From Acidobacteriota bacterium (GTDB lineage Bacteria; Actinomycetota; Acidimicrobiia; Acidimicrobiales; Microtrichaceae), in assembly GCA_003577145.1 (NCBI GenBank), contig QEUP01000003.1:62001-126000 (forward strand): a DNA stretch of 64,000 nt. The letters run 5' to 3'. Shown here one piece after another: positions 1 to 64,000 of this stretch; the first letter of the stretch is position 1; each line of letters begins with the position of its first letter. The notes beneath the pieces were generated by a model. It saw only the letters and a program-made list of their open reading frames with translations, had not been told where the DNA came from and did not search any database. A program made the translations under genes and the position numbers.

Positions 1-22
1 GGTTCGACTCCGGGTCGTTCCC
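1..22 (+). tRNA. Partial tRNA, 3' end only (identity unknown)
   Basis: The window opens with a T-arm: GGTTCGACTCC gives the last two bases of the 5' T-stem, a canonical TTCGACT loop and the 3' stem CCGGG. A 7-nt acceptor strand TCGTTCC (15-21) and a discriminator C (22) follow, and no CCA is encoded. The anticodon lies upstream of the window, so the amino acid cannot be named. C73 would fit tRNA-His, but the acceptor sequence alone does not establish that. A chance T-arm-like sequence remains possible. Confidence 0.45.
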
Positions 23-182
23 CTGGGCCCAAGGACCCACTCCGCCTGGTTCCCGTCACTAGTCCGTTCGGCCTATGTGTCGGCCAACCGGGCCGAGGAC
101 TTGAATGGCTCCTCGTTCCCCGAGCTGATCTCATCCCCCACGAGAGCTGCGAGGTCCCGGGTGGCGCACGACCCGACCGCGG

Positions 183-908
183 TCACTCCCAGCGGAAACA
201 GGCTGCCGCGGCGGCCGGAAGAGCCACAGCCCAGATCACGAGCACGATCCAGGCCCGCCCCGCCACCTCCGCGCCCGCCTTGAGCGAGCCCACGACCACC
301 TCCGAAAGAGCCGCCGCGGGAAGGAGGCGGGAAAGCGCGGCGAGCCAGTCGGGCAGTTCGCTGAGGGGAAAGACCATGCCTCCGGTGAGCAGGAACAGGA
401 GCCAGAGCCCGTTCGCCAAGCCAAGCGTGACGGTGCCGGGAAGGGTGCCCGCCAGCAGCAGCCCCAGTCCGGCGAACGCCAGCGTGCCGAGGAGGACGCC
501 CGCCGCGGCAGAGGGCCAACCGGTGCTGTCCGGCGACCACCCGAGCAGGTAGGCGACCGGTATGAGCACCGCGAATTGCACCGCCTCGATACAGACAACT
601 GTCGATGCCTTGGCAGCCACCAGTCGCGGTCGACCCAGAGGCGTCGTCCCGAGCCGCTTCAGCACCAGATACTGACGTTCGAAACCGGTGCTGATGCCGA
701 GGCTGACCATGGCACTCGACATGACCGCCAACGCGAGGATGGCTGGGGCGAGGAAATCGACGGGATCGGTCGTACCCGTCGGGAGAACCTCGACCATCGA
801 GAAGAACACCAACAGCATCACCGGGATGACGACGCTGACGAGCATCTGCTCGCCCTGGCGCAAAGTGAGGGTCAACTCTGTGCGGACCTGGGCCAGGTAT
901 GCGCTCAC
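183..908 (-). CDS. ABC-2 type exporter, permease subunit
   Basis: A 241-residue integral membrane protein with about six hydrophobic segments: one near residues 24-42, a pair around 53-72, and several after residue 107. It ends in a short basic tail. The topology and the adjacent ATPase place it in the ABC-2 (drug/polymer exporter) permease class. The GTG start overlaps the stop of the ATPase gene in a GTGA tetranucleotide (905-908), which implies translational coupling. The substrate cannot be read from sequence. A short hairpin (TCGGCC/GGCCGA at 80-96) lies 87 nt downstream but lacks a T-run, so I do not call it a terminator. Confidence 0.88.
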   Translation of the reverse strand: MSAYLAQVRTELTLTLRQGEQMLVSVVIPVMLLVFFSMVEVLPTGTTDPVDFLAPAILALAVMSSAMVSLGISTGFERQYLVLKRLGTTPLGRPRLVAAKASTVVCIEAVQFAVLIPVAYLLGWSPDSTGWPSAAAGVLLGTLAFAGLGLLLAGTLPGTVTLGLANGLWLLFLLTGGMVFPLSELPDWLAALSRLLPAAALSEVVVGSLKAGAEVAGRAWIVLVIWAVALPAAAAACFRWE

Positions 909-1870
909 GGGGGAGGCCCCTGCGCTCTCTCCTGCGAGTTGGTCGAGTTGCCTCGGGCGGTGCCCTCGACGGGCCTGCTACGGGTCAGCCGTAGGAAGAC
1001 GTCGTCGAGCCGCTGCCTGCCGGCACGGAGGTCGGCGATCGCCAGGTCCCTTGCGGCGAGCCAGGACGTGACGGCTGCCACGTTCGCGGGGTCCGGCGCG
1101 ATCTCCACGCGGTACTCGCCCACGCTGAGCTCGACGACCTTTCCTCCCACCGCCGCACCCAAGCCCTCGAGGTCAAGGGTGCTCGGACCGCTGAAGAGGA
1201 TGTGGTCGGTCTCGCCGGCCACGAGCTCGAGCGGCCGGCCGGCGGCGACGACCTCGCCGTGGTCGATGATGATCACGTGGTCAGCCAGCTTCTCCGCCTC
1301 CTCGAGGTCGTGGGTGGCAAGCAGGACGCAGACGCCGCGGTCGACGAGGTCGCGCACGATCTCGCGGATCAGCAGCCGTCCTTCGACGTCGACACCGGCT
1401 GTCGGCTCGTCCAGGAAGGCGACCGAAGGTCGCCCCACCAGAGCCAGCGCCAAGGAGAGTCGCTGCTGTTCACCGCCTGACAACCGCCGCCAGGTCGTAC
1501 GGGCCTTGCTGCTCAGCCCGACGCGATCGACCAGCTCCCCGGGGTCCAGGGGGTCCCGGTGGTAGGCGGCGAAGAGCTGCACGACTTCGCCCACGCGGAT
1601 CCCGGTGTAGACGCCTCCCTCCTGGAGCATGACGCCGATCCGGGGCAAGAGTCGCGACCGGTCCGAGAAGGGATCGAGGCCGAGAACTCGCACCGACCCG
1701 CTCGTCGGCCGCCGGTAGCCTTCGAGGCACTCGATGGTCGAGGTCTTGCCGGCCCCGTTTGGACCGAGAACCACCGTCACCTCTCCTGCTTCGGCGGTGA
1801 ACACGACCTGGTCCACCGCTGTCAGGTCGCCGTAGCGGATGGTGAGGTCGTTCACCTCGATGGCAGGCAC
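905..1870 (-). CDS. ABC exporter ATP-binding subunit
   Basis: About 321 residues. It has a complete nucleotide-binding domain: Walker A GPNGAGKTS, signature LSGGEQQRL, Walker B AFLDEPTAGVD and H-loop ATHD, followed by a C-terminal extension typical of DrrA/CcmA-like exporters. It should energise the permease it overlaps. The frame is open further upstream, but I chose the GTG at 1870 (VPAIEVNDL...). A TANNNT -10 box (TACGGT on the minus strand, 1877-1882) lies only 6 nt before it, as expected for a leaderless mRNA, and the ABC domain begins there. It is divergent from serS. Confidence 0.88.
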   Translation of the reverse strand: MPAIEVNDLTIRYGDLTAVDQVVFTAEAGEVTVVLGPNGAGKTSTIECLEGYRRPTSGSVRVLGLDPFSDRSRLLPRIGVMLQEGGVYTGIRVGEVVQLFAAYHRDPLDPGELVDRVGLSSKARTTWRRLSGGEQQRLSLALALVGRPSVAFLDEPTAGVDVEGRLLIREIVRDLVDRGVCVLLATHDLEEAEKLADHVIIIDHGEVVAAGRPLELVAGETDHILFSGPSTLDLEGLGAAVGGKVVELSVGEYRVEIAPDPANVAAVTSWLAARDLAIADLRAGRQRLDDVFLRLTRSRPVEGTARGNSTNSQERAQGPPP

Positions 1871-1876
1871 TGCGTG

Positions 1877-1920
1877 ACCGTAGCAATGCGTTCGGTCCGC
1901 GGGCGATCTCCGGCTACCGT
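1877..1920. promoter_or_regulatory. Back-to-back leaderless promoters for the ABC operon and serS
   Basis: The 58 bp between two divergent start codons hold two TANNNT -10 boxes facing outward. TACGGT (minus strand, 1877-1882) lies 6 nt before the GTG of the ABC ATPase. TACCGT (plus strand, 1915-1920) lies 8 nt before the ATG of serS. No Shine-Dalgarno sequence precedes either start, so both transcripts are probably leaderless. No clear -35 boxes are visible. Confidence 0.5.
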
Positions 1921-1928
1921 GCTCTCCC

Positions 1929-3209
1929 ATGCTCGATGTGCGCCTGCTTCGCACTGACCTCGAAGCAGTGGAGGCCGGCATAGCCCGCCGGGGGGGCGAC
2001 CTGTCGCAGGTCGAGCGCGCCGCCGAGTTGGATCGGGCTCAGCGCAGGGTCAGCTCGGAACGGGACGAGCTCCGCAGCCGGATCAAGAGGATCTCCGAGG
2101 AGGTAGCTGGGCTGCGACGGGACGGCCGGATCGATGACGCTGAGGTGTTGCAGGCCGAGAGCCGGCTGATGGGCGAGGCGGAGAAGGCGCTGGCCGCCGA
2201 GTCCGACACCCTTGCGGGTGAGCTCCGGGAGCTGTTGCTGCGGATTCCCAACCTCCCGGCTCCGGACTGCCCCGATGGCTCCGGCGAAGGTGACAACGTG
2301 GTGCTGAGGGTCGTGGGGTACGAACCGGACGCCTACGGTGGGTCACAGAGGGTCCCGCACTGGGAGATCGGGTCAGAGCTCGGCATCCTGGACCTCGAGC
2401 GTGGCGCCAAGCTCTCGGGTTCGATGTTCCCCTTGTATCGCAAGGCAGGTGCCCAGCTGGTCCGCGCGCTGTGCCAGGTTGCGCTGGATCGCAACCGTGA
2501 TCTGTACGAGGAGATCAGACCGCCGAGCCTGGTCCGCACCGAGACGATGGTGAGTACCGGGCACCTCCCCAAGTTCGGCGACGACGCCTACCACATCGAG
2601 CGCGACGACCTGTGGGGGATCCCCACCGCCGAGGTGCCACTGACATCGATGGGTAGGGACGAGATCCTCGACGAAGCCGATCTGCCCATGCGCATGATGG
2701 CGTACACGCCGTGTTTCCGCCGCGAAGCCGGGGCCGCCGGCAAGGACACGAGAGGCCTGTTACGGGTGCACGAGTTCGACAAGGTCGAGCTGCTCGCGTA
2801 CGCGACTCCGGAGCAGGCCGAGGGAGTTCATGCCGAGATACTCGAGCGGGCCGAAACGCTCATCGAAGCTCTCGGGCTCGCCTACCGGGTCCTCGACCTG
2901 TGCTGTGGGGACATCGGCAACTCGTCGGCGCGGACCTTCGACATCGAGATCTACGCGCCCGGCGTCGATCAGTGGCTCGAGGTGTCGTCGGTGTCATGGT
3001 TCAGCGATTACCAGGCGAGACGAGCCGGCGTCCGGTATCGGCCGGCCGGCGGGAAGGGCACGGGGGTCGTTCACACGCTGAACGGCTCGGGCCTGGCTGT
3101 TCCGAGGGTCTGGGCAGGAATCGTGGAGACGCACCACCGGCCGGACGGGGCGATCAGGATTCCCGACATCCTGGTTCCTTACATGGGCGGTCAACAGACC
3201 ATCACCTGA
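1929..3209 (+). CDS. serS: Seryl-tRNA synthetase
   Basis: Charges tRNA-Ser (and tRNA-Sec where present) with serine in the cytoplasm. The 426 residues match the family length. Residues 1 to about 110 form the tRNA-binding helical coiled-coil arm (charged heptads such as RDELRSRIKRISEEVAGLR). The rest is the class II catalytic core, with motif 2 FRREAGAAGKDTRG...HEFDKVE and motif 3 around TLNGSGLAVPR near the C-terminus. The ATG at 1929 follows a -10 box by 8 nt with no ribosome binding site, so the message is likely leaderless. It stands alone; the 87-bp repeat begins 32 bp after the stop. Confidence 0.97.
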   Translation: MLDVRLLRTDLEAVEAGIARRGGDLSQVERAAELDRAQRRVSSERDELRSRIKRISEEVAGLRRDGRIDDAEVLQAESRLMGEAEKALAAESDTLAGELRELLLRIPNLPAPDCPDGSGEGDNVVLRVVGYEPDAYGGSQRVPHWEIGSELGILDLERGAKLSGSMFPLYRKAGAQLVRALCQVALDRNRDLYEEIRPPSLVRTETMVSTGHLPKFGDDAYHIERDDLWGIPTAEVPLTSMGRDEILDEADLPMRMMAYTPCFRREAGAAGKDTRGLLRVHEFDKVELLAYATPEQAEGVHAEILERAETLIEALGLAYRVLDLCCGDIGNSSARTFDIEIYAPGVDQWLEVSSVSWFSDYQARRAGVRYRPAGGKGTGVVHTLNGSGLAVPRVWAGIVETHHRPDGAIRIPDILVPYMGGQQTIT

Positions 3210-3240
3210 CCATCCAGCCTCAGTCGGGGACCAAGGGTGG

Positions 3241-3327
3241 CTAGTTCCCTCGGGGGCTGCGCCCCCGACGCACGGCCTTCGGCCGGGCTCCCCCATCGGC
3301 CGGCGGGGACCCCACCCCCACCGGCGG
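3241..3327 (-). repeat. 87-bp interspersed hairpin element, copy 1 (inverted relative to copy 2)
   Basis: This interval matches the reverse complement of 28206-28292 over all 87 bases without a gap, with six mismatches (93% identity). It contains two compact hairpins: CGGGGGC-TGC-GCCCCCG (3251-3267) and CGGCC-TTC-GGCCG (3273-3285). It lies in the spacer between serS and ccdA, which are convergent, and could serve as a transcription barrier here. It has no transposase ORF or target-site duplication, so it resembles a REP/MITE-like palindromic unit. Confidence 0.85.
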
Positions 3328-3360
3328 CGCTTGCCAAATAGCCAACAATTTGTCGATGCT

Positions 3361-3392
3361 CGCCCCGCAAGCACCTCGCCCCGCAAGCGCCT
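3361..3392. repeat. Two tandem 16-bp units at the 3' end of ccdA
   Basis: CGCCCCGCAAGC(A/G)CCT occurs twice in immediate succession (3361-3376 and 3377-3392) with one mismatch. The array runs up to and across the stop codon of the minus-strand ccdA gene, so a slip event here would change the sequence just past the stop. Confidence 0.7.
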
Positions 3393-4326
3393 AGCCGACC
3401 GCAGCCCTGTCGTCGGCTGTGGTGTCGACGCCTCGAGTCGGCGGACGAGTTTCGCCCGCTTCAGTGGCGGCGTGTCGGCGGCCGAGGAATCGCCATGCGA
3501 TCACGCCCGTCACGGCAGCAGCTATCACAACGCCGAAGATGATGCCCAGCCTGGCGGTGCCGTAGTCGTTGATCCAGCTCTGTATGGTGCCCTGCCAGCT
3601 CTGTAGAGGTGGGGTAGCGGCATCGAGGTTGTCGTTGTTGATCTGGATCTCCCAGTACCCGTAGTACATGACGTAGACGCCGGCCACCACGAGCAGGATC
3701 CCCGAGACCCTCGTGACGTAGGGCAGGAACCGCCGCATCGCGTGCACCAGGCCCTGCTTGGCGAAGGCCACCGCGAGCGTGAGCACGGCCAGTACGAGCC
3801 CCATTCCCAGGCCGTAGGCGAGGAACAGCACGAAGCTGTCGAGGGGGTTGCCGGTCGACGCCGCGTTGATCGTGTTCGACAGGAAGATCCCCACGGTGCA
3901 GCTGAGGGACGCCACTGCGTAGGCCACGCCGAAGAGGAACATCGAGGCTGCCTGGCGGCTCCCCGTACCCAGTTGCAGCTTCGGCAGCCTCACCGTGGGC
4001 TCGAACCCTCGGAGCATGGCGATGCCCAGACCGACGACACCGATTCCGATCACGACGGTGACATACGGCAGGATCTCTCCGATGACGCCGGCGACGGTGC
4101 CGAAAACGAGGCCGAACAGGCCGAACACGACGATGAACCCGAGCGTCAGGGCTCCGCTGACACCTACGGCTTTGAGTATCGCCGCGCCGCGGTTGGACGC
4201 GGTGGTCTCGGGATCCTCAAGGCCGAGGAAGTACGACAGGTAGGCGGGGAGCATGGCGAAGCCACACGGGTTGAAGGCGGCGACCATCCCGGTCGAGAAC
4301 GCCAGGGCTAGCTGTGTGCTGGTCAA
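3391..4326 (-). CDS. ccdA: Cytochrome c biogenesis protein CcdA (DsbD transmembrane domain family)
   Basis: A 311-residue polytopic membrane protein that passes electrons from cytoplasmic thioredoxin to extracytoplasmic thiol proteins. The two family cysteines are visible, at C21 in FNPCGFAMLP and C143 in SLSCTVGIFL, each inside a membrane helix. Six to seven hydrophobic segments are followed by a hydrophilic C-terminal tail rich in Thr/Ala. The start is a TTG that overlaps the stop of the upstream TlpA-like gene as TTGA (4323-4326), which fixes both the start and the operon. The overlap implies it reduces its neighbour's CxxC motif. Confidence 0.92.
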   Translation of the reverse strand: MTSTQLALAFSTGMVAAFNPCGFAMLPAYLSYFLGLEDPETTASNRGAAILKAVGVSGALTLGFIVVFGLFGLVFGTVAGVIGEILPYVTVVIGIGVVGLGIAMLRGFEPTVRLPKLQLGTGSRQAASMFLFGVAYAVASLSCTVGIFLSNTINAASTGNPLDSFVLFLAYGLGMGLVLAVLTLAVAFAKQGLVHAMRRFLPYVTRVSGILLVVAGVYVMYYGYWEIQINNDNLDAATPPLQSWQGTIQSWINDYGTARLGIIFGVVIAAAVTGVIAWRFLGRRHAATEAGETRPPTRGVDTTADDRAAVG

Positions 4327-4970
4327 CGCAGTTCCTGGTCGATCATCTCTCGGAGCGCCTCTTCGGTGAGCAGGCCGCTGTTGACCTTGGCGACGGTTCC
4401 GTCCTTTGTGATCAACACGGTGTGGGGCATCGCGATCCCGCCGAACTCGCTGAGCAGCGTCGAGTCAGGGTCACGCGCGACGTCGAAGGTGACGCCGGTC
4501 TGTTCGACCAGCTCGAGGCCGTCCGCGACCGTGTCCCCGACGTTCAACCCGAGGAAGGAGACCTCGCCGGCGAGATCGTCGTAGACGGCCTCGAAATCGG
4601 GCATCTCTGTGACACAGGACGCACACGTCGTGGAGAAGAAGTTCACGACCAGCGGTGCGCCTTCGTAGTCGGTCACCGAACCGGTCGAGCCGTCGAAGTA
4701 CTCGAAGGCTGTGGCAGGTGCCGGCTCGCCCGGATCGAGATCGCCCGTCTCGGCAGTGGACGCTGACGCATCAGCATCGAGTACGTCTTGCACGTCCAGC
4801 GGATCAGCGTCGGAGCCTCCTCCGGCACGCAGAATCACGACAGCCACCAGCAGCGCCACAGCCAAGGACATGGCGGTGACGCCGATGATCACGTGCAGGG
4901 GCAAGCGCTCGGGCCGAGTCGAGGTATCTGGAGGGGTGTCGATGCCCTCAACGGTAGCCATGCCCGTCAT
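4323..4970 (-). CDS. Membrane-anchored TlpA/ResA-like thiol-disulfide oxidoreductase
   Basis: A 215-residue protein with a cytoplasmic N-terminus, one membrane anchor at about residues 25-47, an acidic linker, and a thioredoxin-fold domain outside the membrane. The redox motif is C116-A-S-C119 (FFSTTCASC), and the cis-proline loop MPHTVL is present. Such proteins reduce apocytochrome c or other extracytoplasmic disulfides, using electrons from CcdA, whose gene overlaps its stop. The frame is open upstream to 5057. I placed the start at the ATG at 4970 because the residues before it look non-coding; the ATG at 4961 is an alternative. Confidence 0.88.
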   Translation of the reverse strand: MTGMATVEGIDTPPDTSTRPERLPLHVIIGVTAMSLAVALLVAVVILRAGGGSDADPLDVQDVLDADASASTAETGDLDPGEPAPATAFEYFDGSTGSVTDYEGAPLVVNFFSTTCASCVTEMPDFEAVYDDLAGEVSFLGLNVGDTVADGLELVEQTGVTFDVARDPDSTLLSEFGGIAMPHTVLITKDGTVAKVNSGLLTEEALREMIDQELR

Positions 4971-5137
4971 GGAGTGGCATTCGGTACGGATGAGAGTTGA
5001 GTGAGACCTGGCTGTTCGGGTGTTCTGCCTGCCCCCTCGGCGGGCCGGGGCTCGCATCAGCCGTTGCCCCGGCCCGCGGTGCGGGTTGGTGCACCTTGGA
5101 ACTCCCCCGGAGCAGAAGCCGCCGGAACGAAGCTGGT

Positions 5138-5485
5138 CTACGCCGTTTGAAGATCTTGGAGGTGATCCGGTATCGGTACGACCGGGAGCTCGTCATCGGG
5201 ACGGGGAGTCTTCGGTGGGCGTCCCCGCCGGCGCTTCTGGGCGACGATCCGGCCGTTGATGAACAGCTGCCCACCCCAGACCCCCCACGGCTCCCTCCTG
5301 GCCATCGCTCCCTCCAGGCACGGGGCCAGCACGGGGCATTCGGCGCAGATCGTCTTGGCTCGGGCTATCTCGTGCAGTTCTTCCGAGAAGAACACGCGCG
5401 TGAAGGTGCCGGTGCCGTCGGCGCAAAGGGCCTGGCTCCACCAGGCCCTGGTGTCGTAGTCCTGTGCTGTAAGGCGGGCGAACAC
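5138..5485 (-). CDS. WhiB-family iron-sulfur transcriptional regulator
   Basis: A 115-residue protein with the four conserved cysteines of the Wbl family (C21, then C47-x2-C50-x5-C56) that hold a [4Fe-4S] cluster. The GVWGG turn is at about 68-72, and a basic C-terminus contains RRGRPPK, a classical AT-hook-like minor-groove motif. Wbl proteins bind the primary sigma factor and respond to redox signals or NO; the target genes are not known here. The GTG start is preceded by AGGGGG about 8 nt away. A strong hairpin lies 39-68 bp upstream of its start and could be a leader element as well as the terminator of the previous gene. Confidence 0.95.
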   Translation of the reverse strand: MFARLTAQDYDTRAWWSQALCADGTGTFTRVFFSEELHEIARAKTICAECPVLAPCLEGAMARREPWGVWGGQLFINGRIVAQKRRRGRPPKTPRPDDELPVVPIPDHLQDLQTA

Positions 5486-5523
5486 GTCGCCACCCCCTTG
5501 TTGGTTGGTGACTGAGAAAGCAG

Positions 5524-5553
5524 AAAGGCCGTCGGGGTGTCCCGACGGCCTTT
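5524..5553 (-). terminator. Strong 13-bp hairpin, probable terminator of the 5580-5771 unit
   Basis: AAAGGCCGTCGGG (5524-5536), loop GTGT, then CCCGACGGCCTTT (5541-5553): a perfect 13-bp stem. Read on the minus strand it is followed by the pyrimidine-rich TTTCTGCTTTCTC and lies 26 nt beyond the stop of the small gene 5580-5771. It is nearly symmetrical and could also stop plus-strand transcription. It lies just upstream of whiB, so an attenuator role cannot be excluded. Confidence 0.75.
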
Positions 5554-5579
5554 CGGAGAATCTTTCTTCGCAGCGCTCT

Positions 5580-5771
5580 CTAGGGCGAAGACTCCTCCAG
5601 GCCTCGGGACCGGAACTGGGTGCTCACGTGGTCGCGGTGCTTGGGCGTCGACCAGATCACTGATCCGGCGGAGCCGAGGACCGCGATGTCGGCGGCGGCG
5701 AGAGGCCGAGCGTCACACGGGAGCGCCGAGCCCATCTCAGGGCCATGCATCGTGGTGGCGCTGCGGTACAT
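5580..5771 (-). CDS. Small protein of unknown function (63 residues)
   Basis: I recognise no family. Coding evidence is indirect. Codon third positions are roughly 80% or more G/C, as in neighbouring genes. A well-formed promoter (TTGACA, 17 nt, TTGAAT) lies about 90 bp upstream on the same strand, and a perfect hairpin terminator lies 26 nt downstream. The protein has one cysteine (LPCDARPLAAADIAV), no signal peptide and no membrane segment. The ribosome binding site before the ATG at 5771 is weak; the ATG at 5750 is an alternative. The transcript could instead be a structured RNA. Confidence 0.5.
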   Translation of the reverse strand: MYRSATTMHGPEMGSALPCDARPLAAADIAVLGSAGSVIWSTPKHRDHVSTQFRSRGLEESSP

Positions 5772-5859
5772 CTCGATCAGTCTCGCTCGTCCTGCGTCTA
5801 CGTTCGTGTGGGCGTTCTTCCCGCGATTCTAGTTCGCGGGCAAAGGAATCCCGCTGCCG

Positions 5860-5888
5860 ATTCAACTCACTGCTGGAACTGCTGTCAA
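5860..5888 (-). promoter_or_regulatory. Sigma-70-type promoter driving the 5580-5771 unit
   Basis: On the minus strand: consensus -35 TTGACA (complement of 5883-5888), a 17-nt spacer, then TTGAAT (complement of 5860-5865), which matches TATAAT at four of six positions. The predicted transcript starts near 5853 and would run through the small gene to the hairpin at 5524-5553, about 330 nt. Confidence 0.55.
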
Positions 5889-5930
5889 ACCATTTTCCGG
5901 GCTGTTGGCCCGAGCATCGTGGCTGTCCCG

Positions 5931-5977
5931 TTCTTGGCAGCAATACCCCCTCCATGCGCTGAAAACGCTGCCAAGAA
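5931..5977. promoter_or_regulatory. Perfect 11-bp inverted repeat upstream of the thioesterase gene
   Basis: TTCTTGGCAGC (5931-5941) and GCTGCCAAGAA (5967-5977) are exact reverse complements separated by 25 bp. The right arm ends 16 nt before the ATG at 5993. It may be a looped operator with half-sites 36 bp apart (centre to centre), or a stem-loop in the leader. A second inverted repeat, CCCGCGA-N7-TCGCGGG, lies at 5820-5840. Confidence 0.45.
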
Positions 5978-5992
5978 GGTACTCTGCGCCGA

Positions 5993-6757
5993 ATGCGCGG
6001 CCTGGAGAGGTCATGTGCGTTCGAGCTCGTGCCGCGTCCGGGCTCGGGCCGACTGGTCAGCCATCAGCGACGCACCCGTGCCGGTGACTGCGACACCCGT
6101 GGGCTCATCCGCCTCGACGGCATAGCCCGCTACATGGAAGACGTCGCCAACGACGACATCGTCGATGTCGGTCTGCCCCGAGGCCACAGCTGGGTGGTGC
6201 GGCGCACGCACATCCGGGTGGAGAAGGCGGCGACGATCGGCGAGATGGTGACCTGTAGCACGTGGTGCTCGGGTCTCGGCCCGGCTTGGGCCGAACGGCG
6301 CACCTCTATCGAAGGTGAGCGCGGTGCCGAGATCGAAGCGGCGAGCACTTGGGTGTTCATCGAGCTCGGCTCAGGACGTCCTGCGCGTCTCGTTCCGCAG
6401 TTCGTCGACCTCTATGCGGAGGCCGCGGGCGGAAGGCGGGTGAAGGGTCGCCTGATGCACCCGTCGCCACCGGCTGACTCGACCCGCCGTCGCTGGCAGC
6501 TGCGGCACCGCGACTTCGACGTGCTGGGCCACATGAACAACGCGGCCTACTGGGAGGTCGTGGTGGACGAACTCGCCCGCCGGCCCGACATCGGTCCTCG
6601 GGTGTGGGCCGAGGTCGAGTATCGCGCTCCGATCGAGGTCGGTGACGAGGTCGAGATCCAGGTCTGCGAGTCGGGTTCGTCGCTGGAGGTCTGGCTGAGT
6701 GACACCCAGCGCGTCTACGCGTCCACCGTCGTGGCTGCGCTCGAAGGCTGCACGTGA
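5993..6757 (+). CDS. Acyl-ACP thioesterase (FatA/TesA-like double hotdog)
   Basis: A 254-residue protein predicted to hydrolyse acyl-ACP (or acyl-CoA) to free fatty acid. The N-terminal half contains the family-typical stretch RTRAGDCDTRGLIRLDGIA followed by RYMEDVANDD. The second hotdog starts near residue 160 with WQLRHRDFDVLGHMNNAAYWE, where the D...HMNN pattern is the hotdog catalytic/binding region. The double-hotdog length fits bacterial acyl-ACP thioesterases. Its stop is immediately followed by the convergent MBL-fold gene. The extreme N-terminus (to about residue 20) is poorly conserved in character, so the start is less certain. Confidence 0.82.
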   Translation: MRGLERSCAFELVPRPGSGRLVSHQRRTRAGDCDTRGLIRLDGIARYMEDVANDDIVDVGLPRGHSWVVRRTHIRVEKAATIGEMVTCSTWCSGLGPAWAERRTSIEGERGAEIEAASTWVFIELGSGRPARLVPQFVDLYAEAAGGRRVKGRLMHPSPPADSTRRRWQLRHRDFDVLGHMNNAAYWEVVVDELARRPDIGPRVWAEVEYRAPIEVGDEVEIQVCESGSSLEVWLSDTQRVYASTVVAALEGCT

Positions 6758-6758
6758 G

Positions 6759-7877
6759 TCAGTGGTCGATCGTGAAGAGCAGCCTGCCCTCTTCGTCTTT
6801 CCGGCTGCGTGCCCTCCCGCACAGTCGGAGGTGCTCGAGGTGGGCGTAGGTTTCGGACTCGGCCATCGGTCCCCATGAACGAGGCTTGAAGAGATGGTGC
6901 GAAAGCTCGACTACGTCGGCTTCGCCGATCTGTTGGCTGATCTCCACCAGCTTCTCGAGTCGTTCCTCGTGGTGGCGATGGATGTCTTCGACCCGACCGG
7001 ACAGGTCGGTGAACGGGTGCCCGTGAGCGGGTAGCACATGCCTCACGTCGGGAAGGGCGGCCACCTTGTCCAGCGCCGTGAAGAACTGGGCGAGTGGATC
7101 GTCGCTCAGGGCGATTCCGGAGATGTGAGGGGTGATCGTCGGCAGCACATGGTCGCCGGCAAGCAAGACCCCACCTTCGGGGTCGAAAAGGCAGAGATGG
7201 TCGGCGGTGTGGCCGGGTGTGTGCACCGCGAGCCAGTCGCGGCGCCCGAGGCGGATCGTCTCGGCGTCCTCCAAGCGCTTCGTGGGCCTAGGGGTGAGGA
7301 AGCCTCGCTTGCTCAACTCGTCCCAGCCCCGGAAGCGGAGGAGCTCTTCGGGTCCGGGCCCGAACTCGATAACGCCCCACGGTGTCTGGCGTCGCGGCAG
7401 ATCCGGCAACTCGTCCCCCTCGCCCATCACGAGGTCACGCCAGGAAGAGCTGTCGGTGATGGCCTCGGGGCTCTCGTCCTTCTCGGCCGGATCGAAGATG
7501 GTGCGGAATGCCTCGTGGGCCACAACCTCGGTGCCGAACTCGAGCTTCAACCTGCCGGCTCCACCGAAGTGGTCAGGGTGGGAGTGGGTGACCAGCACGG
7601 TGTGGATGTTCGCGACCGAGGCCCCGGCCTGCACGAGTCGCCGGCGGAGGATCTTGTGACTGTCCGGCCCCGGAAGGCCGGGGTCGACCACGGCGAAGCC
7701 CCGTTCGTCCTCGATGGCGTAGCAGTTGACGTGACCCAAACCCGGCATCATGACAGGAAGCTGCAGGCGCAGGATTCCCGGTGCCACCTCGGTCACTTCC
7801 TCGTCGGCCGGCTGCTTCTCCTGACGATCCAGCCCCTCGTCGCGGGTGCCGGTCGCCTCGCGGGCGGTCTCACTCAC
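6759..7877 (-). CDS. MBL-fold metallo-hydrolase
   Basis: About 372 residues of the metallo-beta-lactamase superfamily. The metal-binding signature THSHPDH (HxHxDH) is clear, with a further histidine in HTPGHTADH, an aspartate in LLAGDHVLP and a C-terminal histidine in LPAHGHP. The C-terminal third resembles the winged-helix tail of LACTB2/RNase Z-like hydrolases. The reading frame extends upstream into orn. I chose the GTG at 7877 because it falls 10 nt after the orn stop and the protein becomes plausible there. The two genes form an operon. The substrate is unknown; thioester or nucleic-acid hydrolysis are both possible. Confidence 0.82.
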   Translation of the reverse strand: MSETAREATGTRDEGLDRQEKQPADEEVTEVAPGILRLQLPVMMPGLGHVNCYAIEDERGFAVVDPGLPGPDSHKILRRRLVQAGASVANIHTVLVTHSHPDHFGGAGRLKLEFGTEVVAHEAFRTIFDPAEKDESPEAITDSSSWRDLVMGEGDELPDLPRRQTPWGVIEFGPGPEELLRFRGWDELSKRGFLTPRPTKRLEDAETIRLGRRDWLAVHTPGHTADHLCLFDPEGGVLLAGDHVLPTITPHISGIALSDDPLAQFFTALDKVAALPDVRHVLPAHGHPFTDLSGRVEDIHRHHEERLEKLVEISQQIGEADVVELSHHLFKPRSWGPMAESETYAHLEHLRLCGRARSRKDEEGRLLFTIDH

Positions 7878-7887
7878 GAAGCCGAGG

Positions 7888-8436
7888 CTACCTGACTGCC
7901 CTTTCAACCCGGAAGACGGTCCTACGGTAGTAGCGGAGCTCGGCGATGCTCTCCTTGATGTCCTCGAGGGCCCGGTGGGTGGACGACTTGGATGGCGCGT
8001 TCTCGTATGCCTTCGGGTACCACCGCCTCGCCAACTCCTTGATGGTCGAGACATCGATCGAGCGGTAGTGAAGGTAGTTCTCGACCTCTGGTAGATGGGC
8101 GTCGAGGAAGCGGCGATCGGTCCCGATGGAGTTGCCGCACAAGGGCGCGGTTCTCGGCTCCGGCACGTGGAGCTTGATGAAGTCGAGTGTCTGGCGTCCG
8201 GCGGCTTCGAGGCTGAGGTCCGATGCCCTGATCTGGTCGATGAGCCCGCTGGACGTGTGCATGTCCCTCACCACCTCGCCCATCCTCGCCAGCTGCTCGT
8301 CGGGCAGGTGGATGACCAGGTCGGGCCCTTGGGCGATCAGCTCCAGGTCGTCATCGGTCACCAAGGTGGCGATCTCGACGATGACGTCCTGCCTCGGGTC
8401 GAGGCCGGTCATCTCCAGGTCCATCCAGACGAGCAC
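7888..8436 (-). CDS. orn: Oligoribonuclease
   Basis: A 182-residue DEDDh 3'-5' exoribonuclease that degrades 2-5-nt RNAs and pGpG, so it also ends c-di-GMP turnover. D6 and E8 (WMDLEMTGLDP), an aspartate in IGTDRRFLD, and the His/Asp pair in STHRALEDI supply the active site; the length is typical. The start is a GTG at 8436, 7 nt after a TACGAT -10 box (complement of 8444-8449), so the mRNA is probably leaderless. It is divergent from dut. Because this window also encodes an RsiG-like c-di-GMP-motif protein, its pGpG role is of interest. Confidence 0.95.
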   Translation of the reverse strand: MLVWMDLEMTGLDPRQDVIVEIATLVTDDDLELIAQGPDLVIHLPDEQLARMGEVVRDMHTSSGLIDQIRASDLSLEAAGRQTLDFIKLHVPEPRTAPLCGNSIGTDRRFLDAHLPEVENYLHYRSIDVSTIKELARRWYPKAYENAPSKSSTHRALEDIKESIAELRYYRRTVFRVERAVR

Positions 8437-8443
8437 GGAGCCG

Positions 8444-8506
8444 ATCGTAGCCAGCGGCCCAGCCGGATGGCCCGGCCCGATCTACTCGCGCCCTCAGGGC
8501 TAACCT
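8444..8506. promoter_or_regulatory. Divergent leaderless promoters of orn and dut
   Basis: TACGAT (minus strand, complement of 8444-8449) is 7 nt from the GTG of orn. TAACCT (8501-8506) is 6 nt from the GTG of dut at 8513. Neither start has a Shine-Dalgarno sequence, so both probably start transcription at or next to the start codon. Confidence 0.5.
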
Positions 8507-8512
8507 GCACGT

Positions 8513-8950
8513 GTGGTCCAGATCCCGGTCTGCCGTCTCGACAACGAGCTCCCACTCCCCGCATACGCCCGTCCCGGAGACGCGGGTTTCGACCTGAGGG
8601 CCCGCGAGGCCGCGGTGCTGAAGCCGGGTGGCGGCAGGGCCCTCGTCCCGACAGGCCTGTCCCTCGCCATCCCACCCGGATACGCCGGGTTCGTGCAACC
8701 TCGCAGCGGCCTGGCTCTGGCCCACGGCGTGACCTGCCTCAATACGCCGGGGCTGATCGACTCCGGCTACCGCGGCGAGCTGAAGGTGCTCCTCGTCAAC
8801 ACCGATCCGGCTGAGGAGTTCCGGGTCGAGCGGGGAGAGCGGATCGCTCAGCTCGTGGTCCAGAGAGTGGAGCAGGCCACGCTCTGCGAGGTCGACGAGC
8901 TCGAGGACAGCGAGCGAGGAGACGGCGGCTTCGGACACACCGGCCGCTGA
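8513..8950 (+). CDS. dut: dUTP diphosphatase (trimeric dUTPase)
   Basis: 145 residues. Hydrolyses dUTP to dUMP and pyrophosphate, supplying thymidylate synthesis and keeping uracil out of DNA. The five family motifs are visible in order: AGFDLRA (1), PRSGLA (2), GLIDSGYRGEL (3, with the catalytic Asp), RGERIAQLV (4) and the C-terminal glycine-rich arm RGDGGFGHTG (5). The GTG start sits directly after a TAACCT -10 box. The gene stands alone between divergent orn and a convergent small gene. Confidence 0.96.
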   Translation: MVQIPVCRLDNELPLPAYARPGDAGFDLRAREAAVLKPGGGRALVPTGLSLAIPPGYAGFVQPRSGLALAHGVTCLNTPGLIDSGYRGELKVLLVNTDPAEEFRVERGERIAQLVVQRVEQATLCEVDELEDSERGDGGFGHTGR

Positions 8951-8957
8951 CACCCGG

Positions 8958-9344
8958 TCAATCGGTCCGATGCGTCTTCATCAAGCTGATGCGGTTCGAA
9001 CCCGCCTCCACCTCGTACTCGTCGACGAGACCGTCCACCAGCAGCGCGAACCGCTCGGCGCTTTCCTCTGAAGGAGCCCTCCGCCCGTCCTCGAAGTCCA
9101 CGACTGCCTCGAAGCCAAGTGCGCCCGCGAGCAAGCGGTAACGGGCAGTGAGGTGACCACCAGCCGGTTCCCGGCCGAGCAGCGCGATCATCGCTTCGTC
9201 GACAGCCAAGCGGAGATCCTCGACCTCACGGAACGAGAACTCCAACCGGATGGCCAGGCTCGCCGCGGCGACACGCGCGATGCTCCCGTACTCGTGCATC
9301 GCCGGCAGCCGGAGGCGAATCTCTTCGGAGTTCTGCTGCACCAC
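8958..9344 (-). CDS. Small HATPase-like protein, possible anti-sigma factor (RsbW-like)
   Basis: 128 residues. The segment EVEDLRLAVDEAM matches the helix carrying the N-box in GHKL/RsbW-type anti-sigma kinases, and the alternating hydrophobic strands around it fit that fold. However, the canonical N-box asparagine is not obvious, and the glycine-rich ATP lid is missing from the C-terminus (SNRISLMKTHRTD). It may bind a sigma factor without kinase activity, or be a divergent family member. The start is GTG with GAAGG just upstream. It converges on dut with a 7-bp gap. Confidence 0.6.
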   Translation of the reverse strand: MVQQNSEEIRLRLPAMHEYGSIARVAAASLAIRLEFSFREVEDLRLAVDEAMIALLGREPAGGHLTARYRLLAGALGFEAVVDFEDGRRAPSEESAERFALLVDGLVDEYEVEAGSNRISLMKTHRTD

Positions 9345-9469
9345 CTTCAGCTTCTCACGCTCATGGGAACGCCGAGCGCATCAAGGACTCACGGGTGGCA
9401 CGGTTTGGTCGAGCCGCCGCCGAGATCGGCCCACACGACTTGTCGACCGCAGCCCATCGGCGGGCGCTC

Positions 9470-10154
9470 TCAGGATCCGCCGGCGCGGTGCTGTTCGACG
9501 CTGAGCGCAGCAGCGACAAGGCTCATGATGCCCGAGCCGTAGACGTTGCCCGTTGCAGGGTCGCCGGCTCCAGAGCAATCACTGTCTGCCACCACAGTTG
9601 CCGTGGACGTCAACGCGCTTGTGGCTTGGGAGTCACCACTGAGCGAGGGGCCACACCGATGTCCGGTAGCGCACCTGCGGGCCCGTCGCCTCCGACCGCC
9701 AGCCCTGTTACGTGAGTTCCGTGACCGTTGGGGTCGCAGGGTCGAGCACACTCGCCGGTTGGGTCCCACCAGGCGTGATCATGCTCGATCTTGCCGGAAC
9801 GGTTGCCCGAGTAGCCGTCCAGGAGCGCTGGGTGGTCGTACTGCGCTCCCGTGTCGATCACGCCCACCAGGGACCCCTTGCCCGTTGTGCCCTCCGCCCA
9901 GAGCGCAGGCGCTCCCACTGTGTCGATGTTCGACGTCGGCCCGTCACTCAGCTGCGCTGTCTCTGCGAAATCAGAACTCCTGTCGACGCTCTCGAAGGAC
10001 ACATCTGCAGCCGAGACGACTTGGCTCACGTTCGGCAGCTGGGCCAACCGGTCGCCGAGCTCCCTCCCGCCCGTGAGGACCATAGCGTTGCTGATCCACA
10101 GGCTCTCGAAGTCGATGCCGTCTCGTTCCAGGATCTCCCGGGCCTCGGCCTGGG
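9470..10154 (-). pseudogene. Remnant of a secreted S8 (subtilisin-like) protease
   Basis: Reading on the minus strand from about 10154, a prodomain-like start (AEAREILERDG, LWISNAMVLTGG) leads into the S8 core. The catalytic aspartate (VIDTGAQYDH) and histidine (NGHGTHVTG) are present. The frame then stops at 9610. Shifted one frame, a segment typical of the S8 C-terminus continues to 9470 (ALTSTATVV, NVYGSGIMSL). The region between, which should carry the oxyanion Asn and the GTS serine (roughly 150-200 residues), is absent. The signal peptide is also missing because the gene stops abruptly at about 10155. This is a pseudogene with a 5' truncation and an internal deletion/frameshift. Confidence 0.85.
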
Positions 10155-11011
10155 ATGTGCACGGCGGTTCTCGATGCCATCGGCAACGTCAAGACCTCGG
10201 TCGACATCGTCGTCTACGAGATGAACGCACCCGGCATCAACGACGCCTTGGTGGATGCGGTGAAGCGCGGGGTGGACGTGCGGGTGATACTCAACGGCCA
10301 GTGGTGGTCAGGCCGGCCTCAGCCAGACCCGACGTACTACAAGCTCCAGTTCGCTTACGACCTCAGCAACGAGGTAGCGCCGGCGGCAAGCGGAGCCGGG
10401 GCCGGAACCTTCAGCGCTCATTGGGCCAGCAACAACTTCAACATCACACACCAGAAGACCGTCGTCATCGACGCCGTGGATGCCGACGGAAAGCAGTTCG
10501 CGTCAGCGGCTGATCTGCCCGATACCGCTTCCACGGTGATCCTCACCGGTAACCTAGATGCCTACAAGTACGACCCGAGTGACCCGAGCACGTGTCCCCA
10601 ACCGTGCAACTTCTATGGAGCACGGGACTTCTATCTCACGGTGACGGATCCCAATCTCGTCCTCGAGGTCGAGAAGGTCTTCTCGTCGGACTTCACCTAC
10701 ACGCCAAGGTGATGACGGCCGACCAGTCCATCGCATACATCGGATCGACCAACATCTCGGGTAACTCGATGAACTTCAACCGTGAGCTGGGGATGGTCAT
10801 CGAGGACGCCGGCGTCCTGCAAGCGGTTGGTGAGACCTTCCAGGCGGACTTCAACAGTCCGGACGCGACTCCCTTCGAGCCAGGTGCCGCCCTTGCTGCG
10901 CCGGACTCGGAGCTGTTGGAACAGTACTCTCAGCCCGAGGTGGCCGAGTCGAGCGGTTCCCAGACCAGCGTGCCGATGCCCTGCGGCGTGATCACGGTGC
11001 CCTCCGGCTGA
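10155..11011 (+). pseudogene. Remnant of a phospholipase D-like (HKD) protein
   Basis: A first fragment (to 10712) contains the start of a PLD fold (AVLDAIGNVKTSVDIVVYE) and the first HKD motif THQKTVVID. It then runs to DFYLTVTDPNLVLEVEKVF and stops. In another frame, from about 10690 to 11011, the second HKD motif follows (LHAKVMTADQ...IGSTNISG...FNREL). The segment between the two motifs in intact relatives is missing, so a deletion with a frameshift near 10690-10712 is likely. The N-terminus, including any signal peptide, is also lost at the head-to-head junction with the S8 remnant at about 10155. Both genes would have encoded exported hydrolases. Confidence 0.82.
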
Positions 11012-11160
11012 GAGCATCCGCCGATAGGCGCCGCTTCGATCTGGCGGTGCTTCGGCCGGCAGTGACCCACGGGATACCATGAGCCCCCAGCACCTCCGAG
11101 GCGAGCGCTTTCCGAACACCGCACTCCCGAGGAGTGCTCCTGTCGTCAGCCCCCTGACAT

Positions 11161-11193
11161 TGCTCGGGTCCTCATCGTCAATGGTCAGGGCTA
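11161..11193 (+). repeat. 33-bp element upstream of the GNAT/acyl-CoA synthetase gene, copy 1
   Basis: It begins TGCTCGGGTCCTCA and ends CAGGGCTA, and 29 of 33 bases match 20596-20628. In this copy the 3' end merges with the ribosome binding site AGGAG (11193-11197). Arms CCCTGACATTG and CAATGGTCAGGG could pair around the element. See also copy 2 and the findings. Confidence 0.7.
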
Positions 11194-11206
11194 GGAGAAG
11201 CCAGAA

Positions 11207-13948
11207 CTGAGCGATTACCCGTCACGGTGGGAATGCGACGTAGTGCTGGTCGACGGTGAGACCGTTCATCTGCGACCCATCCGGCCGGCGGACGCCCCCC
11301 GGGAGAGGGCGTTCCTGGAAGGCCTGACTCCGGCGACCCTGTACCTGCGGTTCCACGGGGCCAAGAAGGCGGTCAGCGACCAGGAGATCGAGCACTTCAC
11401 GAACGTCGACTACGAGGATCGCATGGCGCTCGTCGCCGAGCAGGGCGACGACATCATCGCCATCGGTCGCTACGACCGGATTCCCGGATCGGCGAGGAGC
11501 GCCGAGGTGGCCTTCGTCGTGGCCGACGCGCACCAAGGTCGAGGGATCGGGACACTGCTGCTCGAACATCTCGCCGCCGTCGCAAGCAGCAACGGGCTCG
11601 AGCACTTCGTGGCCTATGTGCTGCCGGAGAACACGGCCATGAGAAGGGTCTTCCAGGACGCCGGGTTCGAGAGCGAGTCGACTCTCGAAGCGGGGGAGGT
11701 TCGCTTCGCTATCCCTCTCTCGTTGACCGATCGCACCATCGCGGCGTTCGAGGCCAGGGAGCAACAGGCACGAGCCCGTTCGATCGCCCGTCTCCTCGAG
11801 CCTGCGTCGGTGGCGGTCGTCGGGGCGGGGAAGCACCGTGGCAACGTGGGCCACGAGATCTTCAGGAACGTCCTGTTCGGGGAGTTCCAGGGACCCGTCT
11901 ATCCGGTCAACCCGGATGCCACCCATGTTGCCAGCGTGGCAGCGTATCCGAAGGTGTCCGCCATTCCGGGTGCGGTCGACCTCGCCATCATCGCAGTCCC
12001 GACGACCGTCGTGGCCGAGGTCGTCCGGGATTGCGCTGCCAAGGGGGTCAACGGCCTTGTCGTCGTGTCGGCCGGATTCGCCGAGACGGGCCAGGAGGGT
12101 GCCGTCCTCGAACGAGAGATCGCCTCGGTGGCACTTCGCAACGGCATGCGGATGGTAGGCCCGAACTGCCTCGGGGTCATCAACACGAGATCGGACATCA
12201 GGCTGAATGCCACCTTCGCGCCCGACCCGCCGCGCCCTGGTCGGGCGGGCTTCATGTCGCAGTCCGGCGCTCTCGGAATAGCCATCCTCGACCAGGCCGA
12301 CGACCTCGGCATCGGCATATCGACCTTCGTCTCGGTGGGGAACAAGGCAGACGTGAGCGGTAACGACATGCTCGAGTTCTGGGATGGCGACGAAGACACC
12401 GATGTCGTACTCCTGTACCTCGAGTCCTTCGGTAACCCGCGGAAGTTCGGGCGAATAGCACGCCGGGTATCCCGATCGAAGCCGATCGTCGCCGTGAAGA
12501 GCGGGCGGTCGGTGGCGGGGAGGCGGGCCGCGAGCTCTCACACCGCGGCGATGACCACGACGGAGACAGCCGTGGATGCCCTGTTCGAGGAAGCCGGTGT
12601 GATCAGGGTCGACACCCTCGAAGAGCTCTTCGACGTGGCTCAACTGCTGTGCCATCAACCGTTGCCGGAGGGACACCGCGTGGGGATCGTGTCCAACGGT
12701 GGCGGCCCGGCGATTCTCGCCGCGGATGCGTTCGAAGGGGTGGGGTTCGAGGTGCCCGAGCTCACCGAACACACCCAAGCCGAGCTGCGTGGTGTCCTGC
12801 TGCCCGGAGCAGCCGTGAGGAATCCGGTCGACCTGATCGCAGCCGCGCCCGCCGAGCACTACGAGTTCACGCTGCGGAAGGTGCTCGCGGACCCGAACGT
12901 GGACTCCGTGCTGGTCAGCTACACGCCACCATTGGTCACCCGGGCCGACGACGTCGCCGAAGCGGTGGCACGAGGAGCCGCAGGGGCGGCAAAGCCGATC
13001 GTCGCCAACTTCCTCGACACCGATGCGCTGCCGGTCGCGCTGGGGAGAATCGAGAGCACCGCTGGTGGGCTTCGCTCGATCCCCACCTATCTCTTCCCGG
13101 AATCCGCCGCCCGGGCGCTCGCCAGAGCCGCGTGGTACGGGGAATGGCGCCAGCGGCCCGCGGGTGAGATCCCGCCGCTGAAGGCGGTGGAGGTGGCCGC
13201 GGCGCGTTCTGTCGTGGCCGGGGCCCTCGAGGATGCGCAGGGTCGAGGCTGGATTTCGCAGCCGGATGCGTACCGGCTGATCTCCTGCTACGGCATCCCG
13301 GCTTGTGAGACCCGCTCGGTGGCCTCGGCGAGGGAGGCCACCGAGGCCGCGGTCGAGTTGGGGTGCCCGGTTGTGCTGAAGGCGGCGGCTCCTGATCTCG
13401 TCCACAAGAGCGATGTGGGCGGAGTCGTCCTCGATCTCGGTACTCCCGCCGAGGTCGGTTCGGCGTACAGCGAGATGAGCCGTCGCCTGGGCCTTCAGAT
13501 GGGCGGGGCGATCGTGCAGCAGCAGGTCGACAAGGGCGTCGAGACCATCGTGGGTGTCATCCATGACCCCTCTTTCGGGCCACTGGTGATGTTCGGGATG
13601 GGTGGGGTGGCTGCCGAGCTCCTCGGTGATCGGGCGTTCCGGATGCTCCCTCTCACCGACCTCGACGCGCGTGCGCTCATCGAAGAGATCCGCACCGCTC
13701 CGCTGCTGCACGGCTATCGAGGCGCGCCACCAACGGACGTAGACGGGTTGATCGACTTGCTGCTCCGTGTGGGGCGCCTGGCCGACGACATACCGCAACT
13801 CGCCGAGATGGATCTCAACCCGGTGATCGTGCGGCCTGATGGGGTCACGGTGGTCGATGTGAAGGTGCGGGTGGCGTCCCTGCCGGAACCTCCCGACCTC
13901 AGCCTCCGGCGGCTGGAGGGTCGGCCACCGGCCCAAGAGCTAGGTTGA
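11207..13948 (+). CDS. GNAT acetyltransferase fused to ADP-forming acyl-CoA synthetase (Pat-like)
   Basis: 913 residues with this start. Domains in order: a GNAT domain (about 20-175; acetyl-CoA loop VVADAHQGRGIGTLLLE), a CoA-binding Rossmann domain (from about 195, SVAVVGAGKHRGNVGHE), succinyl-CoA-ligase-like domains (GFMSQSGALG, SHTAAMTTTE, GIVSNGGGPA), and a C-terminal ATP-grasp domain (VLKAAAPDLVHKSDVGGV). This is the architecture of protein lysine acyltransferases that control acyl-CoA synthetases; ADP-forming acyl-CoA synthesis is the alternative role. No ATG, GTG or TTG occurs between the in-frame stop at 11192 and the GTG at 11243. A CTG at 11207, 9 nt after AGGAG, adds SDYPSRWECDVV, a typical N-terminus for the family. 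I therefore use CTG; the GTG at 11243 is the fallback. Confidence 0.9.
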   Translation: MSDYPSRWECDVVLVDGETVHLRPIRPADAPRERAFLEGLTPATLYLRFHGAKKAVSDQEIEHFTNVDYEDRMALVAEQGDDIIAIGRYDRIPGSARSAEVAFVVADAHQGRGIGTLLLEHLAAVASSNGLEHFVAYVLPENTAMRRVFQDAGFESESTLEAGEVRFAIPLSLTDRTIAAFEAREQQARARSIARLLEPASVAVVGAGKHRGNVGHEIFRNVLFGEFQGPVYPVNPDATHVASVAAYPKVSAIPGAVDLAIIAVPTTVVAEVVRDCAAKGVNGLVVVSAGFAETGQEGAVLEREIASVALRNGMRMVGPNCLGVINTRSDIRLNATFAPDPPRPGRAGFMSQSGALGIAILDQADDLGIGISTFVSVGNKADVSGNDMLEFWDGDEDTDVVLLYLESFGNPRKFGRIARRVSRSKPIVAVKSGRSVAGRRAASSHTAAMTTTETAVDALFEEAGVIRVDTLEELFDVAQLLCHQPLPEGHRVGIVSNGGGPAILAADAFEGVGFEVPELTEHTQAELRGVLLPGAAVRNPVDLIAAAPAEHYEFTLRKVLADPNVDSVLVSYTPPLVTRADDVAEAVARGAAGAAKPIVANFLDTDALPVALGRIESTAGGLRSIPTYLFPESAARALARAAWYGEWRQRPAGEIPPLKAVEVAAARSVVAGALEDAQGRGWISQPDAYRLISCYGIPACETRSVASAREATEAAVELGCPVVLKAAAPDLVHKSDVGGVVLDLGTPAEVGSAYSEMSRRLGLQMGGAIVQQQVDKGVETIVGVIHDPSFGPLVMFGMGGVAAELLGDRAFRMLPLTDLDARALIEEIRTAPLLHGYRGAPPTDVDGLIDLLLRVGRLADDIPQLAEMDLNPVIVRPDGVTVVDVKVRVASLPEPPDLSLRRLEGRPPAQELG

Positions 13949-14938
13949 GCTCCGCCGGGTGGGGCTGACCTCCCGTACCACCTCCTCGGGCCGTTTGTCG
14001 GAGCGCAACCCCAGAAACGAGGGATGGCGCAGCCGGCCACCGGGCGTCCATTCCGAGAAGGCCACCTCGATGACGAGCTCGGGCCTGACATATCGAGCAC
14101 CGGTGGCGAAGCGCCCGGCCGGGACGGGATCGAACGGGCACCCTGGGGTCTCGAGATCCCTCAACAGGGTCCCGAGGAGCCGGAGGTCGCGGTTGGAGAA
14201 GCCGCTCCCGACGTTGCCCGCCCAGCGCAACGGGCCGACGGCTCGGGCCTCGTCGAAGTAGCCGACCATCAGCGAGCCGAGATGTCGACTCCGGCCGTGG
14301 CCGGGGATCCAACCACCGACCACCAGTTCCTGCTGGTGACGTATCTTGATCTTGCGCCACGTCTGAGCTCGGCGCCCCGGCTGGTAGGTGCTGTCCAGCC
14401 GTTTGGCGACCACGCCTTCGAGGTCACGCATGCGTGCGGCTTCCAGGAGCTGTTCACCTTTGCCGACCACGTAATCGGGTGCTTGCCAGTTCGGTCCGTC
14501 CTCGAGCAGTTCGGCGAGGAGCTTGCGCCGGTACGTGTAGGGGAGGCTCATGGCGTCGAGGCCATCGAACCACAACAGGTCGAAGGCGATGTAGACGACC
14601 GGAACCTCGGCCGCCCGGTGCGTCGCCACCAGCGGATCCGGCTGGTGCATCCTGTACTGGACGGCACTGAAGCTCGGCCGCCCATCGTCGTCGAAGGCGA
14701 CTATCTCGCCGTCGAGCACGGCCTCGCGTCCGCCGAGCGCATCCGCCAGTTTCGCCAGCTCCGGGAACGATGCCGTGACATCGATGAGGTTCGTGCTGGT
14801 GAAGGTGACCGCTCCGTCGACGACGGTCGCGATTGCCCGCATGCCGTCCCATTTGATCTCGAACGCCCACTCCTCCGGACGCGTGGGCAGGTCTCCCGTC
14901 ATCGCCTTCATCGGCTGGACTCGGCTCGGTGGCGGCAC
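13940..14938 (-). CDS. ATP-dependent DNA ligase (LigD/LigC ligase-domain type)
   Basis: 332 residues. Motif I EIKWDGMRAI carries the AMP-accepting lysine. Motif III LDGEIVAFD, the FDLLWFDG stretch, motif IV EGVVAKRLD and motif V WRKIK follow in order, then an OB-fold domain to the end. The protein has no polymerase or nuclease domain, so it matches the stand-alone ligases (LigC) of Actinobacteria used in Ku-dependent end joining or base-excision repair; no ku gene is in this window. GTG start. Its 3' end overlaps that of the convergent GNAT gene by 9 bp. Confidence 0.93.
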   Translation of the reverse strand: MPPPSRVQPMKAMTGDLPTRPEEWAFEIKWDGMRAIATVVDGAVTFTSTNLIDVTASFPELAKLADALGGREAVLDGEIVAFDDDGRPSFSAVQYRMHQPDPLVATHRAAEVPVVYIAFDLLWFDGLDAMSLPYTYRRKLLAELLEDGPNWQAPDYVVGKGEQLLEAARMRDLEGVVAKRLDSTYQPGRRAQTWRKIKIRHQQELVVGGWIPGHGRSRHLGSLMVGYFDEARAVGPLRWAGNVGSGFSNRDLRLLGTLLRDLETPGCPFDPVPAGRFATGARYVRPELVIEVAFSEWTPGGRLRHPSFLGLRSDKRPEEVVREVSPTRRSST

Positions 14939-14962
14939 GGGCGAGTCAGCTCGACTCTCGGA

Positions 14963-16255
14963 TCAGAGGTCGCTCACCCATTCGCAGATCCGCTCGACAG
15001 CTGTCACCACAGAGGGGCAGTTGGAACGAAGGAATGCGTCGTCGGGCATCGCTTCGTCGCCGAGGTCGGTGATCGCTTGGAGGGCCAGGGCGCCATCGAA
15101 GTCGACGTAGGCCAGGCGAACCGTGAGCTCGTCTGGCATGCACCCGAACTCCGTTCCGGGTAGCACCGCTGCCCCGATCTCCTCGAGGAGATCAGCCGAG
15201 AGGCTCGTGCACGAATCGATACCGTGTTCCTCCAGCCGGTCGGCAAGCGGGGAGAAGTCGGGGAAGAGGTAGAAGGCGCCCAATGGCTCCATGGTGTGCA
15301 CGCCGACCGAGTTCAACCGGCCGGCACACCAGTTGCCGAGTGCCTTCAGGATGCGGCGGACGTCCTTGAGGTACTGCTCGATCTCCTCACCGCCCTCGAA
15401 GGCGGTGATCGCCGCATACTGGATCGGTGCTGACGTGGACGTGTAGGTCTCGCTCGCCACTGCGGCCATGGCGTCCCGGAGCCATCCCATGGCGGGGGGA
15501 AAGGTGAACGTACCCAGCCGCCAGCCGCCGGCGCCGCACCACTTGCTCAGACCTCCGCTGATGATGGTCCCTTGGGGGTAGTGGCTGGCGATGGAGTCGT
15601 GCGCGCCATCGTGATGTAGCTCGCCGTAGATCTCATCGGAGAGCAGGACCACGCGGTGCTGTTCGGCTGTCCGGGCCAGTGCATCGAGCTCGTCGGGCGT
15701 GTAGGTGCCGCCGGTCGGATTGCTCGGGTAGTTCAACACGACGATCCTCGGTCGACCCGGGTCGAGGGAGCACAGGCCGCCCAGCTGGTCAGGGGTTAGC
15801 TTCCAGTCGAGCTTGGGATCGGTGTGGATCCAACTGACGCGGCGACCGATTATGTCGGCCTGGGGTGCGTAGCTCACCCAGGCGGGCGTTGGAATCACCA
15901 AGTCGCCGTAGTAGACGAGTTGAAGGAGGAACATCAGCTCCTTGGAGCCCGGCCCGATCAGGACTGCCTCCGCGTCGACGTCGATGCCCTCGTTGCGCGC
16001 GTGGTAGTGGGCAACGGCCTCACGGAGCTGCTTCAGTCCCTTCACCGGTAGGTAGGCCTTTTGCCCCGCGTTCTGGCGCAATGCCTCCACCACCGGTTCG
16101 GGCACCGGGAACGGCGACTGCCCGAGGCCGAGCTTGAAGACCTGCTTGCCTCGAGCGCGCAGCTCGTCGCACCGTTCGTTGATGGCCACCGTCGAGGAAG
16201 GCCCCATGCCTCGCACCCGCAGGTTGAGGTTCACCTGTACGTCGCGCTCAGCCAT
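14963..16255 (-). CDS. PLP-dependent class I/II aminotransferase
   Basis: 430 residues of fold-type I. The cofactor lysine lies in SGGLSKWCGAGGWRLG, with NYPSNPTGG and LSDEIYGEL contributing the Asn/Asp/Tyr cofactor contacts. It resembles aspartate/aromatic aminotransferases of the AspC family; the substrate cannot be set from sequence. I chose the ATG at 16255 (MAERDVQVNLNLRV) because GGAG lies just before it, although the frame is open to 16339. It is divergent from the thiolase-like gene. Confidence 0.9.
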   Translation of the reverse strand: MAERDVQVNLNLRVRGMGPSSTVAINERCDELRARGKQVFKLGLGQSPFPVPEPVVEALRQNAGQKAYLPVKGLKQLREAVAHYHARNEGIDVDAEAVLIGPGSKELMFLLQLVYYGDLVIPTPAWVSYAPQADIIGRRVSWIHTDPKLDWKLTPDQLGGLCSLDPGRPRIVVLNYPSNPTGGTYTPDELDALARTAEQHRVVLLSDEIYGELHHDGAHDSIASHYPQGTIISGGLSKWCGAGGWRLGTFTFPPAMGWLRDAMAAVASETYTSTSAPIQYAAITAFEGGEEIEQYLKDVRRILKALGNWCAGRLNSVGVHTMEPLGAFYLFPDFSPLADRLEEHGIDSCTSLSADLLEEIGAAVLPGTEFGCMPDELTVRLAYVDFDGALALQAITDLGDEAMPDDAFLRSNCPSVVTAVERICEWVSDL

Positions 16256-16341
16256 TGCTCCAGTGTGCTCGATGTGAGTCGGGTCCGCGTCCACAGGTAG
16301 CCTCGGCGACGGTAGACCCATAGACCGGGAGGCCCGCAAAC

Positions 16342-17535
16342 ATGGGTGAGAAGGTGTTCGTAATCGGAGTAGGCATGACCAAGTTCGAGAAGCCCGGCGC
16401 GCGCGACTGGGATTATCCGGACATGGCCCGCGAGGCAGGGACCCGCGCGCTCGAAGACGCCGGTATCGACTACACCGAGATCGAGCAGGCCGCTGTCGGT
16501 TACTGCTACGGCGATTCGACCTGCGGGCAGAGGGGTATCTACGAGCTCGGGCTGACAGGCATACCCGTCGTGAACGTCAACAACAACTGCTCCACCGGCT
16601 CCACCGCCCTGTACCTGGCGGCCCAGTTCATCAGGGGAGGGCTGGCGGACTGCACCATGGCCCTGGGGTTCGAGAAGATGGAGAAGGGCTCGCTCGGCAT
16701 CAAATACGACGACCGTACGACACCGATGGACAGGCACTTCGAGGACATGGTCGGCCGCCGCGGGTTCGCCCCGGCTCCTCCCGCTCCCCAGATGTTCGGC
16801 AACGCCGCACGTGAGTACATGGAGAGGTACGGGGTGTCTGCGGAGTCGTTCGCGCGAATCGGTGAGAAGAACCATCGCCATTCGGTGAACAACCCATATT
16901 CGCAGTTCCGTGACGAGTACTCACTCCAGGACATCCTCGACGCTCCGATGGTCTACGAGCCGCTCACGAAGCTCCAGTGCTGTCCCACCAGCGACGGGGG
17001 AGCAGCGGCCGTGCTCGCCGGCGAGCGTTTCGTTCGCGAGCACAGCCTCGAGGGCAGGGCGGTCGAGATCATCGGCCAGGCGATGACCACCGACTTCGAG
17101 AGCACCTTCGAGGGCAGCGACATGAACATCGCCGGCTTCGACATGTCACGATCCGCGGCACGACAGGTGTACGAGCAGACAGGGCGCGGACCCGAGGACC
17201 TGGACGTGGTCGAGTTGCACGACTGCTTCTCGGCGAACGAGATGATCACATACGAGGCCCTCGGGCTCTGCCAAGAGGGTGGTGCAGCGGAACTGATCGA
17301 CTCCGGCGCTGTCACCTACGGCGGTGAGGTCGTGGTCAACCCGTCGGGTGGCCTGATCTCGAAGGGCCATCCGCTCGGTGCGACAGGCCTGGCGCAATGC
17401 AGCGAGCTGACCTGGCAGCTACGCGGTGCGGCCGAGGAGCGTCAGGTGGACGGTGCCACCACGGCCTTGCAGCACAACATCGGCCTCGGTGGTGCCGCTG
17501 TCGTCACCATGTACGAGATGTCCCAACTGTCCTAG
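16342..17535 (+). CDS. Thiolase-fold lipid-transfer protein (SCP-x/Ltp type)
   Basis: 397 residues. The nucleophile cysteine is C83 ([10 protein letters not shown]), with H293-D-C295 ([10 protein letters not shown]) and H343 (KGHPLGATG). The HDCFS motif marks the SCP-x/Ltp branch rather than a standard FadA thiolase. Members cleave 3-ketoacyl-CoA thiolytically or act as retro-aldolases on steroid side chains. It has no C-terminal SCP2 domain. No MaoC/DUF35 partner gene is adjacent, although a MaoC-like gene lies at 29402. A TetR gene converges downstream and may control it. Confidence 0.9.
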
Positions 17536-17652
17536 GGGTCGAGCCGAAGGGTGAGAGCCCGGTGAACTCATCAAGGGTGAGTCAAGCCCGGGCGAGACGG
17601 GTCTCTCGACAGGATCAGCCTGGCCGCAGCGAGCTCTGAGCGCGATCTCGCG

Positions 17653-18294
17653 TCACAACTTGATTGGCGTCTCGATGGGACCCGGCAACAGCACCAGCCG
17701 AAGGAGCAGCATCGCCATGCGGGATGCTTCGGGCTGCTCCAAATCGAGCGCTCGGGACACGATCATGCCGATCCCCAGGGAGCGGATCCCGTAGACGGCC
17801 GTCTCGATGTCGACGTCTGCGGCGACGATGCCGTCCTCGGCGGCGCGGCTGATGAAGGAGCGGATGGTGTCGTCCAGCGAGGTCACCTGCTCCCGAACAG
17901 CATCGGCCACCTGATCGTCGTGGCCTGCAGCCGACAACAGGTCGAGGATCAGCCGTTCTGATTCGTCTTGATCGTGCCGGAAGAAGAGGTTCAGGAAGGA
18001 GCGCATCGCTTCCAGCGGGCGCGCATCCTCGTCGACGAGCTCGGCCACCGCAGCGAGGGCGAGCAGCCCGCGCTCGCCGATGGCTGCGGTCAGGAGCTCG
18101 GACTTGTTCTCGAAGTTGGCGTAGATGGCGCCGGTTGTGAGCCCGGCTCGCCTGGCGATCTCTTGTACCCGTGCACCTGAGTACCCCTTCTCCAGGAACA
18201 CCTCCAGAGCAGCGTCGAGGAGGACGCGCCTGGTGCCGTCGTCGTCCGGCCTCTCGCTGCTCGGATGGGACTCGCTGTGACGATCGGTGCTCAT
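17653..18294 (-). CDS. TetR/AcrR-family transcriptional regulator
   Basis: 213 residues. The N-terminal helix-turn-helix is clear (RRVLLDAALEVFLEKGYSG, then VQEIARRAGLTTGAIYANF ending in FENKSELL). It is followed by an all-helical ligand domain. Such repressors in lipid-degrading actinobacteria often respond to acyl-CoA; the ligand here is unknown. It is transcribed away from a glycosyltransferase gene, and an AT-rich promoter/operator patch lies about 100 bp upstream. Confidence 0.93.
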   Translation of the reverse strand: MSTDRHSESHPSSERPDDDGTRRVLLDAALEVFLEKGYSGARVQEIARRAGLTTGAIYANFENKSELLTAAIGERGLLALAAVAELVDEDARPLEAMRSFLNLFFRHDQDESERLILDLLSAAGHDDQVADAVREQVTSLDDTIRSFISRAAEDGIVAADVDIETAVYGIRSLGIGMIVSRALDLEQPEASRMAMLLLRLVLLPGPIETPIKL

Positions 18295-18390
18295 GGGTTC
18301 CCGTCTCGTTCACTTCGCGCTACTGCAACTCGCCGTGCTCCGGCCCACGAGCCGGGCGGACCCGATCCTGACCGGCACATCGCCCTCATG

Positions 18391-18407
18391 GATAATAACG
18401 GTATTCT
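18391..18407. promoter_or_regulatory. AT-rich divergent promoter patch between tetR and the GT4 gene
   Basis: GATAATAACGGTATTCT stands out in otherwise G/C-rich sequence. It reads TATTAT as a minus-strand -10 (complement of 18392-18397) and TATTCT as a plus-strand -10 (18402-18407). The overlapping AATA-N4-TATT inverted repeat (18394-18405) is a plausible TetR half-site pair. The assignment rests on composition and symmetry only. Confidence 0.4.
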
Positions 18408-18525
18408 GCGCGGGAGGAAATCGAAACATCGGCGGTGAAGGAGACGTCGGCGAGGCTGGCGTGCCGGTGTGCCCCGAGTCATGCTTGGCCCGTCGCCGAC
18501 CGACTCGACTTCCTCCAGCCTCCTC

Positions 18526-19608
18526 ATGCGCCGACCTCGGATCGCCTTCTACTCCGACGCCTCACATCTCGGCGGTGCCGAGGTCGTCCTGGCAGAGCTC
18601 GTCCACGGCTTGACGTCCGAGTTCCGGGTGTCGGTGCTGGCTACCAGAGCTGCGGTTCTCGAGCATCTGACGGACGGGCAGGCCGGCATCGCGGCCGAGC
18701 TGCTACCGCCTGTCCGGAACAAAGGTGATCTCGCCGGGCTCGTCCGGCATCGTCGTGTCATCGAGCGGATGGGTGCCGATGTCTTCCACGCCAACCTGTC
18801 GATGCCCACGTCGTGCCAGTACGCGATCCTCGCGGCGTCCTCCGTCAGGGGCCTGAAGCTGGTGGGTGTCGAGAACTCGCCGGTCTGGTCGAGGAGAGCG
18901 AGCGCGGCCTGGTTGAAGCGCCTGGCCTCCGCTCGTCTCGACGCCCACGTCGCCGTCGGGGAGCGGACGGCCCGGACAGTAGAGTCAGAAGCCGGCCTTC
19001 CGCCCGGCTCGATCCGCGTCATCAACCCTGGCATCGCCGACCGCGGAGTGGCCGAGCAGCGATCGTGGGCGGAGCCGGTTGTCATAGGTACGGTCGCCCG
19101 CCTCTGGCGGGTCAAAGGCGTCGACGTGGTGATCGACGCAGTCGCCCGCCTCGCAGGCGTGAGGCTCATCGTGGTCGGGGACGGTCCGGAGGAGGAGTCG
19201 CTGCGCGCCCAGATCCGCCGCCTCGGTCTCGAAGGCCGGACAGAGCTGCGGAGCGTTCCATTCGACGGTACCGCTCGAGACCTGATCGGGTCCTTCGACA
19301 TCTTCGCCTTGGGCTCCCGTCAAGAGGGCTTCCCGGTGACTGTCATGGAGGCCATGTTTGCCGCGGTTCCTGTGGTCGCCACCGACGCCGGGAGCGTTCG
19401 CGAACAGGTGGTTGACGGGGAGACGGGTCTCGTAGTTGCTGCCGAGGACCCGGCTGCCCTCGCCGGCGCCCTGGAGCGTCTGGCCGGTGATCGGGATCTC
19501 AGGGAGCGGATGGGCCGAGCCGGCCGTCGGCGCGCTCACGAGCGCTTCACCGTCGACAGGATGGTCAGCGCTTACGAACGGCTCTACGTGGAGTTGCTCG
19601 CCACCTGA
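18526..19608 (+). CDS. GT4-family glycosyltransferase
   Basis: About 360 residues, GT-B fold. The N-terminal Rossmann domain begins RIAFYSDASHLGGAE. The C-terminal donor-binding domain has the glycine-containing switch VIGTVARLWRVKGVD and the E-x7-E region SRQEGFPVTVMEAMF, which holds the nucleotide sugar. It retains the anomeric configuration. Acceptor and sugar are unknown; a cell-surface polysaccharide or glycolipid is the usual role. The start is uncertain: the ATG at 18526 is where homology-like sequence begins, but the frame is open to a GTG at 18469. Confidence 0.88.
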   Translation: MRRPRIAFYSDASHLGGAEVVLAELVHGLTSEFRVSVLATRAAVLEHLTDGQAGIAAELLPPVRNKGDLAGLVRHRRVIERMGADVFHANLSMPTSCQYAILAASSVRGLKLVGVENSPVWSRRASAAWLKRLASARLDAHVAVGERTARTVESEAGLPPGSIRVINPGIADRGVAEQRSWAEPVVIGTVARLWRVKGVDVVIDAVARLAGVRLIVVGDGPEEESLRAQIRRLGLEGRTELRSVPFDGTARDLIGSFDIFALGSRQEGFPVTVMEAMFAAVPVVATDAGSVREQVVDGETGLVVAAEDPAALAGALERLAGDRDLRERMGRAGRRRAHERFTVDRMVSAYERLYVELLAT

Positions 19609-19728
19609 ACTCTCCCGACCGCGCGTATAGGGCTGCGTTCGACAGGGCTCAAGTTTGGAGGGTGTTGTCGTAAGGAACCGAGCCGATAGGTGAGGACCGG
19701 ATGTGACAGCGTCCGGGCGAGGCGCAGC

Positions 19729-20412
19729 TCAGGAGCGGCTGAAGGGAAGTGAGGTGGTCAGCCAGTCGATGAAGACGTTCGGGCTGCGTGTCTGCATCAG
19801 CAACTCGCCCGGTCCGGTGAAGCGGAAGACCAGCCCTTCGCCTGATTTGACCGACTTGATGAGGCCGCTGGCCGCCTTGGTCAACTCCATGCTCACCGTC
19901 TCGTCGAAGGCGACCATGTGGCCGGTATCGACCACGACGGTCTGACCGGGTTGAAGCGTCATTCGGTCGAGGGCGCCGTAGCAGGAGAACAGCACCTGTC
20001 CCTGCCCTTCGGCTCGGACCAGGAAACCACCTTCACCGCCGAACAGGTTCTTCATCCCGCCCCATTGCGTCTCGATGTTCACCCCCGCCTCCGAAGCCAG
20101 CCATGAGCCCTTCTGGATGAAGAACGCCCTGCTCGGGTCGATCGTCATGGTCCCGATGTCTCCGGGCAGGACGGGAGCGACATCGGCCCATCCACCCGAC
20201 GGACCGGCATGGGCCGTTGTCATGAAGAACGATTCCCCGCCGAGGGCAGCCCGCTTCAACGATTTCATGACCCCACCTTCGGCCTTGGACTCGATGGTGA
20301 CGTCGGGCGCCCAGGCCACCATGGCGCCGGCCTCGACTTTGAGGGGCTCGCTGGCACCCAGGAGGCAGCGGGCGACACTGAAGCTCGGGTTGTGACGGAT
20401 CTGGATCTCCAT
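19729..20412 (-). CDS. AIM24/TIGR00266-family protein
   Basis: 227 residues, predicted all-beta. Recurrent glycine-rich strands (EAGAMVAW, GGESFFMT, GEGLVFRFTGPGELLMQTR) are characteristic of the AIM24 family, first named from a mitochondrial protein. The bacterial function is undefined; the fold is cytosolic, with no signal peptide. The ATG is preceded by GGAGGA at ideal spacing. It is a single-gene unit. Confidence 0.85.
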   Translation of the reverse strand: MEIQIRHNPSFSVARCLLGASEPLKVEAGAMVAWAPDVTIESKAEGGVMKSLKRAALGGESFFMTTAHAGPSGGWADVAPVLPGDIGTMTIDPSRAFFIQKGSWLASEAGVNIETQWGGMKNLFGGEGGFLVRAEGQGQVLFSCYGALDRMTLQPGQTVVVDTGHMVAFDETVSMELTKAASGLIKSVKSGEGLVFRFTGPGELLMQTRSPNVFIDWLTTSLPFSRS

Positions 20413-20568
20413 GGCGTCCTCCGTTTGCGGCCGGGATGTCAGAGAAAGCTAGCGCGGCGTCCTTGGCTGGGCGCCACCACAGGTAGAGCGGGCTTCGGCA
20501 TCGGGTTCCGGGATGCTCGCTGCTTCGCCGCAGCGCCCGGGCAGCCTCGGAGCCCTGATCGTTCACGC

Positions 20569-20628
20569 GCTCGCGCGAGCAGCTCGCTGTGAGGCTGCTC
20601 GGGTCCTCACCGTGAATGACCAGGGCTA
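20569..20628 (+). repeat. 33-bp element, copy 2, with adjacent 12-bp palindrome, upstream of an acyl-CoA dehydrogenase
   Basis: 20596-20628 matches 11161-11193 at 29 of 33 bases. Just before it lies a perfect 12-bp palindrome GCTCGCGCGAGC (20569-20580). The element also forms its own hairpin here, with arms GTGAGG (20590-20595) and CCTCAC (20605-20610). Its 3' end is about 40 nt before the chosen start of the downstream gene. Confidence 0.65.
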
Positions 20629-20669
20629 ATGTCGGGGAGCACATGGCTCGTTGGGCCGGGGGGCTGAGC

Positions 20670-21827
20670 GTGGATTTCAGGTACCCGATCGAAGCCGAGG
20701 AGTTCCGCGGCGAGTTCCGAGCCTGGCTCGAGAGCCACCTCGAGGAGAGGTTCGTCGGACTGGGGTTCGAGGACCTCCACGATCCGGCAGCACTTGCCAC
20801 GATGCGGGAGTGGAACCGGCTCCTCGCCGACGCCGGCTACGCGGCCATCCACTGGCCGGAGGAGTACGGCGGACGGGGTGCCGGACTGATCGAGCAGCAG
20901 GTCTTCGCCGAGGAGATGAGCAGGGCCGATGCTCCCGGCACCTTGAACCCGATCGGGATCTCGAACATCGCGCCGGCGATCCTGGCCTTCGGTTCCGAGG
21001 GGCAGAAGCGCAAGCTGCTTCCGCGGATGCTCCGGGGTGACGACATCTGGTGCCAGGGCTTCTCCGAGCCCGACGCCGGATCCGACCTGGCGTCGCTTAT
21101 CACATCGGCTTCCCGTGACGGGGACCACTACGTCGTTCGCGGTCAGAAGGTCTGGACGACGCTGGGTCACCTGGCCGACTGGTGTGAGTTGCTGGTGCGG
21201 ACCGACCCCGACGCCCCCAGGCACGAGGGCATCTCGTGCCTCCTCGTCGACATGTCGCTGCCGGGGATCGAGGTCCGGCCGCTCGTCACCGCGACAGGAT
21301 CGCTGGAGTTCGACGAGATCTTCTTCGATGGCGTCGAGGTGCCCCTCGACGCCCTCTTGGGGGAGGAGAACAGCGGCTGGACCGTGGCGGTCACGACTCT
21401 GGCGAACGAGCGCGCCGGGGTGGCGTCGCTTCATCTCCAGGTGCGCAAGAAGGTCCAGAAGCTGATCGAGACGGCTCACCAGACCCGTCTGGGGTCGACC
21501 GCGGCGGCCGAGGATGCATCGATACGTCGGCGGCTGGCGGAGGTGTACCTGCAGGCCGAGTACCTGAAGCTGCTCAGCGACCGGGCCGTCTCGGGCCAGG
21601 TGCACGGTCGTCCCTTCGGCCCGGAATCGAGCATCGCCAAGTTGGTGTGGAGCGACCTCGAGCAAGACATCGCCCGCCTGGCGGGTGAGATCCAAGGCTT
21701 GGCGGCCAACTCCGGTGAGTGGGGACGCGAACGGGTCTATGCCAGAGCACTCAGCATCGCCGGTGGGACGACTCAGGTGAACAAGAACATCGTCGCCCGT
21801 CACGTCCTGGGGCTGCCCCGGGAGTGA
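20670..21827 (+). CDS. Acyl-CoA dehydrogenase
   Basis: About 385 residues. Oxidises acyl-CoA to trans-2-enoyl-CoA with FAD. FAD-binding signatures are present (GFSEPDAGSDLAS, RGQKVWTTLGH), along with the C-terminal helical domain ending GGTTQVNKNIVARHVLGLP. I chose the GTG at 20670 (VDFRYPIEAEEFR), the usual N-terminus of this group. A run of G at 20658-20663 may serve as the ribosome binding site. The frame extends to an ATG at 20616, inside the 33-bp element. Confidence 0.92.
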   Translation: MDFRYPIEAEEFRGEFRAWLESHLEERFVGLGFEDLHDPAALATMREWNRLLADAGYAAIHWPEEYGGRGAGLIEQQVFAEEMSRADAPGTLNPIGISNIAPAILAFGSEGQKRKLLPRMLRGDDIWCQGFSEPDAGSDLASLITSASRDGDHYVVRGQKVWTTLGHLADWCELLVRTDPDAPRHEGISCLLVDMSLPGIEVRPLVTATGSLEFDEIFFDGVEVPLDALLGEENSGWTVAVTTLANERAGVASLHLQVRKKVQKLIETAHQTRLGSTAAAEDASIRRRLAEVYLQAEYLKLLSDRAVSGQVHGRPFGPESSIAKLVWSDLEQDIARLAGEIQGLAANSGEWGRERVYARALSIAGGTTQVNKNIVARHVLGLPRE

Positions 21828-21951
21828 CCGTCGGATCCGCCCGAGAGGGCGGCCGGCGGGTCGAGATCGTCGCCGGAACGGCTCACATCTCCTGTCGGCC
21901 GGGCCGATGGATCCGAACAGCGTCCCTGCACAGGGATCCTGTAGGGAGATC

Positions 21952-24900
21952 ATGGCGATGAATCGCACAGTTGTGACATCCGCGGGCCGAGGCGGTCATG
22001 AGACCGGAGATGTTCTGGGATCGATCGGTCGCGCCAGGCGCGTGTCTGCGGTCCCAAAACGGGGTGGGGCTCGGGCAACCAGGGTGCTCGTCATGATCAG
22101 CCTGGCTCTCGGGCTGGTGTTGGTGCTGCTGTGGGGCGGCGCAGCGGCCGGTGCCGAGGAGGCGGGCAGTGCCGAGCCGAGCGCCTCGGCTGTCGCGTCA
22201 CCCGATCAAGCAGTCGGCGAGGCCGCCGATCCCCAGGCCGCCGATCCCGAAGCCGCCGATCCCGAAGCCGCCGATCCCCAGGCTGCCGAGTTGGAGATGC
22301 CCGACCCGGAATCGGCGGCCTCCGAGCCCCTGCCCGTCGCAGGGGACGCCCAGCCGCCTCCCACAGCCGACGGAGACGGATCTGCGTTCGCAGCTGCCAC
22401 GGTCCCTGCCTTGCCGCAGCCCATTCCCGATGTTCACACGATCCCGGGCAGTGATCCCTGCGGATCGTCGTTTTGCGTGCTCGCCTCGTTCGTGCTCGAT
22501 CGGCAGCGTGACGATCTGCACCTGCTGGCGGCACTGGTCTCGGATCCGAAGTCGCCCTTCTACGGCCGGTACTGGTCGGTGGAGGACGTCGCTCGCACCT
22601 TCGGTGCTTCGCAGTCGGTGATCGACGGGGTGGTGAGCTACCTCGACGGGATGGGAGCGCTGAACGTTGCAGCCGACGTGACCCGCACGCTGGTGACGTC
22701 GGTCCTCCTCGAAAGCCAACTGAATGCCTTGTGGGGAACCTCCTGGCAGACCGAACAGGTCCTGCCGGTCCCCGGCCCGCTCGCCGGGCTCGTCACCGCG
22801 GTCCAGCCACTCGGGTTCTTCAAGGGCTACGCGGTGACCATCCAGAAGGTGACCAGCCCTGCGGGCTCGACCGAGCGGTTCATGCTCATCCCCGGATCTG
22901 GTTGGCCGGTCTCGAGCTCGCCCACCCAGGGGCTGTTCACGCTCGCCGACGGGGAGGCCAAGAGCCTCTACTACGTGCAGCCCTACCAGACATACCAGGT
23001 GACCGAGAACGTTCCCGCCGGCTGGACGCTGGCCGTCTCGGGCGACGGCTGTACCCCGTACCTCGAAGGGGGAGTGGTCATCGGAGTGGAGGTCACGCCG
23101 AATGCGGCTCAGGAGATCGCCTGTACCTTCACCAACACCGTCTCGGGCGGGGGTGGCGGCGGAACTGCCCTCCCGGCGGCCGCCGTCCCGGCAGTCGTGC
23201 CCGCCTGGCCCGAGTGGGCGTTCGGATCGGGAACTCCTGAGGCGTGCCCACTGGTCGATCTCCGGGACTGCTTCAACGTCTCGGCTCAGGAGCTGTTCGG
23301 TACGACGGTCGCCACGGACTACTTCACGTCCTTGACGCCGGCTCAGCTCCGCGCCGCTTACGGGGTCAGCGCCAGCGGACTCACCGGTGCCGGCGGCCGG
23401 GCGGTCGTCCTGGAGTTCGGGCAGATGGCCAGCGGACCGGGCTTCGACCTCTACGCGTCGGGGTTCGGGCTCGGGAACCCGGGATTCACCCAGACCAGCC
23501 TCCTCGGTGGCTATGCGCCGCTGGGCCTGGAATCGATCCTCGACGTCGAGACCATCGTCGGCATCGCGCCGGGTCTGGAGCACCTCACTCTCTTGAACGG
23601 GACCGGCTTTCCCAACGCGGTGCTCTTCTCCGCCGCCCTGGATCCGGCGAACACCGGTGGGGTGCTCACCCATGTGATCTCCGTGAGCTGGGGCGACGTC
23701 GAGCAGGGCTATTCAGGCTCGCCGGGGCAGTGGCAGGCCACCGTCGACCCTCAGGAACACGTGCTGCAGACCGCGGCGGCCGCGGGTGTGACGGTCGTGG
23801 CCGCGGCCGGTGACTACGGCTCGTCCGATGCGTTCTTGGACGGGATAAACGACGCTTCGGTGAACTACCCCGCCTCGTCGGTCTGGTCCACATCTGCAGG
23901 GGGAACGAATCTGGTTCTCAACGCGGACAACTCGATCAACAGCTCGGAGGTGTGGAACGACTGGTACCTGGTGGTGACGGACCCGACGGTTTGCGCTGAT
24001 GCCGGCTACAGCGCACCCTGCCGAATCGAGCCCGATGCCGCCGGCGGCGGCGGTCAAAGTGCCTTCTTCGCCAGGCCCTGGTACCAGGCCGGCGTGTCGG
24101 CGCCCGGGCTGGCAGGAGGGTCGGCTCCATATCGCCTGGTACCCGACATCGCGTTCCTCGCCGACGTGTTCCCTGCCACGGTGCTGTGCGCCGAGGTCGA
24201 CGTGCCCACCTCTCCAGGTGTGACCAAGACCTGGTGCTTCGGCCAGGGCAACGGGACCAGCCAGGCGACGCCGATGTTCGCCGCCATGGTGCTGCTGTTG
24301 AACGAGCAGGCGGACCAGACCGGCCAGCCCCACGTCGGCTTCGCCAACCCGCTGCTCTACAGCCTCGGCACCACCGACGCCGCGGTGTTCTGGGACATCG
24401 TCACCGGCAACAACGTACTCGGCGACCAGACAGGTCAGTTCGACGTCGGATGCTGCATTGCCGGCCCCGGTTTCGACATGGCGTCGGGATGGGGGTCGCT
24501 GCTGATCGACCGGGTTGCCGGCGCACTGCGAGAGCCGCTGGCCCGGCTCGTGAGCTCCACCTCCGCGCCGACCGCGGGCAACTACGTGCTGTTGGTCGCC
24601 GGCGTCTTCACCCCCGGTGGCAAACCTGTCTGGTATGCGTGGGATCTCGACGGCGACGGGGGTGCAGACCGGCTCACGTCGACGCCGCTGCTGGTCCACA
24701 GGTTCGACGCCCCTGGCCGGTACGAGATCACAGTGCTGGTCCAGAACAGCCTGGGGCGCAGGGCCACGTCAGAGCCGCTGCTCGTCGAGGTCGCGGGTGA
24801 GGAGGTGCCCGGAGCCGGGAAGGCGACAGAGGACATGTCGCCACATCCCACCGCTGAGGCCCTGGCCTTCACCGGACCCTCCGACGTGGTCCCGCTGCTC

Positions 24901-24975
24901 GTCATCGCACTGGCGGCGCTGCTGCTCGGCGCCGTCTGTCTCGCCGTCTCACGGCGTGAGCCCGCGGGAGCCTGA
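21952..24975 (+). CDS. Cell-wall-anchored sedolisin (S53) with an extra beta-domain in the propeptide
   Basis: 1007 residues. Order: long basic N-region and signal helix (about 43-67); four AADP(Q/E) repeats (about 91-110); pro-kumamolisin activation domain (about 170-285); an inserted beta-domain resembling prealbumin-like/SpaA-type folds (about 288-397, ending ACTFTNT); then the S53 peptidase. The triad is E527 and D531 (LESILDVET), oxyanion D621 (AAGDYGSS) and S770 (GNGTSQATP). A PKD-like domain with DLDGDGGAD follows (about 865-950). The end is a sorting signal: LAFTG (971-975), a membrane helix and a basic tail. Sedolisins are acid-active endopeptidases. The ATG at 21952 has GGGAG 5 nt upstream. 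Confidence 0.9.
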   Translation: MAMNRTVVTSAGRGGHETGDVLGSIGRARRVSAVPKRGGARATRVLVMISLALGLVLVLLWGGAAAGAEEAGSAEPSASAVASPDQAVGEAADPQAADPEAADPEAADPQAAELEMPDPESAASEPLPVAGDAQPPPTADGDGSAFAAATVPALPQPIPDVHTIPGSDPCGSSFCVLASFVLDRQRDDLHLLAALVSDPKSPFYGRYWSVEDVARTFGASQSVIDGVVSYLDGMGALNVAADVTRTLVTSVLLESQLNALWGTSWQTEQVLPVPGPLAGLVTAVQPLGFFKGYAVTIQKVTSPAGSTERFMLIPGSGWPVSSSPTQGLFTLADGEAKSLYYVQPYQTYQVTENVPAGWTLAVSGDGCTPYLEGGVVIGVEVTPNAAQEIACTFTNTVSGGGGGGTALPAAAVPAVVPAWPEWAFGSGTPEACPLVDLRDCFNVSAQELFGTTVATDYFTSLTPAQLRAAYGVSASGLTGAGGRAVVLEFGQMASGPGFDLYASGFGLGNPGFTQTSLLGGYAPLGLESILDVETIVGIAPGLEHLTLLNGTGFPNAVLFSAALDPANTGGVLTHVISVSWGDVEQGYSGSPGQWQATVDPQEHVLQTAAAAGVTVVAAAGDYGSSDAFLDGINDASVNYPASSVWSTSAGGTNLVLNADNSINSSEVWNDWYLVVTDPTVCADAGYSAPCRIEPDAAGGGGQSAFFARPWYQAGVSAPGLAGGSAPYRLVPDIAFLADVFPATVLCAEVDVPTSPGVTKTWCFGQGNGTSQATPMFAAMVLLLNEQADQTGQPHVGFANPLLYSLGTTDAAVFWDIVTGNNVLGDQTGQFDVGCCIAGPGFDMASGWGSLLIDRVAGALREPLARLVSSTSAPTAGNYVLLVAGVFTPGGKPVWYAWDLDGDGGADRLTSTPLLVHRFDAPGRYEITVLVQNSLGRRATSEPLLVEVAGEEVPGAGKATEDMSPHPTAEALAFTGPSDVVPLLVIALAALLLGAVCLAVSRREPAGA
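22222..22281 (+). repeat. Four tandem 15-bp units within the sedolisin gene
   Basis: GCCGCCGATCCC(C/G)A(G/A) occurs four times head to tail, encoding AADPQ, AADPE, AADPE, AADPQ. It forms a flexible acidic linker between the signal helix and the propeptide and could vary in copy number by slippage without shifting the frame. Confidence 0.8.
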
Positions 24976-25052
24976 CGTTTGAGACGGCTGGTGGCCTCGG
25001 CCAACGGCGCCTGTCGGGCTCGACCTGGTGCTTGCGAGCCCGTCAGCGGGCT

Positions 25053-26048
25053 TCAGTCGATGAGCAGCTCGGCGAGGCGGTCGAGGTGCCAGTCGACGGA
25101 GCCGAGCAGGTACTCGGAGGCATAAGCGCGCCTGAGGTACAGGTGCAGGTCGTGCTCCCAGGTGTAGCCGATGCCGCCGTGGCATTGGAGGCCTCCACGT
25201 GCGCAGTGGAGTGCCGCCCGCCCGGCGGCTGCCTTGGCCACGTGGGCTGCACGGTGGCGCTCGGGGTCCGCGGCGTCGATTGCCATGGCGGCGTAGGAGA
25301 CAGCCGCCGCCGCCCGCTCGTAGTCCAGGGCCATGTCGACCATCTTCCACTGGAGCCCCTGGAACGAACCCACAGGCCGATCGAACTGGATCCGCTCCTT
25401 CGTATAGGCGACGGTGCTGTCGAGCAGCCAACGGGCGGTACCGATCAGCTCAGCTGCGAGCGCGACCGTTGCCCGTTCCAGCAGATCGGTGAGGTCTGCC
25501 TCGTCGATCTCTACTGGAGTCGCGGCGTCCCGGGGAACCTCGATCTCGAACACGCGACGTGTCGTGTCGATCGTCTCCATCTGCCGCGCCGGTAGGCCAC
25601 CGGTCACCAGCACCCTCGGGCCGGGAAGCACGACCGCGACGTAGTCGACCCGGTCGGCCTCTGGCACGAAGGTGCGCTTCGATGCGGAACTGATCGTCCA
25701 CTCACCCTCCGGGCCGGCCATCGCCACCGTCCCCGTGGCTTCACCGGCGATCACCGCGTCGTGAAGTCTCCGGTCGACCTTCTTGATCAGGGGTGCGAAC
25801 AACGCGGCGGTGGCGAAGTAGGGACCGGGGGCGATCACCGCGCCGGTCTCGGTGAGGAAGAGGCAGAGATCCACCAGCTCACCGTCGGCGAGGGCGACCC
25901 AATCCCGCAGGTGCTTGTCCCAGAGCGGGTCGACAGCCGACGGGTCCTGCATGTGGGCTCTCACCAACGTCGACGGGCATTCGTTCTCGAGCAGCGCTCT
26001 GGCGGTCTGCTGCAGCAGCTCCTGCTCGTCGGTGAGCGTGAAGTCCAT
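25053..26048 (-). CDS. Acyl-CoA dehydrogenase, short subunit type
   Basis: 331 residues, shorter than canonical (about 380-400). The start MDFTLTDEQELLQQ and the C-terminal KERIQFDRPVGSFQGLQ...GGIGYTWEHDLHLYLRR segment are clear, but the middle beta-domain is reduced. Such shortened proteins often pair with a full-length partner as an alpha2beta2 enzyme, as in steroid side-chain degradation. The full-length dehydrogenase gene ends only 5 bp upstream on the same strand, which supports pairing. The frame is open far upstream, but 26048 is the natural ATG. Confidence 0.88.
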   Translation of the reverse strand: MDFTLTDEQELLQQTARALLENECPSTLVRAHMQDPSAVDPLWDKHLRDWVALADGELVDLCLFLTETGAVIAPGPYFATAALFAPLIKKVDRRLHDAVIAGEATGTVAMAGPEGEWTISSASKRTFVPEADRVDYVAVVLPGPRVLVTGGLPARQMETIDTTRRVFEIEVPRDAATPVEIDEADLTDLLERATVALAAELIGTARWLLDSTVAYTKERIQFDRPVGSFQGLQWKMVDMALDYERAAAAVSYAAMAIDAADPERHRAAHVAKAAAGRAALHCARGGLQCHGGIGYTWEHDLHLYLRRAYASEYLLGSVDWHLDRLAELLID

Positions 26049-26053
26049 GGCAG

Positions 26054-27220
26054 TCAGCCCTTCGGCAGTCCCAGCACCCGGGAAGCGATCACGTTGCGCT
26101 GGATCTCCGACGTGCCGCCGCCGATCGTTCCCGCGAGGGCGATGAAGTGCCGGTTCACCCACCTGGCGGGATCGGCGCCCCACTCGCCGCCGGTGACGAC
26201 GCCGAAGGGGCCCTCGAGGTCCAGTCCGAGCTGGGTCAGCTCCTTGCGGAACTCCGAGGTGGCCAGCTTCATGTAGGAGTGCTCCGGGGCCGAGCTGCCC
26301 TGGGCGAAGCCGGCGAAGCCCTTGTACCCCAGCGCTCTCAGGCTCTGGGTCCGCTCGTAGGCGGCGGCCAGACGCCGTCTCACGCCTGCGTCGGCGGCGA
26401 CACCTCGATCGCGGGCGAGCTCGATCAGCTCCTCGACCAGCTGCTGGCTGGCGGCGACCCCTTCCACCCACAACGCTCCCCGCTCGTGGGCGAGGGATCC
26501 CATGGTTATCCGCCACCCGCCGTTGAGGTCCCCGATCAGGTTCTCCTTGGGGACCACGACCTCGTCGAAGAAGACCTCGGCGAAGTCAGCCTTACCGCTG
26601 ATGTGGCGCAGTGGGCGGACGTCGATGCCAGGTGTGTCCATGTCGATCATGAGCACGCTTATTCCCTTGTGCTTCGGAGCGTCCCGGTCGGTGCGCACGT
26701 AGCAGAAGCAGCGGTCGGCGATCATCGCGTAGGAGGTCCAGACCTTCTGCCCGCTGACGACGAAGGTATCTCCGTCATCGACCGCCCGGGTCTGGAGGCC
26801 CGCGAGATCGGAACCCGCGTTGGGCTCACTCATGCCCACGCACCACACGATGTCGCCTCTGATCGACGGTGCCGCCAGCTCCCGTTGCTGCTCGCTGCCG
26901 AACTCGAGGAGGCTCGGTCCGACGATGGCGTAGCCGCCGAAGTGGAGTGAGCGGATGATCTGTTGGCGGTTCAGCTCTTCGAGGTAGAGGAGGGTCTGGA
27001 CCGGGGTCGCGTTCCTGCCGCCGAGCTCGGGCGGGTAGGCCGGTATCATCCAGCCGTTGTCGAAGAGGGTCGCCTGCCAGTGGCGTCCCCACTCCGGCAG
27101 AGCGTCTCCGAGGTCGTAGTCGCGGTTTCGCCGTCTCGCCTCGGGTGGGGCGTGGGCATCGAGGAACTGGCGGAGCTCGGCGCGAAACGCCTCGTCCTCC
27201 TCGCTCCAGGACAGCTTCAT
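26054..27220 (-). CDS. Acyl-CoA dehydrogenase, full-length
   Basis: 388 residues. FAD and substrate motifs are intact: CVGMSEPNAGSDLAGLQ, VSGQKVWTSYA, and the C-terminal GTIGGGTSEIQRNVIASRVL. The ATG at 27220 has AGGGGG close upstream. It is followed by the short dehydrogenase subunit after 5 bp, so the two are probably co-translated partners of one heteromeric enzyme. The substrate is unknown; branched or steroid acyl-CoA is an inference from the neighbourhood. Confidence 0.92.
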   Translation of the reverse strand: MKLSWSEEDEAFRAELRQFLDAHAPPEARRRNRDYDLGDALPEWGRHWQATLFDNGWMIPAYPPELGGRNATPVQTLLYLEELNRQQIIRSLHFGGYAIVGPSLLEFGSEQQRELAAPSIRGDIVWCVGMSEPNAGSDLAGLQTRAVDDGDTFVVSGQKVWTSYAMIADRCFCYVRTDRDAPKHKGISVLMIDMDTPGIDVRPLRHISGKADFAEVFFDEVVVPKENLIGDLNGGWRITMGSLAHERGALWVEGVAASQQLVEELIELARDRGVAADAGVRRRLAAAYERTQSLRALGYKGFAGFAQGSSAPEHSYMKLATSEFRKELTQLGLDLEGPFGVVTGGEWGADPARWVNRHFIALAGTIGGGTSEIQRNVIASRVLGLPKG

Positions 27221-27328
27221 CTGACCCCCTGCCTCCACGCCGGTGGCGGGCTGCAAACCTCGAACCTGACGCTCGTGTCACAGTACGCTCTGCCCGGAGA
27301 CAGCCGCAACGCAGCCGAACGAGGGGAC

Positions 27329-28159
27329 ATGGGGGACGAGCGACCACTGGAAGACCGGCTCATCCACCGCAACGAGGAGGGCGTGGTCCGCATCACGCTC
27401 AACGCGCCCGACGCCGGCAACGCGTTGAGCGCCGACATGAGAGATCGGCTCACCGAGGTGTTCGAGGAGGCGTCAGGCGACATGGCAGTACGCTCGGTGC
27501 TTCTCCGGGCCGCCGGCGAGCGGCACTTCTGCACCGGTGCCGCCTTGGGAGGTCAGCGCCCCTCGGTCGAACGGCCAGATGGAGCACCGGACCCCGCGGT
27601 CGGCGACGCGGCCCGCACGATCCGCAACGGCTGGCAGCGCCTCATCGCCGCCATCCTCGACTGCGAGAAGCCAGTCGTCGCCGCGGTCAACGGGACCGCG
27701 GCCGGAGGGGGCGCACACCTGGCTCTGGCCTGCGACCTGATACTCATGGCCGATTCCGCCAAGTTCGTCGAGGTGTTCGTTCGCCGGGGCATCATCCCCG
27801 ACGCGGGAGGTGCATACCTGCTTCCTCGCCTCGTCGGCCTGCACCGCGCCAAGGAGCTCATGTTCCTCGGTGACGAGGTCAGCGCTGCCCACGCCGATCG
27901 GATCGGCCTGGTCAACCGGGTGGTGCCACTGGCCGAGCTCGAGAGGGAGTCGGACGCCCTCGCCACCCGTCTCGCCGAGGGCCCCACCCGGGCCATAGCG
28001 CTCACCAAGTGGCTCCTGAACCGCTCCCTCGACTCCAGCCGCCAGACCTGTTTCGAGGACGAGGCGGTGGCACAGGAGCTGGCTTCGGCTACCGAGGACT
28101 GCCGGGAAGGAGTGGCGTCGTTCATCGAGCGGCGTGACCCCGACTTCAAGGGCTGGTAG
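27329..28159 (+). CDS. Enoyl-CoA hydratase/isomerase (crotonase family)
   Basis: 276 residues. The oxyanion-hole segments are HFCTGAALGG and AVNGTAAGGGAHLALACD, and the LPRLVGLHRAKELMFLG helix is typical. At the usual second-acid position the sequence reads RRGIIPDAGGAYLLPRL, where D replaces the more common E. The family hydrates 2-enoyl-CoA or isomerises double bonds. The ATG at 27329 follows GAGGGG. It is divergent from the dehydrogenase pair, with about 108 bp between starts. Confidence 0.9.
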   Translation: MGDERPLEDRLIHRNEEGVVRITLNAPDAGNALSADMRDRLTEVFEEASGDMAVRSVLLRAAGERHFCTGAALGGQRPSVERPDGAPDPAVGDAARTIRNGWQRLIAAILDCEKPVVAAVNGTAAGGGAHLALACDLILMADSAKFVEVFVRRGIIPDAGGAYLLPRLVGLHRAKELMFLGDEVSAAHADRIGLVNRVVPLAELERESDALATRLAEGPTRAIALTKWLLNRSLDSSRQTCFEDEAVAQELASATEDCREGVASFIERRDPDFKGW

Positions 28160-28205
28160 GCGCTTGCGACGCGAGCTCGACAACATGGTGGTCATCTCGC
28201 CAGGA

Positions 28206-28292
28206 CCGCCGGCGGGGTTGGGGTCCCCGCCCGCCGATGGGGGAGCTCGGCCGCAGGCCGCGCGTCGGGGGCGCAGCCCCCGAGGGAACTAG
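28206..28292 (+). repeat. 87-bp interspersed hairpin element, copy 2
   Basis: Reverse-complement match to 3241-3327 (81 of 87 identical, no gaps). It ends one base before the GTG start of the next gene. Its terminal GAGGGAAC (28282-28289) is that gene's only visible ribosome binding site, so the element supplies translation-initiation sequence. The CGGGGGC-GCA-GCCCCCG hairpin lies immediately upstream of that site. Confidence 0.85.
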
Positions 28293-29393
28293 GTGGACTT
28301 CGAGTTCACACCGGAGCAGGAGTCGCTGCGCCGGACCGTCCGGAGATGGCTCGAAGAGAAGGCGCCGCTGTCCTTCGTCCGGCGCATGTACTCACAGGCC
28401 GAGGGCTGCAGTAGGGATGTGTGGCAGGCATTCGCCGAGCTGGGCGTGACGGGCATCCTCGTACCCGAAGAACACGGCGGCGCCGGCATGGCGATGGTTG
28501 ATGCCGGTGTGGTCCTGGAGGAGCTCGGACGCGCGCTGTTTCCCGGGCCGTACCTCGTCTCGGCGGTGGTTGCCACCAGGCTCCTCGAACTGCTCGCCGG
28601 GCCGGAGGATCGCCGGCGTCTCCTGCCCGGACTGGCCGACGGTGGAACGATCGCGACGGTCGCCCTACCTCTGCCGGGGCGAGCAGCTCAGGTGCGGGCG
28701 CAAACGAGCGGAGGCGAGTGGGTCCTCAGCGGGAGCTGTGACTGGGTGCCGGACCCGTTTCTGGCCGACCTGGTGCTGGTGGCGGGTCGGGCCGGGGGGG
28801 AAACGCTGGTCTTCGTCGTCGAGGCGGCCGATGCCGAGCTGGTGCCGCAGCTGACGGTCGACGGGTCGAGGAGGTTCGCCACGCTCGAGCTCGAAGGCAC
28901 ACCGGCCCGGCCCCTCGGTACCGCTGACGCGTCGCCTGGTCTCGGCGCGGCCGTCGACTGCCTCCTGACAGGCCGGGTCACCGAGGGACTGGGGACCGCG
29001 TCGAAGGCCCTGGAGCTGGCTGTCGATTACGCCAAGCAGCGGGTCCAGTTCGGCAAGCCCGTGGGCGCGTTCCAGTCGATACAGCATCTGTGCGCCGACA
29101 TGCTCCAGGCGCTCGAGCTCGGTCGCGTCGGTGCCTACTACGCCCTGTGGGCAATCGACGGGGCCGACCCGGCGGAAGCTCACCGTGGGGCCACCATGGC
29201 GATGGCGCATGCGTCGGATGCCTTCGAGTTCGTGGGCGCCAACTGCATCCAGGTGCACGGCGGAGTCGGGTTCAGCTGGGAACACGACCCCCACCTCTTC
29301 TACAAGCGCCTGCTGACCCTGCAGCAGGAACTGGGTGGCAGGGGCTTGCACCTCGACGAGCTCGCCCGGCTCGTGGTCGACCGGCCTGGCTAG
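28293..29393 (+). CDS. Acyl-CoA dehydrogenase, short subunit type
   Basis: 366 residues. It starts VDFEFTPEQESLRRTVR and carries the C-terminal KQRVQFGKPVGAFQSIQHLCADM and HGGVGFSWEHDPHLFYKRL segments found in the partner-type subunits of heteromeric acyl-CoA dehydrogenases. The central FAD-phosphate-binding motif (SEPxAGSD) is absent, so it may depend on a partner subunit. The GTG start depends on a ribosome binding site contributed by the 87-bp repeat. The MaoC-like gene converges 8 bp downstream. Confidence 0.88.
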   Translation: MDFEFTPEQESLRRTVRRWLEEKAPLSFVRRMYSQAEGCSRDVWQAFAELGVTGILVPEEHGGAGMAMVDAGVVLEELGRALFPGPYLVSAVVATRLLELLAGPEDRRRLLPGLADGGTIATVALPLPGRAAQVRAQTSGGEWVLSGSCDWVPDPFLADLVLVAGRAGGETLVFVVEAADAELVPQLTVDGSRRFATLELEGTPARPLGTADASPGLGAAVDCLLTGRVTEGLGTASKALELAVDYAKQRVQFGKPVGAFQSIQHLCADMLQALELGRVGAYYALWAIDGADPAEAHRGATMAMAHASDAFEFVGANCIQVHGGVGFSWEHDPHLFYKRLLTLQQELGGRGLHLDELARLVVDRPG

Positions 29394-29401
29394 GTCAGGG
29401 G

Positions 29402-29893
29402 TCAGGCTCGATGGATGAGGTTCATGGTGGAGGTCACGACCGGGTCACCGTCGTCGTCGGTGTAGCGGTCCTCGACGACCATGAACGTCATGGTCTTGCC
29501 CTTGGACTCCTTGGAGTAGATGTCTTTCACCTCGCCCTCGTGGTGCAGGCGCTGTCCCACCACCAAGGGCTTGTGGAACTCGAACTCCTGCTCACCGTGC
29601 AGCATGAGGCCGCCACTCGACATCAGCTCACCGAGCACCTCGGCCATGGGGTTCACCCCGCCGGTGGGGTCGTCGGGCTGGTCCTCGTCGAAGGTACCCC
29701 AGTGCTGCATCGCGAAGGGATACGTCGGCGGTGCCGGGATGTTGTCGAAGCCGGCATCGCGCGCGGCGCTCGCGTCGTGGTAGATGGCGCTTTCGTCGGT
29801 GAGCGCGGTGGCGAAGTTCGACACCGGGCCGCGCTCGACGGTAACCGTGTGGGCGCCGGTTGGCTTCCCGATCCAGCCGCTGAAGTCGCTCAC
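29402..29893 (-). CDS. MaoC-like hotdog dehydratase (FAS1-like N-terminal type)
   Basis: 163 residues, a single hotdog. It contains PAPPTYPFAMQHW in the region typical of MaoC/FAS1-like dehydratase half-domains, and GEQEFEFHKPLVVGQRLHHEG, the conserved hotdog strand. The family hydrates (2E)-enoyl-CoA to (3R)-hydroxyacyl-CoA, usually as a heterodimer or double hotdog. No second half is adjacent. The GTG start is 107 bp from, and divergent to, the (3R)-hydroxyacyl-CoA dehydrogenase-like SDR, the next enzyme of the pathway. Confidence 0.83.
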   Translation of the reverse strand: MSDFSGWIGKPTGAHTVTVERGPVSNFATALTDESAIYHDASAARDAGFDNIPAPPTYPFAMQHWGTFDEDQPDDPTGGVNPMAEVLGELMSSGGLMLHGEQEFEFHKPLVVGQRLHHEGEVKDIYSKESKGKTMTFMVVEDRYTDDDGDPVVTSTMNLIHRA

Positions 29894-29999
29894 GCTCGTC
29901 CTCCCCGTGGGCTTGGTCGCCGACCTGGTGCCGACGCTAAGGTGACGCCCGCGTCAGGTTTCTCCATTCAAGCACACAGCGCAGGGGGAGTGAGAAGCG

Positions 30000-30929
30000 A
30001 TGGGAATCGTGGATGGAAAGGTCGCCATCGTCACCGGAGCGGGCCGTGGCATCGGCCGCGGAGAGGCGCTGGAACTGGCGGCGCAGGGTGCCAAGATCGT
30101 CGTGAACGACGTGGGCGGGACCTCGAAGGGCGAAGGCACCGATCCCTCGCCGGTCGAGGAGACGATCCAGCTCATCAAGGACAGAGGCGGCGAGGCCGTC
30201 GCCAACTATGACGACGTCACCGACTGGGACGCCGGCCAGCAGATGGTGCAACAGGCCATCGACACGTTCGGTGCACTCGACATCGTGGTGAACAACGCCG
30301 GGATCCTGCGCGACGCCTCCATCACGAAGATGACCGAGCAGGAGTGGGACTCGGTCATAGCGGTACACCTGAAAGGGACGTTCAATCTGACCCACCACGC
30401 TTGCTTGTACTGGCAGACCGAGTCCAAGGCGGGCCGGAAGCGCAACGCAGCCATTGTGAACACCGTGAGCTCGGCGGGCCTCCAGGGCAACAGGGGCCAG
30501 GCCAACTACGGCGCGGCGAAGGCCGGCATCGCGGCGCTCACGGTGATCACCGCGCTGGAGGGCGAGCGATCAGGAGTGAGAGCCAACGCCATCGCCCCCG
30601 GCGGGGCTACCCGGATGGTGCACGAGACCATGCCTCAGATCCCCCTGACCGAGGCAAACGACGTGCCCGAGGATCAGTTCGAGCGACTCAACCCGGGGAA
30701 CTCCGCACCGATGGTCGTCTGGCTCGCTTCTGACGAGGCGCTGCACGTGTCGGGCCAGGTCTTCCGAGCAGTGGGCGACGAGATCACCTGGTACAAGGGT
30801 TGGCATCTGGGGCCCTCGGCCAAAGCCGGCAAGGAGCCCCAGAGATGGGACCCGGCCAAGATCGGCGCGGCGGTCGCCGAGGGGATCTTCGGCAGCCGTC
30901 CCGGAGGGCTCCAGATGGGCGGAGGCTGA
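30000..30929 (+). CDS. SDR-family dehydrogenase resembling the MFE-2 (3R)-hydroxyacyl-CoA dehydrogenase
   Basis: 309 residues. The Rossmann motif is TGAGRGIGRG, followed by NNAGIL, the catalytic Ser in NTVSSAGL, and Y-x3-K in NYGAAKAG. An extended C-terminus (WYKGWHLGPSA onward) distinguishes it from FabG and matches the dehydrogenase unit of peroxisomal-type multifunctional enzyme 2. It would oxidise the (3R)-hydroxyacyl-CoA made by the divergent MaoC-like protein using NAD+. The ATG is preceded by AGTGAGAAGCG, a modest ribosome binding site. Confidence 0.9.
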   Translation: MGIVDGKVAIVTGAGRGIGRGEALELAAQGAKIVVNDVGGTSKGEGTDPSPVEETIQLIKDRGGEAVANYDDVTDWDAGQQMVQQAIDTFGALDIVVNNAGILRDASITKMTEQEWDSVIAVHLKGTFNLTHHACLYWQTESKAGRKRNAAIVNTVSSAGLQGNRGQANYGAAKAGIAALTVITALEGERSGVRANAIAPGGATRMVHETMPQIPLTEANDVPEDQFERLNPGNSAPMVVWLASDEALHVSGQVFRAVGDEITWYKGWHLGPSAKAGKEPQRWDPAKIGAAVAEGIFGSRPGGLQMGGG

Positions 30930-30940
30930 AAGGGCGCCCC

Positions 30941-31732
30941 TCAGCGGTCGTCGAGGCCCTCCAGGTAGCGGCGGGCCACCTCCATCGACTCGGGGTCGCG
31001 CATGGCGCCGATGATCGCGGCCGAGTCGTCGCCTCCTGCACCTGGACCCGCCATCTGGTCCAGCACGTCGATCACCTGGCGCTTGGTGGCGCGCAAGGTG
31101 AAGGCCGACTTGTCGATCAGGCTCGAGGTCAGGTCGTCGACGGCGCGGTCCAACTCCTCACTCGCGACGACACGGTTGACGAAACCGAGGTCCTTGGCCT
31201 CGCCGGCGCTGAAGGCCCGGCAGGTCATCACCAGCTCCCGGGTCATGGCCGGGCCGATCTCGCGTACGAGCCGGGGAATGCCACCCCATGCCAGCGGAAT
31301 GCCCAGCGCCACTTCGGGAATGGAGAAGCGGGTGTCCTCGGCAGCAACCCGGAGATCGCAGGCGGCGGCCAGTACGACCCCGCCGCCGACGCAGTGACCG
31401 TGAATGCGGGCGATCGTGACCGGCGCCATCGCTCCCACCGCGTCGGCCATGTGACGTCCCAGGTCCGGTATGTCCCGGGGAGCGGAGTTCTCCGGCGGGT
31501 TGGCGAAAGTCCCCATGTCGAAGCCGGCGCTGAACGCCCGTCCGGCGCCGCCGATGACCACGGCCTTGATGTCGTCCCGGCGGTCGAACCAGGCCGCAGC
31601 CTCGATGAGCTCCTGGAGGGTTCCCGGACCCAGCGGGTTGAGCTTGTCGGGCCGGTCGAGCGTGATCCGCCCGACCGTCCCGTCGTCAGTCACCTTGATC
31701 GTCGACCATTGCGGTGGGGAGGAGCGTTCCAT
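30941..31732 (-). CDS. Enoyl-CoA hydratase/isomerase (crotonase family)
   Basis: 263 residues. The oxyanion-hole segments are RAFSAGFDMGTF and IHGHCVGGGVVLAAACD, with SIPEVALGIPLAWGGIPRL downstream. It is in the same superfamily as the gene at 27329 but clearly a different subfamily. The reaction (hydration, isomerisation or hydrolysis) cannot be fixed from sequence. It lies 25 bp after the VOC gene on the same strand and probably shares its transcript. Confidence 0.9.
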   Translation of the reverse strand: MERSSPPQWSTIKVTDDGTVGRITLDRPDKLNPLGPGTLQELIEAAAWFDRRDDIKAVVIGGAGRAFSAGFDMGTFANPPENSAPRDIPDLGRHMADAVGAMAPVTIARIHGHCVGGGVVLAAACDLRVAAEDTRFSIPEVALGIPLAWGGIPRLVREIGPAMTRELVMTCRAFSAGEAKDLGFVNRVVASEELDRAVDDLTSSLIDKSAFTLRATKRQVIDVLDQMAGPGAGGDDSAAIIGAMRDPESMEVARRYLEGLDDR

Positions 31733-31757
31733 TCACGTGTTGATACCAGACCGAGGC

Positions 31758-32129
31758 TCAGGGGTAGCTCACCACCTCTATCTCCACGCCGTCGGGATCG
31801 AGGAAGTAGAAGCGACGACCGGGCTCGTAGGAGCCGTGGTTGAACGTGTCGACGCCCCTAGCCTCGAGACGGTGGTCGATCTCGTCGAGGTCGTCCACGA
31901 CGATGCCCACATGGTTGAGTGAGATCTCGCCGACGCCCGGCGCCGCCTGGGTCTTCTCGTGGGGCTGGTAGAGCGCGAGGTAGGTGTCGTCGGTGCCGAC
32001 GTGCACGGTGCGTCCCATGCCCGCCATGCCGTCGCCTTCCCACCGACGCTTGAAGTCGAAGACCTCCTCGTAGAAGCGAGCTGTCCGCTCCACGTCGGCG
32101 ACGTTCAGGTTCACGTGTTCGAGGAACAT
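31758..32129 (-). CDS. VOC-fold (glyoxalase/dioxygenase superfamily) protein
   Basis: 123 residues with the paired beta-alpha-beta-beta-beta halves of the VOC fold. H5 (MFLEHVNLNV), H73 (LNHVGIVVDD) and E117 near the end (DGVEIEVVSYP) are candidates for the metal site. The family includes glyoxalase I, methylmalonyl-CoA epimerase and extradiol dioxygenases; I cannot choose between them. The ATG at 32129 has GGAGGGGG upstream. It is divergent from the SufR-like regulator and probably co-transcribed with the downstream crotonase. Confidence 0.85.
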   Translation of the reverse strand: MFLEHVNLNVADVERTARFYEEVFDFKRRWEGDGMAGMGRTVHVGTDDTYLALYQPHEKTQAAPGVGEISLNHVGIVVDDLDEIDHRLEARGVDTFNHGSYEPGRRFYFLDPDGVEIEVVSYP

Positions 32130-32194
32130 CGGGCCCCCTCCGGGTAATTTTCGAAAGTCAGTACTTGTGTTATCGCCCCGTCCCGAGAATTTGT

Positions 32195-32225
32195 CAAGGT
32201 TGAACTTGTGAAAATGATGTAGGCT
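32195..32225 (+). promoter_or_regulatory. Candidate operator and leaderless promoter of the SufR-like gene
   Basis: CAAG-N6-CTTG (32195-32208) is followed by a TAGGCT -10 box (32220-32225) that lies 7 nt before the GTG start at 32233. The inverted repeat would cover the -35 region of this leaderless promoter, a repressor-like position consistent with autoregulation. The 100-bp divergent spacer is markedly A/T-rich compared with its surroundings. Confidence 0.45.
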
Positions 32226-32232
32226 CAGGGCA

Positions 32233-32871
32233 GTGGACCGCGAGACCCTGGGAGCGACCAAACGCCTCCTCCTGGAACACCTGAAGGTGCGGGGACTGTG
32301 CACCGCCAAGGACCTTGCTGGACGCGCCGATGTCTCCGAAGTCGCCGTCCGCCAGCACCTCGCCGATCTCGAGCGCGACGGCCTGGTCCGCTCGGTGACC
32401 GGGCAACCCTCAGGCAGGGGTCGACCGGCCGAGAAATGGTCGCTGACCCGTTCAGCGGACCGGTTCTTCCCGGACCGGCACGGTGACCTGACGGTCCAGC
32501 TCATCGCGGCGGTCAAGTCAGCGGTCGGAGAGGAGGGATTCCAATCCGTCCTCGCGGCGCGGGATGCCGATCAGGTCGAGAAGTATCGGTCCTCGATGGC
32601 GAAGGGCTCCTCGCTGGATGAGCGCATCGAGGCCCTGGCGCTGGCTCGATCCGAAGAGGGCTACATGGCCGAGGTCGAGGAAGCGGGCGAAGGCGCCTAC
32701 CGGTTCATCGAGAACCACTGCCCGATCTGCGACGCAGCCCTCACCTGCCAGCAGCTGTGCCGCTCGGAGCTGGAGGTCTTCCGCTCGGCGCTCGGCGAGG
32801 ACGTGACCGTCGAGCGCGAGGAGCACATGGTGTCGGGTAGCCGTCGTTGTACCTACCGCATCACCGGATGA
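32233..32871 (+). CDS. SufR-like HTH regulator with a cysteine-rich C-terminus
   Basis: 212 residues. A winged helix lies at about 8-75 (CTAKDLAGRADVSEVAVRQH, with the wing GQPSGRGRPAEKWSLT). A middle helical region follows, then a C-terminal segment with C163, C166, C172, C176 and C206 (NHCPICDAALTC, LCRSELEVF, SRRCTYRI). This matches DeoR/ArsR-like SufR proteins, which bind an iron-sulfur cluster and repress sulfur-assembly genes. No suf genes are in the window. The neighbours are VOC, crotonase and CaiB genes, so the regulon may differ. GTG start, probably leaderless. The 3' end overlaps the convergent CaiB gene by 11 bp. Confidence 0.86.
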   Translation: MDRETLGATKRLLLEHLKVRGLCTAKDLAGRADVSEVAVRQHLADLERDGLVRSVTGQPSGRGRPAEKWSLTRSADRFFPDRHGDLTVQLIAAVKSAVGEEGFQSVLAARDADQVEKYRSSMAKGSSLDERIEALALARSEEGYMAEVEEAGEGAYRFIENHCPICDAALTCQQLCRSELEVFRSALGEDVTVEREEHMVSGSRRCTYRITG

Positions 32872-34069
32872 CGCCGCGGTCGCGCAGCTGCCGGCGCTCG
32901 ACTTCCCCGACACCCAGCTCGTCGAGGATCGTGTCGGTGTCGGCGCCATGGTCGCGGCCTGTGAACCGGATCGAGCCCGGCGTTCCCGACATCCGCCAGA
33001 TGACGTTCTGCATCCGTACCGGGCCCAGGTCGTCGTCCTCGACGGTGGTGATGGTGTCAAGGGCCCGGATCTGGGGATCGTCCATGAGCTCGGCTATGTC
33101 GTACACCGGTGCGATGGCCGCGTCGGCGGCCTCGAAGGCTGCGACGACCTCGTCCTGCGCGCGCTCTGCGACCCACTCGGCGACGTAGCGGTCCAGCATC
33201 TCGCCGCGGCTCGCCCGGCCACGGCCGGTCTGGAACCACGCTTCGTCGACGACCTCGGGATGGCCGACCAGGCGCATCACCCGGGTCGCCACAGGTGTGC
33301 CACTGGTGGAGACCGCCACCCACTTGCCGTCGCGGGTCCGGTAGGTGTTGCGGGGGGCGTTGAAGGTCAGGCGGTTACCCAGCCGCGGTGGCACCTCACC
33401 GAGTTGGTCATAGACGATCGGCTGGGGACCCAGAGCGGTGATGATCGGCTCGAGGATCGAGATGTCGATGGTCTGCCCCCTGCCTCGACGCGCGTCGCGG
33501 TGATAGAGAGCCATGACTGCTGCACAGGCGGTCGATATCCCGCAGATGCTGTCGGCCAGCCCCAGCGGTGGGAGCGTAGGCGGACCATCGGCCTCGCCGG
33601 TGACAGCGGCGAAGCCGCTCATCGCCTCGGCCAGGGTGCCGTAGCCGGGGCGCCGGACGTACGGCCCGAACTGTCCGAAGCCGCTCACCCGAACCAGGAT
33701 CACGTCCGGGTTGGCTTCCCTCAGCCGGTCGTACCCCAGGTCCCAGCGTTCCATCGTCCCGGGGCGGAAGTTCTCGACGACGATGTCGGCTGTCCCTACG
33801 AGGCGGCAGAACAACTCGGCGCCCTCGGTCTTGGCGAGGTCGATGCCGATGCAGCGCTTGTTACGACCGGTGGTCGTCCACCAGAGCCCCTTGCCTGCTC
33901 TGCTCGGACCGTGGTCTCGCAGAGCGTCGGGACGTCGTGGATGCTCGACCTTGATGACGTCGGCGCCGTAGTCACCCAGGATCTGGCATGCGAGCGGTCC
34001 GGCGAGGACCGTGGATGCGTCGATCACCTGTACTCCGGCCAGGGGCCCTTGGGCGGGGGGCTCGTGCAT
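32861..34069 (-). CDS. CaiB/BaiF-type (family III) CoA-transferase
   Basis: 402 residues. The start VQVIDASTVLAGPLACQILGD and the stretch GADVIKVEHPRR are diagnostic, and the catalytic aspartate is expected in GRNKRCIGIDLAK...NFRPGTMERWDLGYD. These enzymes move CoA between carboxylic acids, for example activating bile acids, carnitine or aromatic acids. The frame is open to 34537, but the ATG at 34069 begins the family's normal N-terminus. It converges with the SufR-like gene. Confidence 0.93.
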   Translation of the reverse strand: MHEPPAQGPLAGVQVIDASTVLAGPLACQILGDYGADVIKVEHPRRPDALRDHGPSRAGKGLWWTTTGRNKRCIGIDLAKTEGAELFCRLVGTADIVVENFRPGTMERWDLGYDRLREANPDVILVRVSGFGQFGPYVRRPGYGTLAEAMSGFAAVTGEADGPPTLPPLGLADSICGISTACAAVMALYHRDARRGRGQTIDISILEPIITALGPQPIVYDQLGEVPPRLGNRLTFNAPRNTYRTRDGKWVAVSTSGTPVATRVMRLVGHPEVVDEAWFQTGRGRASRGEMLDRYVAEWVAERAQDEVVAAFEAADAAIAPVYDIAELMDDPQIRALDTITTVEDDDLGPVRMQNVIWRMSGTPGSIRFTGRDHGADTDTILDELGVGEVERRQLRDRGVIR

Positions 34070-34171
34070 GACGGGCTGTGACGCTACCGCACCGGAATCG
34101 CGTTTGGACCAGGAATCCACGGCTCGGGCCGGCGGGCGCGCTACACAGTTCCTCGAGGTAGTGGAGGCGCA

Positions 34172-34864
34172 TTGGACGGCCAGCCGGAACCCGAGCATGG
34201 ACACGTGTTGGTGGCAGGCCTGTGGTCGGGGCAGTGCGGACGCTCGTTCGCCCTGACGTTCCTGGCGCTGTTGGCGCCGATCCTCGTGCCTTTCGAGAAG
34301 ATCGCGAATGTCACTGCGGTCGCCCTTGCTCTGGCCAGCACTGTCCCCGCCATTCGCTCGGCGGATGAGCGCCCTACGGTTCGCAACTTGGTTCGCCTCG
34401 TGGCGTTGGTGCTCATCGCCGCGACGATCGCCTTGGAGGCCGGGGACTACACCAGGCTTGTGGGTTGGGTGCTGGTGGCAGTCGGCACGCTCTACTTCGT
34501 CGCACCGGTGATGATCCTCAGGAACGTCGCCCGCCACGAGACCATCACCGGTCAGTCCGTGTTCGGGGCCGTGGCCATGTACCTCCAGATCGGCATCGCC
34601 TTCGCATTCGTCTACTCGGGCCTCGACCGGGCTGTGGCCGACTCGTTCAGCCTCGGAGGGGTGGACTCGGCATCGTGGCCCACCTACTTCAGCTTCGTGA
34701 CGCTCACTACCCTGGGCTATGGCGACATAACGCCGTCCAGCCAGACGACCGAGTCGCTCGCCATCCTCGAGGCGGTCCTGGGCCAGATCCTGCTCGTCAC
34801 CGTCGTTGCCAGGCTGGTCTCACTGCTCGGATCGCAGGGGTTCTCCTCCACCGACGAACCGTGA
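34172..34864 (+). CDS. Two-pore-helix potassium channel (Ion_trans_2 type)
   Basis: 230 residues. Four or five hydrophobic helices lead to a C-terminal pore unit with the K+ selectivity filter TLTTLGYGDITP (TxGYGD), followed by a final helix and a short tail. There is no RCK/TrkA-N domain and no voltage-sensor arginine array. The start is a TTG with GGAGG 6 nt upstream. It sits just before the VIT-like metal transporter, possibly in one transcript with a 61-bp gap. Confidence 0.87.
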   Translation: MDGQPEPEHGHVLVAGLWSGQCGRSFALTFLALLAPILVPFEKIANVTAVALALASTVPAIRSADERPTVRNLVRLVALVLIAATIALEAGDYTRLVGWVLVAVGTLYFVAPVMILRNVARHETITGQSVFGAVAMYLQIGIAFAFVYSGLDRAVADSFSLGGVDSASWPTYFSFVTLTTLGYGDITPSSQTTESLAILEAVLGQILLVTVVARLVSLLGSQGFSSTDEP

Positions 34865-34925
34865 TCGAGTTGGATCACGCTTTCGGTATGGTGAACACGC
34901 ACTTCCCGACGAGAGCCCCAACCCA

Positions 34926-35642
34926 GTGTCCGATCGCCGTCCGAACCATCATCGCTACCACAGCCACCGTGACGTCACCGGCGGCGCTGCCCGCGCTGCT
35001 GTCTTCGGGGTCAGCGATGGGCTGGTGTCGAACGTCGCGCTCATACTCGGCGTCGCCGGTGCATCGGTCGATGGTCGGATCGTGCTGCTGACAGGTCTGG
35101 CGGGTCTGATCGCCGGAGCTGTCTCGATGGCCGCCGGCGAGTACGTGTCGATGCAGGCACAACGCGAGCTGGTGGAACGCGAGCTTCGCATAGAGAGCGA
35201 GAGCCTCGAATCCCATCCTGATGTCGAGCAGGCGGAGCTGGCCGCCATCTACGAGGCCAGGGGCATCGACCGCGACACATCCCGAAAGATCGCCGAGGAG
35301 GTCCACCGTGACCCGGAGGTCGCGTTGGAGGTTCATGCCAAAGAGGAGCTCGGGGTCGATCCGGGGGGACTCGGGTCGCCGACCGGTGCGGCGATCTGGT
35401 CCTTCCTCGCATTTGCCGCAGGAGCCCTCATACCGCTGGTGCCCTGGATGATCACCGAGGGCAAACTGGCCACGATCACCTCCATGGTGCTCGCCGGCGC
35501 CGCCGCGGGCGTGGTCGGTGCCGTGCTGTCGCTGTTCACCGGGAAGTCGGCCTGGTTCTCGGCTGCAAGACAGGTCCTGATTGCGGCCGGAGCCAGCGCG
35601 GTCACCTTCGCCATCGGTCGCGCGGTAGGCACGACGATCTGA
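34926..35642 (+). CDS. VIT1/CCC1-family iron/manganese transporter
   Basis: About 238 residues. The N-terminal NHHRYHSHRDVTGGAARAAVFGVSDGL pattern is split here between a His-rich metal-binding stretch and the first membrane helix. VALILGVAGAS and the conserved AGAVSMAAGEYVSMQAQ helix follow, then a cytosolic charged domain and three C-terminal helices. The family moves Fe2+/Mn2+ out of the cytoplasm. The GTG at 34926 directly precedes the His-rich stretch; a TATGGT -10 box lies about 34 nt upstream, suggesting its own promoter. Confidence 0.9.
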   Translation: MSDRRPNHHRYHSHRDVTGGAARAAVFGVSDGLVSNVALILGVAGASVDGRIVLLTGLAGLIAGAVSMAAGEYVSMQAQRELVERELRIESESLESHPDVEQAELAAIYEARGIDRDTSRKIAEEVHRDPEVALEVHAKEELGVDPGGLGSPTGAAIWSFLAFAAGALIPLVPWMITEGKLATITSMVLAGAAAGVVGAVLSLFTGKSAWFSAARQVLIAAGASAVTFAIGRAVGTTI

Positions 35643-35707
35643 TCTGGATCAGGTTCGCGGCGGTGAGCCCCGGACCTCTGTCGCTTCCAGCGCGGCGGTC
35701 GTCGCCG

Positions 35708-36016
35708 TCAGGCAGGTTGTTCCGCCGTCTCCTCGATGGCGACGCTGGTGTCGTCGATCGCCAAGGTGCCGGCAGCTTCGCGGCGGATGAAGGTGATGGT
35801 GAAGCCGATCAGCCCGCCGAGGAAAGGGCCGATGAAGAACCCGGGCAGGAGGGCGAGGGTAGCGGCATCGCCCACTGTCGGCGCACCCCAGAGCGCGAGC
35901 AGGAACGACAGCCCGTAGGTGAAGGGGATGCCCACGGCGATGCCGATCGCGAGTATGCGACCCACGTCCTGGTCGTCGAGCTTCGGTTCGTCGTGCAACG
36001 TGTGAGACTCGCTCAT
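35708..36016 (-). CDS. Small two-helix membrane protein of unknown function
   Basis: 102 residues. A charged N-terminus is followed by two hydrophobic helices (about 21-43 and 52-77) and an acidic C-terminal tail. Strong Shine-Dalgarno sequence GGAGGGG just before the ATG. No motif I recognise. Convergent with the VIT-like gene and 47 bp upstream of the phosphatase stop, so not obviously part of either unit. Confidence 0.7.
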   Translation of the reverse strand: MSESHTLHDEPKLDDQDVGRILAIGIAVGIPFTYGLSFLLALWGAPTVGDAATLALLPGFFIGPFLGGLIGFTITFIRREAAGTLAIDDTSVAIEETAEQPA

Positions 36017-36063
36017 GACCCCTCCACGGTAATGGCCGGGAATGGTAGTTGCGCGGCGCCGAG

Positions 36064-37656
36064 TCAGAACAACTCGGTGAGAACATCGGTCGAGCCGTTG
36101 GCGACCGTGAAGCGAGCGGCGGTGGATGCAGCGGCTTCGAACGTCTGCGTGTCGACGACCTTGAAGTCCACGACGGCGCGGTCGGGCGTCATCTCGATGA
36201 GCCCGTACCCCTTGCGGACCAGGTCGACGAAGTTGAACGGGGGCCGGAAGATGGCGATGAGTCTCTGGATGAACTCGGCCAGCCCCGGATCGAGGATGTC
36301 GAGGGCATGGGAGGTGATCGAGCCTCCCACGAACTCGTTGGCGACGCGTGGAGAGGTCTCGTCGTCGTAATCCACGCTGAGGGTTGCCTGCCAGAAGCTG
36401 TGGATGTCACCGGTGAGGAAGACGACGTTGTCGATCCCCTCGCTGTGCAGGTGGGCGAGCAGGAGGTCCCGCTCCCATTGGAAGCCGTCCCACTGGTCGG
36501 AGTTGATGTAGATACCGGCGTGATCCGGTAGTTCGGGTAACAGGGCACGGATGGAGGGCTCGTCGAGGTCGATTGCGCGCGCAGGATGGATCATCACAGG
36601 GTTACCGACGACCTTCCAGCAGATGTTGTCGCGTTCGGCGGCTTCGAGCCCGGTCAGTAGCCAGTTGCGCTGGGCCTCACCGAGAAGGGTTCGCCCCTCC
36701 CGGGTCATCTCTATGCCCGGATCGCCGAAATTGGCGAGGCTCTCGACCTCGTAGTCGCGGTACTGCCGGCTGTCCAGCACGAAGATCTCGGCGAGGGTCC
36801 CCCAGCGGATCGACCGGTAGACGCGGGTGGTGCCATCGACGGGCATCACCGGCATGTACTCGAACCATGCCTGGTAGGCGGCTGCCGCCCGCGCCGGGTC
36901 AGCTGCCAGTGAGCTCTTGGAGTAGTTGTCGCGGAACTCGTGGTCATCCCACACCGGCAGGAAGGGATGGTTGGCGTGCACCGCCTGCAACGCCGCATCG
37001 CTGCGGTACATGCGGTACTTGGCGCGGTAGTCCTCGAGCGTGGACGCGGAGCCGACGGTATCGAGGCGGATGCCGCCGCTGCCGCCGGACTCGTAGATGT
37101 AATCCCCGAGGTGGACGACAGCGTCGATGTCCTCCTCGGCGAGGCTGCGGTGGGCTGTGTAGTAGCCGGCTTCCCAGTGCTGGCAACTGCAGAAGCCCAG
37201 CCGCAGCCGCTGCGGACCGGTACCCGATGGTACGGTCCGGGTGCGTCCCACCGGGCTGTAGTGCCCGTCGGCTCGGAACTGGAAGAAGTATGTGCTCCCC
37301 GGGCGGAGGCGACCGACGAGGATCTTCACCGTGTTGTCGACGGCCGGGTTCACGGTCGTGGTGCCGCGCGCGACGATCCGGTGCATCCTGGGGTCGGTTG
37401 CAACCGCCCAGTCAGCCGACGTGGGAGCGGTACCGTCGGAACGGGCCACTCGTGTCCACAAGACGACCTCGGTCGAGGAGTGGAGGCCCGACACGACGCC
37501 CGAGGCGAAGAGGCCACCGCTGCCGGCGCTCGACGGGACCCCGCGAGCCGCCGTCCATGGCTCTGCCGCCGCGTCCGAACCCGAACCGACGCCGCCCAGC
37601 ACGGCTGCCGCACCGACTCCGCCTGCGCCGACCTTGAAGAACTCGCGCCGTCTCAT
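36064..37656 (-). CDS. PhoD-like alkaline phosphatase/phosphodiesterase, Tat-exported
   Basis: 530 residues. The Tat signal is MRRREFFKVGAGG with an alanine/glycine-rich h-region. A fibronectin-like N-terminal domain follows (SGLHSSTEVVLWTRV; TYFFQFRADG), then the PhoD metallo-core: CSCQHWEAGYY, HLGDYIYE, WDDHEFRDN and FLTGDIHSFW supply Cys/Asp/Asn/His metal ligands. These enzymes hydrolyse phosphomono- and diesters outside the cell and use Fe3+/Ca2+. GGAGGGG precedes the ATG at 37656. The gene lies 16 bp after a secreted alpha/beta hydrolase on the same strand, so both are likely co-expressed, perhaps under phosphate limitation. Confidence 0.93.
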   Translation of the reverse strand: MRRREFFKVGAGGVGAAAVLGGVGSGSDAAAEPWTAARGVPSSAGSGGLFASGVVSGLHSSTEVVLWTRVARSDGTAPTSADWAVATDPRMHRIVARGTTTVNPAVDNTVKILVGRLRPGSTYFFQFRADGHYSPVGRTRTVPSGTGPQRLRLGFCSCQHWEAGYYTAHRSLAEEDIDAVVHLGDYIYESGGSGGIRLDTVGSASTLEDYRAKYRMYRSDAALQAVHANHPFLPVWDDHEFRDNYSKSSLAADPARAAAAYQAWFEYMPVMPVDGTTRVYRSIRWGTLAEIFVLDSRQYRDYEVESLANFGDPGIEMTREGRTLLGEAQRNWLLTGLEAAERDNICWKVVGNPVMIHPARAIDLDEPSIRALLPELPDHAGIYINSDQWDGFQWERDLLLAHLHSEGIDNVVFLTGDIHSFWQATLSVDYDDETSPRVANEFVGGSITSHALDILDPGLAEFIQRLIAIFRPPFNFVDLVRKGYGLIEMTPDRAVVDFKVVDTQTFEAAASTAARFTVANGSTDVLTELF

Positions 37657-37672
37657 GTGCCCCTCCGGTCCG

Positions 37673-39805
37673 TCATGGTAAGGGGTCGTACCGGAGACAC
37701 GGGAAGGCCGGCGACGACACGAACTCGGGTGGCGCCTCCACCACCGGTGTCTGGCCGCCTGCCAGCGATTCGAGGAACGACAAGGCCAGCTCCGGGTGAA
37801 CGATCGAGCCGAAGTGGCCGGTATCGAGCTGGACCTCCACGGCCGTGCGCCCGTCGGGCAGGTTGGAGCTGACCGGGAAGTCCACCGTGGGGGTCTCCGC
37901 CGCGGCGGACCCGAAGACGGGGTGATACAGGGGATGCGCCACCTCCCAGCCGGCGGATGTGGCCAGGTGTGTCTGGGTTTCGATGGGCGAGCAGCCGTCG
38001 TGTATCCCGCTGATCGACAACACATGTGCCTGGTCGATGTGGGGTCCGTAGGCCGCGGCATCGCCCCCTTCCGCTATCGCCTGCACCGCCTGAACGATCG
38101 GGTGGAACATGTCCAGCTCATCTCCGGGTATCCCCAGCAAGCCCTCGACGAGGGGACGGATGTCGCCACGATGAAGCAGCGTGTGGTAGAGACCGCCGCC
38201 TCCGGAGGACAGCAGGCCCGCGTCCAGGTCGCTGTCCACCGCGAGCGCGTGAGGCACGGTGAGTGCTCCTTGGCTGTGACCTGAGATGACTATCAAGTCG
38301 TCATCGGTGGTCACCTCGCCGGTGGTCGCCAGGGCGGTTCCGTCGAAGGAGAGCCCCTCCATCAGCCGCTTCAAGAAGAGGTTGTCGGCGGTCTGTTGGA
38401 GCTGGTTGGTGCGGCCGGCTTCGGGGTTCAGGAAGTTGAAGAACAACAGCTCGGTCGGGAGGCCGGGGACGGTCCGATCGCCGCTGTAAAGCGGTGCAAC
38501 CGATGCCACCGCGTACGGAAGGTCTGTGGACCCGAAGTAGGAGATGTCGTCGGCGTTGGCGAAGCCCCCGGTGCCGTCCATGAACAGCAGGATCGGCCAG
38601 CCCTCAGCGGGGGCGTCCCCGCAGGGGATGGCCAGCTCCAGGTCGACCGTCTCGGTTCCCTGCTGCACCGCCTTGCCATCAGGGCCGATGACGATGTCGC
38701 CACCCGAGAGGAGGTAGGGGCGTGTGCCCTCCTGCCACAGCGGGAGCTCGACTGTCCCGGTGATCCGGGTGTCGCCAGAGGGGCCGGCACACGTGCCCTC
38801 CGAGATGCTGAGGGGCGCGGGGTCGGGAAGTTCCTCGATGGCCCCGGCGATGGCTTCCATCTCCGCAGTGGCGTCCTGTGTGGTGAAGACCGAGAAGGCG
38901 ACGACATCAGAAGCTGCCCATGGCGTGTGGGCCTCGACATATGCGTAGACGTCGTCTCGCTGCTCGCGTAGCGCGGTCCAGCGGCTGAGGTTCACCGGCT
39001 CGAGGGGGGTCCACGGGTCGTCGAGCTGATCGAGGAGCGGTGAACGAACCAGCGGCTCACCCCCGACGTCGCGAACCCCGTTGGTGACGACAGCCGCGTA
39101 ACGCGCCTTCTCCTCCAAGGGGTGCCCGGGGTAGGGGAGCAGTGTTAGCAGGTTGTCGGGGCGTGCAACCGAACCCGATTGGTGGAAGTCGACGAGGAGC
39201 GGGACCGGCGGCGCAGACGGGTCGTCGAGGGGCACCAGGAGGACCGGGGAGGCGGTGGTCATGGCGGTCTCGACGGAGGGAAGCGAGGTCGGGTCCACGG
39301 CCGAGCTGGTCTGGAAGTAGGAGGCCGAATTGATGCCGAAGCCCTCGGTCATATCCGAGCCGGAGGCGAGGACGGCCTTCATGAGCGGGCTCTGGTCGCT
39401 GTAGGGAAAGCCGACGAGGTCCATGGTCCCGTCGGCGTCGAGCCGAGTGTCGTTGGGCCATGGCATGGTGAAGAAGCCGCCGTGATGCCCAGGTTCCATG
39501 AGCACTCGCGTTCCCGGGGGCGGCGGGTCGCATCCGAGTGCCGCGCAAATCCAGGCGTCGGTGGCGGCGTCGATGGCGTTGCCGGCCTCGATGAGGCCGA
39601 CATCACGAAGCAGCTGAGCGAGGTTCCGCAGGATCGCGCTCACCACCATGACCACGAAGGTGGTGATTGGATCCGCCTCTGCCCACGCCTCGGCCGTTGC
39701 TGCTGCCCGGCTGGTATCGGGTACCGCAGACGTCACCGGCGCGCTCATGCCACTCACCAACGAGATCGCCAGCACCACTGAGCCGAAGACGAACCGCCGT
39801 CGCAT
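37673..39805 (-). CDS. Large secreted alpha/beta hydrolase (lipase/esterase-like)
   Basis: 710 residues with a signal peptide (about 1-27). The N-terminal third (MPWPNDTRLDADG, GFGINSASYFQTS) is typical of large extracellular lipase-like proteins with an extra N-terminal domain. The hydrolase nucleophile is the serine in ISGHSQGAL, and a C-terminal DTGHFGSI supplies the likely catalytic histidine. It probably cleaves ester bonds of lipids or polymers outside the cell. The gene is first in a unit with the PhoD-like phosphatase. No lipid-binding motif or cell-wall anchor is visible. Confidence 0.82.
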   Translation of the reverse strand: MRRRFVFGSVVLAISLVSGMSAPVTSAVPDTSRAAATAEAWAEADPITTFVVMVVSAILRNLAQLLRDVGLIEAGNAIDAATDAWICAALGCDPPPPGTRVLMEPGHHGGFFTMPWPNDTRLDADGTMDLVGFPYSDQSPLMKAVLASGSDMTEGFGINSASYFQTSSAVDPTSLPSVETAMTTASPVLLVPLDDPSAPPVPLLVDFHQSGSVARPDNLLTLLPYPGHPLEEKARYAAVVTNGVRDVGGEPLVRSPLLDQLDDPWTPLEPVNLSRWTALREQRDDVYAYVEAHTPWAASDVVAFSVFTTQDATAEMEAIAGAIEELPDPAPLSISEGTCAGPSGDTRITGTVELPLWQEGTRPYLLSGGDIVIGPDGKAVQQGTETVDLELAIPCGDAPAEGWPILLFMDGTGGFANADDISYFGSTDLPYAVASVAPLYSGDRTVPGLPTELLFFNFLNPEAGRTNQLQQTADNLFLKRLMEGLSFDGTALATTGEVTTDDDLIVISGHSQGALTVPHALAVDSDLDAGLLSSGGGGLYHTLLHRGDIRPLVEGLLGIPGDELDMFHPIVQAVQAIAEGGDAAAYGPHIDQAHVLSISGIHDGCSPIETQTHLATSAGWEVAHPLYHPVFGSAAAETPTVDFPVSSNLPDGRTAVEVQLDTGHFGSIVHPELALSFLESLAGGQTPVVEAPPEFVSSPAFPCLRYDPLP

Positions 39806-39901
39806 ACGCCACCCCCGTCGTAACCCGCCCTAGGGACCATCCATCTCGCTGGACCGCACGCTAGCAGTTGCCGAGCGGGCTCATCGCTGGAACCGTAGGT
39901 G

Positions 39902-41149
39902 TCATGGCCTCACCAGGCGGAGCACCACGACGGTGTTGGTACCGCCGAATCCGAAACCGTTCTTGAGCAGGATCTCGGAGCCCTGCTGGCGGTCGAGGTC
40001 GGGCACGTAGTCCAGGTCGCACTCGGGGTCGGGTTCGCTGAGCCCGACGGTCGGCAGAACCCGGCCCTCGCTCATCGCCTGGAGGGCGAGTATCGACTCC
40101 ATGGCCGCCGACGCAGCGAAGGCGTGACCGTGCATCGACTTGGTTGCCGAGACCGGGACGTCGTAGGCGTGGTCTCCCAGAGCGCTCTTCAGCGCCGCGG
40201 TCTCAGCGGTGTCGGTCAAGGTGCCCACACCGTGGGCGCTCACGTAGTCGACGTCGGTGGGCCCGATCCCCGCGTCCCGCAGGGCCAGCTCGATGGTGCG
40301 GGCCCAGGAGCCGGGCTCTGGGGCCCACATGTGATAGGCGTCTTCGGTCATGGCCGACCCGAGCAGTTCGGCGTAGATGCGCGCACCACGGCTCACCGCG
40401 TGGTCCCACTCCTCGACGACGAAGAAGCCCGATCCCTCACCGAGCACCATGCCTGCTCGCGCCGCGTCGAACGGCCGGTAGCACCCCTCCGGGTCGTCGG
40501 TCGGGTTCATCGCTCGGGCCGTGAGGAACGAGCCTATGGTCATGGGCGTGACCGGTGACTCGGTGCCGCCCGCCACGACGATGTCGGCTCTACCGGCCCG
40601 GATCTGATCGCCCGCCAGTGTCAGGACCGAAGCGCCGCTGGCGCAGGCGGTGCTCATCACCAGGTTCGGTCCGCGGAAGCCGTGGCGCATGGCCATCTGG
40701 GCCGCCGGGGCGGTCGTCGAGATCTGCGGAGCCACCGATCCGCTCAGACGGTGGGCCTTGCCTTCCTCGAACACGTCCCAGCACATGCGGTGATACAGGT
40801 CGATGGAGGGGCAAGCACTGCCGATGACGATGCCCACCCTTTCCCGGACGGCTTCGTCGGGGGGGATGGCTGCGTCGGTGATGGCCTCCTCGCCGGCGAC
40901 CAGGGCGTAGAGCGTGCCCCTCGAATAGGTCTTGCGGATCTTGGGGTTGATCACGTGCTCCGCGTCGAGGTCCACGACCGTTGCGGCAACCCGGCACTTG
41001 AGCTGTTCGCCGTGCTCGCCCCACAGGAGCTCGTCGCAGCGCCGGAAGCCGGTGATGCCCTTGCAGGCCGTCTCGTACGATTCGCGGGCCGTGTGTCCGA
41101 GCGCTGACACCATGCCCATGCCGGTTATGGCAATGCGCTTGTCTTCCAT
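39902..41149 (-). CDS. 3-oxoacyl-ACP synthase (FabF/KAS II type)
   Basis: 415 residues. The nucleophile cysteine is in MSTACASGA, with histidines in SAHGVGTLTDTAE and KSMHGHAFAAS, and the C-terminal FGFGGTN loop. It condenses malonyl-ACP with acyl-ACP. The second histidine motif is KSMHGH where FabF proteins usually have KSMxGH followed by a Gly/Ala-rich LGAAG; here it reads AFAASAA, a mild divergence suggesting a specialised KAS. No acyl-carrier-protein gene is adjacent. Confidence 0.9.
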   Translation of the reverse strand: MEDKRIAITGMGMVSALGHTARESYETACKGITGFRRCDELLWGEHGEQLKCRVAATVVDLDAEHVINPKIRKTYSRGTLYALVAGEEAITDAAIPPDEAVRERVGIVIGSACPSIDLYHRMCWDVFEEGKAHRLSGSVAPQISTTAPAAQMAMRHGFRGPNLVMSTACASGASVLTLAGDQIRAGRADIVVAGGTESPVTPMTIGSFLTARAMNPTDDPEGCYRPFDAARAGMVLGEGSGFFVVEEWDHAVSRGARIYAELLGSAMTEDAYHMWAPEPGSWARTIELALRDAGIGPTDVDYVSAHGVGTLTDTAETAALKSALGDHAYDVPVSATKSMHGHAFAASAAMESILALQAMSEGRVLPTVGLSEPDPECDLDYVPDLDRQQGSEILLKNGFGFGGTNTVVVLRLVRP

Positions 41150-41254
41150 CGTCCCGCCTTGAAACCCAGTCGGTCTCTGATCCGCCGTAGACCATCAAGA
41201 CTAGAGGGTCTGTCGGAGTGCTCGCATGAGCCCGTTACGCTGGCACCGACCTTC

Positions 41255-42046
41255 ATGCTGCACTGGCTTCACGACCGACGTCGACGCGAGATCCTCGAAC
41301 AGCCGTTTCCCGATGAGTGGCGGGATGTGTTGCGCACAAGGATGGTCCACTACGGCTACCTCGACGACGAAGAGCGCGCCCGGCTCGAGGACATGGCACA
41401 GGTCTTCGTGGTCGAGAAGCACTGGGAGGGCTGCGCGGGGTTCGAGGTGACAGACGACGTGAAGGTCACCGTCGCGGGCCAGGCGTGTCTGCTGCTGCTC
41501 GGTCTACAGCACCTGCTCTACAGCAACGTGTTCAGCATCCTGCTGTATCCGTCTGCTGTGAGGCTTCCGGCACAGCCGCGACCGATCGGCGGCGGGCCGA
41601 TCGTGGACGCAAGCCCGATGCCCATTGCCGGTGAGGCTCGTTTCCGCGGACCTGTGCTGTTGGTCTGGGACAAGGTCCGTGAGGGTGCCTTCCATCCGCA
41701 GCGGGGGCACAACGTCGTGTACCACGAGTTCGCCCACAAGCTGGACATGCTCGACGGCACCATCGACGGCACTCCGCCGCTGGCCGACAGCTCCGAGTAC
41801 CAGCGGTGGGTGGACGTCTGCACCGGGGAGTACGAGGCTCTGCGCAAGCGGAGCGGCCGGGGGGAGAAGACCTTTCTCGACCCCTACGGCGCCACCAACC
41901 CGGGTGAGTTCTTCGCCGTCGCCACCGAGTACTTCTTCGACAGGCCCGAGCGGATGGCTCACGCGACCCCTGACCTGTACGACGTCCTGCGAGGCTTCTA
42001 CAACCAGGACCCCGCCGAGCGCGAGAGGCGGTACCAGCACAGTTGA
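41255..42046 (+). CDS. MtfA-like zinc metallopeptidase (M90)
   Basis: About 263 residues. The zinc signature is H-E-F-A-H in VVYHEFAHKLDMLDG, with the third ligand region NPGEFFAVATEYFF downstream; DGTIDGTPPL is also typical. MtfA binds the Mlc repressor and has aminopeptidase activity in enterobacteria; the role in actinobacteria is unknown. The frame is open to 41159, but the ATG at 41255 begins the family-like sequence. It converges with the PPK2 gene. Confidence 0.88.
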   Translation: MLHWLHDRRRREILEQPFPDEWRDVLRTRMVHYGYLDDEERARLEDMAQVFVVEKHWEGCAGFEVTDDVKVTVAGQACLLLLGLQHLLYSNVFSILLYPSAVRLPAQPRPIGGGPIVDASPMPIAGEARFRGPVLLVWDKVREGAFHPQRGHNVVYHEFAHKLDMLDGTIDGTPPLADSSEYQRWVDVCTGEYEALRKRSGRGEKTFLDPYGATNPGEFFAVATEYFFDRPERMAHATPDLYDVLRGFYNQDPAERERRYQHS

Positions 42047-42056
42047 ACGGTCTGAC

Positions 42057-42896
42057 TCAGGCTGGTGTCTCGGCTCGGTAGATGTCGGGGAAGAGCTCGC
42101 GGGGAGTGCCGACGATGGTCGGGTCGGCTTCACGGACGATCTCGTCGTTCTTGTCGGCGTAGGGAACTGCCGCGAGCACGTGGCGGATCGCGTTCACCCG
42201 GGCTGTCCTCTTGTCGTTGGAGTTGATGACGAACCAGGGTGCCTCGTGGGTGTGGGTGTGCAGGAACATGTCGTTCTGTGCCTCGGTGTAGAGGTCGAAC
42301 AGGTCAGGTGCCCTCTCGTCCATGGGACTCAGCTTCCAGCTCTTCAGCGGATCCTTCTTGCGGGACCGCAGCCGCTTGTGCTGCTCGTCCTTGTTCACGG
42401 CGAGGTACATCTTGAAGAGGCGGATGCCCTCGTCGACCAGCGACTGCTCGAGGGGGGTGACCTGGCGCATGAAACGCGCATACTGCTCAGGGGTGCAAAA
42501 GCCCATCACCTTCTCGACACCGGCGCGGTTGTACCACGAGCGGTCGTAGAACGCGATCTCTCCGGCCGACGGGAGGTGCGCGACGTAACGCTGGAAGTAC
42601 CACTGCGTCTTCTCGATGTCGCTAGGCACCGGGAGAGCAACGTGGGGTGCGCTCCTGGGGTTCAGGTGCTCCCTGAAGCGGAGGATCGTCCCTCCCTTGC
42701 CGGCAGTGTCCCTGCCCTCGAACAGCAGCAGTAGCCGCTCACCCGTGTCCCTCACCCAGTACTGCATCTTGACGAGCTCGACCTGCAGGTCATGGAGGGT
42801 GGACTCGTACTCTTCCCGTCCCATCTTGGGCGGGTGGTGCAGGTGCGATCCCGGCGGGTGAGCGCCGCGGGCGTGGGTCTCGACGGTCGACGTCAT
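42057..42896 (-). CDS. Polyphosphate kinase 2 (PPK2 family)
   Basis: 279 residues. Walker A is LFEGRDTAGKGGTI, Walker B/lid residues are in FYDRSWYNRAGVE, and the lid module follows (KRLRSRKKDPLKSWKLSP). PPK2 enzymes transfer phosphate between polyphosphate and nucleotides (usually GDP/ADP to GTP/ATP). A single-domain class I protein is indicated by its length. The open frame runs back into the tRNA-Lys gene, so the ATG at 42896, with GAGGA upstream, is the credible start. Confidence 0.92.
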   Translation of the reverse strand: MTSTVETHARGAHPPGSHLHHPPKMGREEYESTLHDLQVELVKMQYWVRDTGERLLLLFEGRDTAGKGGTILRFREHLNPRSAPHVALPVPSDIEKTQWYFQRYVAHLPSAGEIAFYDRSWYNRAGVEKVMGFCTPEQYARFMRQVTPLEQSLVDEGIRLFKMYLAVNKDEQHKRLRSRKKDPLKSWKLSPMDERAPDLFDLYTEAQNDMFLHTHTHEAPWFVINSNDKRTARVNAIRHVLAAVPYADKNDEIVREADPTIVGTPRELFPDIYRAETPA

Positions 42897-42940
42897 CGAA
42901 GTCCTCATCGGCTCTCGCCGGTCGAAGCTGAGCTGGCGGG

Positions 42941-43013
42941 TGGGCCGCCCGGGTCTCGAACCCGGCACCTTGGGATTAAAAGTCCCCTGCTCTACCCGAT
43001 GAGCTAGCGGCCC
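42941..43013 (-). tRNA. tRNA-Lys (anticodon TTT)
   Basis: On the minus strand all arms fold: acceptor GGGCCGC/GCGGCCC, D-arm GCTC/GAGC, anticodon loop CTTTTAA, T-stem CCGGG/CCCGG with loop TTCGAGA, discriminator A. The anticodon stem has a G27-A43 mismatch at its outer pair. CCA is not encoded. It lies 44 bp upstream of the PPK2 start. Confidence 0.95.
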
Positions 43014-43021
43014 GGGAGCAG

Positions 43022-43050
43022 GTTAACCCTGATCATCGATCAGGGTTGAC
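43022..43050 (-). terminator. 12-bp hairpin downstream of the 43083-43562 gene
   Basis: AACCCTGAT-CATCG-ATCAGGGTT (43025-43047) extends outward with three more pairs, one G-U, to 43022-43050. On the minus strand it follows the 43083-43562 gene by 32 nt and precedes tRNA-Lys by 8 nt. It therefore probably ends the upstream mRNA and insulates the tRNA. It has no U-tract. Confidence 0.55.
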
Positions 43051-43082
43051 GGCCGTCCCCCGGAGGAAAGACGGCAGGAGTG

Positions 43083-43562
43083 TCAGCTGCTGGCCTGCGT
43101 CAGCCGGAACCTGAGAACCCTCCCGCCTTCGACAGGCGTCGTCTCGTCGAGTACGAGCCCGTGGTCGCGGGAGCTGTCGAGGATTATCGATATCGCGATG
43201 TTGTCCTCGACCGGGTTCCCCTCGATGGTGATGGCACGAGCGACGAAGACCTCGACTGTCCCACCGGGTGCCAAGCGTCCGTTCTGCAAGTCGTCGGCGA
43301 TTCGGTCGATCTCCTCGAGGACCTCGCCGACGGTGGTTGCGAGGACTGCGTCGTGTGGAGCCTGGCCAGTCGTTGCGTCGCGCAGGTCGATGACCACGTC
43401 GTCGGTCGCCTGGTCCCGGTGCCGGTAGTAGAGCAGGAAGGCCAGCGGTCCGAAGACGAGGAGCGCGATGAAGAAGAACCCGAGCATCTCGGTGGTCCGA
43501 GTCGTGAGCGGTTCTGCCGCCACGGCTGCGGCCAGTACGTAGGATTCCTCCGACATCGTCAT
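43083..43562 (-). CDS. Single-pass membrane protein of unknown function
   Basis: About 159 residues: a short extracytoplasmic N-terminus, one membrane helix (about 26-44, LGFFFIALLVFGPLAFLLYY), and a cytosolic alpha/beta domain with IDLRDATTGQAPHDAV and an extended C-terminal beta-region. I recognise no family. The frame is open to 43718; the ATGs at 43562 and 43556 are the candidate starts. It is divergent from the UbiB-like gene across 290 bp in which I see no further gene. Confidence 0.7.
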   Translation of the reverse strand: MTMSEESYVLAAAVAAEPLTTRTTEMLGFFFIALLVFGPLAFLLYYRHRDQATDDVVIDLRDATTGQAPHDAVLATTVGEVLEEIDRIADDLQNGRLAPGGTVEVFVARAITIEGNPVEDNIAISIILDSSRDHGLVLDETTPVEGGRVLRFRLTQASS

Positions 43563-43852
43563 CCAGGGTGACAGCCCCTTGTCGGTTGCTGCCACCTGAG
43601 AAGGCTGTCTTGCAGAGGCGGTCCGAGGCCACGGCCTGGATCTTCCTGGGCACCTGGTCGAGTACGGAATCGCCACCTCCTTTACGGTCATCTGATCCGT
43701 GCTCTCGCCGGTTGCCACTGCGAGGGCTGTACCGGTGGGGGATGTCGCGGTCGTCGACCGCGGTAGCCCGATTGGGAGTGCGTGCTCCTGATCTCTACTC
43801 TCTCCGTGGGATGCCGAGCCGGCGGCGGAGCCGGCGCTGCGGAGGGAACCAG

Positions 43853-45304
43853 ATGCGGAAAGGAACAGTGCAGGGGGTGGCAGGTGCGACAGTCGGAGCG
43901 GCCGCGATCGCCTCTGCGGCCCTGGCGATCTACCTGGCCGACGAGGTGCGGCGTCACCGCCTCGAGCGCAGCGTGAGGGTGTGGCGGTTGACCGCTCGAA
44001 GGGGACTCCACTTCGCCTGGGTCAAGGCACGGGGAGTGGCGGCCGACGAGGCGCGACGAGCTGAGTTGGACGAGCACTTCGCCATCCGCACTGCCGAGGA
44101 CGTCGCCGCCGAGTTGGGGAACATGAAGGGTGCGATCATGAAGGCCGGTCAGATGATCAGCTTCATCGCCGAGGGACTCCCCGAAGAGGCGCGCGAGGCG
44201 CTCGCCACACTGCAAGCCGATGTGGAGCCCATGTCGCCCAGCTTGGCCGAGCAGGTCATCCGGGAGGAACTCGGGGACGAACCCGAGCGCATCTTCCTCG
44301 ACTGGGATCCGATACCCGTCGCGGCCGCCTCGATCGGCCAGGTCCACAAGTGCGTTCTGCGTGACGGCCGCGAGGTGGCGGTCAAGGTCCAGTACCCCGG
44401 GGTGGACCGGGCCATCAAGAGCGACCTGGACAACGCCGAGATGCTCTACGGGATGTTCACCGCCTTCGCCCTCAAGGGAATGGACGTCAAGCCCATCGTC
44501 GACGAGCTGCGCGAGCGCATGGGCGAGGAGCTCGACTACCGGGTCGAGGCCGACTGCCAGACCGAGTTCGTCGAGCGTTACCGGGGTCACCCCTTCATCC
44601 GGATCCCGGCGGTCATCGGCGAGTTGTCCAGCCAGCGGGTGTTGACCTCGGAATGGGTCGAGGGCATGACCTTCTCCGAGTTCGACCGGCACGGCAGCTA
44701 TGAGGCCAAGCAGCAGGCGGCGGAGATCATCTTCCGGTTCGCGCAATGCTCGATAATGCGCCACGGCGTGTTCAACGGCGACCCCCATCCGGGCAACTAC
44801 CGCTTCCACCATGACGGCTCGGTGACCTTCCTGGATTTCGGGCTCGTCAAGAGGTGGAGCAAGGGTGAGCTGGAGGCGCTGTCCCCGATCCTCGACGCCA
44901 TCGTGTCCGAGCGGCCTGATGCAACCATCGCCGGGATGGTCGAGGCCGGGTTCGTCGGGCGTGATCACGGCCTCGATGCCCAGGAGGTCTGGAACTACGT
45001 GAGCTCCCCCTACCGCGCCTACATCCCGGAGACCTTCACCTTCACACCCGAGTACGTCGCCGAAGCACTGGGTCGTTATCTCGACCTTTACGGCCCCCAC
45101 CAGGATGTCATCCAGCAACTGAACATGCCCCCGTCGTTCGTCATACTCGATCGGGTCGTCTGGGGTGTGAGCGCCCTCTTGGGCCGCTTGGGCGGCACCA
45201 ACCGGTGGGGAGACATCCTGCGCGAGTACCTGCGGGGCAGTGCACCTTCCACCCTTCTGGGCGAGATCGAAGCAGATTGGGAACGGCACAGTTCCGAGGC
45301 GTGA
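43853..45304 (+). CDS. ABC1/UbiB-family atypical kinase
   Basis: 483 residues. An N-terminal hydrophobic helix (about 7-27) is followed by the family's KxGQ motif (MKAGQMISF), the alanine-rich AAASIGQVHK loop replacing a P-loop, VAVKVQYPGV with the ATP lysine, NGDPHPGNYRF with the catalytic Asp/Asn, and FLDFGLVKR, the DFG equivalent. UbiB/ADCK proteins support quinone or lipid metabolism in membranes; the substrate is unknown. GGAGGGA lies 6 nt before the ATG at 43853, which I prefer to the longer open frame from 43568. Confidence 0.92.
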   Translation: MRKGTVQGVAGATVGAAAIASAALAIYLADEVRRHRLERSVRVWRLTARRGLHFAWVKARGVAADEARRAELDEHFAIRTAEDVAAELGNMKGAIMKAGQMISFIAEGLPEEAREALATLQADVEPMSPSLAEQVIREELGDEPERIFLDWDPIPVAAASIGQVHKCVLRDGREVAVKVQYPGVDRAIKSDLDNAEMLYGMFTAFALKGMDVKPIVDELRERMGEELDYRVEADCQTEFVERYRGHPFIRIPAVIGELSSQRVLTSEWVEGMTFSEFDRHGSYEAKQQAAEIIFRFAQCSIMRHGVFNGDPHPGNYRFHHDGSVTFLDFGLVKRWSKGELEALSPILDAIVSERPDATIAGMVEAGFVGRDHGLDAQEVWNYVSSPYRAYIPETFTFTPEYVAEALGRYLDLYGPHQDVIQQLNMPPSFVILDRVVWGVSALLGRLGGTNRWGDILREYLRGSAPSTLLGEIEADWERHSSEA

Positions 45305-45308
45305 TGCA

Positions 45309-45869
45309 TCACCCGTCGAGCCCGCGGGCGATCAGGAAGCCGCGGGCGCGCTCGGTCTTCGGGTAACGGCCAACCAGTGTCCAGAAGGCCTTGCTGTGGT
45401 TGGCCTCGACCAGATGGGCCAACTCGTGCACGATGATGTAGTCCAGCACCCAGCGGGGGAACTCGGCGGTCTCGGAGCAGATCCGGATGGTGGAGTCGTC
45501 GATCGTGCAGGAACCCCAGCGGGTGGTCATGTTGTCCACCCATCGGATGTTCGCCGGCTCCGGTAGCCCGTAGCGGCGGGCCAGGCTCGCGGCCCGCTCG
45601 GGCAAGTCGATGTGTGCGGATCTCAACGACCTCTCGAAGCGACTGAGCATGTCGTTCACCCATCGCCGCTCCTCGGCGGCAGACATGGCAGCCGGAATCC
45701 GTATCTCGACCACCCCGTTGACGAGTCGAGCCTGCACGGTCTTTCGCCGGCGGGAACTGCGAATCACCTCGAACGACAGCGCCGGGAGCTCAGGCGAGCG
45801 CTGGTCGCGATCGTGCACGACCAGTGGGAGGTCCTGGAACAGTTGCAGTTGGCACGCTGGCTCCCCCAT
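45309..45869 (-). CDS. YgjP-like (DUF45/M48-type) metal-dependent hydrolase
   Basis: 186 residues. The zinc motif HELAH in YIIVHELAHLVEANHSKAFW and the preceding RWGSCTIDDSTIRIC are the YgjP hallmarks. Function is uncertain; protease activity is presumed. It lies 13 bp after, and co-directional with, the histidine phosphatase gene, and its 3' end meets the UbiB-like gene. Confidence 0.9.
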   Translation of the reverse strand: MGEPACQLQLFQDLPLVVHDRDQRSPELPALSFEVIRSSRRRKTVQARLVNGVVEIRIPAAMSAAEERRWVNDMLSRFERSLRSAHIDLPERAASLARRYGLPEPANIRWVDNMTTRWGSCTIDDSTIRICSETAEFPRWVLDYIIVHELAHLVEANHSKAFWTLVGRYPKTERARGFLIARGLDG

Positions 45870-45882
45870 TGGCTACCCGGTT

Positions 45883-46491
45883 TCAGATCTGGGACGGAAT
45901 CGTGATGTCGTCGCCGTCGAGGAGGTTGAAGCGCGCGCCCAGGACCAGCTTGTCATCGACCATGCGGACGGATCGGGCACCCAGGTTCGCCAGTCTCGGG
46001 ACTTCGACACCCATCTGCCTCTCGATGGTGTAGATGACTCCGCCGTGAGTGACGACGAGAACTCTTGTCCCCCCATGATGCTCCGCGATCCGGCGAAGAG
46101 CGGGGACGGACCGTCGGCAGACCTCGGCATCGCTTTCGTAGCCCTCGGGACGGCGACCGTCCTCGAGCCAGCCCGGCCAGCGTCGCTCGATCTCATCTCG
46201 CGTCAGGCCCTGCCACGGGCCGGCGAACCGCTCCCGGAGCGCCGGTTCGAGAGCCACCGGACCGATGCCGAGCGCGTCGGCGATGACGCGAGCAGTGTCG
46301 GCCGCTCGCCGCAGATCGCTGGAGACGATCGCCTCGATGTGGTCCAGGGAGGCGGCGGCGAGCCGAGCCTGTCTTGCCCCGAGCGCGCTGAGCGGTGGAT
46401 CGGCTTGGCCCTGCCATCGCTGCCCGGCGTTCCATTCCGACTGACCATGACGGACCATGAGCAGCGTGGTGATGGGTCTCGGGGCGGCCAC
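45883..46491 (-). CDS. Histidine phosphatase superfamily (phosphoglycerate mutase-like)
   Basis: 202 residues. The catalytic LMVRHGQSEWNAGQRWQG (RHG histidine) and the second histidine in VVTHGGVIYTIER are present, as is the acid/base glutamate region LRERFAGPWQG. It is closer to the broad-specificity GpmB/PhoE branch than to a glycolytic mutase. GTG start at 46491. It is upstream of the YgjP-like gene and divergent from the MoaD-like gene. Confidence 0.92.
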   Translation of the reverse strand: MAAPRPITTLLMVRHGQSEWNAGQRWQGQADPPLSALGARQARLAAASLDHIEAIVSSDLRRAADTARVIADALGIGPVALEPALRERFAGPWQGLTRDEIERRWPGWLEDGRRPEGYESDAEVCRRSVPALRRIAEHHGGTRVLVVTHGGVIYTIERQMGVEVPRLANLGARSVRMVDDKLVLGARFNLLDGDDITIPSQI

Positions 46492-46554
46492 GATGGCAAG
46501 CTACCAGCCGGGTACAGGTATTCTCGGCGGCCGAGACCCAGGAGGCATCACGCC

Positions 46555-46803
46555 GTGGCGACACTCCGGCTCTTTGCCCAGGCCCGTGAAGCAGCGGGGA
46601 CAAGCCGTGACGACCTCAGCGGGAGCACAGTCGATGAGGTACTGGCCACGGCGTGCTCCAAGTACGGTGAGGACTTCTCCCGGGTGCTGGAGATCTCGCG
46701 CGTCTGGCTGAACGGCTACCCGGCGGACGGCAGCGACGCGGTCGCCGATGATGACGAGGTAGCCGTCCTCCCACCGGTGTCGGGCGGCGCCGAGATCTCT
46801 TAG
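46555..46803 (+). CDS. MoaD/ThiS-like ubiquitin-fold protein with residues after Gly-Gly
   Basis: 82 residues, beta-grasp fold. The N-terminus VATLRLFAQAREAAG is a MoaD signature, and the C-terminal loop LPPVSGG is where MoaD ends with its thiocarboxylate-forming Gly-Gly. Here G77-G78 is followed by four extra residues (AEIS). Sulfur-carrier function would need their removal, or the protein may have another role. The GTG start has GGAGG 9 nt upstream. It is 2 bp from the downstream membrane protein gene. Confidence 0.82.
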   Translation: MATLRLFAQAREAAGTSRDDLSGSTVDEVLATACSKYGEDFSRVLEISRVWLNGYPADGSDAVADDDEVAVLPPVSGGAEIS

Positions 46804-46805
46804 TC

Positions 46806-47639
46806 ATGGGTGGAAGGGGCATGCGGGACGGGCGTCAGCGGTCGCGCGACAAGCGACGGGCGAAGGTGGAGCAGCGTCGCAGCTCGGCGCGCTACGCCGT
46901 CGTGTACGACATAGATGGCCCTCGCATTCGCCTCGGGGTGCTCTGGTTCCTGCTTCTCGCCGGAGCCCTGATAGCCGGTGTGCTGGTCCTGGGCGCCCTC
47001 TACGGGGCGGTCGCGGGACTCGCCGGCTGGCAGACGGCGAAGGTCTGGGCGAAGGAGGGCCGGCCCAGCGAGCCGTGGGTTGCCGCAGCCGCTGCCGGGC
47101 TGATCGGCTTCGCGGGTTCCATCGGAACCGCCACCACCGGGATGGTCATCGTCGCGGCGGTCGTCGCCGCGCTCGTTGCGGCGCTGATCCGGCACCGGGT
47201 GCTGCTCACCCGGCTCCTGAGTGCGGGGTTCACCGTCCGGTCCGGGGTCTTCGTCGGGCTGGCTGCTGCTTCACCGACGATCGTGATGCGAATCGACATC
47301 GGTGCGTGCGTGATGCTCGTCCTGCTGGTCAGCATGTACGAGGTCGGGGACTTCCTTGTCGGCTCGGGCTCGGCGAACCCGGTCGAAGGTCCCCTGGCAG
47401 GCATCGTGGGCGTCATGGTCGTGACCTTCGCCATGAGCGTGATCCAGCCGCCGCCGTTCGACGAGCAGGCAGTCTGGCTTTTCGGGGGCATGACGGCCGC
47501 GCTCTGCCCGGTGGGCCAGCTGGCCGGCTCAGCGATCCTGCCTCGCTCGAACAGCGATGCCCGAGCCCTCCGGCGCCTCGACTCCTTGCTGGTGGCCGGC
47601 CCACTCTTCGCGGTGGCGTTGTGGAACTACACGGGCTGA
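46806..47639 (+). CDS. Polytopic membrane protein, weakly CdsA-like
   Basis: 277 residues. A basic cytosolic N-terminus (about 1-40) is followed by six to seven hydrophobic helices. A segment YEVGDFLVGSGSANPVEGPLAG resembles the position of the CdsA (phosphatidate cytidylyltransferase) signature, but the Asp/Lys residues of the true signature are not conserved, so enzymatic function is doubtful. It lies 2 bp after the MoaD-like gene, so co-translation is likely. Confidence 0.68.
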   Translation: MGGRGMRDGRQRSRDKRRAKVEQRRSSARYAVVYDIDGPRIRLGVLWFLLLAGALIAGVLVLGALYGAVAGLAGWQTAKVWAKEGRPSEPWVAAAAAGLIGFAGSIGTATTGMVIVAAVVAALVAALIRHRVLLTRLLSAGFTVRSGVFVGLAAASPTIVMRIDIGACVMLVLLVSMYEVGDFLVGSGSANPVEGPLAGIVGVMVVTFAMSVIQPPPFDEQAVWLFGGMTAALCPVGQLAGSAILPRSNSDARALRRLDSLLVAGPLFAVALWNYTG

Positions 47640-47736
47640 GCCGTCGCCGACGATTGGTGGCCCTGTCGTGGTGAGGTTCGGATAGCCTCGGACCACCCAT
47701 CACGGCCACCACCGAGCAACCACAGGGGTAGGACTC

Positions 47737-48273
47737 ATCGAAGATGTAGAGAAGCTCCTCGAGTCAGCCACCGAGGCTGATCTGCCGTCGCTCTCGCTGG
47801 ACGACGTTCGCGGACTGCGCAACGAGTGCCAAAGGGTCGAGTCGGCGTTGTCGTACGCGCGGCGGCTGGCCCAGGGACGCCTCGACATAGTGGGAACGGA
47901 GCTCAAAGCACGTCAGGAGGGTCGGGCTCCGGCCGAGACGCGCGAGCTCATAGCCAGGCTTCCCGACATCCTTGCCGAGGGAGGACGGGGCCCGGGCCGA
48001 CCACGGCCACCCCAGGACCTGGAACCGCCGGCCCTGGCTGTAGAGCTCACCGCCGAGCTCGATGAGCTGGTCAACGCCGCCCAGCTCGGGTCCCTCAAGG
48101 ACCAGTCGATCGACGAGTTGAGCGCGCTGGCCGACCGGCTCTTCGCCTGGGAGCGGAGGGTCTCGGAGCAGCGTCACCGGGTCCATGACCTGATCGACGC
48201 ACTGCAGGCCGAGATGAAGGTGCGTTACCAGTCCGGAGGGGCGTCGGTGGAGGACCTCCTCGGGGATCGTTGA
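47737..48273 (+). CDS. RsiG-like anti-sigma protein with c-di-GMP-binding motifs; non-canonical start
   Basis: About 178 residues, largely helical. Two helices carry the pattern E(x3)S(x2)R(x3)Q(x3)D known from RsiG, the c-di-GMP-dependent anti-sigma factor for WhiG. The first is exact (E35, S39, R42, Q46, D50). The second has a histidine for Gln (E139, S143, R146, H150, D154). The linker is rich in Gly/Pro. No ATG, GTG or TTG lies between the in-frame stop at 47683 and the TTG at 47848, which would cut the first motif. An ATC at 47737, 5 nt after GGGGTAGGA, is the best-placed start; CTG 47782 is an alternative. A TAGCCT -10 box lies at 47683-47688. Confidence 0.78.
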   Translation: MEDVEKLLESATEADLPSLSLDDVRGLRNECQRVESALSYARRLAQGRLDIVGTELKARQEGRAPAETRELIARLPDILAEGGRGPGRPRPPQDLEPPALAVELTAELDELVNAAQLGSLKDQSIDELSALADRLFAWERRVSEQRHRVHDLIDALQAEMKVRYQSGGASVEDLLGDR

Positions 48274-48285
48274 CTCCTCGCCGAG

Positions 48286-48330
48286 TGCTCGCGACAGTGC
48301 TGTCACTGCTCGCGGCAGTCGCGCTACGCT
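48286..48330 (+). promoter_or_regulatory. Operator-like direct repeats and palindrome over a leaderless promoter of the XRE gene
   Basis: TGCTCGCG(A/G)CAGT occurs at 48286-48298 and 48307-48319, 21 bp (two helical turns) apart. Nested between and overlapping them is a perfect palindrome GACAGTGCTGTC (48293-48304). A -10 box TACGCT (48325-48330) follows, 7 nt before the ATG at 48338. The layout suits autoregulation by the encoded HTH protein. Confidence 0.6.
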
Positions 48331-48337
48331 TCACTGC

Positions 48338-48823
48338 ATGAAGGAGGAGCTCGACAAGCGCTGGCGTGACCTCGGTGAGTTCATACGGGAACAGCGCAAG
48401 GTCGGCCAGCTCTCCCTCCGCAAGCTGTCGGACATGGCCGGTATCTCCAACCCGTACCTGTCCCAGATCGAGCGGGGCCTGCGGAAGCCCTCGGCTGAGA
48501 TCCTCCAACAGATCGCCCGTGCGCTGGAGATCTCCGCCGAGACTCTCTATGTTCGGGCCGGGATCCTCGACGAGCCCACCGAGGTGTTCGACCTGGCGGC
48601 CGAGATCCGCCGTGATCCCCATCTGGGCGAGGAGCAGAAGAAGACGTTGATCCGCATCTACGAGTCGTTCCGCAAGGAGGCAGACATCGAGGCCGGCCGA
48701 TCCGCTCAGGGTTCCGACGGTGCCGGCGAAACCGGACCCGGCCCGGAACGGGGCGTCGGCGAGGGCCCGACTGTCGGTGCCGCTGTCGTCGATTCCGAAC
48801 CACCCGCTGCACCCGCCCGATGA
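48338..48823 (+). CDS. XRE-family transcriptional regulator
   Basis: 161 residues. The HTH_3 domain is at about 11-72 (LGEFIREQRKVGQLSLRKL, AGISNPYLSQIERGLRKPS, EILQQIARALEI). A short helical linker and a Gly/Pro/Glu-rich disordered tail follow. There is no cupin or peptidase domain. The ATG is 7 nt after a -10 box, so the mRNA is probably leaderless. A 21-bp-phased direct repeat with an internal palindrome covers the promoter and likely binds the protein itself. It follows the RsiG-like gene by 64 bp. Confidence 0.9.
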   Translation: MKEELDKRWRDLGEFIREQRKVGQLSLRKLSDMAGISNPYLSQIERGLRKPSAEILQQIARALEISAETLYVRAGILDEPTEVFDLAAEIRRDPHLGEEQKKTLIRIYESFRKEADIEAGRSAQGSDGAGETGPGPERGVGEGPTVGAAVVDSEPPAAPAR

Positions 48824-48952
48824 CCTGGTTGCGGGCGCTCCATTGGGTGAGCGGTTGGGTGCAGGCGCCGTGTGCCGCGCGAGTGAGCTGGTGAGGTTTC
48901 GGGCGGGACACCGGCGGGAATCTGTTCCCGCAGGTGGTTGTTGAGGCAGATC

Positions 48953-50167
48953 GTGCGCACCCTCGCTGTCCTGTCGATGCACACATCGCCTCTGGCCCAA
49001 CCGGGTTCGGGCGACGGTGGCGGGATGAACGTGTACGTGCGCGAGCTGGTGACCGCGCTGGCTCAGGCCGGAGTCGACACCCGCGTCTACGTCCGGCGAT
49101 TCGCCGCAGATCTCGACGAGGTCATCGACGTCGAGCCCGGCTTCAGGGTCGTGCAGGTGCCGGCCGGGGATCCCGCCATCGCCAAGGCCGAGTTGCACGA
49201 GGTGGTAGACGAGTACACCGAGTGGGTCTACGAGGACCTGCGTCGCAGCGGCGACGTCGACGCCATCCATGCCAACTACTGGCTGTCGGGCCTGGCAGGT
49301 CACCGGCTCAAGCACCGTCTCGAGCTGCCGCTCATATCGACGTTCCACACGCTGGCTCGGGTCAAGGCCGAGCGCGGCGACCCGGAGCCCGCGCTGCGAG
49401 CAGCGGCCGAGCAGGAGGTGATCGGCTGTTCCGACGCCATCACCGCCTCGAGTACAGCCGAAGCTGCTCAGCTCCAGCGTCTCTACGGGGCGCAGACCGA
49501 GAGGATCGAGATCGTCCCTCCCGGCGTCGACCACGCGTTCTTCTCGCCGGGTGATCGCCGCGGGGCTCGTCGGGCGCTGGGCCTGGGTGCTGATCCGGTC
49601 CTGCTGTTCGTGGGCCGCATTCAACCGCTGAAAGGCGTCGACGTGGCGATCTCGGCCCTCGCCGAGCTCGACGACGGTACGGCCACGCTTCTCGTCGTGG
49701 GCGGCCCCAGCGGTCCCGACGGTCACACCGAGGCGGCGCGGGCACGAGCGCTCGTCGAGGAGCTGGGGCTGGCTCGTCAGGTGCGATTCGTGCAGCCCCA
49801 GCCTCATCACCTCCTGTCGACCTATTACCGGGCGGCTGACGTCTGCCTGGTGCCGAGCCGGTCGGAGTCCTTCGGGCTGGTCGCTCTCGAGGCAGCCGCG
49901 TGCGGAGCTCCCGTGGTTGCCGCCGCGGTCGGCGGCTTGCGCACTCTCGTGGACCACGGCCGGACGGGCTTCTTGGTGGATGGGCGGGACCCGACGGTCT
50001 ATGCCGCCTACGCCGCCGAGGTGCTGGGGAACCCCTCACTGGCCGGGCAGCTCTCGGGTGAGGCAGCGGCCGTGGCGCGGCATTTCACCTGGTCGACGAC
50101 GGCGGCCCGGCTCCGGCGCGTCTACGCGGACCTGGCGGCCCGCTCGCTGGTTCTCTGCGCGGCTTGA
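48953..50167 (+). CDS. mshA: D-inositol-3-phosphate glycosyltransferase (mycothiol synthesis)
   Basis: About 404 residues, GT4. The diagnostic N-terminal SMHTSPLAQPGSGDGGG followed by MNVYV is the MshA/sucrose-synthase-like donor loop. The C-terminal domain has LLFVGRIQPLKGVDVA and the E-x7-E SRSESFGLVALEAAACG. It joins UDP-GlcNAc to inositol-3-phosphate, the first mycothiol step. The GTG at 48953 has GAGG 5-8 nt upstream; a longer frame starts at 48938. The next gene is YbjN-like, the same order as mshA-Rv0487 in mycobacteria, which supports the assignment. Confidence 0.9.
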   Translation: MRTLAVLSMHTSPLAQPGSGDGGGMNVYVRELVTALAQAGVDTRVYVRRFAADLDEVIDVEPGFRVVQVPAGDPAIAKAELHEVVDEYTEWVYEDLRRSGDVDAIHANYWLSGLAGHRLKHRLELPLISTFHTLARVKAERGDPEPALRAAAEQEVIGCSDAITASSTAEAAQLQRLYGAQTERIEIVPPGVDHAFFSPGDRRGARRALGLGADPVLLFVGRIQPLKGVDVAISALAELDDGTATLLVVGGPSGPDGHTEAARARALVEELGLARQVRFVQPQPHHLLSTYYRAADVCLVPSRSESFGLVALEAAACGAPVVAAAVGGLRTLVDHGRTGFLVDGRDPTVYAAYAAEVLGNPSLAGQLSGEAAAVARHFTWSTTAARLRRVYADLAARSLVLCAA

Positions 50168-50260
50168 GCGGTCGGCGGCGGTGCTCGATGTGGGGCAGTG
50201 TCGTGGCGAACCGAGCGCAGTTTGGTGAGACGAATCCCTTGGCGCTAGAAGCTTGAGCCG

Positions 50261-50716
50261 ATGACGGACGCGGCGACGCCCGAAGAGCTGGCTACGGTGG
50301 CGCGCCTGGTCGACGTGTGGCTCGAACAACAGCTGGAGGCCAATCCCATCGTGGCCGGCGTCGAGTGTGACCACAGTGGTGACCGGGTCTGGTTCGTGAG
50401 GCTCCGGGGGGAGCAGAAGCCCAACTTCGCGGTGTGGTTCAGGCTGCGCCAGCGGACGCTTCACTTCGAGACCTACTTCACCCCTGCGCCGGAGCGAAAC
50501 CAGCAGATGTTCTACGAGCACCTGCTTCGTCGCAACCTGAAGATGTACGGGGCGGCCTTCGCCATCGGCGAGGAGGACGCAGTCTTCCTCCTGGGCAGGC
50601 TGCCTGTCTCCCAGGTCGATGAGGCCGAGTTGGACCGTGTGCTCGGCTCGCTCTACGCCTACGTCGAGCAGTACTTCCGGCCGGCGCTGCGGATAGGGTT
50701 TCGCTCCCCGCCATGA
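50261..50716 (+). CDS. YbjN-domain protein
   Basis: 151 residues. A two-layer alpha/beta protein of the YbjN family (DRVWFVRLRGEQKPNFAVWFRLRQRTL; TYFTPAPERNQQMFYEHLLRRN), related to type III secretion chaperones by fold. The cellular role is unknown. It follows mshA by 93 bp, as in mycobacteria, suggesting a conserved but unexplained link to mycothiol. Confidence 0.88.
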   Translation: MTDAATPEELATVARLVDVWLEQQLEANPIVAGVECDHSGDRVWFVRLRGEQKPNFAVWFRLRQRTLHFETYFTPAPERNQQMFYEHLLRRNLKMYGAAFAIGEEDAVFLLGRLPVSQVDEAELDRVLGSLYAYVEQYFRPALRIGFRSPP

Positions 50717-50729
50717 GCATCCTTCAGTC

Positions 50730-50749
50730 ATTTTCATTGATTTTCATTT
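50730..50749 (+). promoter_or_regulatory. A/T-rich tandem 10-mer upstream of the MFS gene
   Basis: ATTTTCATTG followed by ATTTTCATTT, 10 bp apart, within an A/T-rich patch that contrasts with the G/C-rich DNA around it. Read on the other strand (AATGAAAATCAATGAAAAT) it resembles Fur/Zur-type repeat boxes, but it is a direct, not inverted, repeat. It is probably the MFS promoter region with an unidentified regulator. Confidence 0.4.
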
Positions 50750-50877
50750 ATTCCCTGGCTACGGTCGCCCCCGCTGCGCGCTCCCGGGGGGCGGAGCGGT
50801 CGGTCGCCGTCGGGGAAGGGGCGCCGATCGCTCCGCCGCGCCGGGCAGGGCCGGTGGGCCCGGTCGGGTGACCCACC

Positions 50878-50985
50878 AGGAGTCGGTCATGGCAACGGCC
50901 ACCGCTCGTCGTCCAATGGCAGCTCTGGTGCCCGGTCATAGGGTGGGGAGGAGTCGGTCATGGCAACGGCCACCGCTCGTCGTCC
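50878..50985 (+). repeat. Perfect 37-bp duplication of the MFS translation-initiation region
   Basis: 50878-50914 and 50949-50985 are identical for 37 bases, including AGGAG, the ATG and the first codons of the transporter, with a 34-bp spacer. The first ATG (50889) is 71 bp before the real start, out of frame, and opens a 34-codon reading frame that ends inside the transporter gene. See findings. Confidence 0.9.
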
Positions 50986-52150
50986 CCCGCTGATCGTCCC
51001 GTTTGCGATCACGGCGACGGCGTTGATGGCGAACACCCTCATGGCTCCGGCGTTGCCGAACATCATCGAGGCCTTCGACCTGCCCACCGGCGTATGGGAC
51101 GGCATCCTCGTGGCGTCGGCCTCGGTGGCCGGTGTCATCGTCGCACCGGTGGTCGGCGTGCTCGCAGACCACCACGGCCGGCGCCGAGTCCTCATCCCTG
51201 CGCTGATCGTCTACGGCGTCTTCGGGACCGCCGCAGCCTTCTCACCCGACATCTGGGTGCTGCTGGGCTGCCGCGTGCTCATGGGCGTCGGCTCGGCCGG
51301 ACTCGTGAGCCTCGCCATAGTGGTCATCGGCGACTACTGGCAGGGCGTGGACCGGGCTCGAGCCATCGGTCAGAACGCCGCCGTGCTGACCACCACCGTC
51401 GCGGTGTTCCCTGCGATCGGCGGGGGGCTCACCGTGCTTGGCGGCTGGCGCTGGAGCTTCGCCCCCTTTCCCCTCGCCCTCCTCACAGCTGTGCTGGTCG
51501 CCCTGACGCTCCCCCCTGACAGGCCCCACGCCAGCGAGGGTTTCACGGCCCAACTCCGTGATGCGTGGCCCTACCTCTGGAGCCGGCGGATGGTGGTGCT
51601 CACCATCAGCGGCTTCGTCCTGTTCGTGCTGATCTTCGGGCTGTTCCTGACCGTCATGCCCGAGCACCTCGAGTCCCAGTTCGGTCTCTCGCCAGGCTGG
51701 CGTGGCCTCGTCATCGCGGTGCCCGCAGCCGGCTCCACGCTGACGGCTCTCACGCTGGGTCGGCTGAGGATGCAGTACTCGGCCCGAGCGCTGGTCTTGG
51801 TCTCGGTCGCCTTCTTCGCCGTCCCGTTCTTGATCATCGGGCTGGCGCCTTGGCTCATCGCGTTGCTAGCCGGCGCGTTCCTCTACGGGATCGCCGAGGG
51901 GCTCGGGATGCCCACCTTGCAGGATCTGGTGGCCGGCAGCGCTCCGGCCGTCAATCGAGGGGCTGCGGTCTCGTTCTTCGTGGGTGCAGCCCGATTTGGG
52001 CAGACCCTCGGACCGTTGTCGTTCGGCGCCTTGATGGGGGCGACCAGCACCAGCGGCGCCTTCGTCGCCGGTGCCGCCGTCGCCGCCCTGCTCGGGGTTG
52101 GCCTGGCGTCGGTGAAGCCGGAGGTCCTCGAGGACGGTGAGCACCGCTGA
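50960..52150 (+). CDS. MFS transporter (drug:H+ antiporter type)
   Basis: 396 residues, twelve predicted membrane helices. The MFS motif A is GVLADHHGRRRVLIP between helices 2 and 3. A proline/glycine-rich helix 5 (VAVFPAIGGGLTVLGGW) fits motif C of DHA exporters. Substrate unknown. The ATG at 50960 has AGGAG 5 nt upstream; an identical ribosome binding site and start 71 bp earlier could compete for ribosomes and modulate expression. Confidence 0.92.
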   Translation: MATATARRPPLIVPFAITATALMANTLMAPALPNIIEAFDLPTGVWDGILVASASVAGVIVAPVVGVLADHHGRRRVLIPALIVYGVFGTAAAFSPDIWVLLGCRVLMGVGSAGLVSLAIVVIGDYWQGVDRARAIGQNAAVLTTTVAVFPAIGGGLTVLGGWRWSFAPFPLALLTAVLVALTLPPDRPHASEGFTAQLRDAWPYLWSRRMVVLTISGFVLFVLIFGLFLTVMPEHLESQFGLSPGWRGLVIAVPAAGSTLTALTLGRLRMQYSARALVLVSVAFFAVPFLIIGLAPWLIALLAGAFLYGIAEGLGMPTLQDLVAGSAPAVNRGAAVSFFVGAARFGQTLGPLSFGALMGATSTSGAFVAGAAVAALLGVGLASVKPEVLEDGEHR

Positions 52151-52374
52151 CAGGCCTTCAGCCGACCCTGAGCGAAACGCCTGATCTTTGACGGTGAGGG
52201 CCCGGGCACCGCGCCGGCCGGTCGGGACGAGGTCAAGGGTGGTGCCCGACGATGTGCACACGGTCTTTACCGTTGTGTTACAGTCCCGCGACTAGATGAA
52301 ACAGTTGGGCCGTCGACGATGACGAGTCCGCCCGCGGGCGAGCAACCAGTCCTCAACCGAAGAGTCGAGCAACT

Positions 52375-53595
52375 GTGACCCAGCGTCGATCGATCACCAT
52401 CATCTTGTTGCTGGCAACGGTGTGTGCGTTGCTGGCAGGCCCGGTGACCGCCCAGAGCGAAAGCGACGCCCGGGCCGAACGCGAGGAGATACGCCAGCAG
52501 CGCGCACAGCTCGCGTCCGAGCTCGATCCACTGCTCGCCAGCGATCAGGAGCTCGAGGCCACCCTGTCGGCCCTCAACGAGAACGTCGCCGAGCAGGAAG
52601 CCCGGGTGGAGGATTCGCGGCGTGCCGTCGAAGCCGCTGAGGAAGAGCTGGCCTCGGCCGAGGCACGTATCGAGGAGCTCGAGGCCTATGTGGCCACGTT
52701 GGACCAGCAGGCAGCCGATCTCGCGGTGGAGGCGTTCATCAGCCCCACGACCGACGAGGTGACCGAGGTCTTCGAGTCCAGCGACTTGAACGAAGCGAGC
52801 CGCAAGCAGGCCTTCATCGACCAGCTGAACAGCGAGAACCTCGACGTCCTCGAGGCGCTCAGGGTGGCCGAAGAGGATCTCGCCATCGCTCGCGCCGACG
52901 CCGAGATCGCCGCCACCGAGGCCGAGCAACTACGCCAGGAGGAAGAGGAACGCCTCGCCCAGCTCGAGGCTGCCCGGGCCGAGCAGCAGCGGGTCGAGGA
53001 AGCCCTCGACGTCCGCATCAGCGGCCTGACCGCCGAGATCGACGCCCTCGACGCCGAGGAGGCCCGTGTCCAACAGATCATCCAGGCCGCCGAGCAGGAC
53101 CGAGCCCAGGCCGCCGCTGCCGCAGCCGCTGCCGAACAACCCTCGGGCGACTCGGCGGGAAGCTCGGGAAGCTCGGGTGGCTCGAGCGGGGGTGGAGGAG
53201 GCGGAGGCTCAGTCGGGCCCTCCAACCCGGGTGGCTTCGCCTGGCCGGCGAGCTGCACGGTGACATCCGGGTTCGGGATGCGCTGGGGACGCATGCACAA
53301 GGGCATCGACTGCTCGGCCCCCAGCGGTACTCCGATCTACGCGTCAAAGGGCGGAACCGTCATCTTCGCGAGCAGCGACGGGAGTGGCTACGGGACCTAC
53401 GTCATCGTCGACCACGGTGGCGGCTACACCACCCTCTACGGGCACATGAGCAGCTTGTCGGTCCGGTCCGGGCAGTCGGTCTCGCAGGGCACCAATCTCG
53501 GTGGGATGGGCTGCACCGGCAGCTGCACCGGCCCTCACGTCCATTTCGAGGTCCGGGTCAACGGCACCGCCCAGGATCCCATGAACTACCTGTAG
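52375..53595 (+). CDS. Secreted M23 peptidase with a long coiled coil (EnvC/NlpD-like)
   Basis: 406 residues. Signal peptide (about 1-26), then a charged coiled coil (about 28-245), a Gly/Ser-rich linker (about 255-280) and the M23 LytM domain (about 290-406). The zinc ligands are present: H308 and D312 in MHKGIDC, and H388/H390 in GPHVHFEV. It could therefore be an active peptidoglycan endopeptidase, unlike degenerate EnvC. It probably acts in cell separation. GTG start. The 224-bp spacer upstream has no convincing riboswitch. Confidence 0.92.
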   Translation: MTQRRSITIILLLATVCALLAGPVTAQSESDARAEREEIRQQRAQLASELDPLLASDQELEATLSALNENVAEQEARVEDSRRAVEAAEEELASAEARIEELEAYVATLDQQAADLAVEAFISPTTDEVTEVFESSDLNEASRKQAFIDQLNSENLDVLEALRVAEEDLAIARADAEIAATEAEQLRQEEEERLAQLEAARAEQQRVEEALDVRISGLTAEIDALDAEEARVQQIIQAAEQDRAQAAAAAAAAEQPSGDSAGSSGSSGGSSGGGGGGGSVGPSNPGGFAWPASCTVTSGFGMRWGRMHKGIDCSAPSGTPIYASKGGTVIFASSDGSGYGTYVIVDHGGGYTTLYGHMSSLSVRSGQSVSQGTNLGGMGCTGSCTGPHVHFEVRVNGTAQDPMNYL

Positions 53596-53653
53596 CAGTG
53601 CATCGATCCGGTGGCCCTCGGCGTCGACTGAAGAGCCGGTAGCCTCGCTGTCG

Positions 53654-54445
53654 ATGGTCGAACTGCAACTGATCGGCGGTGGCCGGATGGGAGAGGCCTT
53701 GCTGGCGGGTCTGCTCGCCGCCGAATGGGCCCCGGCCGGCCAGATCCGGGTGGTCGAGCGCCTCTCGTCGCGCCGCCGCGAGCTGGCCACGCGGTTTCCC
53801 GGTGTGGACGTCGGCCCCGACGTGGGTGCGGCCCCGGGTGCGGTCATCGCGGTGAAGCCCGCCGACGTTCCCGAAGCCGTCAGCGGCGCGTGTCGGGCGG
53901 GAGTCGAGCGGATCCTCTCGATCGCCGCGGGCGTCACCCTGGGCCGGCTCCAGTCAGCCGCCGGCGCAGGCGTAGCGATCGTCCGGGCAATGCCCAACAC
54001 GCCGGCATTGATCGGCGCGGGAGTCGCAGCCGTCGCCGCAGGCTCCGCGGCGACGGAGGCCGATCTCGAGTGGGCCGAGGGGATCCTGCGCTCCGTCGGC
54101 GAGGTCGTCGCCGTCCCCGAGCACCTCCTCGACGCCGTGACGGGATTGTCCGGCTCCGGGCCGGCCTACGTGTTCCTCGTAGCCGAAGCCCTCGCCGAAG
54201 CGGGTGTGCTCGCCGGCCTACCCCGCGACATCAGCGAGAAGCTGACCCACCAGACGCTGCTGGGCTCGGCACGACTGCTGATGGAGACCGACCAGGGTGC
54301 CGAGGAGCTCCGCCAAGCCGTGACCTCACCGGCGGGAACGACCGCGGCCGGCCTCCGGGTGCTCGAGCAGGCAGGGATTCGTGCCGCTTTCATCGACGCG
54401 GTCATTGCCGCCCGCGACCGTTCCAGCGAGCTGGGAGACAGTTGA
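53654..54445 (+). CDS. proC: Pyrroline-5-carboxylate reductase
   Basis: 263 residues. Last step of proline synthesis, reducing P5C with NAD(P)H. The Rossmann motif LIGGGRMGEALLAGL, VRAMPNTPALIGAGV, and the C-terminal GLSGSGPAYVFLVAEAL and LRQAVTSPAGTT stretches are diagnostic. A TAGCCT box (53640-53645) lies 8 nt before the ATG, so the message is likely leaderless. The stop overlaps the start of the next gene as TTGA. Confidence 0.96.
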   Translation: MVELQLIGGGRMGEALLAGLLAAEWAPAGQIRVVERLSSRRRELATRFPGVDVGPDVGAAPGAVIAVKPADVPEAVSGACRAGVERILSIAAGVTLGRLQSAAGAGVAIVRAMPNTPALIGAGVAAVAAGSAATEADLEWAEGILRSVGEVVAVPEHLLDAVTGLSGSGPAYVFLVAEALAEAGVLAGLPRDISEKLTHQTLLGSARLLMETDQGAEELRQAVTSPAGTTAAGLRVLEQAGIRAAFIDAVIAARDRSSELGDS

Positions 54446-55332
54446 CATCCCTGCGGTACGACACGGTCTCGTTCCTCTCGGACTATGGGTACTCCGACGA
54501 GTTCGTCGGGATCGTGAAGTCGGTGATCCGTTCGATTGCTCCCCAGGTCACCGTCCTCGACATCACCCACGAGATCCCGCCCTATGACGTGCGGGCCGGT
54601 GCCCTGGCCCTGGCCCGCTGCGCCCAGTACCTGTGCCCCGGGGTGGTGCTCGCCGTGGTCGATCCGGGGGTCGGAACGAAACGTCGGCCGGTCGCCGTCG
54701 AGGTGGGCGGGGGCAGCTCCGTGCTGGTCGGCCCCGACAACGGGCTGCTGGCGTCAGCCGTGGCCATCTCAGGGGGTGCCGACCGCGCGGTCGTGCTGAA
54801 CAACCCTGCCTACCAGCTCCCCAGGCCGGCAGCGACCTTCGACGGCCGAGATGTCTTCGCGCCCGCAGCGGCCCATCTCGCCTGCGGCGTCGCCATCGAG
54901 GAGCTCGGTGACGAGGTTGACCCGGCGCGGCTGACACCCGGTATGGTTCCGGTCAGCCGCAACGACGAAGGCGAAGTGACCGGCGAGGTGCTGTGGATCG
55001 ATCGTTACGGCAACGTGCAGCTCAACGTCGACCCCGAGGATGTGGATGGATGGGGTGAGCGGATCCACGTCAGGTTCGGTGACCAGACCCGGACCGTGCT
55101 TCGCATCTCAGCCTTCGGGGAGCTGAGCGTCGGGTCGATCGGGTTGCTGGCGGACTCCTATGGGCTCGCCTCACTGGTGGTGGACCGGGCTTCGGCCGCC
55201 GAGGAGCTGGGGCTCGCCGTCGGGGACGAGGTGATCCTCTCGCTCATACCGGAGCACGGCGATCCGGAGCACCGCGAGGGTGATGAGGCATCCACGAGCC
55301 CCGTCGATTTCACCCGGAGGCCGCGCAGGTGA
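54442..55332 (+). CDS. SAM hydroxide adenosyltransferase (DUF62/SAM hydrolase)
   Basis: 296 residues. Cleaves S-adenosylmethionine to adenosine and methionine using water. Family motifs: FLSDYGYSDEFVGIVK, VLDITHEIPPYDVRAGA, AVVDPGVGTKRRPVAVE, VGPDNGLL and WIDRYGNVQLNV. The start is TTG, overlapping the proC stop in TTGA with GGGAG 5 nt upstream, so translation is coupled. The physiological purpose is unclear; some relatives are fluorinases, but the overall sequence fits the hydrolase branch. It overlaps a 28-residue membrane micro-ORF at its end. Confidence 0.9.
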   Translation: MTSLRYDTVSFLSDYGYSDEFVGIVKSVIRSIAPQVTVLDITHEIPPYDVRAGALALARCAQYLCPGVVLAVVDPGVGTKRRPVAVEVGGGSSVLVGPDNGLLASAVAISGGADRAVVLNNPAYQLPRPAATFDGRDVFAPAAAHLACGVAIEELGDEVDPARLTPGMVPVSRNDEGEVTGEVLWIDRYGNVQLNVDPEDVDGWGERIHVRFGDQTRTVLRISAFGELSVGSIGLLADSYGLASLVVDRASAAEELGLAVGDEVILSLIPEHGDPEHREGDEASTSPVDFTRRPRR

Positions 55333-55415
55333 GAAGGAGCACGGCCATAGCCATCGCGGTCCTGCTGGTCATCATCATCGGCGCCACGGCCCTGCAGTTC
55401 CTCCTGGCGAGATGA
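55329..55415 (+). CDS. 28-residue single-helix membrane micro-protein (candidate)
   Basis: A GTG overlapping the previous stop (GTGA, 55329-55332) opens VRRSTAIAIAVLLVIIIG followed by ATALQFLLAR. It has two basic residues, one uninterrupted hydrophobic helix and a basic end. The position, coupled overlap and clean membrane-helix composition argue for a real micro-protein. I cannot assign it to any family, and such a short frame can occur by chance. Confidence 0.5.
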   Translation: MRRSTAIAIAVLLVIIIGATALQFLLAR

Positions 55416-55419
55416 CCCA

Positions 55420-56232
55420 CTAGATCCGCGTTGCGAGCTGGTCGCGGGTGAACCGCTGGATGCCCCGACCGATGAGGAGGAGCGCGACCAGCCACACCAC
55501 CGCGCCGATCGCCAGGGCCACGGGAACGTCCACCAGCAGAAGCCCGGTTGCCTGACCGACTGCCAGGAAGATCAACGGGAGGATCACCGCGGCACCCAGC
55601 TGGTTGGCCTCTTGGGTGGTGTTGGCGCGCGCCGACACCCTGACCATCACCCCCAGGCCGAGAGCCGCTACCCCTGGTGCAACCCAGAAGATCATGATCG
55701 CCCACAGCGCGGTGGGAACGAACAGGCGGTGCATGACCGGCCAGGCCAGGGTGTTGCTGACGACTGCGAAGCACACGAAACCCAGCCAGGACACGGCGAC
55801 GGCGGGGAGGAATGCGACGAGGGTCTTGCCGATGAAGAGGTCCCGGTCGGAGATGGGTAGGTGCAGCATCGACTCGAGGGTCCGACGCTCCTTCTCCCCG
55901 GCGAAGGCGTCGGCTGCCAGCACCGCCGACACCATGAGCGGCACGATGAGGAACAGCGGGGCGATGAGGAACCCGTTGACGAGGACGATGAGCTGCTCGT
56001 GCTGTGGTAGGCCGACGATGGGGTCGGTCAGGCCCGCAGGGAAACGGTTCAGGAAGTCGCTGACGCCGGATGCGTCCTGCGTCCTCGCCGCGAACGCCGT
56101 GCCGGCGGGCAGTACCACGAGAAGCATCACCGGCACGAGCGTCATCGGCAGCATGATGGCCTTGGATCGGCGCACCGCGGTGAGGTCGCGTGCCACCACA
56201 GCCCGGATCGACTGCCAGTTCGGCCGACTCAT
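55420..56232 (-). CDS. ABC-2 type exporter, permease subunit (NatB-like)
   Basis: 270 residues. The first helix (VMLLVVLPAGTAFA) is followed by an extracytoplasmic loop and several further helices; the FAGEKERRTLESMLHLPIS stretch is typical of NatB/ABC-2 permeases. Start ATG at 56232 overlaps the stop of the ATPase gene (ATGA). Together they form an exporter of unknown substrate. Confidence 0.88.
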   Translation of the reverse strand: MSRPNWQSIRAVVARDLTAVRRSKAIMLPMTLVPVMLLVVLPAGTAFAARTQDASGVSDFLNRFPAGLTDPIVGLPQHEQLIVLVNGFLIAPLFLIVPLMVSAVLAADAFAGEKERRTLESMLHLPISDRDLFIGKTLVAFLPAVAVSWLGFVCFAVVSNTLAWPVMHRLFVPTALWAIMIFWVAPGVAALGLGVMVRVSARANTTQEANQLGAAVILPLIFLAVGQATGLLLVDVPVALAIGAVVWLVALLLIGRGIQRFTRDQLATRI

Positions 56233-57353
56233 GGGGCGGGCTCCGTGCCGTTCCCCAGTTCGATTCCGCCGAGGCCGGGACCGTCCCGGGGGATGCGCCC
56301 GGCGATCTCGAAGTAGACGTCCTCGAGGGTCTTGGGAAGTGGGGTGGACGCGTACACGGGGATCTCGTGGGCAACCAGTCGCGCGACGAGTCGTGGCAGC
56401 ACCTCGCGCCCGGTCACGGTGACGCGTGCCCCCATCGGGGCGTTGTGAGCGGCGAGCACTCCGTCGACGGATCGCAGGGCTTCGACGGTGGTGTCCGAGG
56501 CGGGGCCGCCCAGATCCAACTCGGCTTCGAGCCCGGGCCACAGGCGGGCGGCCAACGCGGCGGGCGGGCCGAAGGCCAGCAGTCTGCCCCGATGGAGGAC
56601 AGCCATCTCGTCGGCGAGCCTGCCGGCTTCGCCGAGGAAGTGGGTGCACAGGACCACAGCTCTGCCGTGCCGCGTGGCGAGGCCTGCTATGAGATCGATC
56701 ACCTCCCGTGTCGCGGTCGGGTCGAGGCCGGAGGTCGGCTCGTCGAGGAACAGCACCTCGGGATCATGGATCAGGGAGCGGGCGAGCGCGAGCCGCTTCC
56801 GCTGGCCCGTCGAGAATCCCTGGGTTCGCTCGTAGGCATACTCGCCCATACCGAAGCTCTCGATCAGGTGGTCGACCCGGCTGCTGGCCGGTTGTCCCCG
56901 CATCCCTCGTACCCGGGCGGTGAACAGCAGGTTCTCCCGGGCGGTCAGGCGGTCGTCCAGTCCGGCCTGCTCGGTCAGGACCCCGGTGCGGCGCCTCAGC
57001 TCGTCTCCTTCGGCCACCGGGTCGAGGCCGAGCACCCGGCTCTGACCGGCAGTCGGTTCGAGGACGCCGTTGAGCAGCCGGACCGTCGTCGTCTTGCCTG
57101 CGCCGTTTGGCCCCAGCAGGGCCAGAACACGACCGGCGGGCACGTCGATGCTGAGAGAGTCAAGGGCCAGCCCCTTCCTGAAGGCGCGGCTCAAGCCGTT
57201 GGTTCGGATGACGACCTCGTCACCGGCGCCTCGATGGCTGGTCTCGACTAGCGGTTCCGGCACGACATCCAATGGTATGAGCGATTTGCCGTTCTGTGGC
57301 CGGGCTGAGAGCAGCGGATTGCGGACCGGTCGCTTCCCTCGCTGCGATCTCAA
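56229..57353 (-). CDS. ABC exporter ATP-binding subunit (NatA-like)
   Basis: Up to 374 residues. Walker A LGPNGAGKTTT, signature FSTGQRKRLALA, Walker B LFLDEPTSGLDPT and H-loop CTHFLG are intact. The signature FSTGQ replaces the usual LSGGQ, as in NatA-type exporters. The frame begins at a TTG that overlaps the CAP gene stop (TTGA), but the first 45 residues look unlike the family. A downstream GTG near the start of VVPEPLVE is equally possible. Confidence 0.88.
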   Translation of the reverse strand: MRSQRGKRPVRNPLLSARPQNGKSLIPLDVVPEPLVETSHRGAGDEVVIRTNGLSRAFRKGLALDSLSIDVPAGRVLALLGPNGAGKTTTVRLLNGVLEPTAGQSRVLGLDPVAEGDELRRRTGVLTEQAGLDDRLTARENLLFTARVRGMRGQPASSRVDHLIESFGMGEYAYERTQGFSTGQRKRLALARSLIHDPEVLFLDEPTSGLDPTATREVIDLIAGLATRHGRAVVLCTHFLGEAGRLADEMAVLHRGRLLAFGPPAALAARLWPGLEAELDLGGPASDTTVEALRSVDGVLAAHNAPMGARVTVTGREVLPRLVARLVAHEIPVYASTPLPKTLEDVYFEIAGRIPRDGPGLGGIELGNGTEPAP

Positions 57354-57994
57354 CCCTCGAACGAGCGTAGGGCTGCCAGCACGGCCGCAACACGTTCAGG
57401 AGCCGCGGGTGCCGGCACCACTACGGGTTCCGGGGGCGGCACGGGCTCGGCGGGAACGACCGGTGGCTGGGTGGTCGGCGGAGCAACGGGCGCCGGTTCG
57501 GGTCGTGGCGGTGGTGCCGGAGGAGCCGCAGTGTTCAGAGCCATGAATCGGTGGGTCGTGTACATCGTGTTCCCGTCGAAGACCACTCCCACGCCGACAT
57601 GGGTGAACACCGGGTCCACGAGGTTGGCGTAGTGGCCGGGGCTGGCGATGAACGCCTCCATCAAGCTGTCGACGTTGCCGCCGACGCCGACGTTCTCGCC
57701 GATCTTCACCCAGTCGTGGGTTATCCCCGCGCCCAGGGATGGAGCGTGGTGGATGAACCCGTCGTTCTTCATCTGGGCTGCCCACTGTCGGGAGACGGCG
57801 GTGAGCTGATCGTCGACCACGAGGGCGTTGAGGCCGTGGCTGGTGCGCAGGGCGTTGATCTGGGAGATGAACGCCTGCTCCTCGGCGGCCTGGGAGCGTG
57901 TCGAGTCGACGGCGTCGACCGGCCCCATGACGACGACCGTCGCCAGCAGTACGGCGGCGAGGAGTATCACCGGTGCGGTGAGTGTCTTGCGCAA
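57350..57994 (-). CDS. Secreted CAP (SCP/PR1-like) domain protein with a proline-rich tail
   Basis: 214 residues. Signal peptide (about 1-28), CAP domain (about 38-152: INALRTSHGLNALVVDD, IGENVGVGGNVDSL, HYANLVDPVFTHVGVGVV), then a Pro/Ala/Val-rich tail. CAP proteins are extracellular with unclear function in bacteria. The start is TTG at 57994, with GAGGGAG 5 nt upstream. Its stop overlaps the start of the exporter ATPase, suggesting co-expression. Confidence 0.9.
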   Translation of the reverse strand: MRKTLTAPVILLAAVLLATVVVMGPVDAVDSTRSQAAEEQAFISQINALRTSHGLNALVVDDQLTAVSRQWAAQMKNDGFIHHAPSLGAGITHDWVKIGENVGVGGNVDSLMEAFIASPGHYANLVDPVFTHVGVGVVFDGNTMYTTHRFMALNTAAPPAPPPRPEPAPVAPPTTQPPVVPAEPVPPPEPVVVPAPAAPERVAAVLAALRSFEG

Positions 57995-58207
57995 TGTTCT
58001 CCCTCGTGGTGTTCCCCGAGAACGTCCCCTTTCGCCAAGACGATCAGGACAGCTCCCGGGACGTCCGCCTCCGACGTTGAGGTCGGTGATCTGGCTACAC
58101 GAGTGGTATCGGAGACACGGTGCCTCTGCTTGAGAGCGAGTCGTCCCGGCGTCGGCCCCACCCCGCGGCGGCTACCGTGGAGGACCGGCGCAGGAGGCAA
58201 TCGGGAA

Positions 58208-59698
58208 GTGAACCTCGCTCAGATCATCGAGTCTCACCCTGCGGGGGCTCCGGCCGTGATCAGCCGGGGCAGGACCACCACCTACGGTGTGCTGCGCGAG
58301 CAGGTCGCCGGCATGAGGGGAGGCCTCGTCTCCCTCGGCCTGGCACCGGGGGATCGCTTGGGGCTGATCTGCGGGAACAACTGGTACTTCGTCGTCTCCT
58401 ACCTGGCCGCGCTGGGAGCCGGCCTGGTGGTCGTGCCCCTGAACCCCTCCAACCCGTTGCCGGCGATGACCCGCGAGCTCGGGGCATCCTCGGCCCGGGC
58501 CGTCGTCGTCGGGCCGAAGGGGCGGCGGGGTTTCACCGGCATCGACCGGTCCGAGCTACCCGAACTGCAGCACGTCATAGGCTGTGACTCCGAGGTGGAT
58601 GCCGCCATCGGCATAGATGACCTGCTCGAGGCCCCACCGGTGCGTCTCGTCGACCGCAACGACGACGACCTGGCTGCGCTGATGTTCACGAGCGGGACTG
58701 CGGGCGCGCCGAAGGCCGCCATGCTGACCCACGGCAACTTGCGCAGCAATCTCGAGCAGATCCAGGCCGCTCCGGGCCGCAGTGAAGAACCGAGTGATCT
58801 CACCTTCGGTGTGTTGCCGCTGTTCCACATCTTCGGGCTGAACGTGGCGCTCGGGCTGTCGCTGTACGCCGGGTCGAGCCTGCTGCTCGTCGAGCGGTTC
58901 GACCCCATGACGGCGCTGGAGTCGATCAAGGCGCACGGGGTGACCATCGTGACCGGTCCACCCACCATGTGGGCGGCTTGGGCGTCGCTGCCCGAGGCTC
59001 CCGCCGACGCGTTCGCCTCGGTCAGGATCGGCGGATCGGGTGCTTCGAAGCTGCCGATCGAGGTCGCCGAGGCCGTCTCCCGCCGTTTCGGCCTCGATCT
59101 GGCCGAGGGTTACGGCCTCACGGAGGCCTCACCGATCGTGACCAGCGCCACCGGCACCGCAGCTCCCGTGGGCTCGATCGGCATCCCCCTCCCGGGCCTC
59201 GAGGTGCGCCTGGTCGACGCCGAGGGCGGCGACGTGCTCATCGGCGACGCCGGCGAGATCTGGGTGCGCGGCCCCAACGTCTTCGCCGGGTACTGGCAGG
59301 ACGAGCAGGCGACGAGAGCCGCTATCACCGAGGACGGATGGCTGCGAACCGGCGACATAGCCGTCGTCGACGACGACGGCTACCTCTTCGTCGTGGATAG
59401 GGCCAAGGACCTGATCATCGTGTCGGGCTTCAACGTCTACCCGGCTGAGGTCGAGGCGGTGCTGGCGGAGCATCCGGCCGTCGAGGCGGCGGCGGTCGTG
59501 GGCGTACCCCATCCCTACTCGGGTGAGGCGGTGAAGGCCTACGTCGTGGTCCGGGCGGGCCACAGCATCGAGGAGGACGACGTCATCGACTTCTGTCACG
59601 ACCGGCTGGCGGGCTACAAGGCACCGACCAAGGTGAACTTCGTCGACGAGCTCCCCGAAGGGCTCGGGGGCAAGGTGCTGCGCCGGGCGCTCACCTGA
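58208..59698 (+). CDS. AMP-forming long-chain fatty-acid-CoA ligase-like enzyme
   Basis: 496 residues of the ANL superfamily. A3 motif MFTSGTAGAPKAAML, A5 EGYGLTEASP, A7 WLRTGDIAVVDDDGYLF, A8 DLIIVSGFNVYPAEVE and the C-terminal catalytic-lysine region GGKVLRRALT are all present. It activates a fatty or other carboxylic acid as acyl-AMP then acyl-CoA. I chose the GTG at 58208, with AGGAGG about 12 nt upstream and a TACCGT -10 box before it; the frame is open much further upstream. Confidence 0.9.
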   Translation: MNLAQIIESHPAGAPAVISRGRTTTYGVLREQVAGMRGGLVSLGLAPGDRLGLICGNNWYFVVSYLAALGAGLVVVPLNPSNPLPAMTRELGASSARAVVVGPKGRRGFTGIDRSELPELQHVIGCDSEVDAAIGIDDLLEAPPVRLVDRNDDDLAALMFTSGTAGAPKAAMLTHGNLRSNLEQIQAAPGRSEEPSDLTFGVLPLFHIFGLNVALGLSLYAGSSLLLVERFDPMTALESIKAHGVTIVTGPPTMWAAWASLPEAPADAFASVRIGGSGASKLPIEVAEAVSRRFGLDLAEGYGLTEASPIVTSATGTAAPVGSIGIPLPGLEVRLVDAEGGDVLIGDAGEIWVRGPNVFAGYWQDEQATRAAITEDGWLRTGDIAVVDDDGYLFVVDRAKDLIIVSGFNVYPAEVEAVLAEHPAVEAAAVVGVPHPYSGEAVKAYVVVRAGHSIEEDDVIDFCHDRLAGYKAPTKVNFVDELPEGLGGKVLRRALT

Positions 59699-59733
59699 GC
59701 CCAGCTGCGGGTCCGGGCTGATCACCGGCGATC

Positions 59734-60537
59734 TCAGTTCTGTGAGCGGGCGGGGGGCTGCGGTGGGGCGGTCGCGATCTCCCACAGCTCCACGTAGAAC
59801 GGTGCCAGCCCAGCCGGGGGCCCGTGCGCGGGCCCCCCGGGTGCGGGGGACGACACGAGGAACCCCGCGAACAGGATCGTCACGCCCAGGACCAGCCATA
59901 TACCGAAGGTGGTCATCTCGTCCTCGGCCGAGTAGAGGGTTCCCCCGGCCGCCAACAGCGCAGTTCCGAGTGCGATGAGCACGTTGGTCGATGCCAGGCG
60001 GCGTGGGGTGATCGCAGAGGCTGCCCCGTGCCCGGGACGCCGCCCGGTAACGAGCTCGAAGGCCGACCAGGCTGCGCCGGCGAAGACGACGACCGCACCC
60101 ACGCCCGAGCCCACCGCGGCCATCATTCGAGGAGCCGGCCCGAACACCTCTCGGCCCTGCGGTAGCTGATCGACCGGGATGGCGTCGACCAGCGGAGCGG
60201 CCATCACGACTCCCGCGGCGAACGCCGCCGACAGGGCGAGCACGACCGCGGTCTTGTCGCCGACACGGCGGCCACCCAGCAGGTACACCGTGCCCAGCGC
60301 CAGGAAGGGGACGTTGAGGATGGCGCCGAAGAGGTAGAACACGCGGAACGAGAGCGAACCCCAGCCGGTGGCCGCGCCTGCCCAGTAGGCGAGTGACGCC
60401 GTGGAGAACATGAACAGCGAGACGGTCCAGGCAGCCTCGTGTCGTCGACGGCGTGCGAGCCAACGCTCGAGTGTCGTGAGGGCGAACGCCAGCGACACCA
60501 GGAAGGCGGTGGCAGCGAGCGCCGCGGTGGCGTTCAT
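59734..60537 (-). CDS. Seven-helix membrane protein of unknown function
   Basis: 267 residues with about seven hydrophobic segments spaced along the chain and a Pro/Ala-rich cytosolic tail. I recognise no motif. The ATG at 60537 has TGAGG just before it. The frame continues upstream through the 39-bp repeats, which I regard as non-coding. It is divergent from rex. Confidence 0.7.
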   Translation of the reverse strand: MNATAALAATAFLVSLAFALTTLERWLARRRRHEAAWTVSLFMFSTASLAYWAGAATGWGSLSFRVFYLFGAILNVPFLALGTVYLLGGRRVGDKTAVVLALSAAFAAGVVMAAPLVDAIPVDQLPQGREVFGPAPRMMAAVGSGVGAVVVFAGAAWSAFELVTGRRPGHGAASAITPRRLASTNVLIALGTALLAAGGTLYSAEDEMTTFGIWLVLGVTILFAGFLVSSPAPGGPAHGPPAGLAPFYVELWEIATAPPQPPARSQN

Positions 60538-60548
60538 CCTCAACAGCT

Positions 60549-60653
60549 TCGCGGCAATGACCTGCCGGTGTCCCCATGGCGGGACCCCTCCAGCCCCACT
60601 TCGACGCCACCTACTCGCGGCAACGACCTGCCGGTGTCCCGGTGGCGGGACCC
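60549..60653. repeat. Two 39-bp hairpin-containing repeats between a membrane gene and rex
   Basis: 60549-60587 and 60615-60653 match at 36 of 39 bases, 66 bp apart. The core of the second (GTCCCG-GTGG-CGGGAC) forms a 6-bp hairpin; in the first the stem is GTCCC/GGGAC. Only two units, so not a CRISPR. They resemble small palindromic intergenic units. Confidence 0.75.
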
Positions 60654-60695
60654 GCTCCGCCACTCATCGCGCGAACTTGTGAGCTTGTGCTCGCT

Positions 60696-60725
60696 TTGTG
60701 AACAGATGCACGAGACCGGTACTGT
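60696..60725 (+). promoter_or_regulatory. Candidate Rex operator and promoter of rex
   Basis: TTGTGAACAGATGCACGA (60696-60713) fits the Rex consensus TTGTGAA-N4-TTCACAA with two mismatches in the right half. A -10 box TACTGT follows at 60720-60725, 9 nt before the ATG. The operator thus covers the -35 to spacer region, as expected for autorepression. Two more TTGTG half-sites lie at 60677 and 60685. Confidence 0.6.
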
Positions 60726-60734
60726 CAGGAATCC

Positions 60735-61427
60735 ATGGTCGAGCGCCCCCCACGCCGTATCCCTGAAGCGACGGTGGCGAGACTCCCGGTGTACCGCCGG
60801 AGCCTGCTGGAGGTAGCCGAGGAGGAGACCTCCACCATCTCCTCGGAGCGCTTGGCGGAGATGGCGGGGGTCAATGCGGCGAAGGTCCGCAAGGACCTCT
60901 CCTACCTCGGCTCCTACGGGACCCGCGGCGTCGGCTACGACGTCAAGTACCTGCTGTTCCAGATGAGCAGGGAGCTGGGCCTGACCCATGACTGGCCGGT
61001 GGTCATAGTCGGCCTGGGCAATCTCGGACATGCGCTGGCGAACTACGGCGGTTTCGGCGAGCGTGGATTCCCGGTGGCGGCGCTCGTCGATGCCGACCCG
61101 GCCAAGGTCGGCACGCGCGTGGGCGGCACCGAGGTCCGTCACGTCGACGAGCTGCCCGAGATCGTGGCCGAGCGGCGGATCCTGATCGGGATCATCGCCA
61201 CCCCCGCGGCCGTGGCCCAAGAGGTCGCCGATCGACTGGTCGCGGCCGGCATCACGTCGGTCCTCAACTTCGCTCCTGCGGTCATCACAGTTCCCGACGC
61301 CATCTCGCTGAGGAAGGTGGACCTCGCAGTCGAGCTGCAGATCCTGTCCTTCTACCAACAGCAGCGGCAGCTGGGTTCCGCCGGCGACGGAGAGCCGTCG
61401 CTGCCGACCCGATCGGTGCGAGACTGA
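60735..61427 (+). CDS. rex: Redox-sensing transcriptional repressor Rex
   Basis: 230 residues. Senses the NADH/NAD+ ratio and represses respiratory and related genes. The winged helix (IPEATVARLPVYRRSL; MAGVNAAKVRKDLSYLGSYG) is followed by a Rossmann domain with VGLGNLGHAL, and a C-terminal swapped helix (LQILSFYQQQR). It heads the tetrapyrrole genes as in other actinobacteria, tying heme synthesis to redox state. Confidence 0.95.
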   Translation: MVERPPRRIPEATVARLPVYRRSLLEVAEEETSTISSERLAEMAGVNAAKVRKDLSYLGSYGTRGVGYDVKYLLFQMSRELGLTHDWPVVIVGLGNLGHALANYGGFGERGFPVAALVDADPAKVGTRVGGTEVRHVDELPEIVAERRILIGIIATPAAVAQEVADRLVAAGITSVLNFAPAVITVPDAISLRKVDLAVELQILSFYQQQRQLGSAGDGEPSLPTRSVRD

Positions 61428-61472
61428 ACGGGCGCCTGACCACCCGCGACGGTCAGGGCACCGAGCGATCCG

Positions 61473-62111
61473 ATGCAGCCAGGTGAAGCCCGATACCCGG
61501 TCAATCTGAGCGTCGCCGGCCGATCAGCCCTCGTCGTCGGTGGGGGGGACGTGGCGCTGCGGAAGGTACGGGGCCTACTCGCTGCCGGTGCCCGCGTCCA
61601 TGTGATCGCAGTTCAGGTAGCCGGGTCGCTCAAGGCTCTGCCCGAGGTGTCCTGGGAGGAGCGCGCCTTCCGGTCCGAAGACCTCGTTCCCGGCAATCCT
61701 TCCTCGCACTGCGTGGTCATCGCCGCCACCGAGGATCGCCAGGTGAACCGGCAGGTCTACCAAGCTGCCCATGAAGCCGGTGTTCCGGTCAACACGGTCG
61801 ACGATCCGGAGCTCTGTGACTTCACGTTGCCGGCGGTGATTCGACAGGGTCGGCTGTTGGTGACCGTTTCGAGCAGCGGGGAGAGCCCGGCGGTCTCGGC
61901 CTGGCTCCGGCGCCGCCTGCAGGCGGCGCTCGGGCCTGAGTACGACGAGCTGATCCGGGTAGTGGGCGAGGTCCGCCAGGAGTTGCATGACTCCGGTCAC
62001 ACGACGGAGGGGCTGGACTGGCAATACGCCCTAGACTCGGGGATATTGGAGATGATCCGTGAGGGTCGTCTCAGCGAGGCCAAGGAGCGCCTGCAGGCGT
62101 GTCTGTTGTAG
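61473..62111 (+). CDS. Precorrin-2 dehydrogenase / sirohydrochlorin ferrochelatase-like (CysG-N/Met8 type)
   Basis: 212 residues. NAD-binding motif VVGGGDVALRKVRGLLAAGA, VIAATEDRQVNRQVY, then the helical VTVSSSGESPAVSAWLRRRL region. It converts precorrin-2 toward siroheme. Without the methyltransferase half of CysG it relies on another protein for precorrin-2. Its last 13 bp overlap the start of hemA, so the genes are coupled. Confidence 0.92.
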   Translation: MQPGEARYPVNLSVAGRSALVVGGGDVALRKVRGLLAAGARVHVIAVQVAGSLKALPEVSWEERAFRSEDLVPGNPSSHCVVIAATEDRQVNRQVYQAAHEAGVPVNTVDDPELCDFTLPAVIRQGRLLVTVSSSGESPAVSAWLRRRLQAALGPEYDELIRVVGEVRQELHDSGHTTEGLDWQYALDSGILEMIREGRLSEAKERLQACLL

Positions 62112-63358
62112 TCATCGGCGTAAACCACCGGACCGTTCCGCTCGGGCTGCTCGAGCGCATGACGATCGACGACGACCACCTCGACAAGACGCTCGCCGAC
62201 GTCATCAGCCGCGAGAACGTCTCCGAGGCGGTCGTGTTGTCGACATGCAACCGGACCGAGGTCTATGTCTACGCCGAGCGCTTCCACGGGGCCTTCCAGG
62301 ATGTCCGCAACGTCTTGTCCGAGAGCGCGTTCCTCGCACCGGAAGCGTTCGCCGATCACCTCTACGTCCTTTACGACGCCGATGCCATAAGGCACCTCTT
62401 CTGTGTGGCGGCGGGTCTCGATTCGGCCGTGCTGGGCGAGAACGAGATCCTCGGCCAGGTCAAGCGGGCATGGCAGCGGGCCCGCGAGCAGAAGGTGTCC
62501 GGGACGTCGCTCAACCTCTTGTTCCGCCATTCGGTCGAGGTCGGCAAGCGGGCGCGGAGCGAGACCGACATCGCCCGCCACATCACGTCAGTCGCCCAAG
62601 CGGCGGTCGCCATGGCTGCCCAACGCCTCGGTGGTCTCGCGGGCCGGCGGGTCCTGGTTCTCGGCGCGGGTGGGATGGGCGAGGGCATGGCGAAGATCGT
62701 CGCCGCGGCCGGGGTCAGCGACTTCGCGATCGCCAACCGAACCTACGAGAGGTCTCGGGACCTCGCCGATCTGGTAGGGGGGCGGGCCGTCAGGCTGTCG
62801 GCGGTCGCAGACGAACTGCGAGACACCGATGTCCTGTTGACCTCCACGGGTGCCAACACCATCATGCTCGAGCACTCCGACATCGAGCCGGCCATGCTCC
62901 ACCGCGGGGATCATCCGCTGCTGATCGTCGACATAGCCGTTCCGCGTGACATCGACCCCTCGGTGGCCGGGCTCGACGGCGTCACGCTGCTCGACATGGA
63001 CGATGTCCGACACTTCACGGAGGCCGGCGTCGCCGAACGGCAGCGTGAGGTGCAGGCGGTGCGTCAGATCGTCGACGAAGAGGTCGATCGCTTTCTCGAT
63101 GCAAGCACGGCGCGGGAGTCCGCCCCGCTCATCGTCGCTCTGCGGGAGAGGGCAGAAGACATCCGGCTCCACGAGATCGAAGGATTCGGGTCCCGGCTGG
63201 CCGGCCTGACCCCCGAGCAGCGCGAGGCAGTGGAGGCCCTGACTCACCGCATCCTTGCCAAGCTCCTCCACGAACCGACCGTGGAGCTGAAGGAGTCGGC
63301 CGGCACGAGGCGCGGCGACCGGCTGGCCGAGTCAATGCGGGATCTGTTCGATTTGTGA
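62099..63358 (+). CDS. hemA: Glutamyl-tRNA reductase
   Basis: 419 residues. First committed step of C5-pathway tetrapyrrole synthesis: reduces glutamyl-tRNA to glutamate-1-semialdehyde. The nucleophile cysteine is in LSTCNRTEVY, the NADPH Rossmann motif is LVLGAGGMGEGM, and the C-terminal dimerisation helices complete the typical length. GTG start inside the previous gene; its stop overlaps the hemC start as GTGA. Confidence 0.96.
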   Translation: MSVVVIGVNHRTVPLGLLERMTIDDDHLDKTLADVISRENVSEAVVLSTCNRTEVYVYAERFHGAFQDVRNVLSESAFLAPEAFADHLYVLYDADAIRHLFCVAAGLDSAVLGENEILGQVKRAWQRAREQKVSGTSLNLLFRHSVEVGKRARSETDIARHITSVAQAAVAMAAQRLGGLAGRRVLVLGAGGMGEGMAKIVAAAGVSDFAIANRTYERSRDLADLVGGRAVRLSAVADELRDTDVLLTSTGANTIMLEHSDIEPAMLHRGDHPLLIVDIAVPRDIDPSVAGLDGVTLLDMDDVRHFTEAGVAERQREVQAVRQIVDEEVDRFLDASTARESAPLIVALRERAEDIRLHEIEGFGSRLAGLTPEQREAVEALTHRILAKLLHEPTVELKESAGTRRGDRLAESMRDLFDL

Positions 63359-64000
63359 GGCTCAGAGCCGCCACACGCGGTAGCGAGCTGGCGCTGTGGC
63401 AGACCCGTCACGTTGCCCGACTCCTCGCCGCCCTCGACCCGGCGGTCGAGGTCGAGACCGTCATCGTCACCACCGAAGGTGATCGCCGCGCCGAAGCGCC
63501 GATAGCCGAGATGGGCGGCAAGGGCGTGTTCGCTGCTGAGGTGCAAAGGGCCGTTCTCGACGGCCGAGCCGACCTGGCCGTGCACTCGGCCAAGGACCTG
63601 CCGTCGGTGACACCCGACGGGTTGTCCCTCGCGGCGGTGCCAGAGCGGGGAGACCCGCGCGACGTGCTGGTGGGGAGTCGCCTCGATGCCATTCCGGACC
63701 GGGGACTGGTGGGTACGGGGTCGCCGCGCCGCAGGGCGCAACTCGCCCACCTCCGTCCCGACCTGCGCTTCTCCGATCTCCGAGGGAACATCGCGACGAG
63801 GCTGGCGAAATCAGCGGGCTTCGATGCCATCGTGATGGCCGCTGCTGCCCTCGAGAGACTCGATCAGATCGAGCGGGTCTCCGAGGTGTTGGGCATCGAC
63901 CGCTTCCTCCCCCAGGCGGGCCAGGGCGCGCTGGCGATCGAGTGCCGCGACGATGACGAGGCGACTGCGGGCGTGCTCGGATCGATCGAGCACGCGGCCT
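63355..64000 (+). CDS. hemC: Porphobilinogen deaminase, 3' part missing (window end)
   Basis: 215 residues are visible from the GTG at 63355. The N-terminus RLRAATRGSELALWQT, LAVHSAKDLPSV with the catalytic aspartate, VGTGSPRRRAQ and PQAGQGALAIECR are present; the domain that carries the dipyrromethane-linking cysteine lies beyond the window. It makes hydroxymethylbilane. Coupled to hemA by the GTGA overlap. Confidence 0.95.
   Translation, partial: MRLRAATRGSELALWQTRHVARLLAALDPAVEVETVIVTTEGDRRAEAPIAEMGGKGVFAAEVQRAVLDGRADLAVHSAKDLPSVTPDGLSLAAVPERGDPRDVLVGSRLDAIPDRGLVGTGSPRRRAQLAHLRPDLRFSDLRGNIATRLAKSAGFDAIVMAAAALERLDQIERVSEVLGIDRFLPQAGQGALAIECRDDDEATAGVLGSIEHAA

Follow-up and report, generated by a model that had tools for sequence, protein, structure and literature searches.

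Bacteria seldom have conserved start codons outside the set AUG, GUG and UUG. The best-known cases are infC and pcnB, and infC of E. coli starts at a non-AUG codon. Near-cognate starts of an anti-sigma factor gene have been described in Listeria, where, according to PMC13068326, rsbW mutants selected under acid challenge and starting at ATA or ATT had raised SigB activity, reporter strength fell in the order ATG > ATA > ATT, and a change in the anti-sigma:sigma ratio was proposed. The anti-sigma factor RsiG is known in a twin-motif form from S. venezuelae (6pfj, 6pfv) and in a single-motif form from Rubrobacter and Thermoleophilia, which has the same helix and motif but acts as a homodimer (7lq2-7lq4; excerpts of PMC8325347). 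In the published Streptomyces and Rubrobacter systems, a c-di-GMP dimer is held by two RsiG motifs and WhiG is sequestered when c-di-GMP is high, and WhiG is freed when c-di-GMP falls; by homology, the same steps would be expected of the protein described here. The relevant section of PMC8325347 also reports twin-motif RsiG in three of four Acidimicrobiales species. RsiG outside sporulating Streptomyces was therefore already known, and the surprise with which a preliminary description of our locus greeted it in this lineage was misplaced.

The window (the whole stretch of DNA analysed, 64,000 nt) contains a gene with an intact frame of 178 codons that encodes a twin-motif RsiG (Table 1). Its product matched the Pfam family PF22802 at 81.6 bits (cut-off 27), and its best PDB sequence match was S. 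venezuelae RsiG, deposited as 'AmfC protein' (6pfj, E 5.5e-17, residues 6-175). An AlphaFold2 model calculated from 21 sequences (mean pLDDT 82.5) showed an antiparallel coiled-coil fold and was matched by Foldseek to 6pfv_T (TM 0.69/0.74, E 1.1e-6); the fold search returned four matches with E up to 0.001, every one an RsiG chain. A search of NCBIfam with the protein matched no family. Pfam, PDB sequence match and predicted fold thus agree with the earlier assignment of the protein as RsiG-like. The pattern E...S..R...[QH]...D occurs only twice in the six frames of the window, both times in rsiG, at the two places given in the preliminary description (the second with His for Gln). The protein resembles S. 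venezuelae RsiG in its twin motif, its predicted antiparallel coiled coil, its size (the latter is a 176 aa chain) and the presence of a WhiG gene in the genome. In contrast, it lacks a canonical start, has His for Gln in motif 2 and is 34% identical in the structural alignment; unlike the RsiG of Rubrobacter and Thermoleophilia, it has two motifs.

Table 1. Features of the rsiG locus, in coordinates of the window
Feature	Position	Strand	Remarks
rsiG, twin-motif c-di-GMP-dependent anti-sigma factor	47737..48273	+	178 aa plus stop; proposed start ATC; PF22802, 6pfj, 6pfv
Proposed start codon ATC	47737..47739	+	34 codons 5' of motif-1 Glu
Rival start, in-frame CTG (residue 16)	47782..47784	+	first in-frame CTG after ATC; motif 1 kept
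c-di-GMP motif 1 ESALSYARRLAQGRLD	47839..47886	+	residues 35-50
c-di-GMP motif 2 ERRVSEQRHRVHDLID, His at residue 150 for Gln	48151..48198	+	residues 139-154
Shine-Dalgarno-like AGGGGTAGGA	47724..47733	+	anti-SD pairing -7.6 kcal/mol for -20..-4
-10-like TANNNT hexamer TAGCCT	47683..47688	+	includes in-frame stop; putative role

Both motifs are kept in an alignment of homologues. Across the 21 aligned sequences, 20 of them relatives, no substitution is seen at S39, R42, Q46, D50, E139, S143 or R146, and hardly any at E35, H150 or D154. His in motif 2, which had been presented as unexpected, is therefore the norm among those relatives. Counting its own genome each time, rsiG matches were found in 48 of the 61 genomes of the relatives search, in 198 of 295 genomes of the class and in 243 of the 396 searched across the phylum. 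Many of the weaker phylum matches span one half of the profile only. The genome contigs searched with the single RsiG protein yielded no relative, and a search of plasmids for rsiG gave no match. In motif 1, Asp commonly replaces Glu and His replaces Gln: the combination D-S-R-H-D, a variant of the published RsiG signature, is present in 38 of 170 class loci, with family f49 represented. The protein thus adds a member to an established family, and what is new is its apparent start usage.

The window copy of rsiG has no canonical start codon, that is, no ATG, GTG or TTG. Its frame follows an in-frame stop, TAG 47683, and the next in-frame canonical codon is TTG 47848, which lies inside motif 1 and would cut it; this part of the preliminary description was confirmed. 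From 47674 to 47743, none of the three codons occurs in any frame. Between the stop and CTG 47782, ATC 47737 is the sole in-frame codon of the set ATC, ATT, ATA and CTG. The ATC had been placed 5 nt after its upstream element; the actual gap is 3 nt after GGGGTAGGA (47725-47733) and 8 nt after GGGG.

We compared the start position across 170 rsiG loci of the class (30, 60 and 80 from three sets of searches, and part of all matches), measuring the codons from each start candidate to the Glu of motif 1. One locus was dropped (L030, whose contig ends 7 codons before motif 1), which left 169. A canonical codon lies 33-39 codons before motif 1 in 135 of these, and the ATC of the window lies at 34. 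The distance is not uniform: in 13 loci the only canonical codons at 20-55 fall outside 30-46, for instance at 22-29 in a number of f7 family members and at 51-55 in L170 and L204. In ten of the 169, namely the window copy, L145 and eight loci of f49, the codons 20-55 upstream include no ATG, GTG or TTG. Outside the class, none of 40 rsiG genes, drawn from among the listed matches at an E of 1.1e-22 or below, lacked a canonical codon at 24-50 upstream, where the presence of a codon does not prove it to be the start.

The other nine loci point to near-cognate codons at the same place. L145, from family f7 of the same order, has ATC at 33 after AAC; in L130 the same AAC is followed by ATG at 33, and L148 has ATG at 34. 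The eight f49 loci (L114, L140, L151, L152, L157, L159, L177 and L193) have CTG at 38, or at 39 in L159. The CTG at 38 is also kept in L117, L174 and L179, together with TTG at 43, ATG at 40 and ATG at 47, respectively, while in the remaining 22 f49 loci ATG or GTG stands at 38 (20 loci) or at 39-40 (two). Every one of the 11 CTG loci has A at -11, G at -9 and C at -2, and 10 have A at -12; the bases further upstream are little conserved except for C at -31 (10 of 11). AAAGG-like bases precede the CTG in most of them, L157 being without AAAGG. In L193 and L159 only four codons separate the stop from the CTG, which leaves little other room for a start. The 11 loci come from five genera and group together on the tree (one of 500 shuffles of the CTG label was as low); the best tree needs five changes to account for the label, of which well-supported branches force only one, so that the tree fits one origin as well as several.

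These loci bear on the strongest alternative, an error in the sequence or consensus of a draft assembly, by which the true codon would be canonical and one base wrong. The assembly is in 68 contigs and represents the single genome of its genus in the comparison set, so that the window copy could carry one wrong base. However, such a change would have to create a start codon, given that none is found in any frame from 47674 to 47743, and error could not account for a CTG that 11 genomes from five genera share at one position, although this says nothing of the window copy itself. We regard an error as improbable. A nearby frameshift that merely moves a start into frame was rejected on the same absence of canonical codons in all frames, and the indel that the preliminary description had envisaged as restoring a normal start would itself have to create one.

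Other genes served as a control. The window and 20 neighbourhoods yielded 317 accepted genes, of which 199 could be assessed (15 rsiG and 184 others), and in nine of the 199 no canonical start came within 12 codons of the position that homologues predict. Four of the nine are rsiG genes (the window copy, L210, L211 and L212) with no canonical codon upstream in frame. The five others have their nearest upstream canonical codon 15-24 codons above the predicted place and are probably misplaced predictions, and so each of the 184 other genes has a canonical start at the expected position or upstream of it. The four of 15 are not a rate, since the regions were chosen partly for an unusual rsiG; of their 21 rsiG genes six were left unassessed, five because they were not accepted (all with ATC or CTG) and one that was accepted but not assessable. 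Setting 10 of 169 rsiG against 0 of 184 other genes gave a Fisher p of 5e-4, a comparison of different samples under different criteria in which related genomes are not independent. Elsewhere in the window genome, infC likewise has no ATG, GTG or TTG between an in-frame TGA and the IF3 domain, and ATA stands at its likely start (L126, reverse strand, ~1733). The two genes are alike in their apparent near-cognate start, but RsiG is no translation factor, hence no autoregulation loop is implied.

The coding signal after the ATC speaks to a second alternative, a start at the in-frame CTG 47782 that would shorten the protein by 15 residues and keep motif 1. CTG does occupy the start site of related genes. 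However, residues 3-15 scored 11.1 against the N-termini of 24 relatives (mean BLOSUM62, ungapped), compared with a leave-one-out median of 14.2 and minimum of -2.6 among the relatives themselves, and this score was reached by one of 2000 permutations and none of 3000 random stretches of the window. The 24 were drawn from 29 relatives, leaving out L018, L019, L020 and L024 as near-copies and L030 as cut. The 13 codons before the ATC (the 15th to the 3rd) scored -17.0. Since residues 3-15 match the relatives and the upstream codons do not, coding begins before CTG 47782, near the ATC. In addition, the predicted model has a helix at residues 2-10, and no class locus has its sole canonical codon (within 18-55) at 18-20. 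A start at CTG 47782 is accordingly very unlikely. The in-frame CTG codons 3' of the ATC, of which this is the first, had gone unmentioned in the preliminary description.

The same genome carries the expected partner. As the preliminary description had proposed, it was searched for a WhiG-type sigma factor and for c-di-GMP genes, and both were found. A WhiG equivalog reached 376.4 bits against NF004935 (cut-off 343) and 325.8 bits against the sigma-factor chain of 6pfj, and 29 GGDEF and 22 EAL matches support a c-di-GMP network. By eye, whiG adjoins an ORF for an XerC/D-like recombinase. The genome also has a second sigma factor of the FliA/WhiG family (196.7 bits, cut-off 189.6; L003:1231-2124), which continues for ~60 C-terminal residues past the family match. 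Across 61 genomes, rsiG and an over-cut-off WhiG were both present in 39 and both absent in 10, with rsiG only in nine and WhiG only in three, the last being 75-83% complete (Fisher p 1.7e-4, kinship ignored). The best WhiG match in the 12 other genomes with an ATC or CTG rsiG was at 330-344 bits in 10, one passing the cut-off of 343; it was 275 bits in G224 and no more than 143 in G326, which is 81% complete.

This pairing argues against a third alternative, that rsiG is decaying and hardly translated in the window genome. Loss of the canonical start can be the first lesion of a gene, and 13 of the 61 searched genomes have no rsiG match. Against decay stand the intact frame with both motifs complete, the full WhiG kept in the genome and the tendency of rsiG to accompany an over-cut-off WhiG (12 mixed cases among the 61 genomes, again with kinship ignored). 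We consider decay a shade less probable even than the downstream CTG start.

A search for WhiG-type promoters, TAAA-N15-GCCGATAA, returned 40 sites with up to two mismatches compared with 33 for the reversed control, which is no clear excess, and no exact site at spacings of 14-16; we therefore claim no WhiG regulon. Surroundings were viewed at eight of the 15 loci returned. One-mismatch sites lie 5 nt before a histidine-kinase ORF (L051) and, by eye, 179-194 nt before a sigma-factor-like ORF (L053), either of which may be chance, and the ORF after the site at L061 had no Pfam match.

Upstream of the ATC, the pairing of the Shine-Dalgarno-like element with the anti-SD sequence was matched by 9% of random window stretches, and is thus weak evidence. 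The corresponding energies were -6.0 to -9.3 kcal/mol for the CTG group (5-23%) and -3.7 kcal/mol for L145 (45%). For near-cognate starts, such pairing is supportive at most. The -10-like TAGCCT lies 54 nt before the ATC, which predicts a leader of ~40 nt. A leaderless start at the ATC was considered and rejected, as the TAGGAC before it is without the consensus T and leaves 2 nt (by eye). It is barely credible that translation reads through TAG 47683 from GTG 47668 or 47671, the two in-frame GTG codons that precede it, or that the genetic code is changed, for these codons lie at 56-57, beyond the usual range, the 13 codons examined between stop and ATC are unlike RsiG N-termini, and the TAG belongs to the -10-like hexamer, TAGNNT preceding the start in several homologues; the codon reassignment suggested in the preliminary description found no support.

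Many other class members probably have no leader at all. A TANNNT hexamer lies 5-8 nt before the canonical start in 58 of the 135 rsiG genes with that codon at 33-39, compared with 0.8% at random places in the same loci, and in several homologues TAGNNT stands directly before the start. On this pattern, rsiG of the class is probably often translated from leaderless mRNA. Leaderless GTG starts are known in actinobacteria. On leaderless mRNA, according to a passage of PMC4611024, AUG cannot be exchanged for GUG, UUG or CUG. The near-cognate rsiG starts occur where a leader is likely, which fits this rule, whereas the putative leaderless GTG rsiG genes would not.

We consider it likely that the twin-motif RsiG of the window starts at ATC 47737 and is made in small amounts that would set the RsiG:WhiG ratio. 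ATC initiation had been one of the options of the preliminary description, and it gains indirect support from the position of the codon, the conservation of the N-terminus and the parallel cases. Translation would begin at the ATC with initiator tRNA on a short-leader transcript, helped by AGGGGTAGGA. As a near-cognate start would be inefficient, RsiG would probably be scarce, and its low yield would set the RsiG:WhiG ratio and, through it, how far c-di-GMP has to fall before WhiG is released. We infer that near-cognate starts are used by rsiG in the window genome and in two other, separate lineages, where they probably serve to keep the anti-sigma factor in short supply, as in the window genome. 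The Listeria rsbW mutants would be a parallel in that an anti-sigma factor gene has a near-cognate start (ATA or ATT) with a proposed effect on the anti-sigma:sigma ratio. In contrast to those changes, selected under acid challenge (PMC13068326), the rsiG codons occur naturally, and within one family several genera share the CTG.

More tentatively, near-cognate initiation of rsiG could have been selected for regulation, and more than once in this class. RsiG would then be scarce and dependent on start-codon proofreading by IF3, so that the WhiG threshold for c-di-GMP would follow the condition of the translation machinery, a proposal we think possible but on balance doubtful. The passage of PMC4611024 on this point lists AUC among the triplets that IF3 discriminates against and does not say so of CUG.

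A literature search on rsiG start codons, non-canonical starts of anti-sigma genes and near-cognate CUG or AUC starts found nothing on rsiG starts by title or abstract, its scope covering few of the subscription papers. In the available part of PMC8325347 'start codon' is used only for promoter searches, and in PMC2897130 'rsig' is the name of a primer. If the proposed start is correct, rsiG would show in nature how the strength of a start codon can set a sigma:anti-sigma ratio, since ATC or CTG marks the start site of this anti-sigma gene in three separate places of one class and the CTG is kept across genera. A further implication is that such RsiG proteins would be truncated or missed by gene callers restricted to ATG, GTG and TTG, with motif 1 cut in the present case, and this may distort surveys of the family.

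The region 3' of rsiG (48338-50716) encodes an XRE-type HTH regulator, an MshA-like glycosyltransferase and a YbjN-like protein. The glycosyltransferase scored 370.8 bits, below the MshA cut-off of 462.5. The order rsiG-HTH-glycosyltransferase is also seen, by eye, in L030.
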